In this document: in pieces, positions 1-52,461 of the stretch | How positions within the stretch are numbered: position 1 is the first letter of the stretch | Layout: every line of letters starts with the position of its first letter | Assembly: GCA_016204605.1 (NCBI GenBank) | Contig: JACQKK010000156.1 | Location: 1-52,461, forward strand | DNA from: Candidatus Lambdaproteobacteria bacterium | GTDB taxonomy: Bacteria; SAR324; JACQKK01 | Direction: 5' to 3' | Length of the DNA stretch: 52,461 nucleotides | Translations under genes and position numbers: made by a program | Notes under the pieces: model-generated | What the model saw: the letters and a program-made list of their open reading frames with translations, nothing else | Told to the model about the DNA's origin: nothing | Databases searched by the model: none

Positions 1-100
1 AGGTTAACTTTCCGCCTGATTCGTGGTAGAAAGCCCGCTCGACCGGCACCGCATTGACTTCCCCGGGTCCCGGATTTCAGCCGCGCGGAGCAGCGCCTTC

Positions 101-1312
101 ATGACAGCCGAGCATCAGGTCGAGCCCGCGCAGCCCCTCGCAATTCCCGTGCGCCATCTGGTGCTGAGCCGGGAGGAGCTGCTCGAGGGGCTGGCGCGCA
201 TTCGCGAGCTGTGCCACGACTACGGCCAGTTGATGGAGAGCCTCTCCGATCGCGAGGAGTGGTCCCGGCACGCCCTGGCCCTGATCCAGCGCCACCGCAG
301 CCTGGCGGTCTCGCCCGCTGCGCCGCTGGAGCGGCTGGAGCTGATCGTGCGCCTGGTGCAGAGCCTGCTGCGCCATGTGCACAAGGAGCGGCTGCGGTTC
401 CGCGTGGCGAGCTGGGCCGCGCCGCTGGCCGAGGAGGCCAGCCCGCGCCTGCAAGCGGTGGCGGATCAGTACCGGGAGCTCGGCCGGCGCGTGGCCGGGC
501 AGTTCGACGACCTGACGCGGCTGGCCCAGCGCGGCACGCTGCCCAAGCCCGAGCTGACCCAGCCGCTGATCCTGACGGTGGCGGTGCTGTTCAAGGCGGT
601 GCTCCGGCAGGACTGGGAGGACGTGGCTCTGGTGATGCGCCACATCAACTTCGTCACCACCACGCGGGAGAATCACCATCCCTACAACCGCCTGGCCCGG
701 ATCGCCCGGGAAATCTACGATTCGCTGAACGAGTTCTCGAAAGACTTCTCCTTCGCCGATCTCAGCGCCACCACCGAGGACATCCCCGATGCGGTGGTGA
801 AGCTGCGCAGCGTGATCGAGCGGCTGGAAGGCGCCGCCAACACCAATCTCGACACGCTCGAGCAACTGGGGCGCGACACCGCGGCGGACCAGCGCCGCGT
901 GCGGGACGCGCTCGGCGCCGCGGTCGAGCTGCGCGCCGGGCTGGCGGCGCTGGGCCAGGCTCAGCCGGCGCTCGGCCCGGAGCTCGACTCGATCGCGGCG
1001 CTGGTGGATGCGGAAATCGCCGGGCAGCTCGATCGGCTCGGCGCGCGCCTCGTCGAGCGCTCCGAGGGCTACCTGCGGCTCATCGCCAACCAGAGCTTCC
1101 AGGACCTGACCGGGCAGACCCTGAAAAAAGTGATCCAGTTCATCGAAAGCCTGCAGATGCAGCTGGTGCAGGTGCTGGCCAGCCAGAAGCACCAGATGGG
1201 GGCAGTGCCCGGCAAGCCTGCGCCCGCCGCTGGGGAGCCGGGTGCCGGCCCCGGTGTCCCGATCCAGACGCAGGGGCAGGTGGATCAGTTGCTGGCCGAC
1301 CTCGGCTTCTGA
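101..1312 (+). CDS. cheZ: CheZ-type CheY-P phosphatase with long N-terminal extension
   Basis: Protein phosphatase that removes phosphate from CheY-P and so terminates the chemotaxis signal in the cytoplasm. The C-terminal half carries the CheZ signature QDFQDLTGQ-like SFQDLTGQ, with D335 and Q339 matching the E. coli catalytic pair (D143/Q147). The protein ends in GQVDQLLADLGF, which matches the CheY-binding tail of E. coli CheZ. It is 403 residues from the ATG at 101, whereas E. coli CheZ is about 214; the first ~200 residues are an additional helical region I cannot assign. ATG 101 was chosen because GGAG lies at 87-90; an in-frame GTG at 23 is possible. cheY follows after 34 bp, so the order is reversed relative to E. 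coli cheY-cheZ. Confidence 0.93.
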   Translation: MTAEHQVEPAQPLAIPVRHLVLSREELLEGLARIRELCHDYGQLMESLSDREEWSRHALALIQRHRSLAVSPAAPLERLELIVRLVQSLLRHVHKERLRFRVASWAAPLAEEASPRLQAVADQYRELGRRVAGQFDDLTRLAQRGTLPKPELTQPLILTVAVLFKAVLRQDWEDVALVMRHINFVTTTRENHHPYNRLARIAREIYDSLNEFSKDFSFADLSATTEDIPDAVVKLRSVIERLEGAANTNLDTLEQLGRDTAADQRRVRDALGAAVELRAGLAALGQAQPALGPELDSIAALVDAEIAGQLDRLGARLVERSEGYLRLIANQSFQDLTGQTLKKVIQFIESLQMQLVQVLASQKHQMGAVPGKPAPAAGEPGAGPGVPIQTQGQVDQLLADLGF

Positions 1313-1346
1313 CAACGACTCCGCATCCGTTCACGAGGGAGCACGC

Positions 1347-1733
1347 ATGCCGCCCAATCTCAAGATGAACATCCTGGTCGTGGACGACTTCGCCACGATG
1401 CGCCGCATCATCACCAACGTGCTGCGCCAGCTCGGCTTCGAGAACATCGTGGAGGCCGACGACGGCACCAAGGCCCTGCGCGTGATCGAGCAGCAGCGCG
1501 TCGATTTCGTGATCACCGACTGGAACATGCCCCAGATGTCGGGGCTGGACCTGCTCAAGGCGATCCGCAGCCACGAGGATGCCTCCAAGCAGAAGACGCC
1601 GGTGCTGATGGTCACGGCCGAATCGCTCCAGGAGAACATCGTCGCGGCGGCCCAGGCCGGGGTGAACAACTACATCATCAAACCCTTCGACGCGAAGACG
1701 CTCTCGGACAAGATCAACAAGATCTTCCCCTGA
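1347..1733 (+). CDS. cheY: Chemotaxis response regulator CheY
   Basis: Single-domain receiver of 128 residues that carries the phosphoryl signal from CheA to the flagellar switch. Visible are the acidic pocket VVDD (near residues 11-14), phospho-acceptor D58 in FVITDWNMP, the conserved Thr in VTAES and the Lys in IIKPFDA. There is no output domain, as expected of CheY. The start is ATG 1347, preceded by GAGGGAG at 1335-1341. It lies 34 bp behind cheZ and is almost certainly co-transcribed with it. The main chemosensory operon (cheB to mcp) is 25 kb away in this window, so this CheY may serve that CheA. Confidence 0.97.
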   Translation: MPPNLKMNILVVDDFATMRRIITNVLRQLGFENIVEADDGTKALRVIEQQRVDFVITDWNMPQMSGLDLLKAIRSHEDASKQKTPVLMVTAESLQENIVAAAQAGVNNYIIKPFDAKTLSDKINKIFP

Positions 1734-1943
1734 GGGCGGGACCTGGGCGGGCGCCGCCCCGGCCGCCATCCTCCCGAGCCGGCGCTTGCCTTCCGGGCGG
1801 CGGGGGAGCGTAATGGTAGCGGCGTCTGCGCCCCCGGCACGGAGTTCTGCCCGCGCGGGGGAGCATGCCCCGGACCGACCGGGGATGTTCCGGTGCGGCC
1901 GCGCCCCGGCACTGTTTCTACCTGGCCCGATCGGTCGCACCGC

Positions 1944-3986
1944 ATGATCCCAATACACGTCCGGCGACATTCTGCCCGTCCGTACCGTGCCCTCGTTCTC
2001 GCCCTCCTGATCGCGGCGCTGGCGCTGGTCTTGTTGGGCCAGCAGGCGGGGGCGCAAGGGTTTTTCGGGGATGGCGACGAGATCCCGAAGGTGCTCGCCA
2101 CCTTCCAGACGCAGATCGAGCCTGCCGAGGCGCGGCCGGGGGAGCACGTCCGCCTGCTGATCACGGCCCGGATCGCGAAGGGCTGGTACACCTACTCCGT
2201 CGTCCCCCAGGGCGAATTCGCACCGCCGCCCACCTCCCTCAAGCTCGATGCAGGGCCGCTCAAGGTGCTGGGCCCGGTCTATGAGACCAACCCCACCGTC
2301 AAGCGCGACGCCGTGTTCGGGCTGGACCTCGCGTACCATCAGCCCGCGGCGCGCTTCTACCAGAACCTGCAAGTGCCCGCGGGCGCCGCGCCGGGCGACC
2401 TGCGGGTCGCCGCCACGCTGCGCTACCAGGTGTGCAACAACCGGCTGTGCACGCCGCCCCGCAGCGAGAGCCTGGCGGCGCCCCTGCGCATCGCGTCCGG
2501 CCCGCCGCGACCGGCCTATGGGTACATGCTGCGCACCATCGACTACGTGGACGGCGGCGGCAACTTCGCCTTCACCGGCGAAAGCCTGGAGAAGGCGCTG
2601 GCCCAGGGCACCTGGGGCTTCCTGCTGCTCGCTGCCGGATTCGGGCTGCTCGCGCTCGTGACGCCCTGCGTGTTCCCGATGATTCCGGTCACGGTCTCCT
2701 TCTTCGCCGGCGCCGGGCGGCGGGGGCGCTCGGGCGTGGGGCTGGCGCTGCTGTTCGCGGCGGGCATCGTGCTCTCCTCCACCGTGATCGGGCTGGCGCT
2801 GACCTTCTTCATGGGCGCCACGGGCATCGGCCGGTTCGCCACCAGCCCCTGGGTCAACCTGGCCGTGGCCGCCTTCTTCGCCCTGTTCGCCTTCAACCTG
2901 ATGGGGCTCTACGCCACCGGGCTGCCGGGCGGAGTGGTGCAGGGGCTGGATTCCGCCTCGCGACGGCTCAAGGGGCCGCTCGGCGCCGTGCTGATGGGGG
3001 TGACCTTCACCGCCACCTCTTACACCTGCACCATGCCGTTCGTGGGCACTCTACTGGTTGCGGCCACCCAGGGCGCGGTGTTCTGGCCGCTGGTGGGGAT
3101 GCTGGTGTTCTCTGTGGTGTTCGCGCTCCCGTTCCTGCTGCTGGCGCTTTCGCCCCAGGCCGTGCTGCGCCTCCGCGGCCAGAGCGGCAACTGGCTGGTG
3201 CAGGTGAAGGTCGTGCTGGGGCTGGCGGAGCTTGGGGCCGCGCTCAAGTTCGCCAGCAACGCCGACGTGATCTGGCAGTGGGGGCTGCTCAACCGCACCG
3301 TGCTGCTGGGCTCGTGGCTGGTGCTGGCGCTGGTGATCGCGCTGCTGCTGCTGGGCCTGCTGCCCTGGCCGGGGGTGCGCGTGCCGAGGCGCCATCCGCT
3401 GCGGCTGGCGGTGGCGGCGTTCGGGATCGCGCTGGCGGCGTACCTGGCCATGGGCATGAGCGGGCGCGAGCTCGACAGCTGGACGGAGGCCTACATGCCG
3501 CCCGCGCTGGGCGGGCGCGTGGCGGCGGCCGTGTTGCCCAACCCGCCGGCCGCCCCCGGCCGCGGGCGGCTGCTCGAGCTCCAGGCCGTGCACGCGCTGC
3601 CCTGGCACGCCTCCCTGGCCGATGGCCTGGCCGCGGCCAGGAAGGCGGGCAAGCCCGTGTTCATCGACTTCACCGGCTACACCTGCGTCAACTGCCGCTG
3701 GATGGAACGGCGGGTGTTCGCCGAGGAGAACGTGTACCGCACCCTGCGGGAGCAGTTCGTGCTGGTGCAGCTCTACACCGATGGCGGCCCCAACGCCGCC
3801 GCCAACCAGACGCTCCAGATCGAGCGCTTCAGCACCATCGCCCTGCCCTACTACGTGATCCTCTCGCCGGAGAACGCCGTGCTGGCCCGCCACGCAGGGA
3901 TCATGGCCGGACCCGAGGATTTCCGGCGCTGGCTCGAGGAGGGCCGCCGCCAGCTGGCGGGGGCCGGAACGCAGCGCGGCTCATAG
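1944..3986 (+). CDS. dsbD: Thiol:disulfide interchange protein DsbD
   Basis: Inner-membrane reductant transporter that passes electrons from cytoplasmic thioredoxin to periplasmic thiol proteins. The 680-residue protein has a signal sequence (hydrophobic residues about 15-35, ending AGAQG), a periplasmic alpha domain with the cysteine pair in YQVCNNRLCTPP, a transmembrane beta domain with C242 (TPCVFPMIP) and C362 (SYTCTMPF), and a C-terminal thioredoxin-like gamma domain with C581/C584 in GYTCVNCRW. All three redox pairs are therefore present. ATG 1944 gives the best signal peptide; an in-frame GTG at 1893 would add 17 residues. The 210-bp gap behind cheY suggests its own promoter. Confidence 0.95.
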   Translation: MIPIHVRRHSARPYRALVLALLIAALALVLLGQQAGAQGFFGDGDEIPKVLATFQTQIEPAEARPGEHVRLLITARIAKGWYTYSVVPQGEFAPPPTSLKLDAGPLKVLGPVYETNPTVKRDAVFGLDLAYHQPAARFYQNLQVPAGAAPGDLRVAATLRYQVCNNRLCTPPRSESLAAPLRIASGPPRPAYGYMLRTIDYVDGGGNFAFTGESLEKALAQGTWGFLLLAAGFGLLALVTPCVFPMIPVTVSFFAGAGRRGRSGVGLALLFAAGIVLSSTVIGLALTFFMGATGIGRFATSPWVNLAVAAFFALFAFNLMGLYATGLPGGVVQGLDSASRRLKGPLGAVLMGVTFTATSYTCTMPFVGTLLVAATQGAVFWPLVGMLVFSVVFALPFLLLALSPQAVLRLRGQSGNWLVQVKVVLGLAELGAALKFASNADVIWQWGLLNRTVLLGSWLVLALVIALLLLGLLPWPGVRVPRRHPLRLAVAAFGIALAAYLAMGMSGRELDSWTEAYMPPALGGRVAAAVLPNPPAAPGRGRLLELQAVHALPWHASLADGLAAARKAGKPVFIDFTGYTCVNCRWMERRVFAEENVYRTLREQFVLVQLYTDGGPNAAANQTLQIERFSTIALPYYVILSPENAVLARHAGIMAGPEDFRRWLEEGRRQLAGAGTQRGS

Positions 3987-4197
3987 TTCCCGAGCCCCCC
4001 TGCCACCGGCGCGAGGATACGCGCCGCTGCCTGGGCGCTTCGGAGCACCCGCCGGGGCAGACGGCGAAGATCCGCCCCCGCCATTGCTTGGCCCGGTGCG
4101 ACCGGAACGCCGGCCGATCGGTGCCGAGCCGCGAGGTCGCTGTGCGGCTGCGCATCGTTTCCCGCCTCGTCGAGGCCAACCAGACGGGAGGTCTGCC

Positions 4198-4827
4198 GTG
4201 AGGCTCGATTCGGCCCTGCACCGGCGGGAGAGGTGGCGGGTGCATGAGCTCGCGCGCGACTTCCGGCTGGTCGACTATTGGGGGTTCCCGATGCGAGTCG
4301 AGCCATCCGGCCGCGGGTCGTTCCGCGAGTTCATCGGGCTGGTGGCCACCACCGGCCCCTCCTCCGACAGCCTGGCGGTCGAAGTTCTGCTCAAGACCCG
4401 CGAATGGGCCGGGCGGATCTTCGGCTGGGACCAGGGCAAGCACACGCTACCGATCCCCGGATGCAAGGAAACGAGCCTCTGCGATCGCCTTTCCGAGGCT
4501 GATCGGGTGGCGAGCCACCCCGAGTGGGTGGACCCTCCCCGACAGCAGCTCGTCGACCTGATGACCGTGTATGTGTTCGACAGCGAGGCGCTCTTCGAGG
4601 TCAGCAACCGAACGATCCACGCCCTGCTGCACTTCGGCTGGTCCGCCACGGCCGATGGGTCGAACTCCCCGCGAATGGCCGTGTACGTCAAGTCGCGAGG
4701 GTTCCTGAGCGACGTCTACATGGCCGTGATCGCGCCGTTCCGGCATTGGGTGGTGTACCCCGCGTGGATCGCCGGCATCGCTCGGAAGTGGGAGCACGCG
4801 ATGCTTGAAGGATTCGAGCGGCGATGA
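4198..4827 (+). CDS. DUF2867 family protein
   Basis: 209-residue protein of the DUF2867 family (also found as a C-terminal domain of some NAD(P)H-binding proteins). Typical features are the WGFP stretch near the start, LKTREWAGRIFGWD in the middle and a C-terminal FRHWVVYPAWIAGI that resembles the family's SRFHRYVVYPALLR-type end. No catalytic function is established. The GTG start at 4198 is fixed by a strong GGGAGGT at 4186-4192. Its TGA overlaps the next gene's ATG by 4 bp, so the two are translationally coupled. A preceding stretch (3987-4197) contains no gene I can support. Confidence 0.75.
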   Translation: MRLDSALHRRERWRVHELARDFRLVDYWGFPMRVEPSGRGSFREFIGLVATTGPSSDSLAVEVLLKTREWAGRIFGWDQGKHTLPIPGCKETSLCDRLSEADRVASHPEWVDPPRQQLVDLMTVYVFDSEALFEVSNRTIHALLHFGWSATADGSNSPRMAVYVKSRGFLSDVYMAVIAPFRHWVVYPAWIAGIARKWEHAMLEGFERR

Positions 4828-5783
4828 CGCGCTACGACGTGTTCAACGGCGATGCCGACGGGCTGTGCGCGCTCCACCAGCTCCGGCTGGAAGCGCCGGC
4901 GGAGAGCGTGCTGGTCACCGGCGTCAAGCGCGATACGCGGCTGCTGGCCGGGCTCAGGCATGTGCGCGCAGCCGAGATCACCGTGCTCGACGTGGCGCTG
5001 GTCGAGAACCGCGCGCCGCTGCTCGGCCTGCTGGAGCGGGGCTGCCGCGTCCGCTACTTCGACCACCACGAGCCGGGCGAGATTCCCCAGCATCCCCTGT
5101 TCGAGCCGCATCTCGATACGTCGCCCGAGGTCTGCACGAGCCTGCTGGTGGATCGCCACCTGGGGGGCTCCCGCCGGGTGTGGGCCGTGGTGGCGGCCTT
5201 CGGCGACAACCTCGGCGCAGCGGCGCGACGGGCGGCGCTCCCGCTCGGGCTCGGCGAGGCGCAGCTGGCGGAGCTGAGCGCGCTGGGCGAGCTGCTCAAC
5301 TACAACGGCTACGGCGAGACCCTGGCCGATCTCCACCATCACCCCGCCGACCTGTACCGGGCCCTGGCGGCGTATGTCGATCCGCTGGCGTTCCACCGCG
5401 ACGCGCCCGAGGTCGAGCGGCTGCGGCGGGGCTTCGTGGCGGACCTGAGCCTGGCCGCCGGGTTGGAGCCGATCGTCGCCGGCCAGGCCGGGCGCGTCTA
5501 CCGCTTTCCCGCGGCGCCCTGGGCGCGGCGCGTGCTGGGCATCTTCGCCAACCGGGCCGCCAACGCCGCGCCCGGCGAGGCAGTGGCCACGTTGGCGCCC
5601 AACGCCGATGGCACGCTGCGGGTGAGCGTGCGCGCCCCGCTGGCGCGGCCCCAGGGCTGCGATCGGCTGTGCCGGCGCTTCGCGGGCGGGGGCGGCCGCG
5701 CCGGTGCGGGCGGCATCAACAGCCTGCCCGAGGCCGATCTGCCCCGCTTTTCTGCGGCCTTCGAGGCGGCGTTTCAGCCTTGA
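4824..5783 (+). CDS. DHH-family phosphoesterase
   Basis: 319-residue protein that looks like a single-gene DHH phosphoesterase of the type that hydrolyses phosphodiester bonds in nucleotides or short nucleic acids with Mn2+. The N-terminus FNGDADGLCALHQL supplies the first Asp motif; D80-H81-H82 in YFDHHEPG is the signature; an internal FGDN supplies another metal-ligand aspartate. The C-terminal GGGGRAGAGGIN matches the DHHA1 glycine-rich substrate loop, although the usual GGGH histidine is replaced by Arg. It overlaps the DUF2867 gene by 4 bp (ATGA). The substrate cannot be decided from sequence. Confidence 0.82.
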   Translation: MTRYDVFNGDADGLCALHQLRLEAPAESVLVTGVKRDTRLLAGLRHVRAAEITVLDVALVENRAPLLGLLERGCRVRYFDHHEPGEIPQHPLFEPHLDTSPEVCTSLLVDRHLGGSRRVWAVVAAFGDNLGAAARRAALPLGLGEAQLAELSALGELLNYNGYGETLADLHHHPADLYRALAAYVDPLAFHRDAPEVERLRRGFVADLSLAAGLEPIVAGQAGRVYRFPAAPWARRVLGIFANRAANAAPGEAVATLAPNADGTLRVSVRAPLARPQGCDRLCRRFAGGGGRAGAGGINSLPEADLPRFSAAFEAAFQP

Positions 5784-5805
5784 GCGATGGCGGCGGCGCG
5801 AAGCG

Positions 5806-5848
5806 CCCCCCACCCCGGCCCTCCCCCGCTCCGGGGGGAGGGAGAAAG
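5806..5848. repeat. GC-rich hairpin repeat (fragment of the dispersed CCTCACC element family)
   Basis: Contains CCCCACCCCGGCCC followed by a palindrome of TCCCCC and GGGGGA arms with a CGCTCC-like centre. It is similar to the hairpin halves of the dispersed elements at 20899, 33503 and 36765. It lies between the DHH gene and the CFI-box remnant and could end transcription of the DHH operon. No T-tract is present. Confidence 0.5.
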
Positions 5849-5866
5849 GCGCTGGAGCCCCCGGAC

Positions 5867-5980
5867 ATACTGGTGATGGTACTGCGGCGGTTCCGGGACA
5901 CGCACCTCCTCAACGATGCCCCCGGCCGGCAGTTCGTGACGCTGTACCACCGTTACTCGCCACCCATCGGCGCGGTGCTT
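5867..5980 (+). pseudogene. Fragment of a CFI-box C-terminal domain
   Basis: In one frame this stretch reads MVLRRFRDTHLLNDAPGR then QFVTLYHRYSPPIGAVL, which I recognise as the distal part of the CFI-box-CTERM tail domain found at the C-terminus of many surface or secreted bacterial proteins (consensus: CFIATAAYGS, VxxLRxFRD, LLxNxPGR, LYYRYSPP). The defining CFIATA box is absent upstream and the frame runs into unrelated repeat sequence on both sides (5806-5848 and about 5990-6026). It is best read as a decayed gene end rather than a gene. The remaining sequence of this 329-bp gap (5784-6112) holds only hairpin repeat material. Confidence 0.6.
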
Positions 5981-5989
5981 CCTGGCTGT

Positions 5990-6026
5990 CCTCCGCTCCC
6001 CTTCTCCGCAGGCGGAGTGGGGGTGA
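5990..6026. repeat. GC-rich repeat fragment
   Basis: CTCCGCTCCCCTTCTCCGC followed by AGGCGGAGTGGGGGTGACC resembles one end of the dispersed element family (CTCCTCCTT...GGGGGTGAC also at 12206-12242). It closes the right side of the CFI-box remnant. Confidence 0.4.
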
Positions 6027-6112
6027 CCGCAGCGCGATTTCATCCCGCCGGCTCGCGCCATTACGCACTTGTCCCCGGGCGCGAGGGACCCCGCTTCGCG
6101 CTGGCGACCGCC

Positions 6113-7513
6113 TCAGCCGCCCGCCGTGGCGACCAGCGGGCGCACGTCCGCCACTCGCTCCAGGTCCGACATGCCGTCCAGCAGGCGCTCGACGGCGCCA
6201 GGCGGAAGCGCGCGGCCGGCGCAGTCGCGGAACTTGGCGTGCACGGCCGCATCGGGCAGCGGGTGCTGGCCGTCGTAGCCGTGCGCATGGTCGAGCTGCA
6301 ACCGATGCACTTGGCCGTCGCCGGTGGTGACGCTGACCACGGCGCTGTGGGGGTTCTCCGCCGTGCCGAGGAACCGGGGATCGGGCAGCACCTGGATGCG
6401 CTCCATCAGCCGCCGCGTCTCAGGGTCGCGGTAGCCCTCGCCCTCGAAGTCCTCCAGCACGATCTCCCCGCGCAGCAGCGCGCGCGCGAGGCAATACTGG
6501 ATGCTGAACTTGGCGTCGAGCCCGCCCTTGGGGTCGGGGCGGTTCACGTGCAGGATGCGCTTGTCTGAAATCAGCGCCTCCAGCCGGCCCACCTGCTCCG
6601 GGCGCAGTCCCTGCTGTTCCCGCAACTGCAACACCGCATCCACCGAGGAGTGTGTGCTGCCGCAGCAGGGGTGGCGCTTCTGGGCCACCCCCGGCTCCAG
6701 CAGGTCCAGCGGATTGGCCCATCGCTCGAAGATGCGCCCTTCCGCATACGTGCCCTTGCCGTTGTATACGTTGAAGAAGCCCTGCTCCTGCTCGAACGCA
6801 GCAGGGTTGGCTGTGAAACCCTCGCGCGCCAGCAGCGCCGCCAGCAGGCCGCCCCGGGCGCAGAGCCCCACGTGGAGCGGCTTTGTCATGGTGCCGAAGT
6901 TGGCCTTGATCCCGGAGGCGGAGGAGGCCGCGATGGCGAGCGCCGTTGCGGTCTCGGCCTCCGCGAGTCCGAGCAGCTTGGCGCAGGCCGCCGCCACGCC
7001 GAACACGCCCAGCGTCGAGGTGGGATGCCAGCCCTTGACGTAATGCTCGACATTGACGGCACGCCCGATCTTGGCCCCGGTCTCGAACCCCACCACGTAC
7101 GCCGCGAGCAGGTCGCGGCCGCTCGACCCCGCCTGCTCGCCCACCGCGAACAGCGCGGCCAGCGGCGGCGCGGAGGGGTGGCCCAAGAGCGACTCGTTGA
7201 CGTCGTCGAAATCCAGCGCGTGGGCGGCGATGCCGTTGACGAACGCCGCCTCCAGCGGCGGAGCGCGCCAGCCGCGCCCCAGCACCGTGCTGGCTCCGCC
7301 GGTGGGGCCGGTGGCCGCGCCGGGGCCCGGGCCGGAGGCGCCGCCGCGGCCGAGGGCGCGCTCGGCTGAAGCGACGCAGGGCTCGCGGGAGCCGGCCAGC
7401 GCCACGCCCAGCGTATCGAGCAGGGCGATCTTGGCCCGCTGGATGGCCTGCGCGGGAATCTGCTCGTAGCGCAGCCCGACGATGCGCCGGGCCAACTCTG
7501 TCGCGACGGTCAT
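6113..7513 (-). CDS. MmgE/PrpD family protein
   Basis: 466-residue member of the MmgE/PrpD family (2-methylcitrate dehydratase, cis-aconitate decarboxylase and many uncharacterised relatives). The sequence opens ATELARRIVGLRYEQIPAQA, followed by ALLDTLGVALAGS, FVNGIAAHALDFDD, GHPSAPPLAALFA and VKGWHPTSTLGVFGVAAA, all typical of the helical core. The second domain contains KRHPCCGSTHSSVDAVLQL. Genuine propionate-pathway prpD is normally beside prpB/prpC, which are missing; here the neighbour is an orphan binding protein, so the substrate is probably a different organic acid. ATG 7513 fits the family start; an upstream GTG at 7531 is possible. It lies 61 bp downstream of the binding-protein gene, on the same strand. 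Confidence 0.88.
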   Translation of the reverse strand: MTVATELARRIVGLRYEQIPAQAIQRAKIALLDTLGVALAGSREPCVASAERALGRGGASGPGPGAATGPTGGASTVLGRGWRAPPLEAAFVNGIAAHALDFDDVNESLLGHPSAPPLAALFAVGEQAGSSGRDLLAAYVVGFETGAKIGRAVNVEHYVKGWHPTSTLGVFGVAAACAKLLGLAEAETATALAIAASSASGIKANFGTMTKPLHVGLCARGGLLAALLAREGFTANPAAFEQEQGFFNVYNGKGTYAEGRIFERWANPLDLLEPGVAQKRHPCCGSTHSSVDAVLQLREQQGLRPEQVGRLEALISDKRILHVNRPDPKGGLDAKFSIQYCLARALLRGEIVLEDFEGEGYRDPETRRLMERIQVLPDPRFLGTAENPHSAVVSVTTGDGQVHRLQLDHAHGYDGQHPLPDAAVHAKFRDCAGRALPPGAVERLLDGMSDLERVADVRPLVATAGG

Positions 7514-7574
7514 GGGGGCCTCCGAGTGCACGTTGACAGACCGGCGGTCGCGCCGGTGCGGGCCGGCGGTGCCC

Positions 7575-9167
7575 CTACTTGTCGAGCCACACCTCCTGGA
7601 GCCGCCAGCCGTTGTAGATGCTCTGGTGCGGAATCCAGTTCTTCACGTAGGGGCGGTGGGGATAGTAAAACTTGCGGTAGGCGAGGTACGGCCGGGCGAG
7701 ATCAAGCTGAAGCTGCACGTCGATCTCGTTGACCATCCTCTTGCGCTTCGCCTGGTCCGGTTCCGACGACTGCGCATCGAATCTCTTCTCCAGCTCGGGG
7801 TTGCAGTAGCTGGAATAGTTCCGTTGCGAGTAACACTTGTAGGTTTCGTAGAACGTCGCATCGGGGTCGTCAACGCCGATGGCGGTGGCGTTGATGCCCA
7901 TCTGAACTTCACGGCGGGCGACCATTCCGTACCAGACGCCCGTCTCAATGGTCTGCAGCTCCGCCGCGATGCCGACCTGCTTGAGCTCGCCGATCGCCCA
8001 GGAGGCCACCGGCGGGTACTGCGCCTCGTTGCGCGTGGTCACCTTGAACCGCAGGGGGTTGGCCGGGCCGTAGCCTGCCTCGGCCAGCAGGCGCCGCGCC
8101 TCGGCCTTGTTCCGGGCCGGATCGCCGAAGCCGGGCAACGGCTTGAGTTGTTCTTCGGTCAGCCCCCACTGGCCGTGCGGTGAGGGTATCAGCGCCCCGC
8201 CGGGCACGGCGCCGCCCTGGTACACGCTCTGGATGAGCGCATAGCGGTTCATGGCCAGGCTCACCGCCTGCCGCACCTTGGGCTTGTCGAAGGGCGGCTT
8301 GTTGGCGTTGATGATCAGGTTGATCGTGGCGTTCGAGACCCGTTCGTTGAACACCAGCGTCGGGTCGGCCGCCTTGAGTTGCTCATAGAGGGGCTTGGAA
8401 ACGGTATTCACCGTTCCTACGTCGACCTGGCCCGAAATCAGCGCGGCGTTTTGCGTGCTCGCGCCGCGGATGACGTAGAACACCGCGCCATCGAGATAGG
8501 GCCTGCCCTGTACGAAGTAGTGGGGATTCCTCACCACCTCGATCCGCTGCTCCGTGACGTACTGCTGGAATCGGAAGGGGCCGGTGCCCATGGCGGTGGC
8601 GCGCCACTGGGTTGGCGTGGTGTGAGCCGCGTGCACCGGCGAGTACCCGCCCGCCAGCATCGCCAGCAGCGAGGGCTGGCGCCGGCCCAGCTTGAAGGTC
8701 ACCTCGTGGTCGCCATTGACGACGATCTCCTTGACGTTCGAGTACCAGAGCTTGCGCGGGTTCAACTTGGGGCGCTGCTCGGAAGCGCCCCGCACCACAT
8801 CGAACGTGTGCTTGACGTCGCGGCCGGTGAACGGTTTGCCGTCATGCCACTTCACCGCCTGGCGGAGCTTGAACGTCAGTTCCGTACCATCGGCGCTCCA
8901 GCGCCAGCTTTGCGCCAGATCGGGAACGATGGTGTCCAGCGTCTCCTGGCGCTGGAAAACGTCGAACACCACCACGTTGTTGTATACGGTCGCCAGCGAA
9001 GCCACCGTGGAGGTGATCGCCGACTCGTGGACGGAGAGGTCAATCGGAACCGTGCTGGCGGTCAGCCGCAGCACGCCGCCGTACTTCTGGGCAGATGCCG
9101 GCGAGCCCGCCAGTGCGCCGGCCATGCAAAGCGCCGCCAGCAGGCGGCCGGATCGGGGCCAGATCAT
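7575..9167 (-). CDS. ABC transporter substrate-binding protein, family 5 (peptide/opine type), copy A
   Basis: 530-residue periplasmic binding protein of the DppA/OppA family 5. It has a signal peptide (hydrophobic to ASAQ, residues about 1-27), then KYGGVLRL, VVFDVFQRQETLD, the family block VPDLAQSWRWSADGTELTF and KLRQAVKWHDGKPFTGRDVK. ATG 9167 is supported by GGAG 10-13 bases upstream. No permease or ATPase gene is adjacent, so it is an orphan binding protein. It is a close paralogue of the next upstream gene: identical length, shared VYNNVVVFDVFQ, NPRKLWY, ATAIGVDDPDA and the same QEVWLDK end. Likely ligands are peptides or other amphipathic small molecules; this is family knowledge only. 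Confidence 0.92.
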   Translation of the reverse strand: MIWPRSGRLLAALCMAGALAGSPASAQKYGGVLRLTASTVPIDLSVHESAITSTVASLATVYNNVVVFDVFQRQETLDTIVPDLAQSWRWSADGTELTFKLRQAVKWHDGKPFTGRDVKHTFDVVRGASEQRPKLNPRKLWYSNVKEIVVNGDHEVTFKLGRRQPSLLAMLAGGYSPVHAAHTTPTQWRATAMGTGPFRFQQYVTEQRIEVVRNPHYFVQGRPYLDGAVFYVIRGASTQNAALISGQVDVGTVNTVSKPLYEQLKAADPTLVFNERVSNATINLIINANKPPFDKPKVRQAVSLAMNRYALIQSVYQGGAVPGGALIPSPHGQWGLTEEQLKPLPGFGDPARNKAEARRLLAEAGYGPANPLRFKVTTRNEAQYPPVASWAIGELKQVGIAAELQTIETGVWYGMVARREVQMGINATAIGVDDPDATFYETYKCYSQRNYSSYCNPELEKRFDAQSSEPDQAKRKRMVNEIDVQLQLDLARPYLAYRKFYYPHRPYVKNWIPHQSIYNGWRLQEVWLDK

Positions 9168-9303
9168 CTTTTCAGCTCCAGATTGGGCGACGGCGGGCTT
9201 CCCCGGAGCCCCGTGCGCCGAGCGATGGTGCGCCGCGCTTCCCCCCAAGGGCGGATCGACATGCCGGCCCACCCGGGCCGGCAACTTGCCAGGTCCGTGC
9301 CGG

Positions 9304-10896
9304 CTACTTGTCGAGCCACACCTCCTGCATGCGCCAGCCGTTGAAGATGCTGGTGTGCGGCAGCCAGTTCTTCACGTAGGCGCGGTGGGCGTAGTAGAAC
9401 GTTCGGTAGGCGAGATAGGGTCGCGCCACCTCCCGCTGCAGCGTCATGTCGATCTCCCGCACCAGCTGCTGCCGCTTGGCCTTGTCGGTTTCCACCGACT
9501 GCGCATCGAACTGCTTCTCCAGCTCGGGGTTGCAGTAATCGGAGTAGTTGCGTTGGGAGTTGCAGGCGTAGTTCTCGTACAGCACCGCGTCGGGATCGTC
9601 CACGCCGATGGCGGTGGCGTTCATGCCGAGCTGGAAGTCGCGCCTGGCCACCATACCGTACCAGGTGCCTGTATCGATGGATTTCATCTCCGCCTGCACC
9701 CCCACATCGGCCAGCTGGGAGATCATCCAGGCTGCCGGGCCCGTGTACGCGAGGTTGGTGCGCGTGGAGATGACGATCTTGAGGGGGCGGTTCGGGCCGT
9801 AACCGGCCTCGGCCAGCAGCTTGCGCGCCTCGGACTTGTTGGCTTCGGGGTCTCCGTAGCCGGGCATCGTCTTGAGCTGCTCGGGCGTCAGACCCCAGTA
9901 GCCGTAAGGGGCGGGGATCATGGCCCCGCCCGGCACCGCGCCGTTCTGGTAGATGCTGCGGATGAGTGCGTTGCGGTCCATGGCCAGGTTCACGGCTTGG
10001 CGCAGCCGCAGGTCGTTGAGGGGAGGCTTTTTGGTGTTGACGATGATGTTCAGCGTGGCGTTGCTGGGGGTCGGCACGAATTGAACTGTCGGATCGGCCG
10101 CCTTGAGCTGGTCGTACAAGGGCTTGGGGGTGTCGTTGATCGTCCCCACATCCACCTGCCCGGATACCAGCGCCGCATTCTGGGAGGTCGGGTTGCGGAT
10201 GATGTTGAGCACCACGCCGTCCAGGTACGGACGCCCCTTGACGAAGTACGCGCGGTTCTTCTCCAGCGCCACCCGCTGCTCCCGCACGTACTCCTTGAGC
10301 TTGAACGGCCCGGTGCCCACGGCCGTCGTGCGGAGCGCGGCGGGCGAAACATGGGCGGGATACACCGGCGAGCAGCCACACGCGAGCAGCACCACCAGCG
10401 AAGGCTGGTAGCGCCCCACCTTGAACACCACCTCGTGATCGCCCCGGGTGACGATCTCCTTGACGTTCGCATACCAGAGCTTGCGCGGGTTCAGCTTCAG
10501 GCGGGCCTTGGACACGCCGCGGACCACGTCGAAAGTGTGCTTCACGTCCTCGCTGGTGAAGGGCTTGCCATCGTGCCACGTGACGCCGGAGCGCAGCTTG
10601 AAGCGCAGCTCCTTGCCATCCGCGCTCCAGTTCCAGCTTTCGGCCAGGTCGGGCACCACCGTCTCCAGCGTTTCCAGCTTCTGGAACACATCGAACACGA
10701 CCACGTTGTTGTAGACCGGCTGCATGGACTCCGTCGTATCCACCACGGCCGACTCGTGGATGGAGAGGTCCGGCGGGTTGCTGCGGATGGTGGCCTGCAG
10801 CACGCCTCCGTACTTCTGGGCCTGGGCATCGCCCGAGGCCCCCAGCGTCGTGAGCGCACCCACGACCAACGCGACAAGCATCCGGTTCCGCGGCAT
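9304..10896 (-). CDS. ABC transporter substrate-binding protein, family 5, copy B
   Basis: 530 residues, tandem paralogue of copy A. The signal peptide (MPRNRMLVALVVGALTTLG to DAQAQ) differs from that of copy A, while the mature proteins are strongly similar from KYGGVL onward. Blocks seen: VVPDLAESWNWSADGKELRF, VKHTFDVVRG, AVGTGPFKLKEYV, RQAVNLAMDRNALI and YACNSQRNYSDYCNPELEKQ. ATG 10896 has GGGAGAGAG immediately upstream. The same frame stays open far upstream to 12753, but that extension overlaps the LLM and hydrolase genes and is not coding. Copy B is first in a probable operon B-A-PrpD; the 136 bp between B and A contain no gene. Confidence 0.92.
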   Translation of the reverse strand: MPRNRMLVALVVGALTTLGASGDAQAQKYGGVLQATIRSNPPDLSIHESAVVDTTESMQPVYNNVVVFDVFQKLETLETVVPDLAESWNWSADGKELRFKLRSGVTWHDGKPFTSEDVKHTFDVVRGVSKARLKLNPRKLWYANVKEIVTRGDHEVVFKVGRYQPSLVVLLACGCSPVYPAHVSPAALRTTAVGTGPFKLKEYVREQRVALEKNRAYFVKGRPYLDGVVLNIIRNPTSQNAALVSGQVDVGTINDTPKPLYDQLKAADPTVQFVPTPSNATLNIIVNTKKPPLNDLRLRQAVNLAMDRNALIRSIYQNGAVPGGAMIPAPYGYWGLTPEQLKTMPGYGDPEANKSEARKLLAEAGYGPNRPLKIVISTRTNLAYTGPAAWMISQLADVGVQAEMKSIDTGTWYGMVARRDFQLGMNATAIGVDDPDAVLYENYACNSQRNYSDYCNPELEKQFDAQSVETDKAKRQQLVREIDMTLQREVARPYLAYRTFYYAHRAYVKNWLPHTSIFNGWRMQEVWLDK

Positions 10897-10996
10897 GACT
10901 CTCTCTCCCGTGGGTGCGGCTTGGACTCCCCCGAACCTGGCCCAACCGCAGCGATACGCGATGGCAAGACGCCCCTGGGATCGGCTGCGCAGCGAG

Positions 10997-11010
10997 GGGA
11001 TCGCGATCCC
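10997..11010. promoter_or_regulatory. Perfect 14-bp palindrome in divergent intergenic region
   Basis: GGGATCGCGATCCC is its own reverse complement. It sits in the 342-bp space between binding protein B (leftward) and the LLM gene (rightward), where a regulator binding site would be expected. No clear -35/-10 pair could be fixed in this space and nothing else is seen in 10897-11238. A function as operator is inference. Confidence 0.3.
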
Positions 11011-11238
11011 GGGAGTCACGGTGGTGGTACCTTTCCTACCGCGCCACGGGCCGCTTGCCAACCCCACCGTTTGGCCCTGGCGCAGCGAGCCGGTTCCGGA
11101 TAGACGTGGTGGACCACCCGCGGCGCCGTGGCCCTCGATCGCACCCCTGGCACACGCTGGCAGCCGCTCGCACACGCCGGCCCGACGGGCCGCGCCTCGA
11201 CCATCGCCGTGCAGCACCGCCCTCGCCCGGAGTCCCGC

Positions 11239-12174
11239 ATGGAAATCGGCATGTACATCGAGAACCGCGGCCCCGCTGCCACGCCCGAGAACCTGACCCG
11301 CTATGCCCAGCGGGCCGAGGCGCTCGGGTTCCGCTTCCTCTGCCTGAGCGAGCACGTGGTGGCGCCGGTGCGCCCGCCGGAACGGGACCAGTACCGCCTC
11401 AAGAACAAGGTGCACGGTTGGGACGACGTGCACACCTACTATGAGCCGCTCGTGACGCTGGCCTATCTCGGCGGCAAGACGCAGACGATCCGGCTCGGCA
11501 CCAGCGTGATGATCGTGCCCTACCGCAACCCGGTCGTGACCGCCAAGGCGCTGGCCACCCTGGACGCGCTCACCGGCGGGCGCCTGTTCGTGGGCATCGG
11601 CACGGGCTGGTGGCAGGACGAGTATGCCGCGCTCGGTCTCGGGGATCACTTCGCCGACCGCGGCGCCCGGGCCGACGAGTACCTGCGCGTCTACAAGACC
11701 CTGTGGAGCCAGGAATCGGCCTCGTTCCACGGCCGCTACTGCCGGTTCGACGAGATCGCCTGCGCCCCCAAGCCCGTGCAGAAGCCGGCGCCGCCGATCT
11801 GGGTGGGCGGCAGCGGGCGGCGGGTGCTGCGGCGCGTCGTGGAGCTGGGCGACGTCTGGCACCCCATCGGACCGAAAGCCTCGGGCGAGCTCGATCTGGA
11901 AGACCTCGCCGCCCGGCGCGCCGAGCTGGATGCGCTGGCCTGCCATGCCGGGCGCGACCCCGCCACCATCGGCGTTTCGCTCAAGGGCCCCGTGCGCTTC
12001 AGCCCGCGCGAGCGGCGCGCGCTGGTCGGCACGCCGGCGCAGGTGGCCGACGACATCCGCGCCTACGCCGCGCGCGGCGTGACCCACCTCACCATCAACC
12101 TGGCCCGCCTGCCCGGCGACTTCCTCGAACGCATGGAGGAGATCGGCGAGCGGCTCCTGCCGCTGCTGCACTGA
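11239..12174 (+). CDS. LLM class flavin/F420-dependent oxidoreductase (TIGR03619-like)
   Basis: 311-residue TIM-barrel luciferase-like monooxygenase. Features: MEIGMYIEN start, FRFLCLSEHVVAP, LTLAYLGGKTQTIRLGTSV-type strand, YRNPVVTAKALATLDALTGG, LFVGIGTGWWQDEYAALG, PPIWVGGSGRRVLRRVVELG and the terminal VADDIRAYAARGVTHLTINL. These match the F420-dependent LLM class assigned to TIGR03619, but FMN cannot be excluded and no F420 biosynthesis gene is in the window. The reaction is unknown. ATG 11239 aligns with the family start; an open extension to 11128 is low-complexity. Its neighbours (PrpD, binding proteins, alpha/beta hydrolase) suggest a catabolic island. Confidence 0.88.
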   Translation: MEIGMYIENRGPAATPENLTRYAQRAEALGFRFLCLSEHVVAPVRPPERDQYRLKNKVHGWDDVHTYYEPLVTLAYLGGKTQTIRLGTSVMIVPYRNPVVTAKALATLDALTGGRLFVGIGTGWWQDEYAALGLGDHFADRGARADEYLRVYKTLWSQESASFHGRYCRFDEIACAPKPVQKPAPPIWVGGSGRRVLRRVVELGDVWHPIGPKASGELDLEDLAARRAELDALACHAGRDPATIGVSLKGPVRFSPRERRALVGTPAQVADDIRAYAARGVTHLTINLARLPGDFLERMEEIGERLLPLLH

Positions 12175-12205
12175 GCCGTGGCCGGGCGTTGCGGCTCGCT
12201 TGGCT

Positions 12206-12242
12206 CCTCCTTCTCGATGGGGGAGGCCGGGTGGGGGTGACC
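12206..12242. repeat. Dispersed GC-rich repeat fragment
   Basis: CTCCTCCTTCTCGATGGG followed by GGAGGCCGGGTGGGGGTGAC is related to the 5990-6026 fragment and to one arm of the larger double-hairpin elements. It lies just behind the LLM stop codon. Confidence 0.4.
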
Positions 12243-12262
12243 CGATTGCAGGGGGGCCGGCG

Positions 12263-12342
12263 CCCCGGTATGGTGAACCCGCGCGGCGCGCATGAGCCCG
12301 ATCCCGCGGCGAAATGCGATGCGGGGGTTCACCATACCGGGG
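12263..12342. promoter_or_regulatory. 18-bp perfect inverted repeat upstream of the alpha/beta hydrolase
   Basis: CCCCGGTATGGTGAACCC at 12263-12280 is exactly repeated in inverse orientation at 12325-12342, with a 44-bp centre. The right arm ends 30 bp before the hydrolase ATG. It may be a transcript hairpin, a two-site operator or the ends of a small element. No promoter hexamers could be fixed. Confidence 0.55.
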
Positions 12343-12372
12343 CCGCCACCAACCTGGCCTGTGGAGGATGCG

Positions 12373-13155
12373 ATGGACTGGATTGAAGCGAACGGCGTGG
12401 TGCTCCGGTACGACCTGAGCGGCAGCGGCAAGGACACCCTGATCCTGATTCACGAGGTCGGCGGGGGCATCGAAAGCTTCGACGAGGTGCTGCCGGCCTT
12501 CCAGCAGGAATTCCGCGTGCTGCGCTACGACCAGCGCGGCTTCGGCCTCTCGGAGAAGACCAAGGTCATCACCATCGACAGCATCATGGCCGATCTGGTG
12601 GGGCTGCTGGACGCGCTCAAGATCAGCGGGCCCTGCCACGTGGCCGGCACGGCCATGGGCGCCGGCCTCGCCATCGCCTTCGCGGCGCGCCATCCCGCGC
12701 GCACGAAGCGGCTCGCCATCTCCAGCCCCGCCACCAAGACCAATGCCCAGCACAAGCTGGACCGCGCGGCCCGCGTCAAGGCGATCCTGGAGGGCGGCAT
12801 GCGCTCCTCGGTCGATACGAGCCTGCTGCGCTCGTACCCCGAGCTGCTACGGGGCGACAAGGCGCGCTACCAGCGCTTCCGCAACCGCTGGATGATGAAC
12901 GACCCGGAGGGCTTCATCGCGCTGAACAACATGACGACGACAATGGACCTGACCGCCGACTTCGCCAAGATCACCTGCCCCACGCTGGTGATCGGCTGCA
13001 CGCACGATCCGATCCGCCCGCCCGCCATGTCCAAGGAGATCGCCGGGCAGATCCGCGGCGCCAAGTACATCGAGGTCGCCAGCGGCCACTTCATGGCGGT
13101 CGAGACGCCCGAGCTGTTCGTCCAGCACGTCTTGCCGTTCCTGAAGGGCGCGTAG
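12373..13155 (+). CDS. Alpha/beta-hydrolase-fold protein lacking the nucleophile serine
   Basis: 260-residue alpha/beta-hydrolase fold resembling 3-oxoadipate enol-lactonases. It shows LILIHEVGGGIESFDEVLPAF (oxyanion region), VLRYDQRGFGLSEK, the acid-loop CTHDPIRPP and the His loop SGHFMAVETPELF. The nucleophile elbow, normally GxSxG, reads GTAMG: codons GGC ACG GCC ATG GGC, so the serine is an alanine. Either the enzyme is catalytically dead, uses another residue, or belongs to a non-hydrolytic branch (cofactor-free oxygenases or lyases use this fold but usually keep Ser, Asp or Cys). ATG 12373 follows GTGGAGGATGC, giving a GGAG site; an in-frame ATG at 12292 would run through the inverted repeat. 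Confidence 0.85.
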   Translation: MDWIEANGVVLRYDLSGSGKDTLILIHEVGGGIESFDEVLPAFQQEFRVLRYDQRGFGLSEKTKVITIDSIMADLVGLLDALKISGPCHVAGTAMGAGLAIAFAARHPARTKRLAISSPATKTNAQHKLDRAARVKAILEGGMRSSVDTSLLRSYPELLRGDKARYQRFRNRWMMNDPEGFIALNNMTTTMDLTADFAKITCPTLVIGCTHDPIRPPAMSKEIAGQIRGAKYIEVASGHFMAVETPELFVQHVLPFLKGA

Positions 13156-13340
13156 CCGCCGGGAGCGCCTGGACCGGGGCGGGCGCAGGAACACGTGTCC
13201 CGGAACGACGCAGCGACGAATTACCGTCGAAACTCCGCCTCCGCGTCCCTGAGGAGGGCTCCGCAGGAGCCCGTCTCGAAGGGCGCGCGTTCCTTCCGCC
13301 ATCGCAACCGCAGCCCGCCGTTGCGGGCGAGCGAGCAACC

Positions 13341-14531
13341 ATGACCCACATCGTGTCCGACGTGATGCGGCAGTCCATCGAGGGTTCCTCGTGGATCCGC
13401 CGCATGTTCGAGGAAGGCGCCAGGCTGAAAGCGCAGGTCGGCGCCGAGAACGTCTTCGACCTCTCGCTGGGGAACCCGCTGCTGGAGCCGCCCGAGGGGT
13501 TCAAGGCGGCGCTGCGCGCGCTGATCGACGATCCCGCGCCGGGTCGCCACCGCTACATCCCCAACGCGGGGCTGCCCGAAACCCGGGCCTTCGTGGCGGA
13601 GGAACTGCGCGCGGCGACCGGGCTCGCCTATACGGGCGAGCAGATCGTGATGACCGTGGGCGCGGCGGGCGGCCTCAACATCGCGCTCAAGGCGCTGCTG
13701 AACCCCGGCGACGAGGTGCTGGTACCGGCGCCGTACTTCCCGGAGTACGACTTCTACGTCGCCAACCACGGCGGGCGGCTGCTCACCGTGGCCACCACGG
13801 CCGAGTTCCAGCTCGACCCCGCCGCGTTCGAGCAGCTGCTCTCGCCGCGCACGCGGGCGGTGCTGCTCAACTCCCCCAACAACCCGACCGGGGTGATCTA
13901 CCCCGCCGCGAGCCTGCGGGCGCTGGCGGCCTGGCTGGATAACGCCTCGGCGCGGATCGGCCGGCCGATCTTCCTGCTGAGCGACGAGCCCTACCGCCAC
14001 CTCGCCTTCGACGGCACCCCCGTGCCCTGGCTCCCCCCGCTGTATGCGCACACGCTGGTGATCACCTCCCACTCGAAGGACCTGGGGCTGGCCGGCGAGC
14101 GCATCGGCTACGTGGCCGTGAGCCCCCAGGCCGCCGAGGCGCCCCTGCTGATGGATGCGCTGGTGCTCGCCAACCGCATCCTCGGCTTCGTGAACGCGCC
14201 GGCGCTCTTCCAGCGCGCGCTGCCGCTGCTGAAGGGCAAGCGGGTGGACGCGGGCTACTACGAGCGGCTGCGCGACCGGATGGTGCCGCCCCTGCGCGCG
14301 ATGGGCTACCAGGTGGTCAACCCCCAGGGCGCCTTCTACGTCTTCCCCCGCACGCCCATCGCCGACGATGTGGCGTTCGTGCGCGCCTGCCAGCAGGAGC
14401 GGCTGCTGATCGTCCCCGGCAGCGGCTTCGCCGGGCCGGGCCACTTCCGGGCGTCGCTGGCCGTGGCCCCGCCGGTGATCGATCGCGCCCTGCCCGTGTT
14501 CGAGAAGGTGCTCAAGGCGTTCGGCGGGTGA
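13341..14531 (+). CDS. Pyridoxal-phosphate aminotransferase, class I/II
   Basis: 396-residue fold-type I aminotransferase. The PLP lysine is K246 in TSHSKDLGLAGERIGY; other family marks are YIPNAGLPETRAFVAEEL, LNPGDEVLVPAPYFPEYDFY, LNSPNNPTGVIY, DEPYRHLAF and the terminal FRASLAV. The motifs match the aspartate-type class I/II subgroup that annotators usually call 'pyridoxal phosphate-dependent aminotransferase'. ATG 13341 follows GCGAGCGAGCAACC, a weak ribosome site. It stands alone on the plus strand, 185 bp behind the hydrolase and convergent with the DUF2442 gene. The amino donor and acceptor are not evident. Confidence 0.9.
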   Translation: MTHIVSDVMRQSIEGSSWIRRMFEEGARLKAQVGAENVFDLSLGNPLLEPPEGFKAALRALIDDPAPGRHRYIPNAGLPETRAFVAEELRAATGLAYTGEQIVMTVGAAGGLNIALKALLNPGDEVLVPAPYFPEYDFYVANHGGRLLTVATTAEFQLDPAAFEQLLSPRTRAVLLNSPNNPTGVIYPAASLRALAAWLDNASARIGRPIFLLSDEPYRHLAFDGTPVPWLPPLYAHTLVITSHSKDLGLAGERIGYVAVSPQAAEAPLLMDALVLANRILGFVNAPALFQRALPLLKGKRVDAGYYERLRDRMVPPLRAMGYQVVNPQGAFYVFPRTPIADDVAFVRACQQERLLIVPGSGFAGPGHFRASLAVAPPVIDRALPVFEKVLKAFGG

Positions 14532-14571
14532 AGGCAGGCTCTACGGGGCACCACCCGGTAAGCCTGTCCGC

Positions 14572-14823
14572 TCAGATTCGATCCTGGCGCTGCTGGGCGA
14601 TCTGCCGATGGAGGGCATCGGGCGCGAGGTCTGCGCCGTTGGGCCAGCACACGGCGCCATACTCGTCCACGGCGACACGGGCGAAGAACGTCGGATCCTT
14701 GAGCGGCGCGAACATCGGGCCGAAAAGGCGATCGGCCAAACACACTTCGCCCGTCAGGCCGTCGTCGAATTCGATGCGCAGGGTATATCCCTCAAGCGGT
14801 GTGGCGGCGATGATCTTGTGCAT
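14572..14823 (-). CDS. DUF2442 domain-containing protein
   Basis: 83-residue protein matching DUF2442: MHKIIAATPLEGYTLRIEF, DDGLTGEVCLADRLFG, MFAPLKDPTFFARVAVDEYG and the diagnostic VCWPNGADLAPDALH. DUF2442 genes are often paired with DUF4160 genes in small modules suspected to be toxin-antitoxin-like, but no DUF4160 gene is visible here. It starts 38 bp behind queC and is probably the last gene of the lepA-SDR-queC run. The start ATG 14823 was selected by fit to the family; the frame is open further upstream into queC. Confidence 0.8.
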   Translation of the reverse strand: MHKIIAATPLEGYTLRIEFDDGLTGEVCLADRLFGPMFAPLKDPTFFARVAVDEYGAVCWPNGADLAPDALHRQIAQQRQDRI

Positions 14824-14861
14824 GTGATCTCGAAGCTTCGGTTGGTGACCCGCCCGCCCCC

Positions 14862-15620
14862 TCACGCCCCATACCGCGTGGGGTCGGCCACGTTGGCCTC
14901 GGCGAAGCCCTTCCTGCGCAGCAGGCAGGCGTCGCACGCGCCGCAATGGTCGCCGCCGGGGGTGGGGTCGTAGCAGGAGTGGGTGAGCGCGTAGGCGAGC
15001 CCGAGGGCATGGCCGGCGCGGATGATCTCCGCCTTCGTGAGGTGGATCAGCGGGGTCTCGATCGTGACCGGGCTACCCTCCACCCCGGCCTTGGTGGCGA
15101 GCGCGGCCAGCCGCTGGAAGGCGGCGATGTATTCCGGGCGGCAGTCGGGGTAGCCGGAGTAATCCACGGCGGTCACGCCGATGTAGATGCGGCGCGCCGC
15201 CAGCACCTCGGCCAGGCCGAGCGCGAAGGCGAGGAAGATCGTGTTCCGCGCCGGAACGTAGGTGCTGGGGATGCCCTGACCGATGGCCGCCAGGCTGCGG
15301 GCCTTCGGGACGGCAGTGCTCCAGCCGGCACCAAGAGCGATGCCGCCGCCCGTCAGCGCCGAGGGGCCGATCGCCGTGGGGTCCAGCCGCACGATGCGGT
15401 GCTCCTCGGCGCCCAGGGCGCGGGCCACGCGCGCCGCGGCCTCCAGCTCGATCCGGTGGCGCTGCCCGTAGTCGAACGACAGGCACGTGCAGGCGTGGCC
15501 CGCCGCCCGGGCCATCGCCAGCATGGTCGAGGAATCGAGCCCGCCGCTGAGCAGCACCACGGCACCTTGGGGGGCGGCGCGGGATGCAGTGGCGCGGCCT
15601 GAGCCTGCACGGTCGGTCAT
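14862..15620 (-). CDS. queC: 7-cyano-7-deazaguanine (preQ0) synthase QueC
   Basis: Converts 7-carboxy-7-deazaguanine and ammonia to preQ0 using ATP, in the cytoplasmic queuosine pathway. 252 residues: PP-loop [10 protein letters not shown] at residues 23-32, then [36 protein letters not shown] and [13 protein letters not shown], all standard QueC blocks. The zinc site is C216, C226, C229 and C232, close to the E. coli spacing. queD, queE and queF are not in the window. It lies 47 bp behind the SDR gene on the same strand. Confidence 0.95.
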
Positions 15621-15667
15621 GGTTACCGGGGAAGTATCAAGGCGTTGGGCATGGTGTTGGGCAGCGG

Positions 15668-16480
<813 letters not shown>

Positions 16481-16575
16481 GGCCGGGTCTGTTCCATGGC
16501 GATGCGCGGGCTGGCCAGGCGGCGGCGTCAGGCCGGTCGGGGCGGGGATGACGGAGCGCTACGCTCCCAGGCGCG

Positions 16576-18378
16576 CTATTCGCCCAATCGCACGACGGCC
16601 ATGAAGGCCTCCTGCGGCACCTCGACCGTGCCGATCTGCTTCATGCGCTTCTTGCCTTCTTTTTGCTTCTCGAGCAGCTTGCGCTTGCGGGTGATATCGC
16701 CGCCGTAGCACTTGGCGGTGACGTCCTTGCGCATGGGGCTGATGGTCTCGCGGGCGATGATCTTCGAGCCGATGGCCGCCTGGAGCGCCACGGCGAACAG
16801 TTGCCGCGGGATGTGCTTGCGCAGCTTGGTGACCACCTCGCGGCCGCGCGCCGCCGCCTTCTCGCGCGGGACGATCAGGGAGAGCGCATCCACCGGCTCG
16901 CCGTTGACCAGGATCTCGAGCTTGGCCAGATCGCCGCGGCGGAAGCCGATGGGCTCGTAGTCGAAGCTGCCGTAGCCTTTGGTGCCGGACTTCAGCTTGT
17001 CGTAGAAGTCGACGATGATCTCGTTGAGCGGGAACTCGTAGTCGATCATCACGCGGTTGCTGTCCAGGTAGCTCATGCCCACCTGCGCGCCGCGCCGGTC
17101 CTGGGAGATCTTCATGATGTTGCCGACGAACTCCGCCGGCGTGAGCACCTTGCCCTTGATGTAGGGCTCGGCGATGTAATCGATGCGGGTGGGTTCGGGC
17201 AGGTCGTTCGGATTCTCGATGTACGTCACCTCGCCGTTCCTGAGGTGCACCTCGTAGACGACCGTCGGGGCGGTGGTGATGAGCGAGATGCCCAGCTCGC
17301 GCTCCAGCCGCTCCTGCACGATCTCCAGGTGCAGCAGCCCCAGGAAGCGGCAGCGGAAGCCGAAGCCGAGCGCGGCCGAGGTCTCCGGCTCGAAGGAGAG
17401 CGCGGCGTCGTTCAGCGCCAGCTTCTCCAGCGCGATCTTGAGGTCCTCGAACTCCTGTCCCTCCGCGGGGTAGATGCCCGCGAACACCATCGGCTTGACC
17501 TTGTGGTAGCCGGGCAGGGGCTGCTCGGCGGGCCGGTGCACCGCGGTGATGGTATCGCCCACCTGCGCATCGTGGATCACCTTGATCGCGGCCGTGAGGA
17601 ACCCCACCTCGCCGCAGCGCAGCTCCTCGGTGTCCTTGCGGGCCGGGGTGAACCTCCCGAGGGTGGCCACCTGCAGCGTCTTCTGCGCGGCCATGAAGTG
17701 CACCTCGTCCCCCACGCGCACGGTGCCGTTCATCACGCGCACCATCACGGTGACGCCGAGGAAGTTGTCGAACCAGGCATCGAACACCAGCGCCTGCAGC
17801 GGCGCCCCGGCATCGCCCTTGGGCGCCGGCACGCGCCGGACGAGCTGCTCGAGCACCTCGCGGATGCCGATGCCCAGCTTGGCGCTGGCCCGCACCGCGT
17901 CGTGCGCGTCGAGCCCGATCACCGCTTCGATCTCCGCCGCCACCCGATCCGGATCGGCGGAGGGCAGGTCGATCTTGTTCAGCACCGGCACGATTTCGAG
18001 GTTCTGATCCAGCGCCAGGTAGACGTTGGCGAGCGTCTGGGCCTCCACGCCCTGCACCGCGTCCACCACCAGCAGCGCCCCCTCGCACGCCGCCAGCGAG
18101 CGCGAGACCTCGTAGGTGAAGTCCACGTGGCCGGGGGTATCGATCAGGTTGAGCTCGTACGTCTGGCCATCGAGCGCCTGGTAGTGCAGGCAGACGCTCT
18201 GCGCCTTGATGGTGATGCCGCGCTCGCGTTCGAGCTCGAGCGTGTCGAGCACCTGATCCTGCATCTCGCGCTTGCTCAGGCCGCCGGTGAACTCGATCAG
18301 GCGGTCGGCCAGCGTCGATTTGCCATGGTCGATGTGGGCGATGATCGAGAAGTTGCGGATGCGTTCCTGCGGGATCAA
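16576..18378 (-). CDS. lepA: Elongation factor 4 (LepA), back-translocating GTPase
   Basis: Ribosome-associated GTPase LepA/EF4. With the TTG at 18378 it is 600 residues, the normal family length, and begins [21 protein letters not shown] motifs: AHIDHGKST (14-22), DTPGHVDF (80-87) and NKID (134-137); the LepA-specific C-terminal domain follows ([20 protein letters not shown]). No ATG or GTG exists in frame between this TTG and non-homologous upstream codons, so TTG is the likely start, with GGTGA about 12 bases upstream. Unlike many proteobacteria, lepB does not follow; an SDR gene does. Confidence 0.95.
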
Positions 18379-18465
18379 CGTGGAGTCACCGATGAAGGTC
18401 GCCGATGCCCATACCGGGTGGGGACTCGGATTGAGCCCGCCCGATGGCACATCAATCGCAGGCCC

Positions 18466-18513
18466 CTCGCGGCGCTCAGGGTGACAAGGAATTGTCGTTT
18501 CGAGCGCAGCGAG
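18466..18513. repeat. Dispersed 'CTCAGGGTGACAA / TTCGAGCGCAGCGAG' palindromic repeat
   Basis: Imperfect inverted repeat (arms 18466-18477 and 18502-18513, 11 of 12 matching) around GGTGACAAGGAATTGTCG. Sequences of this type occur as interspersed repeats in many bacterial genomes. It lies in the 334-bp divergent region between lepA and the RNase II-like gene (18379-18712); no gene is seen there, and promoters for the two genes must lie in it although none could be fixed. Confidence 0.55.
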
Positions 18514-18712
18514 AAATCTGCTTCTACCGCCTGGCCGAATCACGACCCATCGCCGGTCGCGGTTGCCGCGCGGGCGCTAGGCCGGTAAAATTCAATCATA
18601 CTACCAAGTCGCGCCGGGTGGGGAAAGCCGGGCTGCTTCGCAGCCATAGGCGCCTGTTCACGCGGGGTGCGCGGCCTTGGCCACAGCTTTGCGGCCTCCG
18701 GGTGATCGCCGT

Positions 18713-20728
18713 ATGACGCCTCGCTACTGCCTGCTGTTCTACAACCGTGCGGTGCGGATCGGGTGGATCGCGGGGCGTGCGGGCGCCCAGCGGCAGGTGG
18801 TGCTCGACGATGGGACGGCGCTCAGCTACGCGGCCGACCGCATCCCCTTCGAGTGGGAGGGCGAGGCCCTGCCCGCGGCGCCGTCGCCCGCGGCACCATC
18901 GCCCGCAGCGGAACCGGGCGCGACGCCAACGGCCTCGGCGGTGACTGCGGCGGCGCTGGCTCAGCTCGCGGCGCATCTGCCGGAGCTCGAACGCCGGGCC
19001 GCGACGTTCGATCTGCCCCGCCTGCACGGGGAACTGCCCAAGGATACCCCGCAGCCTTTCGCGGCGCTGGCCGCGCGTCTGCTCGGCGCCGGAGCGGACC
19101 CCTGGCCGCGCGCCGCGCTCTATCTGGCGCTGGCCCGCGGCGCCCGGCTGTTCCGGCCGGTGCCGGGCGGATTCCAGCCGCGCGAAGACGAGGAGATCCG
19201 CAGCCGCGAGGCGCAGCAGGCCGAAGAGCTGGCCCGCGAGCGCTGGGTGGCGCAGGTGGGGCGGTGGCGCGCCGCCCTCGATGCCGGGCGCTGGCCCAGG
19301 CCGGCCGAGCCCGAGGCGTCCCTGTTCACCGAGCAGTTGCGCTCGCTGCTGGCCCATGAGCGCCAGTCGCCCCACTGGAAGACGCTGGCCCCCGCGCTCG
19401 GCCTTTCCCCCGAGCAGCCCCAGGAAGCGCGCGTCAGGCTCAAGCGCTGGCTCGAGACCGCGGGGGCGTGGCAGGGCTGGGGCGCCATCTGGCTGCGCTG
19501 GGGCGACGTGGCGGGGCCGTTCGATGCGGAGCTGGAGCGACTCGCCGCGGGCTTGGCCGCCGAGCCCGTCCGGCGCGAGGGACGGGTCGATTACCGCAGC
19601 GTGCAGGCGTTCGCCATCGACTCGCCGGGCACGCTCGACCCCGACGACGCCTACGCGATCCTGGAGCGGGACGCGGAGGGCATCACGGTGGCCGTCCACA
19701 TCGCCGAGCCCAGCCCCGAGCTGGCGCCGGGCCATCCGCTGTTCGAGGAGGCTGCCCGGCGCATGTCGTCGGTGTACAGCCTCGACGCCGTGGTGCCGAT
19801 GTTCCCCGCCGCCCTCTCGCAGGCGCGGTTCGCGCTCGTGGCCGGCCAGGAGCGGGAGACCGTCACCTGCCGCTTCCGCCTCACGCCCTCGGGTGGGCAG
19901 TTGCTGGGGATCGAGCGCGGGCTGGTGCGCGTCGAATCGGCGCTGACCTATGCCCAGGCCGATGCGATGTTCGCCGAAGGCCCGGATTGGGCGCGCCTGG
20001 CCGAGCTGTGCCAGTGCCTGGCCGAGCATCGCCAGGCGGCCGGCGCCCAGGTGGCGGAGCGCTGGGAGGTGGAGATCGACCGCAGCGATCCCGCCCACCT
20101 GAAGCTGACGCGCATACGGCGCGGCGGGCCGGCGGCCCGGCTGGTCGAGGAGCTGGCGATCCTGTACAACCGCGAGGCCGGGCGCTACTGCCGGGAGCAG
20201 GGCCTGCCCGCCATCTACCGCATCCAGGCCCAGCCCGCGCCCCAGGCCGTCGGGGAGTTCTCGCCCACCCCCGCCGCGCGCTTCTCGCTGCGCGGGGGGC
20301 GGCATGCCGGGCTGGCCTGCGACCGCTACGTGCAGGTGACCTCGCCCATCCGGCGCTTTGCGGATCTGGTGATGCAGCGCCAGATCGTCACCCACGTGGT
20401 GACGGGAGGCGTGGCCTTCCCCGCCGCGGAGCAGCTCGAGGGCTGGCTGCGCGAGGCGGAAGCGCGCCTGCTCACCTACGGCAAGGCGGTGCGGGCCATC
20501 GAGGACGACTGGAAGCGGCGCTACCTCGCGCAGAACCCCGGCGCCGTCTTCGCCGGCGTGGTGCGGCGGGTCGAGCCGGGCCGGGTGGGCCAGGTCTGGC
20601 TGCAAGAGGTGATGCTGGCCGTCGAGGCGCGCGCGCTCACCGCCGGCGGGGCGGGTGCACGCGGCCGCTTCCGTCTGCTGGAGGTGGAGCCCGACCGCCA
20701 GCGCGTGCTCGTCGAGCAGGTGGCGTAG
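18713..20728 (+). CDS. RNB-domain ribonuclease (RNase II-like)
   Basis: 671-residue 3'-5' exoribonuclease of the RNB family. The catalytic motif FAIDSPGTLDPDDAYAI places the metal aspartates at D303, D309, D311 and D312. Further RNB marks are VAVHIAEPSPEL, MSSVYSLDAVVPMFP, VEELAILYNREAGRY and YVQVTSPIRRFADLVMQRQI. The first 300 residues lack recognisable cold-shock domains, and the short C-terminus holds a small S1-like barrel at most; this matches the proteobacterial 'RNB domain-containing ribonuclease' group rather than RNase R. ATG 18713 follows CCGGGTGATC. An Ala/Pro repeat (SPAAPSPAAEP) lies near residue 70. Confidence 0.9.
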   Translation: MTPRYCLLFYNRAVRIGWIAGRAGAQRQVVLDDGTALSYAADRIPFEWEGEALPAAPSPAAPSPAAEPGATPTASAVTAAALAQLAAHLPELERRAATFDLPRLHGELPKDTPQPFAALAARLLGAGADPWPRAALYLALARGARLFRPVPGGFQPREDEEIRSREAQQAEELARERWVAQVGRWRAALDAGRWPRPAEPEASLFTEQLRSLLAHERQSPHWKTLAPALGLSPEQPQEARVRLKRWLETAGAWQGWGAIWLRWGDVAGPFDAELERLAAGLAAEPVRREGRVDYRSVQAFAIDSPGTLDPDDAYAILERDAEGITVAVHIAEPSPELAPGHPLFEEAARRMSSVYSLDAVVPMFPAALSQARFALVAGQERETVTCRFRLTPSGGQLLGIERGLVRVESALTYAQADAMFAEGPDWARLAELCQCLAEHRQAAGAQVAERWEVEIDRSDPAHLKLTRIRRGGPAARLVEELAILYNREAGRYCREQGLPAIYRIQAQPAPQAVGEFSPTPAARFSLRGGRHAGLACDRYVQVTSPIRRFADLVMQRQIVTHVVTGGVAFPAAEQLEGWLREAEARLLTYGKAVRAIEDDWKRRYLAQNPGAVFAGVVRRVEPGRVGQVWLQEVMLAVEARALTAGGAGARGRFRLLEVEPDRQRVLVEQVA

Positions 20729-20738
20729 CGGCGCAGCA

Positions 20739-20816
20739 GCGCGAAGGCGCTGCCGCGACCCAGCCGCTGCCGAGGGTGCCGCCCACCTTTCCGCCTCCGA
20801 TGATGGCGATGTCCAT
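20739..20816 (-). pseudogene. Truncated N-terminus of an NAD(P)-binding, F420-reductase-like protein
   Basis: On the minus strand an ATG at 20816, preceded by a near-ideal GGGGAGGGAA ribosome site (20818-20826), opens MDIAIIGGGKVGGTLGSGW, the Rossmann start typical of the NADPH-dependent F420 reductase / NADP oxidoreductase family. Similarity stops after about 25 codons, at the end of the convergent RNase gene, and the rest of the frame is Arg/Pro/Ala-rich antisense. This looks like a gene that lost all but its 5' end. The remaining bases of 20729-21045 are the repeat element at 20899-21026. Confidence 0.6.
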
Positions 20817-20898
20817 TTCCCTCCCCGACGATGCGGTGCGATCGGCTGAGACTGATGTGAGACCTCTGCGAAGCCCCTTGGCTTTAACAGCCAGCGCG

Positions 20899-21026
20899 GC
20901 CTCACGCTCCCCGACCCTCCCCCTCCGCAAGGAGCGGGAGGGCGATTCCCATCGGCGATCATGGTCCAGGAGAGCCCCTCTCCCGCCGGAGAGGGGCGCG
21001 CCGGCGCGAGCCGGCGGGGGTGAGGC
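20899..21026. repeat. Double-hairpin dispersed element (128 bp)
   Basis: Begins GCCTCACGCTCCCCGACCCT and ends GGGGGTGAGGC, so the two ends are inverted copies of GCCTCACC-like sequence. Inside are two hairpins, one in CCTCCCCCTCCGCAAGGAGC and one in CCCCTCTCCCGCCGGAGAGG. Same architecture as 33503-33623 and 36765-36894. It separates the F420-reductase-like remnant from the barrel gene. Confidence 0.65.
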
Positions 21027-21045
21027 CGACGGGGCGACACTTCCC

Positions 21046-22269
21046 ATGCCGGTGGGTATTGCAGCGGCCCTACGTTGGTATGAGACGCCGGGCACGGCCG
21101 GCCGGCGCGGCGCCCGCGGCCTCGCTGCCCGTGCGAGCATAGTCCGGCGCAGCCCCGGCGCACAATGGCAGCCGCCCCGCTGGCTGCTCGCGTCGGTCGC
21201 GCTCTGCCTGCTGGCGCGGCTCGCCGGGGCGGAGGAACGCCCCTACCCCACGCTGGTGGTGCTGGGGCAGGGGTGGAATCTCGGCTCGAGCGAAGGGCTG
21301 CCGACGCCGGTCGCGGTGGTGGATCACCGCAGCGGGGATGCCGCCGCCGGCGGTGCGTTGCACGCCTCGCTGCGCACCTCGGTGCTGCGGGTCGGGCTGG
21401 CCCGGGCGCTGGGCGCCGACCTGGAGTGGGAGCCGGCCGCGCGCGCCGAGGCCGTCACCCAGGGCAACGGCAACGACCTCTACCGCGACGGCACCCACGC
21501 CGGCGCCGAGACCTTCGCCGGCCACGGCCTCGCCGCGCTCGTCGCCGCGCGGCTCCACCCCAAGGGACCCTGGGGGCTGGAGGTCGAGGGCGAGCGGATG
21601 GCCACCCGCTACGAGCCGACCGAGGCGACCCGCCCCGGCTACCGCCTGCCGCCCGACTTCAGCCAGGACGAGGCACGCTTCGGCGTGCTGCGGCGGGGGC
21701 TGGGCGGCGAGCCCGAGGCGGAGCTGGCGTTGCGCGTGACGCTGGGGCAGCGCCACGGCTGGCGCGGCTGGGCGCTCGATCCGCAGGGCGAGGACAGCAG
21801 CCGCTACCGCAAGCAGGAGCTGACCCTGCGCCAGCCGTGGCGCTGGAGCGAAACCTCGCGCAGCGCCATTTCCGGCGACCTGCTCTGGGGCGCCCGGCTG
21901 GACCTGTTCAGCGGGTACCGCGTGGGTGGGATCGGCGGCGAGCGCAGCGTGGCGGGCTTCTTCAGGAACGAGTTCCGGGCGCGGGAGGCGCTGGTGGTCA
22001 ACGCCGAGCACGAGTGGACGCTCGCGAGCGACCGCCGCCTCACCCTGTATGCGGAGGGCGCCCAGTTGCGGGAGCTGGCGATCACGCTGCCCGGCGCCGG
22101 CGGCGCCCGCCGTACCATCGGCAGCGCGGGGCTCGGCTACCGGCACGGCATCCGCGCCCTGGGCGGCGCTCCCGTCATCGTGCGCTACGCCGAGGGGTTC
22201 GGGGTGCCCGGCGGCTCGAAGGAGCCCTACCGGCGGGAGCTGATGGTGCTGATGGCGGCGGGCTTCTGA
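21046..22269 (+). CDS. Probable outer-membrane beta-barrel protein, unassigned
   Basis: I do not recognise the family. From about residue 45 there is a signal-like segment (PPRWLLASVALCLLARLAGA) followed by a mature part of alternating polar/hydrophobic strands with many Trp, Arg and Gly residues (LHASLRTSVLRVGLARALG, GWRGWALDPQGEDSSRYR, GYRVGGIGGERSVAGFFRNE, GSAGLGYRHGIRAL) and a final hydrophobic/aromatic residue (AAGF), all consistent with an outer-membrane barrel. 407 residues from ATG 21046; GTG 21052 is an alternative. Both leave an unusually long N-terminus before the signal segment, so the true start is uncertain. The gene converges on the 1320-residue gene. Confidence 0.6.
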   Translation: MPVGIAAALRWYETPGTAGRRGARGLAARASIVRRSPGAQWQPPRWLLASVALCLLARLAGAEERPYPTLVVLGQGWNLGSSEGLPTPVAVVDHRSGDAAAGGALHASLRTSVLRVGLARALGADLEWEPAARAEAVTQGNGNDLYRDGTHAGAETFAGHGLAALVAARLHPKGPWGLEVEGERMATRYEPTEATRPGYRLPPDFSQDEARFGVLRRGLGGEPEAELALRVTLGQRHGWRGWALDPQGEDSSRYRKQELTLRQPWRWSETSRSAISGDLLWGARLDLFSGYRVGGIGGERSVAGFFRNEFRAREALVVNAEHEWTLASDRRLTLYAEGAQLRELAITLPGAGGARRTIGSAGLGYRHGIRALGGAPVIVRYAEGFGVPGGSKEPYRRELMVLMAAGF

Positions 22270-22318
22270 GCGGGCGAGGGCGGATGCTGCCGCGGGGCCT
22301 GCCGACGCCGGCGCCGCG

Positions 22319-25300
22319 TCAGAGCTGGCGCACGCGCCGGTGCTCTTCTTCGGGGATCTCTTCGACATCCGGCGTGTCCGAGGCGCTGCCGAGCGTCTCC
22401 TGGAGCAGGCGCGACGCGATGGCGTCGGGATTGTCGACGAGCTGGACGCCGTCGATGTTCAGCACCACGTTGTGCTTGAGGGCGCGGAAGTAATCCTCGC
22501 GCAGTTTCGGATCGGCCATGATCTCGGCTGTGGCGTACTTGCCGACATAGACCAGCACGGGACGCGGGATGCCCTGGGTCAGGCGATCCTTTTCATTCAT
22601 GAGCGCGACGGCACGCTTGAGCTCGAAGGTGCCGGGCACCATCACGTAGTCGAACGCCGCCTGATCGCCCGCGCGCACCAGGTCGCGGACGAACTGGGCG
22701 ATCGCGCCGGGTTCCATCGGCATGAAGTGCTTCATCTGGACGGTGTCCGCCGCCTCGGGGTGGTGGCGGGCGAAATTGTGCTGGAGGTGGAGCACGAGCC
22801 GCCCCGCCGCCGGATGGACGTTCTGGAGCCCGGAAGCCTCCGAGTGCTGGTGGTCGACCGCGATGTAAGCCCCGCGCCGGAACTGGCGGCTGATGAAGCG
22901 CCGGAACACGGCCCGATCCAGGTACAGCTTGCGCACGTTCGGCAGTTGCAGGTTGAGCAGCTCGTGCACGAGCGCGCGCGCCGTGCGGTAGTAGCCCAGC
23001 CGCACCTCCTCCTCGGGAATGAACACCTGCAGCAGCAGTTCCTTGCGTGCGGGCATGAACTTTTCCTGCACCCGCCGCGGCAGATCCGCGAGCTCCGCCT
23101 CGATCAGCGCATGGCGCTCCGCCAGCGCCGCGGTCGAGATCTCCAGCCGCCGCTTGCGCGTGCTCACCTTGACCAGCTCGGCACGGCTCTGTGCCAGCTC
23201 TTCGAGATCGGCGATATGGGCGCGCGCCTGCACCAGCTCCGGGGCATCGTTCAGCGTCGCCACCGTCCGCAATTTCCCGTGCACCTCCTGCAGGGCGCGC
23301 CGGACATCCTGATGGGCCTGGCGCGCGGTCTCGGGCGCTTCCGGGGCGCCTGCGGGCGGCGCGAAGGAGTCGGGCAGCACGGGCTGCCGCTTCTCCGCCA
23401 GCGCCCGCAGCACCTCCCGGTCGATCTCGAGCCCGCGCAACTGGGCCTCGTAGCGCTGCCGGCCGACGATGACCTTGGCAAATTCCTGGAGGTCCTGCAG
23501 CACCTTGCCTTCCATGCCCGCGAGCGTGCGGGCGAACTCCGCCAGCCGCCGGGCCTGGGATTCCAGCCGCGCGAGCCCGGCGCGCGGCTCCAGCGGGGAT
23601 CGCCCCGCGGCGGCCTCCTGGAAGCGGCGTACGGCGGTGGCCACCGCCTGCGCCATGGAGTGCACGGCCTTGGCGCCGCGCGCCGCGTGCACGTCGATGC
23701 GGGCGGAGAAATTCTCCAGTTCCGCGGCGAGGTCTTTCGCCTGCACCTCCACGCGCTGCATGTGACTTTCCCGTTCCGGCAGGCCGATGCGGCGCAGCGT
23801 GGCCAGCCGCTCCGGCAGCCGGCGCTCGATCTCGCGGGTGGTGGCGCGCATCTTGTCGAGCGCGGCGGTCTGCTGCCACTCGCGGTGGGTGTCGTGCAGC
23901 CGCACCAGCAGGGCCGCGTGCTCGTCGAACACGGCCGCCCGCTCGCCCAGTGCCGCTTCGGCCGCGGCCAGGTGCCGGTCCAGCTCGGCCTGGCGCGCGG
24001 CGAGCACCTGCGCGGCCAGCGCGGCCACGTCGCCGTCGCTGCGCTCGCCGAGATTCGCCTGGCCATGGGCTTCGAGCCGGGCGATCGCCTGGGTGCGCAG
24101 GAGCTGGACGGCCTTGTCCGCCTCCTCCGACTGGCGCGCCACGGTGTCCTGTTCCTGCACCAGCGCGCGGTAGCGCTTGTAGTAGTCCTCCTCCTCGGCC
24201 TTGAGCAGTCGCTGGTACTCGGGCGAATTGGCCAGATTGATCGTTTCGAGCGTGCGCCGCAGCTCCTCCACCCTTCCCACCGCCTCGCGCTCGCGCCCAT
24301 CGAGAAACGCGGCCACCTGGGCCAGGGTGGGCTCCGTCGAGCCCTGCTCCCGCGCGAGATGGTCGGCCAGCGCGAGCTGCTCTTCCAGGAACACGCTGAA
24401 GCCGTAGTCGATCCGGTCGAACAGCGCCTGCACCCCCGGCATGGTGAACAGTTCCGCGCAGGCCAGCCCGGGAAAGAAATAACGGCGATCGTTTTCCCCC
24501 TTCTCGCCGGCGGTGCCGAAGAACACGAAATCCGGGAAGCGCCCGTCCGGCAGGGGCAGGCCGTAGTTGCCCAGCTTGGCCTCGCCGAGCCAGTTGCACA
24601 TCAGCGCCGCTTGGCGGATGCCCTGGATGCGCTCGAAGAAGCTGCGCTCCCGCTCATCGACGTCGAAGCTGCGCTGGAACTCCTGGGCGATGAACCGCGT
24701 GAGCAGCTCCAGCTCCCGGTAGGCCGTGGCGAACTCCTGCCCGCTCACCGCATCGTAGTCCGGCTGCTCCGCGTCGATCCATTCCGTGACCACGTGCATC
24801 TCGTGGTTGATATCGCCCAGGCGGATGCGCTCGGAGCTCTGGAGGTCGGCCAGCTCCCGCAGGTCGCTGACAAGCCGCCGGAAATGCGCCTTGAACCGGG
24901 CCGGGGTTTCGTAATAGGTGGCCACCTGCGCCATGCCGTCGCACAGGTAGTGGAAGCTCCGGGCATCGATCAGCCGCTCCAGCCCGTAGCGCCGCAGCAG
25001 CTTGATGATCTGCCCGGCCAGCGGGCCGACCGCTGCCACGCTCAGCCGGCGCGTGTAGGTTTCGAGCTGGTGGCGCTGCTGCACGTCGCCATGGAGGATG
25101 CGCGCATAGTAGTGCTCCTGCACCGCCTGCTGCATCGGATCCATGTTGCTGGCCTTGTCGCTCGGCACGATCAAGCGGTCGATGCGCGTCCCCTGCGCCT
25201 CGGCCGGCGCGCCGTCGGCCGGCCCGGGCACGGTGGCGACGCCGGCACGCCCGCGCCGCACCGCGAGGCTCTGCACGTCTTGGAGGGAGATCTGGTCGCC

Positions 25301-26281
25301 CGAGAGCCGGTCGAGGAACGAGATCTGGCCGTCGAAGCAGTTCACGCGCATGACCTTGGCCTCGGAGAACATCACCTTCTGAACCTCCTGGCCCGGCACG
25401 CGCCGGATCAATCCGTCCAGGCTGCGCAGGGGCACCCAGCGGTACTCGAGCTTCTCCTTCTCGAAGTTGCGCGAGAGGATCTCCAGCCCGTTGCGGATCA
25501 CCCCGTGGAACTCGAGGCCCCGATCCTGGCGGAACTGCACGTCGCGGATGACCCGCAGGGGAAGATCGATCACGATCTCCTTTTCCTTGCGCCCGCCGCC
25601 CAGGTCGATCTCGCGGATTTCACCGTGGCCGAACTGGCCATGGAGGCGCCGCAGGGTATCGATGTTGAGGGGGATCGGCGGCGTGCCCTCCTTCAGCACG
25701 ACCCGGATCTGGCTGAAGAAGGGGGCGCCGAACGTGACGGCCTGCACCTCGGCCGAGCTCATCTGGGAAAGCTCGGCCGGGTCGTCGAGCTCGACCGTGC
25801 CCCGCGAATCGGGGTAGGTGAGCGCGATGACGTGGCCCCCCTCGGCCAGCAGGCGCTGGAAGCTTTCGAGCACCTTGGGCAGCGGCCCGGTCAGGAACAC
25901 GGCCGCATCGGGGTAGCGCCGGCGCAGCTCCGGCACGAGGGAGAGGAACTCGCCGAGCGCGGGGAACTCCGAATGCAGCTCCACGACCAGGGCGAACAGG
26001 TTCTCATCCGACTCGGTGATCTGCTGGATCAGCCGCGCGGCGGGGATGCTGGCCGGCCCCTCCGTGGTGGCGACCATGATGCGGCGCAGGTACGTGCGCA
26101 GCCCATCGGGGATGTGATGCACCGTCTGGACGGCCGAAGGGTTGACGACCACCACGCGCCCGACGTTCGCCTTGTCCAGCGGGGGCACGACGCCCTTCTT
26201 GAGCAGGAACTCGACCTCGCGCCGGATCGCCGCCTGTTCCGGCACCGTCAGGGTGATGAGCGAGTAGTCGATTTCCAGCAT
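22319..26281 (-). CDS. 1320-residue coiled-coil protein of unknown function
   Basis: I do not recognise this protein. ATG 26281 has GAGGA 8-12 bases upstream. The sequence divides into: (1) residues 1-170, mixed alpha/beta, with FALVVELHSEFPALGEFLSL and RYPDAAVFLTGPLPK, vaguely like a receiver fold; (2) about 170-345, beta-rich (GHGEIREIDLGGGRKEKEIV, VPLRSLDGLIRRVPG, VMRVNCFDGQISFLDRL); (3) about 380-640, helical, with HYLCDGMAQVATYYETPARF and RRYFFPGLACAELF; (4) about 660-1080, long heptad-rich coiled coil; (5) about 1090-1320, globular, with YIAVDHQHSEASGLQ and MKHFMPMEPGAIAQFV. There is no signal peptide and no transmembrane segment, so it is probably cytoplasmic. It is transcribed divergently from the chemosensory operon. 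Composition is balanced, unlike the open frame on the opposite strand. Confidence 0.85.
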   Translation of the reverse strand: MLEIDYSLITLTVPEQAAIRREVEFLLKKGVVPPLDKANVGRVVVVNPSAVQTVHHIPDGLRTYLRRIMVATTEGPASIPAARLIQQITESDENLFALVVELHSEFPALGEFLSLVPELRRRYPDAAVFLTGPLPKVLESFQRLLAEGGHVIALTYPDSRGTVELDDPAELSQMSSAEVQAVTFGAPFFSQIRVVLKEGTPPIPLNIDTLRRLHGQFGHGEIREIDLGGGRKEKEIVIDLPLRVIRDVQFRQDRGLEFHGVIRNGLEILSRNFEKEKLEYRWVPLRSLDGLIRRVPGQEVQKVMFSEAKVMRVNCFDGQISFLDRLSGDQISLQDVQSLAVRRGRAGVATVPGPADGAPAEAQGTRIDRLIVPSDKASNMDPMQQAVQEHYYARILHGDVQQRHQLETYTRRLSVAAVGPLAGQIIKLLRRYGLERLIDARSFHYLCDGMAQVATYYETPARFKAHFRRLVSDLRELADLQSSERIRLGDINHEMHVVTEWIDAEQPDYDAVSGQEFATAYRELELLTRFIAQEFQRSFDVDERERSFFERIQGIRQAALMCNWLGEAKLGNYGLPLPDGRFPDFVFFGTAGEKGENDRRYFFPGLACAELFTMPGVQALFDRIDYGFSVFLEEQLALADHLAREQGSTEPTLAQVAAFLDGREREAVGRVEELRRTLETINLANSPEYQRLLKAEEEDYYKRYRALVQEQDTVARQSEEADKAVQLLRTQAIARLEAHGQANLGERSDGDVAALAAQVLAARQAELDRHLAAAEAALGERAAVFDEHAALLVRLHDTHREWQQTAALDKMRATTREIERRLPERLATLRRIGLPERESHMQRVEVQAKDLAAELENFSARIDVHAARGAKAVHSMAQAVATAVRRFQEAAAGRSPLEPRAGLARLESQARRLAEFARTLAGMEGKVLQDLQEFAKVIVGRQRYEAQLRGLEIDREVLRALAEKRQPVLPDSFAPPAGAPEAPETARQAHQDVRRALQEVHGKLRTVATLNDAPELVQARAHIADLEELAQSRAELVKVSTRKRRLEISTAALAERHALIEAELADLPRRVQEKFMPARKELLLQVFIPEEEVRLGYYRTARALVHELLNLQLPNVRKLYLDRAVFRRFISRQFRRGAYIAVDHQHSEASGLQNVHPAAGRLVLHLQHNFARHHPEAADTVQMKHFMPMEPGAIAQFVRDLVRAGDQAAFDYVMVPGTFELKRAVALMNEKDRLTQGIPRPVLVYVGKYATAEIMADPKLREDYFRALKHNVVLNIDGVQLVDNPDAIASRLLQETLGSASDTPDVEEIPEEEHRRVRQL

Positions 26282-26395
26282 GACGGGTCCTCATGCAGCT
26301 CGCCGCTCGGCCGCGGCGGCAGGTGTCGGCCGGGCCGCCATGTCCCGCGTGGCCGAGCGGCCGCCAAACCTTGTCCAACATCGGGGTGAAGGCTG

Positions 26396-26430
26396 TGTCT
26401 TTCCCGCGTTCCCGACACTATAATATTTCG
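26396..26430 (+). promoter_or_regulatory. AT-rich promoter-like site between the 1320-aa gene and cheB
   Basis: A perfect TATAAT at 26419-26424 lies in an AT pocket (CACTATAATATTTCGTA) within otherwise very GC-rich sequence. The -35 position is poor (TGTCTT at 26396-26401, 17-bp spacing). The pocket could also serve the leftward gene through TATTAT on the minus strand, giving a ~130-base leader. The rest of 26282-26857 has no gene I can support; an in-frame upstream cheB extension begins at 26765. Confidence 0.4.
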
Positions 26431-26857
26431 TATGCCAGAACGATACCTTGGCACGGCGAGGCGGCGCGAGCAGAGAGCGCCAGCGGGGGTAAGGCGACCG
26501 GCGGGGCGGGCGGAGCGGGAGCATGGCGCCTGCGGCAGGCCGCGCTCCGCGCAGCCCTCGCGTTCCGGCGGGCGTGGGCGATCCTGCCCGTGCGCCACAC
26601 ACCGCAGCGTCGCAGCGCACCGTCACACCGAAGCGCCGTTTCACCTGCGCTCCCGCCCGGGCAAACCGGCGTGGGCGCAAGTGCAGGCGGTTCATCCGCC
26701 TGGCCCCTGAGGCCCGCGAGGGAACTCTGCACCCCCGGGCGGCGTTTCATCACCGCTTGACGCCATGACCCGGGCTGTCGGGTTGCCTGCCGCCGCAGTG
26801 TCGGAAGTTCGTGCCTTTCCGTTTGGAACCGGCCTCAACAGACCCGCAGGGATTCGC

Positions 26858-27958
26858 ATGCCCTCGCCCCTGAGAATCTTGGTCGTGGACGACAGTGCGC
26901 TCTACCGGCGGATTCTCGCCAAGGCTGTCGACGCGCTGGGCGAGGGCCATCAGGTGGAAACGGCCCCCTCGGGCGCGATCGCGCTGCGCAAGATCCCGGC
27001 GTTCGCCCCGGACCTGGTGCTGCTCGATATCGAAATGCCGGAGATGAGCGGCATCGAGACGCTGCGGGCCATTCGCAAGAACCATCCCGCGCAGACGGTG
27101 GTGCTCGTCAGCGGCACCAACTCGCGCAGCGCGGATGTCACCATCGAGGGGCTCTCCCTCGGCGCGGCCGATTTCATCGCGAAGCCCGTCGGCGCCAGCC
27201 CCGAGCAGAACATCGCCGACCTCATGCAGCGGTTCAGGGAGGTGTTCCGCCTGCGCGCGGGCCGGGCGGCGGCGCCCGCGGGCAGGCTGGCGGCGGCGCA
27301 TGCCGTGGCGCCCGCCTCCGTCGTGGCCCCGCCGGCGCGTAGGGCCACGCTGCGCCCGCCGCGCATCGAGCTGGTGCTGATCGGCGTTTCGACGGGCGGC
27401 CCGGGCGCGTTGCAGAAGGTGATCCCCGCGCTGCCCGGCTCGCTGCGGGCGCCGATCCTGATCGTGCAGCACATGCCGCCCTTGTTCACGGCCTCCCTGG
27501 CGAAATCCCTCGACGCGCACGGCCAGTTGCGGGTGCGCGAGGCCGCCGACGGCCAGCCGGTCGAGCGCGGCAACGTCTACATCGCCCCCGGCGGGCGGCA
27601 CATGGTGGTGGCGCGCCAGGCCGCGGCGCTGGGCACTGCGCTGCTGATCCGCCTCGACGATGGCCCGCCCGTCAACAGTTGCCGCCCCGCCGCCGACCGG
27701 CTGTTCCAATCGGCGGCGCAGGCGGTCGGCAGGCCGCTGCTGGCCGTGGTCATGACGGGGATGGGGCAGGACGGCCTGGCGGGCGTCACGGCCGTCAAGG
27801 AGCAGGGCGGATACTGTCTCACGCAGAGCGAGGCCACCTGCGTCGTGTACGGCATGCCGATGGCCATCGATCTTGCCGGGCTTTCCGACGAGAGCATCGC
27901 CTTGGACGAGCTGGCGGGCCGGATCCACTCCCTCGTGAACGGAGCCCTCCCGGCATGA
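26858..27958 (+). CDS. cheB: Chemotaxis methylesterase/deamidase CheB
   Basis: Response-regulator methylesterase that removes methyl groups from receptor glutamates and deamidates glutamines. The 366-residue protein has an N-terminal receiver (VVDDSALYRRI, phospho-acceptor D57 in LLDIEMPEMSG), a linker of Ala/Arg-rich sequence (about residues 130-165), and a C-terminal esterase domain with the catalytic triad S178 (GVSTGGP), H205 (QHMPPLF) and D305 (MGQDG). ATG 26858 starts directly at the receiver; an upstream frame to 26765 adds 31 unlikely residues. It is the first gene of the chemosensory operon and overlaps cheR by 4 bp. Confidence 0.96.
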   Translation: MPSPLRILVVDDSALYRRILAKAVDALGEGHQVETAPSGAIALRKIPAFAPDLVLLDIEMPEMSGIETLRAIRKNHPAQTVVLVSGTNSRSADVTIEGLSLGAADFIAKPVGASPEQNIADLMQRFREVFRLRAGRAAAPAGRLAAAHAVAPASVVAPPARRATLRPPRIELVLIGVSTGGPGALQKVIPALPGSLRAPILIVQHMPPLFTASLAKSLDAHGQLRVREAADGQPVERGNVYIAPGGRHMVVARQAAALGTALLIRLDDGPPVNSCRPAADRLFQSAAQAVGRPLLAVVMTGMGQDGLAGVTAVKEQGGYCLTQSEATCVVYGMPMAIDLAGLSDESIALDELAGRIHSLVNGALPA

Positions 27959-28806
27959 TGCCGCCGAAAGTGCCGCCGCTGACGCCGCAGGAGTTCGAGC
28001 TGTTCCGCGCCTTCATCGAGAAGGCGTGCGCCATCTCGCTCGACAGCGGCAAGATGTACCTGCTGGAAACGCGGCTGCGCTCGATCGTGCTGGAGACCCA
28101 GAGCGCCAGCTACGGCGACCTCTACCGCAGGCTCAAGGAGCAGACGAGCCCCCTGCTGCGCAACAAGATCATCGATGCGATCACGACCAACGAGACGCTG
28201 TGGTTCCGCGATCAGGCACCCTACACGGTGCTGCAGGAGGTGTTCCTGCCGGAGATGCTGGCCCAGGTGCGCAAAGGCAGGCAACGGGTGCGCATCTGGT
28301 CGGCCGCCTGCTCCTCCGGCCAGGAGCCCTACTCCGTAGCCATCGTGATCGACGAGTTCTGCCAGCGTGCGGGTCAGGGGGCGCTCATGCCCGCCCAGTT
28401 CGAGATCGTGGCCACCGACATCTCGACCCAGGCCCTGGCAGTGGCGCGGCTCGGGGCGTATGACGAGGTGGCCATGAAGCGCGGCATGAACGACAGCCAC
28501 CGGGCGCGCTACTTCAAGCAGAACCAGCGCTACTGGATCGTCGATCCCAAGCTCAAGCGCATGATCCAGTTCCGCGAGTTCAACCTGCAGAACGAGTTCG
28601 CGTCGCTGGGCCAGTTCGATGCGATTCTCTGCCGCAACGTGGCCATCTACTTCTCGCAGGATTTCAAGGTGAACCTGTTCGAGAAGTTGCGCCGGAGCCT
28701 GGTGCCCGGGGGGCTGTTCTTCCTGGGCTCGTCGGAAACCCTGCTCTACATCAACACCAGCTTCAAGCCTCGTCTCCACAAGAACTCGACCTACTACGTC
28801 GCGTAG
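27955..28806 (+). CDS. cheR: Chemotaxis methyltransferase CheR
   Basis: SAM-dependent methyltransferase that methylates glutamates on chemoreceptors. 283 residues: N-terminal helical CheR domain (FELFRAFIEKACAISLD, NKIIDAITTNETLWFRD), then the catalytic domain with the SAM loop WSAACSSGQEPYS, ATDISTQALAVARLG and LCRNVAIYFSQD. The start ATGATG at 27955 overlaps the cheB stop (ATGA), showing translational coupling. No TPR extension is present. The chemoreceptor in this operon has no obvious C-terminal CheR-tethering pentapeptide. Confidence 0.96.
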   Translation: MMPPKVPPLTPQEFELFRAFIEKACAISLDSGKMYLLETRLRSIVLETQSASYGDLYRRLKEQTSPLLRNKIIDAITTNETLWFRDQAPYTVLQEVFLPEMLAQVRKGRQRVRIWSAACSSGQEPYSVAIVIDEFCQRAGQGALMPAQFEIVATDISTQALAVARLGAYDEVAMKRGMNDSHRARYFKQNQRYWIVDPKLKRMIQFREFNLQNEFASLGQFDAILCRNVAIYFSQDFKVNLFEKLRRSLVPGGLFFLGSSETLLYINTSFKPRLHKNSTYYVA

Positions 28807-29052
28807 CGCCTACCGCCCATGGCGGAGCGGCGCGGTCGGCCGTGCGCGTGCCGCGGCCGGCGGGCGTCGCGCCGTCTCCTCATGCCTTGTGCGGCAAGCG
28901 CAGGGAACCCCCGCACGCGGCGTCCGTTTCACCCGATGCAACCGCCGCCCCGTGCGGGCGCCGCAGTCCCGCAGCCTCCGTCGCTGCGCGGTCGCGGGCG
29001 GATCGGACGGAACCGGGGGGAACCTTGCGGCGCGATCTGCGTTTCCTGAGCA

Positions 29053-29346
29053 ATGGACGTGTTCGTCGCGGATGACAGTCCGGCGGTTCGGGATTCCGTC
29101 TCGGAAGTGCTCGCCGGCGACGGGCTCACGTACCGGTGCTGGTGCGGCGCCTCACCGCTGCCGGATGCATTGGCTTTCCCGCAGCGCGACGGCAGCGAGG
29201 GGGGGCTGGCCCTGCACATCACGCAACGCCTGGTGAACCGACTGCGCGGCTCCATCGCGCTGCGCAACCTGTCCGGCGGTGGCGCCAGGTTTTCCCTCTT
29301 TCTGCCGGTGGCCGCCGAACCGGCGCTGGAACGGGACGCGGTATGA
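29053..29346 (+). pseudogene. Chimeric remnant: receiver start joined to histidine-kinase end
   Basis: 97-codon open frame. It begins MDVFVADDSPAVRDSVSEVL, the first strand, acidic pair and helix of a receiver domain, and ends GGLALHITQRLVNRLRGSIA followed by LRNLSGGGARFSLFLPVA, the G2 box and last strands of a histidine-kinase ATPase domain. The middle is unrelated, and everything needed for either activity is missing. The simplest reading is an internal deletion that fused two genes of a two-component module. Its TGA overlaps the next ATG (ATGA), as an intact kinase upstream of its regulator would. No gene is supported in 28807-29052. Confidence 0.6.
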
Positions 29347-29762
29347 AGCTGCTGATCGTGGATGACGAGGTGAAGCTGCTGAAGGCGCTGGCGCTTCACT
29401 TCGAGCTCGACGGATTCGAGGTGACGACCACGCCGGACCCGTTCGAAGCGCTGCGGCTCATGCAGGAAGGGCTGTACAGCCTGGTGATCACCGACATCCG
29501 GATGCCGGCCATGTCGGGCGTGGATCTGCTGAAGGAGCTGCGCCGGATCAATCCCCTGGCCAACATCTTCATCATCACCGGCTATTCCAACATGAGTTAC
29601 GTGGTGGAGTGCCTGGCCAGCGGCGCCTGCGATTATTTCGCGAAGCCGCTGTCGGACCTGGATGCGTTCATCCGCAGCGTCGGCGACGCGAAGCGACGCA
29701 TCGAACGTTGGCACGCGGCAATGAATCCGGGAGCGGGCCATGGCGCCGTCATTCTCCAGTAG
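29343..29762 (+). CDS. Single-domain response regulator in chemosensory operon
   Basis: 139-residue stand-alone receiver: LLIVDDEVKLLKALALHFEL, phospho-acceptor D51 in VITDIRMPAMSG, Thr in FIITGYSN and Lys in YFAKPLSD, followed by a short helix (RRIERWHAAM). These IRMP/ITGYSN features are closer to NtrC/sensor-kinase receivers than to CheY. It overlaps the chimeric remnant by 4 bp and cheA by 23 bp, so it is embedded in the operon. It may be a phosphate sink or alternative output of the hybrid CheA; this is inference. Confidence 0.92.
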   Translation: MKLLIVDDEVKLLKALALHFELDGFEVTTTPDPFEALRLMQEGLYSLVITDIRMPAMSGVDLLKELRRINPLANIFIITGYSNMSYVVECLASGACDYFAKPLSDLDAFIRSVGDAKRRIERWHAAMNPGAGHGAVILQ

Positions 29763-32700
29763 CGGCCTGCTCGACACGCTGAGCGCCGAGGTCTCGCTGC
29801 TGCGCGAAGGCGACCTCGGGCGGCTGGGCCGGCTCATCACGGCCGTCGATGCCGTGCGCGGCCAGCCCGAGGCCCCGCCGCTCGATGCCGTGCGGCGCCT
29901 GCTGGCGCAGCTCGCCCTCAGCGAGGGTGCGGCGTTCGAGACCCTGCGCGGCCTGCTCGCCGAGGCCGTGGCGGCGCTCCCGCCGTCGCCCGCCCCGGGC
30001 GACGCCTCCGGCCCTGCGCCGCAGCCGGAGCCGGCCCCCGCGCCGCAACCGCTGGAGAGCGGCGGCAGCGGCGGCGCGGGCGCCCGAGGCCCGCATGCGC
30101 AGCCCGCCACCGCGGGCGGGGCGGTGGACCGGGAGCTGTTCCTCGAATTCGTCGAGGAGTCATTGAGCCACCTCCAGTCGATCGAGCTCAACATCCTCAA
30201 GCTCGAGACGGAGCCGGGGAACCGCGCGATCGTGGACGAGATCTTCCGGCCGTTCCACACCATCAAGGGCGTCGCGGGGTTCCTGGGACTCCAGTTGATC
30301 CACGTGGTGTGCCACGAGATGGAGAACCTGCTCGATCAGGCGCGGCATGGCAAGCTCCGCATCAGCGGCGCCATCTCCGATCTCGTGCTGGAAACGGTGG
30401 ATTTCCTGAAGTCGATGATTCCCATGTGCCGCAGTGCGGCAGAGCCCACGGCCGCGCTGCTGCCCTTCAAGGGACGCGTGCAGGCCATGGTGGAGCGGAT
30501 CGTCCAGGCAAACCGGCAGGGGCTGGCAGCGCCCGCCGGCTCCGACCCGGAGCCTGCGGCGGGGAGCCCCCCCGCGGCAGACCGCCCGCTCGGTGAAATC
30601 CTGGTCGGGAACCGGGCCGCCACGCCCGAGCAGGTGCACCAGGCGGTGGCTGCCCAGCGCGACCAGGCACGGCCGCTGGGCGAAATCCTGATCGCCGAGC
30701 AGCACGTGCCCGTGGTCGAGGTGGCCCATGCGCTGCGCCAGCAGCAGACGTCCCGCGCGCCCCATCCGCAGGCGGCGCCCGCGGCCGCGCCCTCTGCCGG
30801 CCCGGCTGCGCTGGCGGCCGAGGGGGGAGCCGCAGGCTCGACGGAAAACGTGCGCGTGCGGATCGCGCTGCTGGATCAGCTGATGACGCTGGCGGGCGAG
30901 CTGGTGCTCGGCCGCAATCAACTGCTGCAGAAGCTCGCCGGCGTGGTCGATGGCGTGCAGGGGCTCAACTCCATCCTGCAGCACGTGGACCGCGTGACGA
31001 GCGAGCTGCAGGAAGCCGTGATGCAGACGCGCATGCAGCCGCTGGGCGGCCTGTTCTCGCGCTTCCACCGCGTGGTGCGCGATCTGGCGCGGCAGCTCGG
31101 CAAGGATATCGACCTGTCCATCGGCGGCGAGGGGGTCGAGCTCGACAAGACGCTGATCGAGGCGCTCACGGACCCGCTGACCCACCTGATCCGCAACTGC
31201 GCGGATCACGGCATCGAAAACCCGGCCACCCGGGCCGCGCTCGGTAAGCCGGCGGCCGGCACCATCTTCCTGCACGCGTACCACGAGGGCGGCAAGGTGC
31301 ACGTCAAGGTGGGCGACGACGGCGCCGGCGTGGACCTCGAGCGGGTGCGGGAAAAGGCCATCGAGGCCAATCTCGTCGCGCGGGACAAGGCGCAGACCTT
31401 GAGCGAGCGCGAAACCCTGCGGCTGCTGTTCACGCCGGGGTTTTCCACGGCCCGCCAGGTAACGGGGGTGTCGGGGCGCGGCGTGGGGATGGATGTGGTG
31501 CTGTCCAACATCGAGCGCATCGGCGGCTCCGTGGAGATCACCACCCGACCCGGGCAGGGTACGACGTTCCTGCTGGTGCTGCCGCTCACGCTGGCGATCG
31601 TGCCGGCGCTGGTGGTGAGCGCGGGCGCCCAACGCTTCGCCATCCCCCAGGCCAATCTGCTGGAGCTGGTGCACCTCGATGGCGAGGATGCGAGCGGCGC
31701 TGTGCTGCAGGTGCGCGGCTCGGAGGTGTTCGACCTGCGCGGGGAGATGCTGCCCCTGCTGCGGCTGAGCCGCACCTTCCGGTTGGGAGAGCCGCCCGGC
31801 GGCAGCGGAGACGGCCAACCGCACGCCGACGAGTCCCTCTCCATCGCCGTGCTGACCTCGGGCACCAAGCGCTTCGGCCTGATCGTGGATCAGGTGTTCG
31901 ACACGGAGGAGATCGTCGTCAAGCCGCTCAGCACGCTGCTCAAGAACGTCGGAGTCTATGCCGGCGCCACGCTGATGGGCGATGGCCGGGTGGCGTTGAT
32001 CCTCGACATGGCGGGCCTGGCCCGCCACGCCGAGCTCGCGCTGGACGACGAGGCGGCGCACGCCCTCGCGGCCAAGGCGGCCCCTGTCGACGCGGTGGAA
32101 AAGCAGACGCTGCTGCTGTTCAACGTCCACCCGAGCCAGCAGTTGGCGGTGCCGCTGTCGCTGATCTCGCGGCTGGATACGATCAGGACCAGCGAGATTC
32201 GCCCCACGGTCTCGGGCAAGGTGCTGCCCTACCGTGGCCAGTTGCTGCCGCTGGTGTGCCCGGAAGACCACCTGTCCCTCGTGCCGCCGCCCCAGGAGCG
32301 GGAGCGGGCGCATGTGCTCGTGTTCGAGATCGGCCGGCGCACGGTGGGGCTGGTCGTCACGGAGATCGCGGATGCCATCGAGACGGCGGTGCAGCTCGAC
32401 GATGCGGCGGTGGCCCAGAAAGGCTTCAGCGGCATGGCGATGGTGGCCGACCGCCCCACGGCCTTCCTCGATATCTACGCCGTGATCGAGACCGCGTATC
32501 CGCACTGGTTCGCCCGGGAGCAGGAGCAGCGCAGCCGGGCCATCGGCGCGCAGCCGGCGACGATCCTGCTCGTCGAGGATTCGGCGTTCTACCGCACGCT
32601 CGAGAAGAACTACCTCGTCGAGGCGGGCTTCCAGGTGGTCGAGGCCGCCGACGGCGAGGAGGCGCTCGACGTGCTGGCCCAGCGCCCGGTAAACATCGTC

Positions 32701-32931
32701 GTCACGGATATCGAGATGCCGCGGCTCAACGGCTTCGACCTCGCGGCCCGCATCCGGGAAAACAAGCCGTACGGCCACCTGCCGATCGTCGCCGTCACGT
32801 CGCTCTCCAAGGATCAGGAACGCGAGCGCGGGCTGAAGGCGGGCATCGACGCCTACCTGATCAAGCTCGATCGGGAACAACTGCTGGCGGAGATCCGCCG
32901 GCTGTTGGCGAACAAGCCCGCGGCCGCGTAG
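29740..32931 (+). CDS. cheA: Hybrid chemotaxis histidine kinase CheA with C-terminal receiver
   Basis: 1063-residue CheA. Order: N-terminal helical region (1-85), Pro/Ala linker, HPt domain with phospho-site H173 (HTIKG), a linker holding two repeats RPLGEILVGNRAATPEQV and RPLGEILIAEQHVPVVEV (about residues 285-335), P3 dimerisation (VRIALLDQLMTLAGELVLGR), HATPase domain (LIRNCADHGIE, VGDDGAGVD, GRGVGMDVV), CheW-like P5 (about 615-760), a second CheW-like domain (about 785-925; LLLFNVHPSQQLAVPL, VLPYRGQLLPLV), and a receiver with D990 (VVTDIEMPRLNG). Two CheW-like domains plus receiver is more elaborate than E. coli CheA (654 residues). The GEIL repeats resemble type II secretion ATPase N-terminal modules. 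Start ATG 29740 overlaps the regulator gene by 23 bp. Confidence 0.95.
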   Translation: MAPSFSSSGLLDTLSAEVSLLREGDLGRLGRLITAVDAVRGQPEAPPLDAVRRLLAQLALSEGAAFETLRGLLAEAVAALPPSPAPGDASGPAPQPEPAPAPQPLESGGSGGAGARGPHAQPATAGGAVDRELFLEFVEESLSHLQSIELNILKLETEPGNRAIVDEIFRPFHTIKGVAGFLGLQLIHVVCHEMENLLDQARHGKLRISGAISDLVLETVDFLKSMIPMCRSAAEPTAALLPFKGRVQAMVERIVQANRQGLAAPAGSDPEPAAGSPPAADRPLGEILVGNRAATPEQVHQAVAAQRDQARPLGEILIAEQHVPVVEVAHALRQQQTSRAPHPQAAPAAAPSAGPAALAAEGGAAGSTENVRVRIALLDQLMTLAGELVLGRNQLLQKLAGVVDGVQGLNSILQHVDRVTSELQEAVMQTRMQPLGGLFSRFHRVVRDLARQLGKDIDLSIGGEGVELDKTLIEALTDPLTHLIRNCADHGIENPATRAALGKPAAGTIFLHAYHEGGKVHVKVGDDGAGVDLERVREKAIEANLVARDKAQTLSERETLRLLFTPGFSTARQVTGVSGRGVGMDVVLSNIERIGGSVEITTRPGQGTTFLLVLPLTLAIVPALVVSAGAQRFAIPQANLLELVHLDGEDASGAVLQVRGSEVFDLRGEMLPLLRLSRTFRLGEPPGGSGDGQPHADESLSIAVLTSGTKRFGLIVDQVFDTEEIVVKPLSTLLKNVGVYAGATLMGDGRVALILDMAGLARHAELALDDEAAHALAAKAAPVDAVEKQTLLLFNVHPSQQLAVPLSLISRLDTIRTSEIRPTVSGKVLPYRGQLLPLVCPEDHLSLVPPPQERERAHVLVFEIGRRTVGLVVTEIADAIETAVQLDDAAVAQKGFSGMAMVADRPTAFLDIYAVIETAYPHWFAREQEQRSRAIGAQPATILLVEDSAFYRTLEKNYLVEAGFQVVEAADGEEALDVLAQRPVNIVVTDIEMPRLNGFDLAARIRENKPYGHLPIVAVTSLSKDQERERGLKAGIDAYLIKLDREQLLAEIRRLLANKPAAA

Positions 32932-33007
32932 GCGTCGGCAGCGCCAGGCGCCTCGCCGCCGCGCCGCGGTCGAGGCTCATCCCCAACCCGCCAGGCAGAA
33001 GGATCCG

Positions 33008-33484
33008 ATGGCCAGCCCGCAGAACCTCGCGGCGAACGCCGCCAACCCCGCGGCTCGGGACCAGCACCGCCAGTTCGTCACGTTTCAACTGGGCGGGGAG
33101 TTTCTGGGGATCGACATCGCGCGGGCGCAGGAAATCCTGCCCGCCCAGGCGATCACCCCCGTGCCGCTGGCGGCCTCGCACATCGTGGGGCTGATCAGCC
33201 TGCGGGGCCAGATCATCGCGGTGGTGAACCTGCGGCGCAGGCTCGGCCTGCCCGCTGCCGCGGACGAAGGCGGCGGCCACCACATCGTGGTGCGGGCGGA
33301 GAGTTCCATCGCCAGCCTGCTGGTGGATTCGGTGAGCGACATTGTGGATGTCCCCGCCGGAAAGTTCCTGCCCCCGCCGGAAACGGTGAGCCGGGTCAAC
33401 GCCCGCTACCTGGACGGCGTGTGCCAACTGGAACGGCGGATTCTGGCGGTGCTCGATGTGGATGCCGTGATCGACGCCGGCTGA
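33008..33484 (+). CDS. cheW: Chemotaxis coupling protein CheW
   Basis: 158-residue adaptor linking chemoreceptors to CheA. Family blocks: FVTFQLGGEFLGIDIARAQE, ILPAQAITPVPLAASHIVGL, ISLRGQIIAVVNLRRRLGLP, LLVDSVSDIVDVPAGKFLPP and RILAVLDVDAVID. ATG 33008 follows CAGAAGGATCCG, with AGAAGGA as ribosome site. It is 76 bp behind cheA. A double-hairpin repeat element lies between it and the receptor gene. Confidence 0.95.
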   Translation: MASPQNLAANAANPAARDQHRQFVTFQLGGEFLGIDIARAQEILPAQAITPVPLAASHIVGLISLRGQIIAVVNLRRRLGLPAAADEGGGHHIVVRAESSIASLLVDSVSDIVDVPAGKFLPPPETVSRVNARYLDGVCQLERRILAVLDVDAVIDAG

Positions 33485-33502
33485 GGCGACCGGCCCACGG
33501 CA

Positions 33503-33623
33503 CCTCACCCCCTGGCCCCCTCTCCAACAATTGGAGAGGGGGTGGTCGCGGCCCGTGCGGCGAGATCGGTGTTACCCTCCCTCGCCATCGGCGATGGCGA
33601 GGGAGGGTCGGGGAGGGTGAGGC
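33503..33623. repeat. Double-hairpin dispersed element (121 bp)
   Basis: Bounded by CCTCACCCCC and its inverse GGGTGAGG. It contains a perfect 12-bp stem (33516-33527 with 33531-33542, loop CAA) and a perfect 15-bp stem (33575-33589 with 33593-33607, loop GGC). It lies inside the chemosensory operon between cheW and mcp, where such strong hairpins could attenuate read-through or stabilise the upstream mRNA. Related to 20899-21026 and 36765-36894, in mirrored orientation. Confidence 0.75.
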
Positions 33624-33707
33624 AGACCTTCGCGGTGCGTGGTTGGCAGCGGACGTATTTCATCATCCCGGGAACGCGGTGTTCCCGCCAGACGCAGGGG
33701 TGCTCCG

Positions 33708-36056
33708 ATGTTCAAGAAACTGAAGATCCAGACCAAGCTGTTTCTCGTGTTCGCGCTCCCGCTGCTGGGGCTGCTGTACTTCGCGCTCAGCAAGACCAAC
33801 GTCGTCATCAGCCTGGCCAACATCAAGGACGCCGACCTGGTGCGGCGGGAGGTCAAGCTCTCCGAAGAAGTCCTGGTCGACCTGACGACCGCGCTGCAAA
33901 CAGGACGCGCGGCCTCCACGGGGTTCGTGGCCACCAAGGGCAAGCGGTTCGCCGACAACCTGGAACGGGCGCGCGGCGCAACCGATACGGCCCTCGACAA
34001 GGCGAAGCAAGCGCTCGAAGCGGCGCGCGGGTTGGAGTGGCGCCCGGAGTTCCTGGCCGCCGTCAACGACGCGGTCACGTCGGTGTCGGGGGACCTGCCC
34101 GCGCTGCGCCGGCAAGTGTCGGCGATCCAGATCGCCCCGGATGAAGTCCTCTCCCAGATTTCCAGTCTGGTCGACAAGGTGAACTCCGTCAGGGGCCGCG
34201 CCGGGGAACTCGCGCCGGATCCGGAATTGTACTACACCCTCCAGGCGCTCGTGCGGATGAATGACCGTGTCGAAGCGTTCGCGCGGCAGCGCGGGCTCGG
34301 CCTGGTGATTCTCGGCACAGGCACGGCCTCCGCGGAGCTGCTGAATGAAATGCAGAGCGCCGTCGACGCGGGGCGCCTTACGGCTCGGCAGTTCAAAGGC
34401 TACGCGACCCCGGTCTTGGCGAGCTATCTCGACGAGATGACCGCCAACCCAGCGGCCAAGGAAGCCAACGCCGCGCGGCAGGTGGTGCTGGACTGGCCCA
34501 AGACCAAGTCCTTCGGCGCCCTCACGCCGGAACGCTGGCTGGAACTCCAGAACCGCAAGGTCGAAGGCCAGCTCAAGGTGCAGAAGAAGGTGCAGGAGCG
34601 GGTGTTTGCGCTGCTCGATGACCAGGCCGCGCAAGGCACGCGCGGGGTGATCGTGGCCATCCTGCTCACGCTCGCGATCCTGCTGGCGGCGCTGATTCCG
34701 GCGTTCCTGATCACGCGCGCCATTTCCCAAGGCGTGGGCAGGACGGTGACGGTGCTGGAAGGGATTGCAAACGGCGACCTGACCCAGCGCGTCGCGGTGG
34801 TGTCACAGGACGAGATCGGCCAGTTGGCGCAGGCCATCAACGCGACGGCCGAGGCCCTGGTGAAATCGACGGGCGAAGTGGTGCGCATCGCCAACATGGT
34901 GGAATCCGCCAACATGAACATCATGATGGCGGACAAGGACGAGCTGAAGCTGATCTACATGAACAAGGCCTCCAAGGACATGTTCACGAAGCTTCAGCAG
35001 CACCTGCCGATTCCGATGGAACGGATGCTGGGCCAGAGCATCGACATGTTCCACAAGAACCCGGCCAAGCAGCGCAGCATCCTGGCGAACCCGAACAACC
35101 TGCCCTACGAGGCCGATATTCAGCTCGGTCCCGAATGGCTGCACCTGAACGTGGTCGCCATCCGCGACAAGCAGGGCGACTACCTGGGGCCGATGGTGAG
35201 CTGGACCCTGATCACCCAGCAGAAGGCCAATGCCGAACGCGACGAGCAGGTGCGCAAACAAGTGGCCGAGATCGCCCGCACCGTGGGCGAATCCTCCAAC
35301 ACGCTGGTCACGCTCGCCAACATGATGGCGGCCAACGCCGAAGAGAACTCGGCGCAGGCGAGCAACGTCTCCTCGGCCGCCGAGCAGGTGAGCCACAACG
35401 TGGGCTCGGTGGCCACGGCGATCGAGGAGATGACCTCCACCACCAAGGAGATCGCCAAGACGGTGCTGCAATCGTCCCAGGTGACCCAATCGGCCGTGAA
35501 CACCTCGAAGCGTGCCGGCAACGTCATCAAGCAGCTCGGCGAAAGCTCGCAGGAGATCGGCAAGATCACCAAGGTCATCACCAGCATCGCGCAGCAGACC
35601 AACATCCTGGCGCTGAACGCCACCATCGAGGCCGCGCGCGCCGGCGAGGCCGGCAAGGGCTTCGCCGTCGTCGCCAACGAGGTCAAGGACTTGGCGCTTG
35701 AGACCTCGAAGGCGACCGACGAGATTGCCTCCAAGATCGAGGTCATCCAGTCGAGCGCCACCGAGGTCGTGAGCGCGGTCGAGGAGATCAACCGCATCAT
35801 GAGCGAGGTGGATTCGCTCTCGAACACCGTCTCCAGCGCGGTCGAAGAGCAGTCGGCCACGACCAACGAGGTCTCCCGCAGCATGACCGAGGCCTCCACG
35901 GGCGTGAACGAGATCGTGAAGAACATCAGTGGCGTGGCCACCGCGGCGCAGGACAACAGCATGAAGACGGTGGAGACCAAGAGCGCCGCCGAGATGCTCG
36001 GCGAGCAATCGAACCGGCTCAACGACCTGGTCAAGCTGTTCGAGGTCCAAGCGTAG
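33708..36056 (+). CDS. Methyl-accepting chemotaxis protein with NIT-like sensor and PAS domain
   Basis: 782-residue transmembrane chemoreceptor. TM1 at residues about 11-29; a ~280-residue periplasmic helical domain resembling the nitrate/nitrite-sensing NIT domain ([40 protein letters not shown]); TM2 at about 312-335; HAMP ([20 protein letters not shown]); a PAS-like domain at about 405-510 ([40 protein letters not shown]); and the signalling domain with the hairpin tip [20 protein letters not shown] near 625-645. Ligand is unproven. ATG 33708 precedes the positively charged FKKLKIQTK. It is the last gene of the operon. Confidence 0.93.
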
Positions 36057-36089
36057 CCGGCTCCCTGCCGAAACCCCATCCTCCGGCGC

Positions 36090-36130
36090 CTCACCCCCCG
36101 GCCCCTCTCCATCGGTGATGGAGAGGGAGG
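36090..36130. repeat. Hairpin repeat behind mcp, possible transcription end
   Basis: CCTCACCCCCCGGCCCCT leads into a perfect 10-bp stem (36104-36113 with 36117-36126, loop GGT). It is a half-copy of the dispersed element and lies 48 bp after the mcp stop. It lacks a T-tract, so a terminator role is only possible. The rest of 36057-36353 has no gene I can support. Confidence 0.5.
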
Positions 36131-36353
36131 ACATCGTCGCGGCTGGCGCAGGTCGCACGGCTCACTCCCTCGCCTTCGTTGAAGCCCGTTCGGGTATCGC
36201 CGCAGGGAGCGCCTCCGGCAGCCCGCTGGCCAATTCGCGCGGGTTGGGCCACGATGACTGCCGCCGCGGCGGTGTGCGGGAACGACGCCGCGCGCACCCG
36301 GAGCGCGCTCCGGGGCGGCGCACCTTCCACCTTCGACAAGACCAAGCTCCAGG

Positions 36354-36743
36354 ATGATCACGCTGGTCAAGCTGGTGATGAGCACCGCCACGTTCTGCTT
36401 CATCCTGGGCTATGCGCTGCGCCACCGGAACAACCGGCTCCATCGCCGGTGGATGGTGGCGGGGTTCGCGCTCGCGCTCGCCATCGCCATCGTGCTGGTG
36501 GTGGGGGTGCAACTCTTCCACGCCCCCTACGGCCCCTCCTTCTGGCTGGTGGAGCTGGCCGGCGAGCGGGGGGCGCGCATCGTGCTGACCTGCCACAGGG
36601 TGCTCGCCACCGTCGCGCTGCTCGCCCTGATCGGGCAGGTGGTGACGGGCATCCGCCGCCACCCGCTGCACCGCCGCCTGTACCGTGCGACCATTCCGCT
36701 CTGGCTCGCGGCATACGTCTCGGGCATGTTCCTGTTCCTGTGA
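36354..36743 (+). CDS. DUF420-like small membrane protein
   Basis: 129-residue integral membrane protein with four hydrophobic segments (about 5-20, 34-53, 75-95 and 110-128). The RHRNNRLHRRWM, CHRVLATVALLAL and HRRLYRATIPLWLAAYVSGM blocks resemble DUF420 (YozB) proteins, which carry conserved histidines and are often near cytochrome oxidase genes. No oxidase gene is visible here. Function unknown. Start at ATG 36354, after CTCCAGG. Confidence 0.7.
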   Translation: MITLVKLVMSTATFCFILGYALRHRNNRLHRRWMVAGFALALAIAIVLVVGVQLFHAPYGPSFWLVELAGERGARIVLTCHRVLATVALLALIGQVVTGIRRHPLHRRLYRATIPLWLAAYVSGMFLFL

Positions 36744-36764
36744 GCCCGTGCGCTCGCCTGGGCA

Positions 36765-36894
36765 GCCTCACCCTCCCCGACCCTCCCTCTCCGAAGGAGG
36801 GCGAGGAAGCCACTTGCTCGCCACCATCCGAGCTCTATGGCGCCCCCTCTTCCCTCATAGAGGGGACAGCCGCGGCCGCGGCGGGGGGTGAGGC
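36765..36894. repeat. Double-hairpin dispersed element (130 bp)
   Basis: Starts GCCTCACCCTCCCCGACCCT and ends GGGGGGTGAGGC; inverted ends, two internal hairpins (one around CTCCGAAGGAG, one with CCCCTCT and AGAGGGG arms). Same type as 20899-21026, whose first 20 bases differ at one position. It fills most of the 307-bp space between the DUF420 gene and the first GGT gene. Confidence 0.7.
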
Positions 36895-37050
36895 CCCGGG
36901 AGCAGGCTTCACCCGGTTTGAGGTTTGCGCCGCTTTGCTCTAGGTTGAGGCTTTTCAGCGGGGAGGCGTCGGCGCTCGGGGGCGCTCCCTCGCGCGCGCC
37001 GGCGGCACCCCCCCGCTGAGCGCGATCGCACCTCCAGCGAGATCAGGGTC

Positions 37051-38655
37051 ATGCGCGATTTCCAGTTTCCGGGCCGCTCCGTGGTGATGGGCACGCGGGG
37101 CATGATCGCCAGCAGCCAGCCCATGGCCGCGCAGGTGGGGCTCGACGTGCTCCAGCACGGCGGCAACGCCCTCGATGCGGCGGTGGCCGCGATGGCCACC
37201 CACTGCGTGGTCGAGCCGGGCTCGACCGGGCTCGGCGGAGACTGCTTCATCCTCTACCACGAGGCGAAGACGGGCCGGCTCCACGGGCTCAACGGCAGCG
37301 GCCGGGCGCCGGCCCGGGCCACGGTGGAGGAGTATCGCCGGCGCGGCCATCGCACCGGCCACGACAGCAAGGCGCCCGAGCGCGGCGCGCTCTCGGTGAC
37401 GGTGCCGGGCGCCGTGGATGCCTGGGAGACGGCGCTCACCCAGTACGGCACGAAGGGGCTGGACGACCTGCTCCAGCCCGCCATCCGCTTCGCCGAGGAG
37501 GGCTATGCCGTCTCCCCCGTCATCGCGCGGGGCTGGGCCGGCGCTGCGGAGCTGCTGGCCGCCCACCCCGATTCGCGCCGCGCGCTGACGCTCGACGGCA
37601 AGGCGCCGGCGGCGGGCACCATCCACCGCCAGCCGGAGCTGGGACGCTCCCTGCGGCGGATCGCCAGGGAGGGCAAGGCGGCCTTCTACCAGGGCGCCAT
37701 CGCCCAGGAGATCGCCCGGTTCATGGAGCAGGAGCAGGGGTTGATCACGCTGGACGACCTGGCCGCCCACCGCTCGGAGTGGGTGGCGCCGGTCGAGACC
37801 ACCTACCGCGGCATCCGCCTGTGCGAGCTGCCGCCCAACGCCCAGGGCATCGTGGCCCTGATGACGCTCAACATCCTCGAACGCTCCGGCATCGAGCGCA
37901 TGGCGCGGCTCGGCGCCGATCACGTGCACACCTTCGCCGAAGCCTTCAAGCTGGCCCTGGCCGAGCGCGACCGCTGGGTCGCCGACGCCGCGTTCCATCC
38001 CGCGCCGCTGGAGACGCTTCTCGACAAGGGCTACGCGGAGCGGCAGCGGGCGCGGATCGACCCGACCCGGGCGCTGTCCCACCCGGTCGCCTCGGGGCTC
38101 ACGCTGGGCAGCAACACCGTCTACCTCTCCGTCGTCGATCGCGACCGCAACTGCTGCTCCTTCATCAACAGCCTGGGGATGGGCTTCGGCAGCGGGCTGG
38201 TGGCCGGCAATACCGGCATCACGCTCCAGAACCGCGGCTACGCGTTCGTGCTGGAGGAGGGCCACCCGAACGTGATCGCGCCCCACAAGCGCCCCATGCA
38301 CACGCTGGTGCCGGCGATGGCGTATCGCGGCGACAGGCCGATCCTCTGCTTCGGGGTGATGGGCCGCCACTACCAGCCGCTGGGCCATGCCTACGTCGTC
38401 AGCAACTGGCTCGATTTCGGGCTGGACATCCAGGAGGCCGTGGACGCGCCGCGCTTCATGGCGCTGCACGGCAAGCTCGATCTGGAGCGCGGCATCCCCC
38501 CGGCCACCCGCGAGGCGCTGGCCCGCCGCGGCCATGCGGTGGCCGAAGCCAGGTCGCCGCCGGGCGGCGCCCAGGTGATCCTGATCGACCACGAGCAGGG
38601 CGTGCTGCAGGGCGCCTCCGACCCCCGCAAGGACGGCTGCGCCCTGGGCTATTGA
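37051..38655 (+). CDS. Gamma-glutamyltransferase family protein, copy 1
   Basis: 534-residue Ntn-hydrolase of the gamma-glutamyltransferase family, which cleave gamma-glutamyl amides such as glutathione and mature by self-cleavage. The predicted nucleophile is T356 in SNTVYLSVVDRDRN, which lines up with E. coli GGT T391 (TTHYSVVD). Other marks: GGNALDAAVAAMATHCVVEP, GLGGDCFILYHE, LNGSGRAP, and GFGSGLVAGNTGITLQNRG. There is no signal peptide, whereas E. coli GGT is periplasmic, so this enzyme is probably cytoplasmic and may act on another amide. ATG 37051 is preceded by CAGCGAGATCAGGGTC. Confidence 0.9.
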   Translation: MRDFQFPGRSVVMGTRGMIASSQPMAAQVGLDVLQHGGNALDAAVAAMATHCVVEPGSTGLGGDCFILYHEAKTGRLHGLNGSGRAPARATVEEYRRRGHRTGHDSKAPERGALSVTVPGAVDAWETALTQYGTKGLDDLLQPAIRFAEEGYAVSPVIARGWAGAAELLAAHPDSRRALTLDGKAPAAGTIHRQPELGRSLRRIAREGKAAFYQGAIAQEIARFMEQEQGLITLDDLAAHRSEWVAPVETTYRGIRLCELPPNAQGIVALMTLNILERSGIERMARLGADHVHTFAEAFKLALAERDRWVADAAFHPAPLETLLDKGYAERQRARIDPTRALSHPVASGLTLGSNTVYLSVVDRDRNCCSFINSLGMGFGSGLVAGNTGITLQNRGYAFVLEEGHPNVIAPHKRPMHTLVPAMAYRGDRPILCFGVMGRHYQPLGHAYVVSNWLDFGLDIQEAVDAPRFMALHGKLDLERGIPPATREALARRGHAVAEARSPPGGAQVILIDHEQGVLQGASDPRKDGCALGY

Positions 38656-38715
38656 TAGGCCCTTGAGACCAGCGGCACCGCCGCCCCATCCCTCACCCGG
38701 CAGGAGCAGACGGCC

Positions 38716-40305
38716 ATGCGCGACAACCAGTTCCCCGGCCGCTCGGTGGTGATGAGCGCCAACGGCATGGTGGCCACCAGCCAGCCCATGGCCACCCAGG
38801 TGGGGCTGGCCGTGCTCAAGCGCGGCGGGAACGCCATGGATGCGGCCATCGCGGCCGGCGCCACGCTCTGCGTGACCGAGCCCCAATCCACCGGCATCGG
38901 CGGCGACTGCTTCATCCTCTACCACGAGGCCAGGACCGGGAAGCTGCATGGGCTCAACGGCAGCGGCCGGGCGCCGCGCCGGGCCACGCCGGAGGAGTTC
39001 CGCAGGCGCGGCCACCGGGAGATGCCGCAGCGCGGCATTCTCGCAGTCACGGTGCCTGGGGCGATCGACGCCTGGGAAACCGCGCTGGGGCGCTTCGGCA
39101 CGTACGGGCTGGCGGAGGCGCTCCAGCCGGCCATCCGCTTCGCCGAGGGCGGATTCGCCGTCTCGCCGATCGTGGCCAGCTTCTGGAAGAAGAACGAGGC
39201 CATGCTCGCCGCCCATCCCGATGCGCGCCGGGCGCTGCTGGTCGAGGGGAAGGCGCCCGCGGCGGGCACCATCCAGCGCCAGCCGGAGCTGGCCCGCTCC
39301 ATGCGCCTGATCGCCGCCCAAGGCAAGGCCGCGTTCTACCAGGGCGCCATCGCCCAGGAGATCGCCCGCTTCATGGGCCAGGAGGAGGGGCTGCTCGGAC
39401 TCGACGACCTGGCGGCGCACCGCTCGGACTGGGTGGAGCCGATCCACACGGACTACCGCGGCATCCGGCTCTGCGAGATTCCCCCCAACGGGCAGGGCAT
39501 CACGGCGCTGATGTGCCTCAACATCCTGGCGCAGACGCCGCTCGCCCGGCTGAAGCACCTGAGCCCGGACTACCTGCACACCTTCACGGAGGCCTTCAAG
39601 CTGGCCCTGGCCGAGCGCGACGTCTGGGTCTCCGACACAGGGCTCGGCAAGGTGCCGGTCGAGGCGCTGCTCTCGAAGCGCTTCGCCGAGCGGCAGTGGC
39701 GGCGGATCGACCCCGCCCGCGCGCTGCGCCATCCGCTGCCGACCGGCCTCAGCGGCGGCGGAGACACGGTCTACCTCTCCGTCGTCGATCGCGATCGCAA
39801 CTGCTGCTCGTACATCAACAGCACCTACAACAACTTCGGCAGCGGCATGGTGGCGGGCGGCACGGGCATCACGCTCCAGAACCGGGGTTACGGCTTCGTG
39901 CTGGAAGAGGGACATTTGAACTGCATCGCGCCGGGCAAGCGCCCCATGCATACGATCATCCCCGCGATGGCCTACCGCGGCACCCAGCCCATCCTGTGCT
40001 TCGGCGTGATGGGCGCCCACTACCAGGCCATGGGCCACAGCTACGTGCTCAGCAACTGGCTCGATTTCGGGATGGACGTGCAGGAGGCGGTGGACGCCCC
40101 GCGCTTCCTGCCCCTGGCCGGGAAGCTCGAGGTGGAGCGGGGCATCCCCCGCGCCGCCCGGGAGGCACTGGCTGCCCGCGGCCACGACATCGTAGAGCTG
40201 GACACGCCCCACGGCGGCGGGCAGGTGATCTACATCGACAGCGAGGCCGGCGTGCTCCAGGCCGCCTCCGATCCCCGCAAGGACGGCTGCGCCATCGGGT
40301 ATTGA
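38716..40305 (+). CDS. Gamma-glutamyltransferase family protein, copy 2
   Basis: 529 residues, tandem paralogue of copy 1, 60 bp downstream. Predicted nucleophile T351 in GGDTVYLSVVDRDRN. The proteins agree block by block (GGDCFILYHEA, LNGSGRAP, FYQGAIAQEIARFM, GITLQNRG, FCFGVMG-like CFGVMGAHYQAMGHSYVLSN, SDPRKDGCA) and both end GY. Copy 2 has STYNNFGSGMVAGG where copy 1 has SLGMGFGSGLVAGN, next to the active site, so substrate range may differ. No signal peptide. Likely co-transcribed with copy 1. The 66 bp to trmJ contain a short hairpin repeat (40317-40357). Confidence 0.9.
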   Translation: MRDNQFPGRSVVMSANGMVATSQPMATQVGLAVLKRGGNAMDAAIAAGATLCVTEPQSTGIGGDCFILYHEARTGKLHGLNGSGRAPRRATPEEFRRRGHREMPQRGILAVTVPGAIDAWETALGRFGTYGLAEALQPAIRFAEGGFAVSPIVASFWKKNEAMLAAHPDARRALLVEGKAPAAGTIQRQPELARSMRLIAAQGKAAFYQGAIAQEIARFMGQEEGLLGLDDLAAHRSDWVEPIHTDYRGIRLCEIPPNGQGITALMCLNILAQTPLARLKHLSPDYLHTFTEAFKLALAERDVWVSDTGLGKVPVEALLSKRFAERQWRRIDPARALRHPLPTGLSGGGDTVYLSVVDRDRNCCSYINSTYNNFGSGMVAGGTGITLQNRGYGFVLEEGHLNCIAPGKRPMHTIIPAMAYRGTQPILCFGVMGAHYQAMGHSYVLSNWLDFGMDVQEAVDAPRFLPLAGKLEVERGIPRAAREALAARGHDIVELDTPHGGGQVIYIDSEAGVLQAASDPRKDGCAIGY

Positions 40306-40316
40306 GTCGGTGCAAT

Positions 40317-40357
40317 CTCACGCCTGGCCCGATCTCCCGCAAGTGGAGCGAGGGTAG
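40317..40357. repeat. Short GC-rich repeat fragment between convergent genes
   Basis: CTCACGCCTGGCCCGATCTC followed by CCGCAAGTGGAGCGAGGGTAGG is a decayed relative of the dispersed element's CCTCACCCC...CTCTCC...GGAGAGGG half. It lies between the convergent GGT copy 2 and trmJ genes. Confidence 0.35.
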
Positions 40358-40371
40358 GTCGCATGGCGGGC

Positions 40372-41142
40372 CTACGGCGGCTCGTCTTCCCGGGGCGCGT
40401 CGCGCAGGGGAATGCGGCCGGCGAGGGCGCGATCGATCTTGCCGAACATGCCGAGCAGGATGCCCAGCTCCCGCGCGTCGGGCTCCACCCGCCGCAGCAG
40501 GTGCTTGACCACGCCCGGGATGGGCTGAGGGGTGCCCGGCCCGTAGAAGCCCACCCGCGCGAGGATCGTCTCCACCAGCCGCTCCAGCTGCAGGGCTTCT
40601 CCGGCGTCGGCGGGCTGGCGCCGCTCGGCCGGGATCGCTTCCCACGCCATGCGGCTCAGCTCGTACAGCGCCAGCAGCACCGCCTGGGAGAGGTTGAAGG
40701 AGGGGTTGGCCGCCGTCGAGGGGATGCGGATCAGCCGGTGGCAATGGACGAGGTGTTCGCGCTGCAGGCCATGGTCTTCCGGGCCGAACAGCAGGGCGGT
40801 GTGGACGTTGCCGTCCCGGGCCAGCCCGGCCGTCCACTCCGCCAGCAACAGGTGGCGCGGCCGGTCCTTGCCGTGGCGCGCCGAGAACCCCACCACCTGC
40901 TGCATGGGGGCCAGCGCCTCCGCCAGCGAGCCGTGGATGTGCGCCGCTTGCAGCAGCGGCACCGCCCAGCAGGCGGACGTGGCCGCGCGCTCCGCATCGA
41001 AACGCGGCGGCGCCACCAGATGCAGATTGCGAAAGCCCAGGTTCATCATGGCCCGGGCCACGGCGCCCACGTTAAGGCTGTCGCCGGGCTCCACCAGCAC
41101 GACGTGGAACCGGTCGAACGCCTCGCCGGGGGGCAGGCTCAC
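40372..41142 (-). CDS. trmJ: tRNA (cytidine/uridine-2'-O)-methyltransferase TrmJ
   Basis: SPOUT-class methyltransferase that 2'-O-methylates position 32 of tRNAs. 256 residues from a GTG at 41142: FHVVLVEPGDSLNVGAVARA, MMNLGFRNLHLVAPP, ACWAVPLLQAAHIHGSLAEA, TALLFGPEDHGLQREHL (knot, SAM site) and NPSFNLSQAVLLALYEL. No ATG fits in frame near the family start; the GTG gives the usual length (E. coli 246). The ribosome site upstream is weak. In proteobacteria trmJ is often next to suhB or cysE/iscR; here it neighbours GGT genes and a glycosyltransferase remnant. Confidence 0.9.
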   Translation of the reverse strand: MSLPPGEAFDRFHVVLVEPGDSLNVGAVARAMMNLGFRNLHLVAPPRFDAERAATSACWAVPLLQAAHIHGSLAEALAPMQQVVGFSARHGKDRPRHLLLAEWTAGLARDGNVHTALLFGPEDHGLQREHLVHCHRLIRIPSTAANPSFNLSQAVLLALYELSRMAWEAIPAERRQPADAGEALQLERLVETILARVGFYGPGTPQPIPGVVKHLLRRVEPDARELGILLGMFGKIDRALAGRIPLRDAPREDEPP

Positions 41143-41302
41143 GGGATGCCGACGCTCGATATGCGCCTCCTGAGGAAGATGCGGCACGCGACTCGCCGGT
41201 CGGGCCGAGCGCGTCCGACCGCATCGCATCGCCGAGTGCGAGCGTAACCCACCCGTCGCGACCCGGCAACGTACCGCCCTGCGGCGTACCGCCCTGCGGC
41301 AC

Positions 41303-41527
41303 ACAGTGCGGGCAGATTGTCGCGGCGTGGCCATGGCCTTCGCGGCGGCGACCGGCGCGGGCATGCAGGCGATCGACCCAGTCGTGCGCGACCTCCGTGT
41401 CGCTGTTGAGCAGCACCGCGTCGCGATCCCCACACAACCGCATCCCCGGTTTCGCGGTGGCGGTGAAGCCGAGGTTGCGCGCGTTCCGGCGCAACGTGAG
41501 CCGCGGCAGGGAGGCGGGGAGGGCCCT
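41303..41527 (-). pseudogene. Glycosyltransferase family 2 fragment
   Basis: One minus-strand frame reads LPRLTLRRNARNLGFTAT, then GDRDAVLLNSDTEVAHDWVD, then AATICPHC. This is the middle of a GT2 domain (usual form: RNxxNxGFAxAxNxG, VLLNSDTEVxxGWLDRL, NNATICSYP). No complete start or end exists: upstream the frame gives ARISPDYCRGS and downstream it runs into a tandem GGTACGCCGCA-like repeat. It lies downstream of rmlD, a usual place for rhamnosyl- or glycosyltransferases, and so looks like the residue of a larger surface-polysaccharide locus. The rest of 41143-41606 holds nothing else I can support. Confidence 0.6.
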
Positions 41528-41606
41528 GCTTCCGCGGCAATAGTCGGGCGATATTCGGGCAGAACAGGGAGTGCCGCTGCGCGCGCTGCGGCGCCGACCC
41601 CGGTGA

Positions 41607-42590
41607 TCAGGCGCCTTGACGCTCTTTCGCCAGGCATTGGACGAGGGCGGTCTCCCAGGAGGGCATCCGGATGCCGAACGTTCGCTCCAGCTTCGCCAGG
41701 CTCAGCCGGGAGTTGCGCGGACGCACGGCGGGCATCGGGTACTCCGCCGTCGTCACCGGGGTCAGCCGGCATGGGGTGCCCGCGGAGCCGCCGCCGCCGA
41801 GGCGCACGATCGCCTGTGCGACGCCGAACCGGCTGTCTGCGCCGCTGGCGCACAAGTGATAGGTGCCGGTGACGGCGGCAAGGTCGGGCGCGTGCAGGGG
41901 AGAGGCGCCGAGCCGGTGGGCGAGAATGTGTGCCGTCGCCTGGGCGATCGTCCGGCACCAGGTGGCGGCGCCCCATTGGTCGGCCACCACGCGCAGCTCC
42001 GGCTTCTCCCGCGACGCGGTCAGGATCGCGCGCACGAAGTTGCGGCTGCGCAGGCCGTAGACCCATGACGTGCGCAGGATCAGGTGCGGCACGCCGGAGG
42101 CCTCGATCGCCCGGTCTCCCGCCAGCTTGCTCCGGCCGTAGGCGCTCAGCGGACGGGGCGGGTCGTCCTCCAGGTAGGGATCGGCCTTCTCGCCATCGTA
42201 GACGTAGTCGGTCGAGTAGTGCAGCAACGAGGCCCCCAGCCGCCGCGCCTCTTCGGCCATCACGGCCGGGGCCTCCGCATTGACGGCCAGCGCGAGCGCC
42301 TCTTCGGTCTCGGCCCGATCGACCGCGGTATAGGCCGCCGCGTTGACGATCAGGTTGGGCCGCAGCCTGCGCACGATCTCGCGCAAGGCGCGGGTGTCGC
42401 TCAGCTCCAGGGCGTCCCAGGGCAACCCCGCCGGAGCTTGCCCGGCTGAGCGCACCGTGACGCCGAGGATGGCGTGGGTCTGCAGGGCCCGCAGCAGCTC
42501 CCAGCCGACCTGGCCGTTGGCGCCGATGACCAGGATCTTCCAGTGGGGCAAGGCGGTGTCCGGCGTAGGTGCGGCCATGGGAGCACGCAT
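41607..42590 (-). CDS. rmlD: dTDP-4-dehydrorhamnose reductase RmlD
   Basis: Last step of dTDP-L-rhamnose synthesis: NADPH-dependent reduction of dTDP-4-dehydro-L-rhamnose. 327 residues with GANGQVGWELLRAL (cofactor loop), VNAAAYTAVDRAE, LLHYSTDYVYDGEK (catalytic Thr), and YGRSKLAGDRA (Tyr/Lys). It lies 66 bp behind rmlA. ATG 42590 used; ATG 42578 four codons later is equally possible and neither has a clear ribosome site. Confidence 0.94.
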   Translation of the reverse strand: MRAPMAAPTPDTALPHWKILVIGANGQVGWELLRALQTHAILGVTVRSAGQAPAGLPWDALELSDTRALREIVRRLRPNLIVNAAAYTAVDRAETEEALALAVNAEAPAVMAEEARRLGASLLHYSTDYVYDGEKADPYLEDDPPRPLSAYGRSKLAGDRAIEASGVPHLILRTSWVYGLRSRNFVRAILTASREKPELRVVADQWGAATWCRTIAQATAHILAHRLGASPLHAPDLAAVTGTYHLCASGADSRFGVAQAIVRLGGGGSAGTPCRLTPVTTAEYPMPAVRPRNSRLSLAKLERTFGIRMPSWETALVQCLAKERQGA

Positions 42591-42656
42591 TGGCGGGTTG
42601 GAGATGAATCGTCTGGCCGCGGGAGCGGCGGGCGGGGTCGCCGCCGGCGGCCCCCT

Positions 42657-43535
42657 TCAGCGGGCCCGCTCGGAGAGCACGGTCTTGAGCAGATAATCGC
42701 CGTAGCCGTTGTTCCGCATCGGGGCGGCGAGCCGCTCCACATCGGCGGCGGTGATGTACCCCATCTCGTAGGCGACCTCCTCGATGCAGGCGATCTTGAG
42801 CCCCTGGCGCGCCTCGATGGTCTCGATGAAGTTCGCGGCCTGGAGCAGGGACTCATGGGTGCCCGTATCGAGCCAGGCCGTGCCACGCCCCAGCCGCTCG
42901 ACCATCAGCTCGCCCCGCGCCAGGTAGACGTTGTTCAGGTCGGTGATCTCGAGCTCGCCGCGCGGCGAGGGCTTGAGCCGCGACGCCACTTCCGCCACGG
43001 CCGAATCGTAGAAGTACAGTCCGGTCACGGCCCAGTATGACTTCGGTTGCGCCGGCTTTTCCTCGATGTTGGTGGCCCGCCGCTGGGAATCGAAGGTCAC
43101 CACGCCGTAGCGGTGGGGGTCCTGGACGCGGTAGGCAAAGACCATCCCGCCCCGCGTCACCTCCGCCCCGCGCCTGAGGCTCAACTGCAGGCCGTGGCCG
43201 TAGAAGATGTTGTCGCCGAGAATCAGGGACACGGGCTGGTTCCCGATGAAGCGGCGTCCGATGAGGAACGACTGCGCCAGCCCTTCGGGCCGCGGCTGTT
43301 CCGCATAGCTGAACGCGCAGCCGAGCTGGCTGCCGTCGCCCAGCAGCGCCTCGAACTGCGGCAGGTGCTCGGGGGTGGAGATGACCAGGATCTCGCGGAT
43401 ACCCGCCAGCATGAGCGTCGCCAGCGGGTAGTAGATCATCGGCTTGTCATAGACCGGCATCATCTGCTTGCTGATCACGCGGGTCAGCGGATACAGCCGC
43501 GTGCCGGCACCCCCGGCCAGAATGATACCCTTCAT
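42657..43535 (-). CDS. rmlA: Glucose-1-phosphate thymidylyltransferase RmlA
   Basis: First committed step of dTDP-L-rhamnose synthesis (glucose-1-phosphate + dTTP). 292 residues, the family length. Motifs: [69 protein letters not shown] and [19 protein letters not shown]. It lies 64 bp behind rmlB and probably shares its transcript. Confidence 0.96.
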
Positions 43536-43599
43536 GGTCTCGGCATCCGGCAGGGCAAAGGTTCTCCGGCGTCGACCGCTGGGGGCCCGCGACGGCGGG

Positions 43600-44673
43600 T
43601 CAATCCTGGCGCCCGGCAGCCAGACCGAGCCGCTCGCGCCGGTAGCGCTGGCTCGTCACACGGCGGCACCACTCGGCGTGCTCCAGGTACCACGCGACGG
43701 TCTTCGCGATGCCGCTCTCGAACGTCTCGCGCGGCCGCCAGCCGAGCTCGCGCCCGATCTTGGCGGCATCGATGGCGTAACGCCGGTCGTGGCCGGGCCG
43801 GTCGGCCACGCGGGTCACGAGGCGCTCGTGGGGTCCGTGCGAAGCATCGGGCCGCAGCCGGTCCAGCTCCCGACACACCGCCCCGACGACGCTGGCGTTG
43901 GTGCGTTCGCAGCAGGCGCCGATGTTGTAGGTCTCGCCGGGCGTGCCCTTGGCCAAGACGGCGTGGAGGGCCTCGCAGTGGTCGCTCACGTAGAGCCAGT
44001 CGCGGATGTTCTGCCCGTCGCCGTAAACCGGCAGCGGCTTGCCCTCGACGGCGTTGAGGATCATCAGCGGAATCAGCTTCTCGGGGAACTGATAGGGCCC
44101 GTAGTTGTTGGAGCAGTTGGTGGTGAGCACCGGCAGCCCATAGGTGCGGTGGTAGGCGCGGGCGAGATGATCCGCTCCCGCTTTCGAGGCCGCGTAGGGC
44201 GAGTTGGGCGCGTAGGCGCTCCGCTCGCTGAACGACCCCGTCGGCCCGAGCGTGCCGTACACCTCGTCCGTCGAGACGTGCAGGAAGCGGAACGCCTCCC
44301 GCTCGGCGCGAGGCAACGCGGCCAGATGCACCCGCACGGCTTCCAGCAGGGTGAACGTGCCCACGATGTTGGTGTGGACGAAAGGCGCCGGGCCGTCGAT
44401 CGAGCGGTCCACGTGCGTTTCCGCGGCGAAGTGCACCAGGCCGGCGGGTCGCTCTTCCGCCAGCAGACGCGCCACCAGCTCGCGATCGCAGATATCGCCT
44501 GCGACGAATCGGTGCAGGGGGTGTTCCAGGACGCCGGCGAGGGTTTCCAGGCTGCCCGCGTAGGTGAGCTTGTCCAGGTTCACCACCCGCGTGTCGCCCC
44601 GTGCCACGGTGTTGAGCACGAAGTTGCCGCCGATGAAACCGGCGCCGCCGGTGACGAGCAGTGTGCTGGGCAC
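43600..44673 (-). CDS. rmlB: dTDP-glucose 4,6-dehydratase RmlB
   Basis: NAD-dependent extended SDR that converts dTDP-glucose to dTDP-4-keto-6-deoxyglucose. TGGAGFIG at residues 8-15, [35 protein letters not shown] (catalytic Thr-Asp-Glu), [11 protein letters not shown] (Tyr/Lys) and [16 protein letters not shown] 44673 gives [10 protein letters not shown] at the correct place (357 residues); an in-frame TTG at 44706 adds 11 residues. It is the first gene of an rmlB-A-D operon that lacks rmlC, the 3,5-epimerase. Confidence 0.95.
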
Positions 44674-44990
44674 TGGCGCCTGACCCGATGTCGAACCTGA
44701 TGCCAATTCGCGCTCCGGCCGTGGGCGGGTTGACTCGATCCGAGGGCATATCCAACCTCTTCACATACCGAATTGCGGTCCCCTGGTCAACCGACACTTG
44801 CCGCGCGGGCTCGCCCAGCGGCCCGTGCAACTCGAGCGATGGGCCGAGGACTCGCTCGTGGACCGCTCGCTCGACAACCGGCGTGGGCTGCGCGCCGCGC
44901 GGCAAGCTGTGCTATGACAGGCGGGCGCGAGCCCGCTTGCGCGGTGTGCGACGCCGTGCACGCCACGTCCACACCCCGCCAGGAGACGCC

Positions 44991-45845
44991 ATGAAACTGA
45001 TCCGCTTCGGTGAGCCCGACCGCGAGAAGCCCGGCCTCGAGCTGGAGGACGGCACGCGGCTGGACCTCTCCGACGCCATCTCCGACTACACGCCTGACTT
45101 CTTTGCCTGCGGCGGGCTGGAACGGCTCAAGGCGCTCGCGGCGGCGCCCCAGGCCTTTCCGCGCGTACCGGCCGCGGTGCGGCTCGGAGCGCCGGTGGCG
45201 CGGCCCGGCAAGTTCATCGCCATCGGGCTGAACTACCGGCGCCACGCCGCGGAGACCGGCAATCCGATCCCGCACGAGCCGATCCTGTTCACCAAGTACA
45301 ACTCCTCGATCTGCGGCCCCGCCGACGACACAGTGGTGCCGCGCGGCAGCACCAAGCTCGACTACGAGGTCGAGCTCGCCTTCGTGGTGAAGGACAAGGT
45401 GCGCTACCTGGCGTCGGAGCGGGACGCCCTCGCGCACATCGCGGGGTTCATGGTGTGCAACGACGTGAGCGAGCGCAACTTCCAGTCGGAGCGCGGCGGG
45501 CAGTGGGTCAAGGGCAAGAGCTGCGACACCTTCGGCCCGCTCGGCCCGTGGCTCGTGCCCGCGGAGGATGTGCCCGATTTCGACCGGCTCGACCTGAAGA
45601 CCCTCGTCAACGGCCAGGTGCGCCAGAGCAGCAACACCCGGGACATGATCTTCGGCGTGCCGCACCTGCTCTGGTACATGAGCCAGTTCTTCACGCTGGA
45701 GCCCGGCGACATCTGCACCACCGGCACGCCCGAGGGCGTGGCCCACGGCATGAAGCCGCCCGGCTTCCTCAAGCCCGGCGACCTCGTCGAGCTGACGATC
45801 GCCAGGCTGGGCGCCCAGCGCCACAAGGTCGTGCCGCCGCGCTAG
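44991..45845 (+). CDS. Fumarylacetoacetate hydrolase family protein
   Basis: 284-residue FAH-superfamily enzyme. MKLIRFGEPDREKPGLEL is the common N-terminal module; GKFIAIGLNYRRHAAETG, PILFTKYNSSICGP, LDYEVELAFVV (metal Glu pair), MVCNDVSERNFQ (metal Asp) and GDICTTGTPEGVAHG are the catalytic-domain blocks. Relatives act as 2-keto-3-deoxy-L-fuconate hydrolase, acylpyruvase or ureidoglycolate lyase; the exact reaction is open. ATG 44991 has AGGAGA at 44981-44986. It is divergent from rmlB. A 6-bp GC stem (45853-45858 with 45863-45868) just after the stop may mark the end of the transcript. Confidence 0.88.
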   Translation: MKLIRFGEPDREKPGLELEDGTRLDLSDAISDYTPDFFACGGLERLKALAAAPQAFPRVPAAVRLGAPVARPGKFIAIGLNYRRHAAETGNPIPHEPILFTKYNSSICGPADDTVVPRGSTKLDYEVELAFVVKDKVRYLASERDALAHIAGFMVCNDVSERNFQSERGGQWVKGKSCDTFGPLGPWLVPAEDVPDFDRLDLKTLVNGQVRQSSNTRDMIFGVPHLLWYMSQFFTLEPGDICTTGTPEGVAHGMKPPGFLKPGDLVELTIARLGAQRHKVVPPR

Positions 45846-46384
45846 GCCTTGGGCGGCGCGCCCGCCGCGCGGGACATTCGTCGGCCCCCTCGCGCCACGC
45901 GCGCTGCGAGCCCGCCGCTGCCGCTGCGGTCCGGCGCGGGCGACCGGCAACCGGTCGCGGAGCGTATGGGACACACCCCGAGCCGCCCGCGGCGCCCCGG
46001 GAAATCGAAAAGTCACCGCGCGGCGAAACGGCCCGCAATGGGCATTTCCAGGCAGAGCACGATCCGCTGCGGCGCAGCACGCCGCCTCCCATCGCGCGCA
46101 GCCGCGCATGGCGCCTCACAAAGACTCGGGCGGCGCGCGCTTCCGGCCCGCCCGCATCGCAACGTGATTCGCTCGATGCCATGCCGGCAACATCACGCAA
46201 TATCAAGGCTTGGCGCGATAATCGGCGAGTGCGCATCCGTCAGAATGGCTCTGGGAGCCTATCGTAGCCCCACACGGCCCGCAAGTGACGTATTTCTGTT
46301 CGCGGCACGGCCGCGGCACGAAGCATTCGGTGAAAAAGTTATAAAAAAAGAGTCAGGCAGGCCTTCCGCATGCATAGTTCGGGT

Positions 46385-46409
46385 TGTAATTTGTGAAAAA
46401 CAAATTACA
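46385..46409. promoter_or_regulatory. 10-bp perfect inverted repeat, AT-rich (operator or hairpin)
   Basis: TGTAATTTGT and ACAAATTACA flank a GAAAA loop. The symmetry and the position just downstream of the AT-rich candidate promoter fit an operator for a dimeric repressor; as RNA it would be a 10-bp stem-loop. Confidence 0.6.
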
Positions 46410-46457
46410 CTTCAGGTGACGCACCGCCAGGGAACAGGCCGTGCGCGGGGTTCCCCG

Positions 46458-46476
46458 GGCCGCCACGGGGGCGGCC
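46458..46476 (+). promoter_or_regulatory. Leader hairpin (7-bp stem, 5-nt loop)
   Basis: GGCCGCC and GGCGGCC arms around ACGGG. Second of the evenly sized hairpins in the kamA leader. Confidence 0.5.
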
Positions 46477-46493
46477 GGATGCGGAACCAAGGG

Positions 46494-46512
46494 AGGCAGG
46501 CCGATCCTGCCT
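46494..46512 (+). promoter_or_regulatory. Leader hairpin (7-bp stem, 5-nt loop)
   Basis: AGGCAGG and CCTGCCT arms around CCGAT, 10 bases before the ribosome site of kamA. Same stem and loop size as the previous hairpin. Confidence 0.5.
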
Positions 46513-46522
46513 GTTATGTACC

Positions 46523-46545
46523 GGAGGATCCATTTCTCAAATGGA
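46523..46545 (+). promoter_or_regulatory. kamA ribosome site with start codon inside a hairpin
   Basis: GGAGGA at 46523-46528 is directly followed by a perfect 7-bp stem: TCCATTT (46529-46535), loop CTC, AAATGGA (46539-46545). The kamA ATG (46541-46543) lies in the right arm. The 12-base spacing between GGAGGA and ATG is long for a normal site, so the hairpin may either shorten it or mask the start codon. Confidence 0.55.
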
Positions 46546-47947
46546 CAAGGAGAGCTTGCTGCGGGAGCAGGAGGAACCCCCAAGTTATCATGCAACCGTA
46601 TTGCCCATCTCGCCTTCCCGGGAACTGATCTTTCCCCCCACCTTTCCGTTCCAGGTCGATTCGCCCCCGCCCTCCTTCGGGCAGAGCGGCGCGCAGGTGC
46701 CCCGCCTCACCGTCAGTGACCGCAGCCACGAGTTCCGCCGACGCTTCTTTCCGAAGGTGCCGGTGCGGGAGTGGAACGACTGGCGCTGGCAGAACCGCAA
46801 CCGCGTCAAGACCGTGGCCGAGCTGGGGCGCTTCATCCGGCTTGCGCCGGATGAGCTGGACGCCGGGCGGCGCCAGCGGGGCTCGCTGCCGCTGGGCATC
46901 ACGCCCTACTACGCGAGCCTGCTCGACGAGCGCGACCCGTACCAGCCGTTGCGGCGCACTGTGGTGCCCTCGACCGGCGAGTTCGCCCGCACCTCAGGCG
47001 AGGCCGATGATCCGCTGGGCGAGGACGGCAACAGCCCCGTGTCTAATCTGGTGCATCGCTACCCGGACCGCGTGCTGTTCCTGGTGACGAACTTCTGCAC
47101 CACATATTGCCGCTACTGCACGCGCTCCCGCATGGTGGGGGCCGCGGGCGAACGCACCGTCAAGCGCAGCCAGCTCGAGGAGGCGATCGACTACATCGCC
47201 CGCACGCCCTCCATCCGCGACGTGCTGATCTCGGGCGGCGATCCGCTGAGCCTGGGCGACGACAAGCTGGAGTGGCTGCTCACCAGCCTGCGTCGCATCC
47301 CGCACGTGGAGTTCCTCCGCATCGGGACGAAGATCCCGGCCGTGATGCCGCAGCGCATCACCCCGGCGCTCACCCGGATACTGAAGAAATTCCATCCGCT
47401 CTGGATGAGCATCCACTTCCTCCACCCCGACGAGATCACGCCCGAGACGGGCGAGGCCTGCGAGCGGCTGGCCGATGCCGGCATTCCGCTGGGCAGCCAG
47501 ACCGTGCTGCTGAAGGGGGTCAACGACAGCGTGGCCACCATGCGCGATCTCGTGCACGGCCTGCTGAAGATCCGCGTGCGGCCGTACTACCTGTACCAGT
47601 GCGACCCCATCTCGGGCTCGGCCCACTTCCGCACCCCGGTGGAAAAGGGCATCGAGATCATCCAGGGGCTGCGCGGCCACACCACGGGCTATGCCGTGCC
47701 GCACTTCGTGGTGGATGCGCCCGGCGGCGGCGGGAAGATTCCGCTCCTGCCCGATTACGTGGCGGGGCGCGACGGCGACGACCTGCTGCTGCGCAACTAC
47801 GAGGGCAAGCTCTACCGCTACCCCGATCCGGGCGGGCGGTTGGGGGCGGATCGCGTAGCGCCTGCGGCCGGGACGGTGCCCGCGGCAGTAGTTGCGCCCG
47901 CGGCAGGGATGGCGCCCGTGGCCGTGATCGGCCCAGCGGCCGGGTAG
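46541..47947 (+). CDS. KamA-family radical SAM aminomutase (lysine 2,3-aminomutase-like)
   Basis: 468-residue radical SAM, PLP-dependent aminomutase. The 4Fe-4S ligands are C186, C190 and C193 in CTTYCRYC; SAM site SGGDPLSL; PLP lysine K399 in APGGGGKIPLLPDY. D355 (YLYQCDPISGSAHF) and D392 (VVDAPGGGGK) correspond to the two aspartates of clostridial lysine 2,3-aminomutase that bind the side-chain amine; glutamate 2,3-aminomutases have Lys and Asn there. Lysine to beta-lysine is therefore the likeliest reaction. The last ~30 residues are degenerate APAAG repeats. The beta-lysine acetyltransferase that would give the osmolyte is absent; two ATP-grasp genes follow at 7- and 8-bp spacing, indicating a different use of the product. 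Confidence 0.92.
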   Translation: MDKESLLREQEEPPSYHATVLPISPSRELIFPPTFPFQVDSPPPSFGQSGAQVPRLTVSDRSHEFRRRFFPKVPVREWNDWRWQNRNRVKTVAELGRFIRLAPDELDAGRRQRGSLPLGITPYYASLLDERDPYQPLRRTVVPSTGEFARTSGEADDPLGEDGNSPVSNLVHRYPDRVLFLVTNFCTTYCRYCTRSRMVGAAGERTVKRSQLEEAIDYIARTPSIRDVLISGGDPLSLGDDKLEWLLTSLRRIPHVEFLRIGTKIPAVMPQRITPALTRILKKFHPLWMSIHFLHPDEITPETGEACERLADAGIPLGSQTVLLKGVNDSVATMRDLVHGLLKIRVRPYYLYQCDPISGSAHFRTPVEKGIEIIQGLRGHTTGYAVPHFVVDAPGGGGKIPLLPDYVAGRDGDDLLLRNYEGKLYRYPDPGGRLGADRVAPAAGTVPAAVVAPAAGMAPVAVIGPAAG

Positions 47948-47954
47948 GTGACCC

Positions 47955-48977
47955 ATGCGCGTCGGCGTCACGTACGACCTGCGGCAGGACTACCTCGCCG
48001 CGGGGTACGGCGAGGAGGAGACGGCGGAGTTCGACAGCCCGGTGACGATCAACGCGATCGTCGCCGCGCTGCGCGCGCTCGGCCATGAGCCGGTGCCCAT
48101 CGGCAACGTGCGCCGGCTCGCCGAGCGCCTCGTCGCCGGCGAGCGCTGGGAGCTGGTATTCAACATCGCCGAGGGGCTGCGCGGATACGCCCGCGAGGCC
48201 CAGGTGCCCGCCCTGCTCGAGGGTTGGGACATCCCCTATACGTTCTCCGATCCGCTGACGCTGTGCCTGGCCCTGCACAAGGGCATGGCCAAGCGGGTCG
48301 TGCGGGACTGCGGCATTCCTACGCCGGAGTTCGCGGTGGTGGAAACGGAGGCCGATCTCCAGGCGTTCGCCCGGCTTTCGCGCACTCCGCTGGGGTTCCC
48401 GCTTTTCGCCAAGCCGGTGGCCGAGGGCACGGGCAAGGGCATCGGAGCCGCGTCCAAGCTGCACAACGCCGAGGAGCTCGAGCGCGTGTGCAGGTCCTTG
48501 CTGGCGCGATTCGGCCAGCCGGTGCTGGTGGAAGCCTTCCTGCCCGGGCGCGAGTTCACGGTGGGCATCCTGGGCACGGGCGCCGGCGCCAGGGCCATCG
48601 GCGTACTGGAAGTGTTGCTGCGCCCCCAGGCCGAGTCGGAGGCGTATACCTTCCACAACAAGGAGTATTACGAGAACCTGGTGGATTATCGGCTGGAGCA
48701 AGGCACGCTGGCCGACCGCGTGGCCGCCGTGGCGCTCGACGCCTGGCGCGCGCTGGGCTGCCGCGATGCCGGGCGGCTCGACCTGCGGCTCGATGGCGAG
48801 GGCGTGCCGAACTTCCTCGAAGTCAACCCGCTGGCCGGCATCAACCCCGAGCGCTCCGACCTGTGCATCCTGGCCCGCATGGTGGGGCTCTCCTACACCG
48901 AGCTGATCGGCCGCATCCTCGCCTCGGCGAGCGAACGGCTGGCCAGCCGGCCCGCGCGCGCGACCAGCGTCGCCTGA
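47955..48977 (+). CDS. ATP-grasp ligase 1, D-Ala-D-Ala ligase-like
   Basis: 340-residue ATP-grasp enzyme. N-terminal MRVGVTYDLRQDYLAAGYGE and ELVFNIAEGLRGYAREAQVP resemble the D-Ala-D-Ala ligase preATP fold; the ATP lid and base contacts are FPLFAKPVAEGTGKGIGA and PVLVEAFLPGREFTVGIL; the metal-binding end is LEVNPLAGINPERSDL. Real Ddl proteins have a glycine-rich HGxxGEDG loop near the start, which is not seen here, and the peptidoglycan genes normally beside ddlB are absent. It probably joins another carboxylate and amine through an acyl-phosphate. It lies 7 bp behind kamA and 8 bp before ligase 2. Confidence 0.88.
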   Translation: MRVGVTYDLRQDYLAAGYGEEETAEFDSPVTINAIVAALRALGHEPVPIGNVRRLAERLVAGERWELVFNIAEGLRGYAREAQVPALLEGWDIPYTFSDPLTLCLALHKGMAKRVVRDCGIPTPEFAVVETEADLQAFARLSRTPLGFPLFAKPVAEGTGKGIGAASKLHNAEELERVCRSLLARFGQPVLVEAFLPGREFTVGILGTGAGARAIGVLEVLLRPQAESEAYTFHNKEYYENLVDYRLEQGTLADRVAAVALDAWRALGCRDAGRLDLRLDGEGVPNFLEVNPLAGINPERSDLCILARMVGLSYTELIGRILASASERLASRPARATSVA

Positions 48978-48985
48978 GCCCGGCC

Positions 48986-50062
48986 ATGGCCAAGCCCACG
49001 GCGCGCGGTCGGAGCGTACAGCGCGGGCGAGGGGCGGAACCGCGCGTGCCGGCACCTCGCGTGAAAAGTCAGCGCGGCGGCGGGCCGCGCATCGTCGTGC
49101 TGCATGGCGCCGTGCCGGCCGATGCCCCGGCCGATGAGCAGGACGTGCTCGCCGAGGTGGACGCCGTCTGCGCGGGGCTCGTCCGCCTCGGTTACGCCGC
49201 GCAGCCCCTGCCCCTCACGCTCGATCTCGAAGCGGCCCGGCGCAAGCTCGCCCGGCACCCGCCTGCGCTCGTCTTCAACCTGGTCGAATCCATCGCGGGC
49301 AGCGGGAGGCTCTTGTTCCTGGCGCCGGCCCTGCTGGAGGAGCTGCGGCTCCCCTACACCGGCGTGCCGCTCGATGGCATCTACCAGACCTCCAACAAGC
49401 CCGTGGCGAAGCGCCTGATGGGGCTGGCGGGCATCCCCACGCCGCCGGTCGCCGAGCGGGCGGCGGATGCGGGCGCGGGACGCTGGATCGTCAAGTCGGT
49501 GTGGGAGCACGCCTCGATCGGGCTCGACGACGGCTCCGTGGTCGAAGGCGGCCGGGCGCTGGCGGCGGCGCTGGCCGGGCGGCGCGCCCGCTACGGCGGG
49601 GAGTGGTTCGCCGAGGGCTACATCGAGGGCCGCGAGTTCAACCTGGCGCTGCTGGCCCAGCCCGATGGCGTGCGCGTGCTGCCGGCCGCCGAGATGCGCT
49701 TCGAGGGCTGGGCGCCGGACAGGCCCCGCATCGTGGGATACCGCGCCAAGTGGCATCCGGAAGCGCCCGAATACCGGGGCACCGTACGCGCGTTTGCCGA
49801 TCTCGGCGCCGAAGGGCCGCTGCTGGCGGAGCTCGAGGCGCTGGCCCTGCGCTGCTGGAGGCTCTTCCGTCTGCGCGGCTACGCCCGCGTGGATTTCCGC
49901 GTGGATGAGGCGGGCCGGCCCTGGGTGCTTGAGGTCAACGCCAACCCCTGCATCGCGCCCGATGCGGGCTTCGCCGCGGCGCTCGCCCAGGCCGGCATCG
50001 CGTTCGACCAGGCCCTCGCCTGGATCGTCGCGGACGCGCTGCAACCACGCTCGGGCGGGTGA
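48986..50062 (+). CDS. ATP-grasp ligase 2, D-Ala-D-Ala ligase-like
   Basis: 358-residue ATP-grasp enzyme, clearly different from ligase 1. A basic, low-complexity start (residues 1-33) is followed by IVVLHGAVPADAPADEQDVL, ALVFNLVESIAGSGRLLFLA, LRLPYTGVPLDGIYQTSNKP, RWIVKSVWEHASIGLDDGSV (lid), WFAEGYIEGREFNLALL and the metal site LEVNANPCIAPDAGF. The substrate-side YTGVPLDGIYQTSNK block resembles the Ddl region that follows the serine loop. ATG 48986 lies in CGGCCATGG; a later start in the basic region is possible. Presumably acts with ligase 1 on the KamA product. Confidence 0.88.
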   Translation: MAKPTARGRSVQRGRGAEPRVPAPRVKSQRGGGPRIVVLHGAVPADAPADEQDVLAEVDAVCAGLVRLGYAAQPLPLTLDLEAARRKLARHPPALVFNLVESIAGSGRLLFLAPALLEELRLPYTGVPLDGIYQTSNKPVAKRLMGLAGIPTPPVAERAADAGAGRWIVKSVWEHASIGLDDGSVVEGGRALAAALAGRRARYGGEWFAEGYIEGREFNLALLAQPDGVRVLPAAEMRFEGWAPDRPRIVGYRAKWHPEAPEYRGTVRAFADLGAEGPLLAELEALALRCWRLFRLRGYARVDFRVDEAGRPWVLEVNANPCIAPDAGFAAALAQAGIAFDQALAWIVADALQPRSGG

Positions 50063-50075
50063 CCGCGCCCCGCCC

Positions 50076-50306
50076 TCAGCGCTTGGCGGCCTGCTCGGCC
50101 CTGGCGATCTCGTTCTTGATGACTTCGAGCAGCAGCTCGGGCTGGCCGGCGCGGATCACGTCCATGGGCTGGCGCCCTTGCAGCCCCGCGTGGGGCGTGC
50201 GGAGCCAGGCGTCCACCTTGGGCCGATCCCCCCGGAAGAACAGGAACACGATCTCGAGCACCTGCTCCAGGCTGGCCTTGCCCGGTCCGGGCGGTGGGCT
50301 TGCCAT
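50076..50306 (-). CDS. MbcA/ParS/Xre (DUF2384) antitoxin-like protein
   Basis: 76-residue protein matching the toxin-binding domain of the MbcA/ParS/Xre antitoxin family: VDAWLRTPHAGLQGRQPMDV followed by IRAGQPELLLEVIKNEI (consensus WLxxPNxxLxGxxPxxxL). The N-terminal helix-turn-helix of full-length antitoxins is missing. ATG 50306 has a strong GGAGGAGGAGG site 6 bases upstream; an in-frame ATG at 50348 is possible. The RES-domain or similar toxin usually next to it is absent on both sides, so it is an orphan or acts differently. It converges with ligase 2. Confidence 0.75.
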   Translation of the reverse strand: MASPPPGPGKASLEQVLEIVFLFFRGDRPKVDAWLRTPHAGLQGRQPMDVIRAGQPELLLEVIKNEIARAEQAAKR

Positions 50307-50403
50307 CGACGCCTCCTCCTCCAGGGGTAGCTCCCAGCGTAAGCCCAATGGATGGCGAAGTCACCGGATTTCCCGCCACCGGGGCGCCCGCGGGCGGGCG
50401 CTG

Positions 50404-51183
50404 CTACTCGAAGCTCGCGGCGACCGAGCCCACGCCGGCGAAGCGGGCCTCCCAGCGCTGGCCCTTGCGGATGGGCGTGGGCGGCATGAAGGTGCCGCTC
50501 ATGATCTGGTGGCCGGGCTCGATGGCGCGGCCGAATCCGGCCAGCTTGTTGGCCAGCCAGGCGATCGACTGGAACTGGTAGTCGATCGCGTCCCGCGCCA
50601 CCACCGATTTCGTCACCTGGCCATCGGTGACGACGTCGAGCTGGACGGCCCGCAAGTCGAGCGTGGCCGGGTAGGGTCGCCGCTCGGCGCCGACGATGAA
50701 GAAGCGCTGGCTCACGTCGTCGGCCACGCCCAAGCCGAGGTCGTCCACCGCTTCGCCGCGCCGCTCGACGATCTCGAACGCCGGGGCGATGGCGATGGCG
50801 GCCCCGGCGGCCTGCTCCGCCGTCACGCCCGGTCCGCGCAGGCGCGCCCCGATGGTGATGCACAGCTCGCACTCGATCAGCGGGCCGATCAGCTCGTCGA
50901 ACGCCAGCGTACGGCCGCTCTCGAGCCGGCGCTCCGCCAGCAGGTAGCCGAACCAGGGCTCCTCGGCCTTGCGCGCCTGGCGCTGCGTGACCGAGGTGAG
51001 GGCGATCTTCCAGCCGGCCTGGCGGGCCCCCGCGGCGACGGCCTTCCCGAGCAGCCCCAGCTGCACGCGGTACGCGTCGGGCAGGCTCAGCTTGCCCCGC
51101 AGCCGCTCGGGCCGGTAGCGCTGCTGCCCGGCCAGCGCCCACAGCTCGTCGATGGTGGCGGCAACGTCGAGGGGTTCGGTCAT
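50404..51183 (-). CDS. 2-oxopent-4-enoate hydratase-like protein, copy 1
   Basis: 259-residue member of the hydratase/decarboxylase branch of the FAH superfamily (MhpD, HpaH, XylJ), which hydrate 2-hydroxy-dienoates in aromatic catabolism. Features: GARQAGWKIALTS, PWFGYLLAERRLESG, LIGPLIECELCITIG (metal Glu pair), AIAPAFEIVERR, LGLGVADDVSQRFFIVG and IMSGTFMPPTPIRKGQRW. ATG 51183. It is the second gene of a tandem pair, 50 bp behind copy 2. No ring-cleavage dioxygenase is in the window, so the pathway cannot be named. Confidence 0.87.
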   Translation of the reverse strand: MTEPLDVAATIDELWALAGQQRYRPERLRGKLSLPDAYRVQLGLLGKAVAAGARQAGWKIALTSVTQRQARKAEEPWFGYLLAERRLESGRTLAFDELIGPLIECELCITIGARLRGPGVTAEQAAGAAIAIAPAFEIVERRGEAVDDLGLGVADDVSQRFFIVGAERRPYPATLDLRAVQLDVVTDGQVTKSVVARDAIDYQFQSIAWLANKLAGFGRAIEPGHQIMSGTFMPPTPIRKGQRWEARFAGVGSVAASFE

Positions 51184-51233
51184 GATGCGGCTCCACGGTG
51201 TGCACGTCGGAGGCGGAAGCAGGCGGATCAGGC

Positions 51234-52001
51234 TCAGCGGAACTCCGCCGAGACGGCGCCGATGGGGTGGAAACGCGCCTCGATCAGATCGCCATTGGCG
51301 ATGGGGAACTGGCGCGTGAACGAGCCGGTCATCACGCGCATGCCGCGCTCGATCCGGCGGCCGAAATCGGCCAGCCGGTTGGCGAGCCAGGCCAGCGAGG
51401 CCGCGGGGTCGCCCAGCACCGCCTCGCCCGTCGCGCCGCCCACCCGCTCCCCGTTGATGAACACGGCCGAGATGACCTTGCGCAGGTCCAGCGCCTGCGG
51501 CGAGTAGGGCACGGGCGTGCCGGTCACGAAGTACTTCTGCTGGACGTTGTCCGCCATCGCCAGCGCGGGGTCGGCCGCGAAGTCGCCGCGCCGCTCCACG
51601 ATTTCGAGGGCCGGCGCGACCGCCCCGATGGCCTCGCGCGCCCGCTCCGCGGTCACGCCCGGGCCCTTGAGGGGCTTGGCGAGAGTGACGCACAGCTCGT
51701 TCTCGAAGCACGGCGCCACCAGCTCCTCCACGCGCAGCACGGCGCCGGAGGCCTTGGCCGCGCTCTCCAGCAGGAAGCCCAGGATGGGCTCGTCGTAGCC
51801 GAGCTGCTGGCGGATGTCCTTGGCGGTGAGCCCCACCTTCCAGCCGGCCTGGCGCTGACCGGCCTTGAGGTGGCGCTCCAGGATGCCCAGTTGCACCTGG
51901 TAGCCCTCCTCGACCGTGAGCTTGCCTTTCCACTCCGGCGGGTAGTAGATGCCCTGCTGCGTTGCCTCCCAGATCGCTTCCGTGGCCTCCCGCACACCCA
52001 T
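51234..52001 (-). CDS. 2-oxopent-4-enoate hydratase-like protein, copy 2
   Basis: 255 residues, paralogue of copy 1 over its full length: KLTVEEGYQVQLGILERHLK, QRQAGWKVGLTAKDIRQQLG, LVAPCFENELCVTLAKPLKG, VAPALEIVERRG, ADNVQQKYFVTG, WLANRLADFGRRIERGMRVM and TGSFTRQFPIANGD. Compared with copy 1, it has GYDEPILGFLLES at the active-site loop. ATG 52001 aligns with the family start; the frame is open to 52055. It is the first gene of the pair and its promoter should lie between it and the MITE-like element. Confidence 0.87.
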   Translation of the reverse strand: MGVREATEAIWEATQQGIYYPPEWKGKLTVEEGYQVQLGILERHLKAGQRQAGWKVGLTAKDIRQQLGYDEPILGFLLESAAKASGAVLRVEELVAPCFENELCVTLAKPLKGPGVTAERAREAIGAVAPALEIVERRGDFAADPALAMADNVQQKYFVTGTPVPYSPQALDLRKVISAVFINGERVGGATGEAVLGDPAASLAWLANRLADFGRRIERGMRVMTGSFTRQFPIANGDLIEARFHPIGAVSAEFR

Positions 52002-52092
52002 TCCCGGATGCCCTCCACAAGGTTGGCGATGGCTGCCGAACCCGCACGGTAGCACGGGCCGCGCCTGCGTGTAAGAGCATCCCGCCGAGCGC

Positions 52093-52353
52093 CCAGGGCA
52101 AGTCCAAAGTCGTCCGTCACTTCATGCCGTCTGTGGGCGTCAGGGTCGCGGCGATGGCCTGCGGAGCGCTGCCCAGCGCCCTCCCTCCCCGGAGTGGATC
52201 GCTGTGGCGTCGGGCCGGCAACCCCACCCCGGCCTTCGGGCCCCCCTCCCCGCAATGGGGGGGAGGGGCCGGGGGAGGGGTTTTGCAGGGCAATCGCACT
52301 CTTGACCTGCCGCGCAATCCCGGACGGAAGCGGCGACTTTGGACTTGCCCTGG
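52093..52353. mobile_element. 261-bp MITE-like element with 20-bp perfect terminal inverted repeats
   Basis: CCAGGGCAAGTCCAAAGTCG at 52093-52112 is exactly inverted at 52334-52353. The element is flanked directly by CCGAGCGC (52085-52092) and CCGAGTGC (52354-52361), an 8-bp direct repeat with one mismatch, as expected of a target-site duplication. There is no transposase frame; the interior holds GC-rich hairpin repeat sequence related to the dispersed elements. An 8-bp duplication occurs in ISAs1 and IS66 families among others; the parent family is not identified. Bases 52002-52084 and 52362-52461 show no gene. Confidence 0.65.
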
Positions 52354-52461
52354 CCGAGTGCCGCGCGCCCCAGTCCGGCCAGCGACCCCGGGCGCCTTGC
52401 CGGGTCGGCCGCCCGCGGGTATGCTTAAGGGGAGGCGCAGGCCCACGCGAGGGTGAGGGGC

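Follow-up and report, generated by a model that had tools for sequence, protein, structure and literature searches.

What is the role of a 1320-residue protein that is encoded divergently from a chemosensory operon and belongs to no family that can be named? The question is raised by a gene, here called BIG1, in a 52,461-nucleotide stretch of DNA (the window) from a Candidatus Lambdaproteobacteria bacterium of the phylum SAR324. The first-pass annotation, made from the letters of the window, had described a cytoplasmic coiled-coil protein that might be a positioning or scaffold factor for the neighbouring chemosensory genes.

The open reading frame agreed exactly with that description in position, strand and length (Table 1), and its ATG start lies at position 26281. 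GC content at the three codon positions (0.75/0.41/0.92) followed a coding-type pattern, in a window of 70% GC. An antisense ORF on the plus strand (22340-26389, 1349 aa) is even longer, but the minus frame is the one kept by all BIG1 relatives. The antisense ORF had no family match in the family search and was set aside as a high-GC shadow. BIG1 is a real and conserved gene. The absence of a membrane segment was also borne out (the best 19-residue Kyte-Doolittle mean was 1.2), as was the absence of a nameable family: no relative was found in Pfam, NCBIfam, PHROGs, PADLOC, plasmids, viral contigs or PDB sequences, the family searches gave no match to enzyme families, and a viral fold library gave no convincing match.

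Table 1. Features of BIG1 and its upstream region (window coordinates; domain limits are predicted).
Feature	Position	Strand	Description	Basis
BIG1 gene	22319..26281	-	1320 aa, stop codon included	length nearly constant among relatives (20 SAR324 genomes)
Acidic C-terminal tail	22322..22381	-	variable among relatives	
Predicted C-terminal (beta-alpha)5 domain	22382..22924	-	residues ~1120-1300; among the best conserved parts	AlphaFold2, Foldseek
Predicted long-helix rod	22955..24334	-	residues ~650-1109; helices up to 83 residues	AlphaFold2
Predicted mainly helical globular domain	24344..25144	-	residues ~380-646; invariant G419, P604, F628	AlphaFold2, alignment
Predicted beta-rich region	25247..25744	-	residues ~180-345, ~ten strands	AlphaFold2
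Predicted N-terminal alpha/beta domain	25757..26194	-	residues ~30-175; five strands alternating with helices	AlphaFold2
Divergent intergenic region BIG1/cheB	26282..26857	.	576 bp; holds TATAAT	
Shine-Dalgarno-like GAGGA	26288..26292	-	6 nt 5' of the BIG1 start codon	direct sequence reading

The distribution of the family was examined in 52 SAR324 ("Lambdaproteobacteria") genomes, which form four families (f1-f4), the genome of the window belonging to f1. We observed a BIG protein in all 20 f1 and f3 genomes (10/10 in each), incomplete genomes included, while none was found in the 31 f2 genomes, the single f4 genome or about 330 other genomes. A profile of the full alignment, run against 383 genomes, recovered the f1 and f3 members only, plus three weak matches outside SAR324 that were confined to the rod. 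The C-terminal profile alone, run against the same 383 genomes, matched f1 and f3 only, with no domain-only relatives elsewhere. Scans of named genomes by single protein or by full-alignment pattern gave no relatives, and a pattern from the f1 alignment matched 12 SAR324-type loci (in records titled SAR324, Lambdaproteobacteria or Deltaproteobacteria). Judged from these searches, BIG1 represents an undescribed family that appears restricted to SAR324.

Most f1 genomes carry two paralogues, BIG1 (the gene studied here) and BIG2. The relatives are about 1320-1390 aa long, the N-terminal start MLxIDYxLIPL is common to BIG1 and its complete f1 relatives, and the identity between f1 and f3 members is only about 15%. 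In the tree, BIG1, BIG2 and the f3 proteins formed separate groups; the f3 branch was very long and the root uncertain. A duplication within f1 would fit the split between BIG1 and BIG2. BIG2 follows proA in every one of the seven genomes with this paralogue, and a glycosyltransferase gene usually comes next. In G006 and G008, BIG2 is missing and the flanks have closed up, so that the glycosyltransferase gene comes directly after proA. In f3, the gene lies after one for an AI-2E-type transporter in eight of nine informative genomes; the f3 copies face a pentapeptide-repeat gene, and no partner gene was common to the three settings. Since f1 and f3 have the family and f2 does not, although f1 and f2 belong to one order, a loss in f2 is suggested. 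A diverged counterpart was sought at the syntenic proA and ligA loci, and none was seen in the f2 genomes examined; a 1298-aa ORF at these loci is a UvrD/RecB-type helicase.

The structure was predicted using AlphaFold2 with 25 relatives on two halves of the protein (residues 1-650 and 560-1320). The mean pLDDT was 84.7 and 85.2, respectively. The pTM values of 0.62 and 0.49 make the arrangement of the domains relative to each other unreliable. The predicted layout recovered, in outline, the five regions noted earlier. The first helix of the N-terminal domain was poorly formed, the beta-rich region gave no sequence match in a profile search, and a linker (about 346-362) had low confidence. The annotated coiled coil of about 400 residues corresponds to about 420 residues of long helices (687-1109), but these are broken and their heptad signal is strong only locally. 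Outside the heptad patches the rod has a 3.6-residue amphipathic periodicity, and part of it may be a helical bundle instead of a coiled coil. PDB profile matches over the rod were mostly to coiled-coil and helical-bundle proteins. Long helices can be over-predicted by AlphaFold.

The rod is less conserved (mean 0.32-0.34) than the ends (0.36-0.50), and conservation is lowest in the stretch 721-1020. The 13 fully invariant residues are chiefly Gly, Pro, Phe, Asn, Arg, Lys and Gln, with no obvious catalytic set. N47 of the N-terminal domain is one of them, and the C-terminal domain holds eight (R1128, Q1133, G1137, N1154, P1216, K1231, A1267 and N1271).

The reading that we favour, at a little short of an even chance, is that BIG1 is a non-enzymatic cytoplasmic scaffold or spacer specific to the f1 and f3 lineages, and one of two SAR324-only paralogues. 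Its long helical rod, probably oligomeric, would separate folded modules at the two ends, and the conserved ends would bind partners; oligomerisation, partner binding and scaffolding are what we infer for BIG1. The near-constant length, the presence in 20/20 f1 and f3 genomes and the conserved ends as against the poorly conserved rod argue for this reading, as do the pLDDT means of both halves, the lack of a conserved P-loop, of an enzyme family match and of an obvious catalytic set, and the coil-type PDB matches over the rod. Against it, the class of fold to which the ends belong also comprises domains that bind ligands or cofactors such as B12, which leaves room for an enzymatic or sensory role. 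The first-pass idea of a large coiled-coil protein acting as a scaffold thus survives in part: the protein is cytoplasmic, has a long helical region and is probably structural rather than enzymatic, but the chemosensory tie was not upheld.

We also considered whether the two ends are degenerate receivers, in which case BIG proteins would work like the FrzS and AglZ scaffolds of Myxococcus and recruit motility or polarity factors to a cell site. In FrzS, a receiver that cannot be phosphorylated is linked to a coiled coil (PMC1974792); AglZ, also from Myxococcus xanthus, likewise combines a pseudo-receiver with a coiled coil (PMC12632262). Receivers were among the Foldseek matches of both models: the RcsB receiver was among the best for the N-terminal model (probability 0.99, E 0.013, target TM 0.41), and Rcp1 was found with the C-terminal model (probability 0.92, E 0.21, target TM 0.48), whose matches were mostly to long helices. 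Neither model had a match at E 0.001, and the target TM values count against this rival. The strand-helix order in the models resembles that of receivers at both ends, with a complete predicted (beta-alpha)5 order at the C-terminal end and no clear first helix at the N-terminal end; the likeness in fold is loose.

The two ends (in f1 and combined alignments) were compared by hhalign with a profile of 28 receivers from these genomes. The scores were 16-19.5, which column-shuffled controls reached rarely (0-7 of 150). However, unrelated alpha/beta proteins from the same loci scored up to 24.5, and a true receiver (CheB) scored 186. As unrelated proteins outscore the BIG ends, the likeness is at fold level at best, and receiver homology was rejected as unproven after these positive and negative controls. 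PF00072 was not matched in any of the 25 BIG members. Strand 1 of the N-terminal domain ends at the invariant N47, followed by P, S, G or A, and strand 3 ends with E in f1 and N in f3. With sites equated by strand order only, the receiver active site (the acidic pair DD, the phosphoryl D, T/S and K) is not conserved.

BIG1 and the two Myxococcus proteins are alike in being cytoplasmic and, as predicted for BIG1, in having an alpha/beta N-terminal domain that lacks the phosphoryl aspartate and a long helical region. The BIG1 model differs in that a beta region and a helical domain separate the N-terminal end from the rod, and in its C-terminal end, which is again an alpha/beta domain. MglB belongs to the roadblock family PF03259, which was absent from all 52 SAR324 genomes and matched in three of 14 control genomes; an AglZ/FrzS-Mgl polarity module was rejected on this count. 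By analogy, BIG1 may work like FrzS or AglZ, but it cannot be placed in their class, and we regard a receiver-based scaffold of this type as unlikely.

The chemosensory neighbourhood was the starting point of the earlier idea, in which BIG1 would position the adjoining array or serve as its scaffold. In the window, the genes upstream of BIG1 are cheB, cheR, a receiver protein gene, a hybrid cheA, cheW and a NIT-HAMP-MCP receptor gene, beyond which lie DUF420 and two gamma-glutamyltranspeptidase (GGT) genes. This arrangement is kept in G005 as far as DUF420 and in G002 up to the contig end, and G003 keeps only cheB and cheR beside BIG1. In favour of the earlier idea, the divergent cheB is kept in four genera, which together with G007 (its upstream side cut off) form one branch of the BIG1 tree, with a support of 0.955. 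In the other four of the eight informative f1 genomes there are no adjoining che genes: GGT directly adjoins BIG1 in G001 and G004, G006 has DUF420 followed by GGT there, and G008 has GGT. The varying neighbourhood that the first-pass annotation had named as a refutation of its idea was thus largely observed. As the flanks are common to both arrangements, the che cassette is either present or absent, and it was probably inserted once in one f1 branch, or lost from the others. Gene order across the entire locus changes slowly, so that adjacency by itself carries little weight.

The phyletic comparison with cheA that had been proposed also went against a chemosensory tie, the profiles of cheA and cheB failing to track BIG. 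Many f2 genomes are rich in CheA (PF02895) and CheB (PF01339) domains, with up to 12 CheA-type and 18 CheB-type matches, and all of them lack BIG. Conversely, neither was detectable in G001 (91% complete) or G007 (73%), both of which have BIG. Neither BIG2 nor the f3 copies lie near che genes. Flagellar specificity was rejected as well: FlhA is present in 51 of the 52 SAR324 genomes, so that flagella do not explain the f2 gap. A chemosensory role is therefore not supported as the general function of BIG1, although a link may have been acquired in one branch, and a role as a factor of the adjoining array is improbable. The adjacency of che genes misleads when near relatives go unexamined.

Similarly improbable is a binding site at the ends for a ligand or cofactor of the B12, flavodoxin or nucleotide kind, which would make BIG an enzyme or a ligand-gated regulator. 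The best target TM of the C-terminal domain (0.54) was with a flavodoxin-like B12-binding subunit, 4r3u_C (probability 0.97, overall E 0.24), and the models place the invariant K1231, N1271 and N47 close to the ends of strands or in helices next to them. However, there is no sequence match to such domains, the family searches found no cofactor motif, and no acidic, histidine or cysteine set is conserved.

A chromosome organiser of the SMC, MukB or Rad50 type is very improbable and largely refuted: BIG1 shares with these proteins long helices in a chain of 1300-1500 residues, and the coils of MukB, Smc5/6 and Rad50 appeared in the Foldseek list for the rod (E 0.005-0.03), but these matches are to long helices only, and there is no ATPase head, no SMC Pfam match and no conserved P-loop in the 25 members (one spurious match). 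That BIG is a defence protein, or derives from a phage or a mobile element, is just as remote, for although large proteins with no known homologues are common in such systems, BIG is universal in two families at stable sites beside housekeeping genes, a core-gene distribution, and gave no PHROGs, PADLOC or plasmid match and no relative in a pattern scan of viral contigs.

Returning to the scaffold or spacer, a bolder form of it is also conceivable, although we hold it to be improbable. BIG would be a cytoskeleton-like or spacer protein invented in SAR324, ancestral to the phylum, duplicated in f1 and lost in f2. Its task would be to organise the inside of the cell, and in one branch of f1 its receiver-like ends would have linked it to a chemosensory array. 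BIG1 is a large core protein in a phylum that has not been cultured, and the searches elsewhere gave no relative; it thus marks lineage-specific cell biology. Natural contrasts are offered by f2, which lacks the family, and by G006 and G008, which lack one paralogue.

The divergent region separating BIG1 from cheB has the annotated length, and the cheB start fits position 26858. The perfect TATAAT noted there is present on the plus strand (26419-26424) as the sole copy in the window, but it has no -35 partner and is directed away from BIG1. It lies 434 bp before cheB, and about 0.4 copies of this motif would be expected by chance across the whole window.

We observed that in G003, an f1 genome, the cheB and cheR genes adjoin BIG1 (the gene of the 1320-residue helical-rod protein) without cheA, and that about 14 kb away, across BIG1 from cheB-cheR, there is a different cheA cluster. 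The SAR324 phylum has flagellar export almost throughout: FlhA was found in 51 of the 52 genomes, even where cheA genes were few or went undetected.

At the proA locus, relatives have the order proA-BIG2-glycosyltransferase (BIG2 being the BIG1 paralogue). In G006 and G008 the glycosyltransferase gene directly follows proA, and the lack of BIG2 between them is a natural absence of the paralogue. Proteins of about 935 residues, encoded near proA in G012 (family f2) and G042 (family f3), gave weak matches to an adenylate-cyclase N-terminal region.

On either side of the BIG copy at the f3 loci L041-L049 are an AI-2E-type transporter gene, which the copy follows in 8 of 9 informative genomes (with a 4-nt overlap in some), and a pentapeptide-repeat gene that it faces.

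The two tandem gamma-glutamyltranspeptidase genes of the window are 71% identical. The gene between rnr and BIG1, enclosed by a longer ORF of 933 residues, likely encodes an outer-membrane beta-barrel, as judged from its sequence; the product has a hydrophobic leader, strand-like repeats and a C-terminal Phe, and had no match in Pfam.

Coordinates of the genes described
Feature	Location	Strand	Remarks
Hybrid cheA	window 29740-32931	+	Hpt, H-kinase_dim, HATPase, CheW, C-terminal receiver
cheB-cheR	L028 5708-7643	-	G003
Gamma-glutamyltranspeptidases	window 37051-38655, 38716-40305	+	
proA, then glycosyltransferase	L111 2763-5371		G006
proA, then glycosyltransferase	L112 8247-10803		G008
~935-residue protein	L104 8687-11509		G012
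~935-residue protein	L119 3416-6214		G042
Likely beta-barrel gene	window 21160-22269	+

Follow-up and report, generated by a model that had tools for sequence, protein, structure and literature searches.

Locus and Borders of the Element

The window, which is the whole analysed stretch of 52,461 nucleotides, corresponds to contig C37 of the host draft genome (80% complete; 3.84 Mb in 212 contigs) and has a G + C content of 70%. Near the end of this contig lies a small repetitive element without recognised genes, located between a hydratase-type gene on the minus strand and a second predicted promoter on the opposite side (Table 1). The hydratase-type gene was assigned below the equivalog cut-offs and its start codon at 52001 was picked by eye. 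The second predicted promoter reads towards an ABC-transporter ATPase gene, which was seen on contig C59.

Table 1. Features at and around the MITE copy of the window; coordinates are those of the window.
Feature	Position	Strand	Remark
FAA-hydrolase/2-keto-4-pentenoate hydratase-type gene	51234..52001	-	behind the phased promoter
Predicted -10 box TACCGT	52046..52051	-	same promoter as CTTACA
Predicted -35 box CTTACA	52070..52075	-	19 nt outside left end; score 7.0, spacer 18
Target duplication, left copy GCCGAGCGCC	52084..52093	.	10 bp, 9/10 identical to right copy
MITE, subfamily A copy	52094..52352	+	259 bp; borders set by comparing 43 distinct flanks
Left terminal inverted repeat CAGGGCAAGTCCAAAGTCG	52094..52112	+	19 bp
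Central G + C-rich palindrome followed by TTTT	52222..52280	+	borders approximate
Internal CAGGGCAATCGCACT	52286..52300	+	exact 15-nt match to the start of an ISAs1 end from Xanthobacter (L100)
Right terminal inverted repeat	52334..52352	-	identical to the left repeat on the minus strand
Target duplication, right copy GCCGAGTGCC	52353..52362	.	10 bp
Second predicted promoter TTGCCG-N17-TATGCT	52397..52425	+	45 nt, off the phased distance

The sequence-only reading had placed a MITE-like element at 52085-52361, with perfect 20-bp inverted ends and an 8-bp target duplication. The inverted repeat was confirmed (52093-52112/52334-52353; 0.01 matches at up to three mismatches expected in shuffled sequences), and the abutting repeats CCGAGCGC (52085-52092) and CCGAGTGC (52354-52361) are indeed identical in seven of eight positions. 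The borders, in contrast, were redrawn. Across the 43 distinct flanks, the ends have the C of CAGGGC as their outermost common base, and the next base outwards is unconserved. The element therefore has the extent given in Table 1, with inverted repeats of 19 bp and a duplication of 10 bp, and the 20th base pair of the inverted repeat is part of the target duplication. A duplication of 8 bp, for which the IS66, ISL3, IS256 and IS1595 types were considered, was rejected on this multi-copy comparison. Point changes near the start of the end were found at two other ends in the genome (CAGCGC in C97, CCGGGC at the right end of C112). The proposed lack of coding capacity agrees with the absence of recognised genes inside the element, and the open frames crossing it look, by our judgement, like run-throughs typical of high G + C content.

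The right arm of the central palindrome has 40 genome-wide matches at up to three mismatches. A similar palindrome followed by TTTT is also found outside the MITE in this genome and has a terminator-like or REP-like look. The internal CAGGGCAATCGCACT is possibly a fossil end; at the homologous place of related MITEs the sequence is less end-like. A structured RNA as the main function was rejected, the best Rfam matches being microRNA models at chance level (E 0.31 and 0.39). The single strand folds better than its shuffles (z about -6), as expected of an element with inverted ends and a central palindrome.

Copies in the Host Genome

The host genome was searched with the element and with its end, resulting in 42 DNA matches to the former and 47 matches to the latter at up to two mismatches, while a reversed control pattern gave none. 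The 44 ends studied here are those with up to three mismatches to CAGGGCAAGTCCAAAGTCG within the fetched loci; three of the 47 matches (C125, C158 and C208, each with two mismatches) were left out. Both ends are present on one contig at three places (C37, C112 and C73). For the remaining 38 ends the contig stops inside the element, so the repeat itself broke the assembly.

Using a 9-11-bp duplication with at most one mismatch as the criterion, 12 insertions could be closed (C37, C112, C11/C55, C140/C120, C14/C50, C204/C95, C79/C210, C3/C143, C97/C27, C170/C196, C165/C89 and C96/C68). When all 903 pairings of distinct ends were compared over their outer ten bases, 4 pairs matched perfectly against a mean of 0.007 at 1560 shifted offsets. 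Two further matches, each with one mismatch, were not used: the 8-bp match C182/C54 would join the two subfamilies A and B, and the 9-bp match C37/C86 involves C37, which is closed already. These subfamilies have the left end in common and differ in their insides. Eleven of the 12 closed insertions pair a left with a right end of one subfamily; in the twelfth (C79/C210), the C79 end offers just 28 nt of element for typing. Together with 17 unpaired ends and the element on C73, which has no target duplication, the closed insertions add up to 22-30 insertions in the genome. The mean divergence within half-elements is 0.7-1.5%, which indicates a recent burst.

No complete element was found in 97 other genomes, where weak matches in three genomes cover its central part, and a plasmid DNA search gave no match. 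The exact 18-nt end occurs in five records of a named genome collection, about the number expected by chance, and a second end at up to five mismatches was absent from these records except for one weak match in L074. For an empty-site comparison, the neighbouring gene region on the left was found to be 67-69% identical in the nearest genomes compared, which belong to other genera, the match stopping before the intergenic part. A sequence lying at the orthologous place in all relatives and lacking other copies, the picture opposed to a transposable element, was not encountered.

Older, diverged repeats with homologous insides are located on six host contigs (C18, C160, C108, C193, C76 and C206; L108-L113). 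Those on C206, C108 and C76 carry different ISAs1-type ends, as if these had changed together with the partner transposase.

On contig C59 (positions 1-227, compared with 52094-52461), the left half of the window copy comes first and runs directly into the right flank of the window. This half is identical at all 118 of 118 bases and shares two single-base changes and a deletion of 7 bp, none of which occurs in the 12 other aligned left halves; the flank, read by eye, equals that of the window except for an AA/TT difference. The simplest reading is that two strains of the population sampled carry this copy in opposite orientations next to one flank; duplication of the locus or an artefact of amplification could also account for it. 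According to PMC10969869, inversion is known from Correia elements as well.

Kinship to the ISAs1 Family

The combination of a 10-bp duplication and a CAGGG end points to the ISAs1 family. For comparison, 35 ISAs1 loci from other genomes and plasmids were collected, of which 31 gave ends and four gave none. CAG...CTG ends with a 10-bp duplication at up to two mismatches could be assigned to 23 of the 35 loci, 21 of these duplications being perfect; another eight loci were dropped for lack of such a duplication. The set is slightly redundant: L141 and L145 are two copies of the same insertion sequence, and so are L097 and L146. Typical ISAs1 ends read CAGGGCAAACGCAT, and the end of a copy in a genome of the host's family (G005, L079) reads CAGGGCAAACGCATTCTA. 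The window element, with its end CAGGGCAAG and its duplication conserved in nine of ten positions, shares with the family both the start CAGGG, common to most ends, and the length of the duplication. It differs from the autonomous members in lacking a transposase and in the continuation of its end, which is GTCCAAAGTC instead of the NCGCAT of most of them.

On contig C73 (66818-67269), the same ends flank a piece of an ISAs1-family transposase, which matches PF13808 (5.8e-31, interrupted by one stop) and NF033564 (2.7e-22). This truncated remnant between window-type ends was the sole ISAs1-family transposase piece and the only autonomous-partner candidate found in the 80%-complete assembly, in which no full-length ISAs1 transposase was detected; a solved-structure search with the piece returned no matches. 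A transposase of the NF033564 type putatively acts on window-type ends and would be supplied by an ISAs1 copy outside the assembly. The 44 ends in one genome, the closed insertions and the remnant between the same ends bear out the sequence-only reading of a non-autonomous transposable element: the feature is a gene-less MITE, probably mobilised by ISAs1, that has recently multiplied.

Small elements whose ends differ by one base from those of the window element were found in two genomes of the host's family (G005 and G006). The G005 element has a length of 176 bp and a perfect 10-bp duplication, and lies before a tRNA-Met gene (L115). In G006, which belongs to another genus, a stretch on C293 (38-271, L138) has the ends CATAGCGAGTGCAAAGTC and CAGGGCAAGTGCAAAGTC, no clear duplication and a palindrome-rich inside.

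Predicted Promoters at a Fixed Distance From the MITE

Outside one end of the MITE, a predicted sigma-70-like promoter was found, the -35 box of which starts 14-22 nt (mostly 19-21 nt) from the element and the -10 box of which lies at 41-45 nt. These promoters are predictions based on an E. coli-like matrix; the word counts for TTGAC and TAnnnT do not depend on this matrix. Since the flank of C59 repeats that of the window, it was excluded and 43 of the 44 flanks were kept. Over the first 200 nt of these flanks, TTGAC was counted 12 times, with six occurrences at 19-20 nt and at most one at any other position. For TAnnnT, 16 occurrences fall into the 5-nt bin at 41-45 nt, compared to three or fewer in any other bin up to 200 nt. 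Ten of the 11 occurrences of TTG-N20/21-TAnnnT start at 14-21 nt.

For matrix scoring, the right flank of C37 (109 nt) was excluded as well, leaving 42 of the 43 flanks. A score of at least 6 bits within the interval of 14-22 nt was reached in 18 of them, whereas 119 other intervals gave such scores in 0.51 flanks on average and in no more than 3; at 8 bits, 15 flanks compare with 0.17 elsewhere. The best promoter of a flank lies inside this interval in 19 of 42 cases (2.5 expected, p 7e-13), all of these figures being somewhat inflated because the interval was picked on the same MITE data. In all 12 closed insertions, the interval scores at least 7.0 on exactly one side and at most 5.7 on the other. 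Eight of the 17 unpaired ends score at least 6.6, and nine have no phased promoter, as would be expected if the latter are the far sides of insertions. Examples of phased promoters are TTGACA-N17-TAACAT at 19 nt (C170), GTGACT-N17-TAGAAT at 21 nt (C3), TTGACA-N18-TAGTGT at 20 nt (C97) and TTGATC-N17-TAGGCT at 21 nt (C112), as well as the unpaired end on C64 (L021), where TTGACA at 20 nt precedes four tRNA genes (Thr, Tyr, Thr, Trp).

With regard to the geometry, the centre of the 10-bp cut is located 5.5 nt outside the end, the -35 box starts at about 19-20 nt and the -10 box lies at about 42-44 nt. Given the usual distance of about 7 nt between -10 box and transcription start, the cut centre falls near -50. 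The C-terminal domains of the alpha subunit of RNA polymerase touch the DNA near -50.

No word in the flanks is placed more sharply than GTCAA/TTGAC, so the transposase alone might read a DNA word, namely TTGAC at a distance of about 14 bp from the centre of the cut, with RNA polymerase uninvolved. This is rather unlikely, as the peak of the -10 word TAnnnT is no weaker and has the right spacing, and several phased sites (C68, C86, L150) combine a poor -35 with a good -10 word. Such direct reading of promoter DNA is nevertheless the nearest rival to a guidance by the holoenzyme.

The sites are intergenic, given that 15 of the 20 flanks on the promoter side have a long outward open frame starting within 220 nt. 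The same count would also fit random insertion of the ISAs1 MITE followed by survival of those copies that lie upstream of promoters and harm no gene, and MITEs in general are intergenic according to PMC10969869. This course of events is improbable, because it would scatter insertions over tens to hundreds of bases, whereas the phase actually seen spans just a few bases.

The first 25 nt outside the C196 (L003) and C89 (L005) ends contain, after the target duplication, CAGGGCAAGTGCA or CAGGGCAAGCGCA. These flanks resemble the end of another ISAs1-type element, and one and the same promoter-upstream site may be hit more than once.

Phasing in the ISAs1 Family and in Older Relatives

The autonomous ISAs1 copies were analysed with the interval of 14-22 nt fixed beforehand, using the 46 flanks of the 23 copies with ends and duplication. 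Scores of at least 6 bits were found within the interval in seven of 46 flanks (mean 1.13, maximum 3 in other intervals), and the best promoter was located there in ten of 46 flanks compared to 2.8 expected (p 3e-4). Clear phased cases are L139, L143, L144, L150, L154 and L161. Many autonomous copies have no phased promoter or lie in genes (e.g., L096, L097, L146, L156), L146 splitting a hipA-like gene. The L079 copy, which has no duplication and is not in the kept set, is followed by TTGACA-N17-TAAGTT at 18 nt.

Three older related MITEs were inspected in the host genome: two are phased on one side at 15-19 nt (C206 and C108:32843), and the third (C76, 27 nt) is not. The G005 element has a phased promoter (TTGCGG-N17-TATATA) at 18 nt, which is the third-best score of its flank; in the G006 element, a good phased promoter was not seen. 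Overall, the MITE shows strong promoter phasing and the ISAs1 family a moderate one. Since phasing is also found beside different ends, it follows the transposase family and not one end sequence.

This bears on an account by positive selection, in which the element end improves the neighbouring promoter by an effect like that of an UP element or an operator, so that the spacing is kept. The fixed spacing to the -35 box fits this account, IS5 and MITEs reportedly provide a precedent for altered expression of neighbours, and changed expression near MITEs is described in PMC10969869. It is, however, very improbable: the end is not A + T-rich, either end can face the promoter (the left end in eight and the right end in four of the closed insertions), and phasing is also present beside different ISAs1 ends in other bacteria and beside the older MITEs. 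A phase of a few bases is not readily explained by either selection account, and it would rather arise at insertion than by later selection.

Proposed Mode of Insertion

Ends, duplications, copy number, burst, the ISAs1 kinship of ends and remnant and the phasing to predicted promoters are read from the sequence. On this basis, a DDE transposase of the ISAs1 family likely mobilises the gene-less MITE in trans and inserts it at a fixed place upstream of predicted sigma-70-type promoters. The transposase would bind the 19-bp ends and join the element, in either orientation, to a 10-bp staggered cut at that place, the centre of the 10 bp being about 14 bp before the -35 box and thus at about -50 from the transcription start. 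As this centre is upstream of the -35 box, both boxes would stay intact. The guidance could come from bound RNA polymerase holoenzyme, which we prefer, or from the promoter DNA itself. For the ISAs1 family as a whole, we tentatively propose that its transposases may be promoter-guided, recognising the promoter-bound sigma-70 holoenzyme or a DNA feature found only in promoters and inserting at about -50.

Among known systems, the Correia elements of Neisseria are similar in being shorter than 500 bp, having inverted ends, and being intergenic with many near-identical copies (PMC10969869). The window MITE differs from them in its ends and duplication, and its predicted promoters are found at a fixed phase beyond the element, not within it.

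If true, the proposed insertion mode would make ISAs1 the equivalent in bacteria of those yeast elements that are directed to the transcription machinery. Ty3 and Ty1 insert at Pol III genes of yeast, Tf1 inserts at Pol II promoters, and phage Mu has hot spots near regulated promoters. The ISAs1 MITE would likewise insert at a set distance from the transcription start, with the difference that here the insertion sequence is a small one of the DDE type from bacteria and the promoters are of the sigma-70 type; kinship to these systems is not claimed. In a narrow literature search, promoter-directed insertion of this kind was not found, which is no claim of its absence from print.

Insertion sequences are mostly thought to be loose in their choice of target. 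The copies at a fixed distance from predicted promoters suggest that a bacterial transposon can use promoters as an address, and a transposase reading the position of a promoter to within a few bases would tie transposition to transcription. If true, this would explain the spread of copies without breakage of genes and give a simple experimental handle on the mechanism. Furthermore, the positions of such elements could mark promoters in the genomes of uncultured bacteria.
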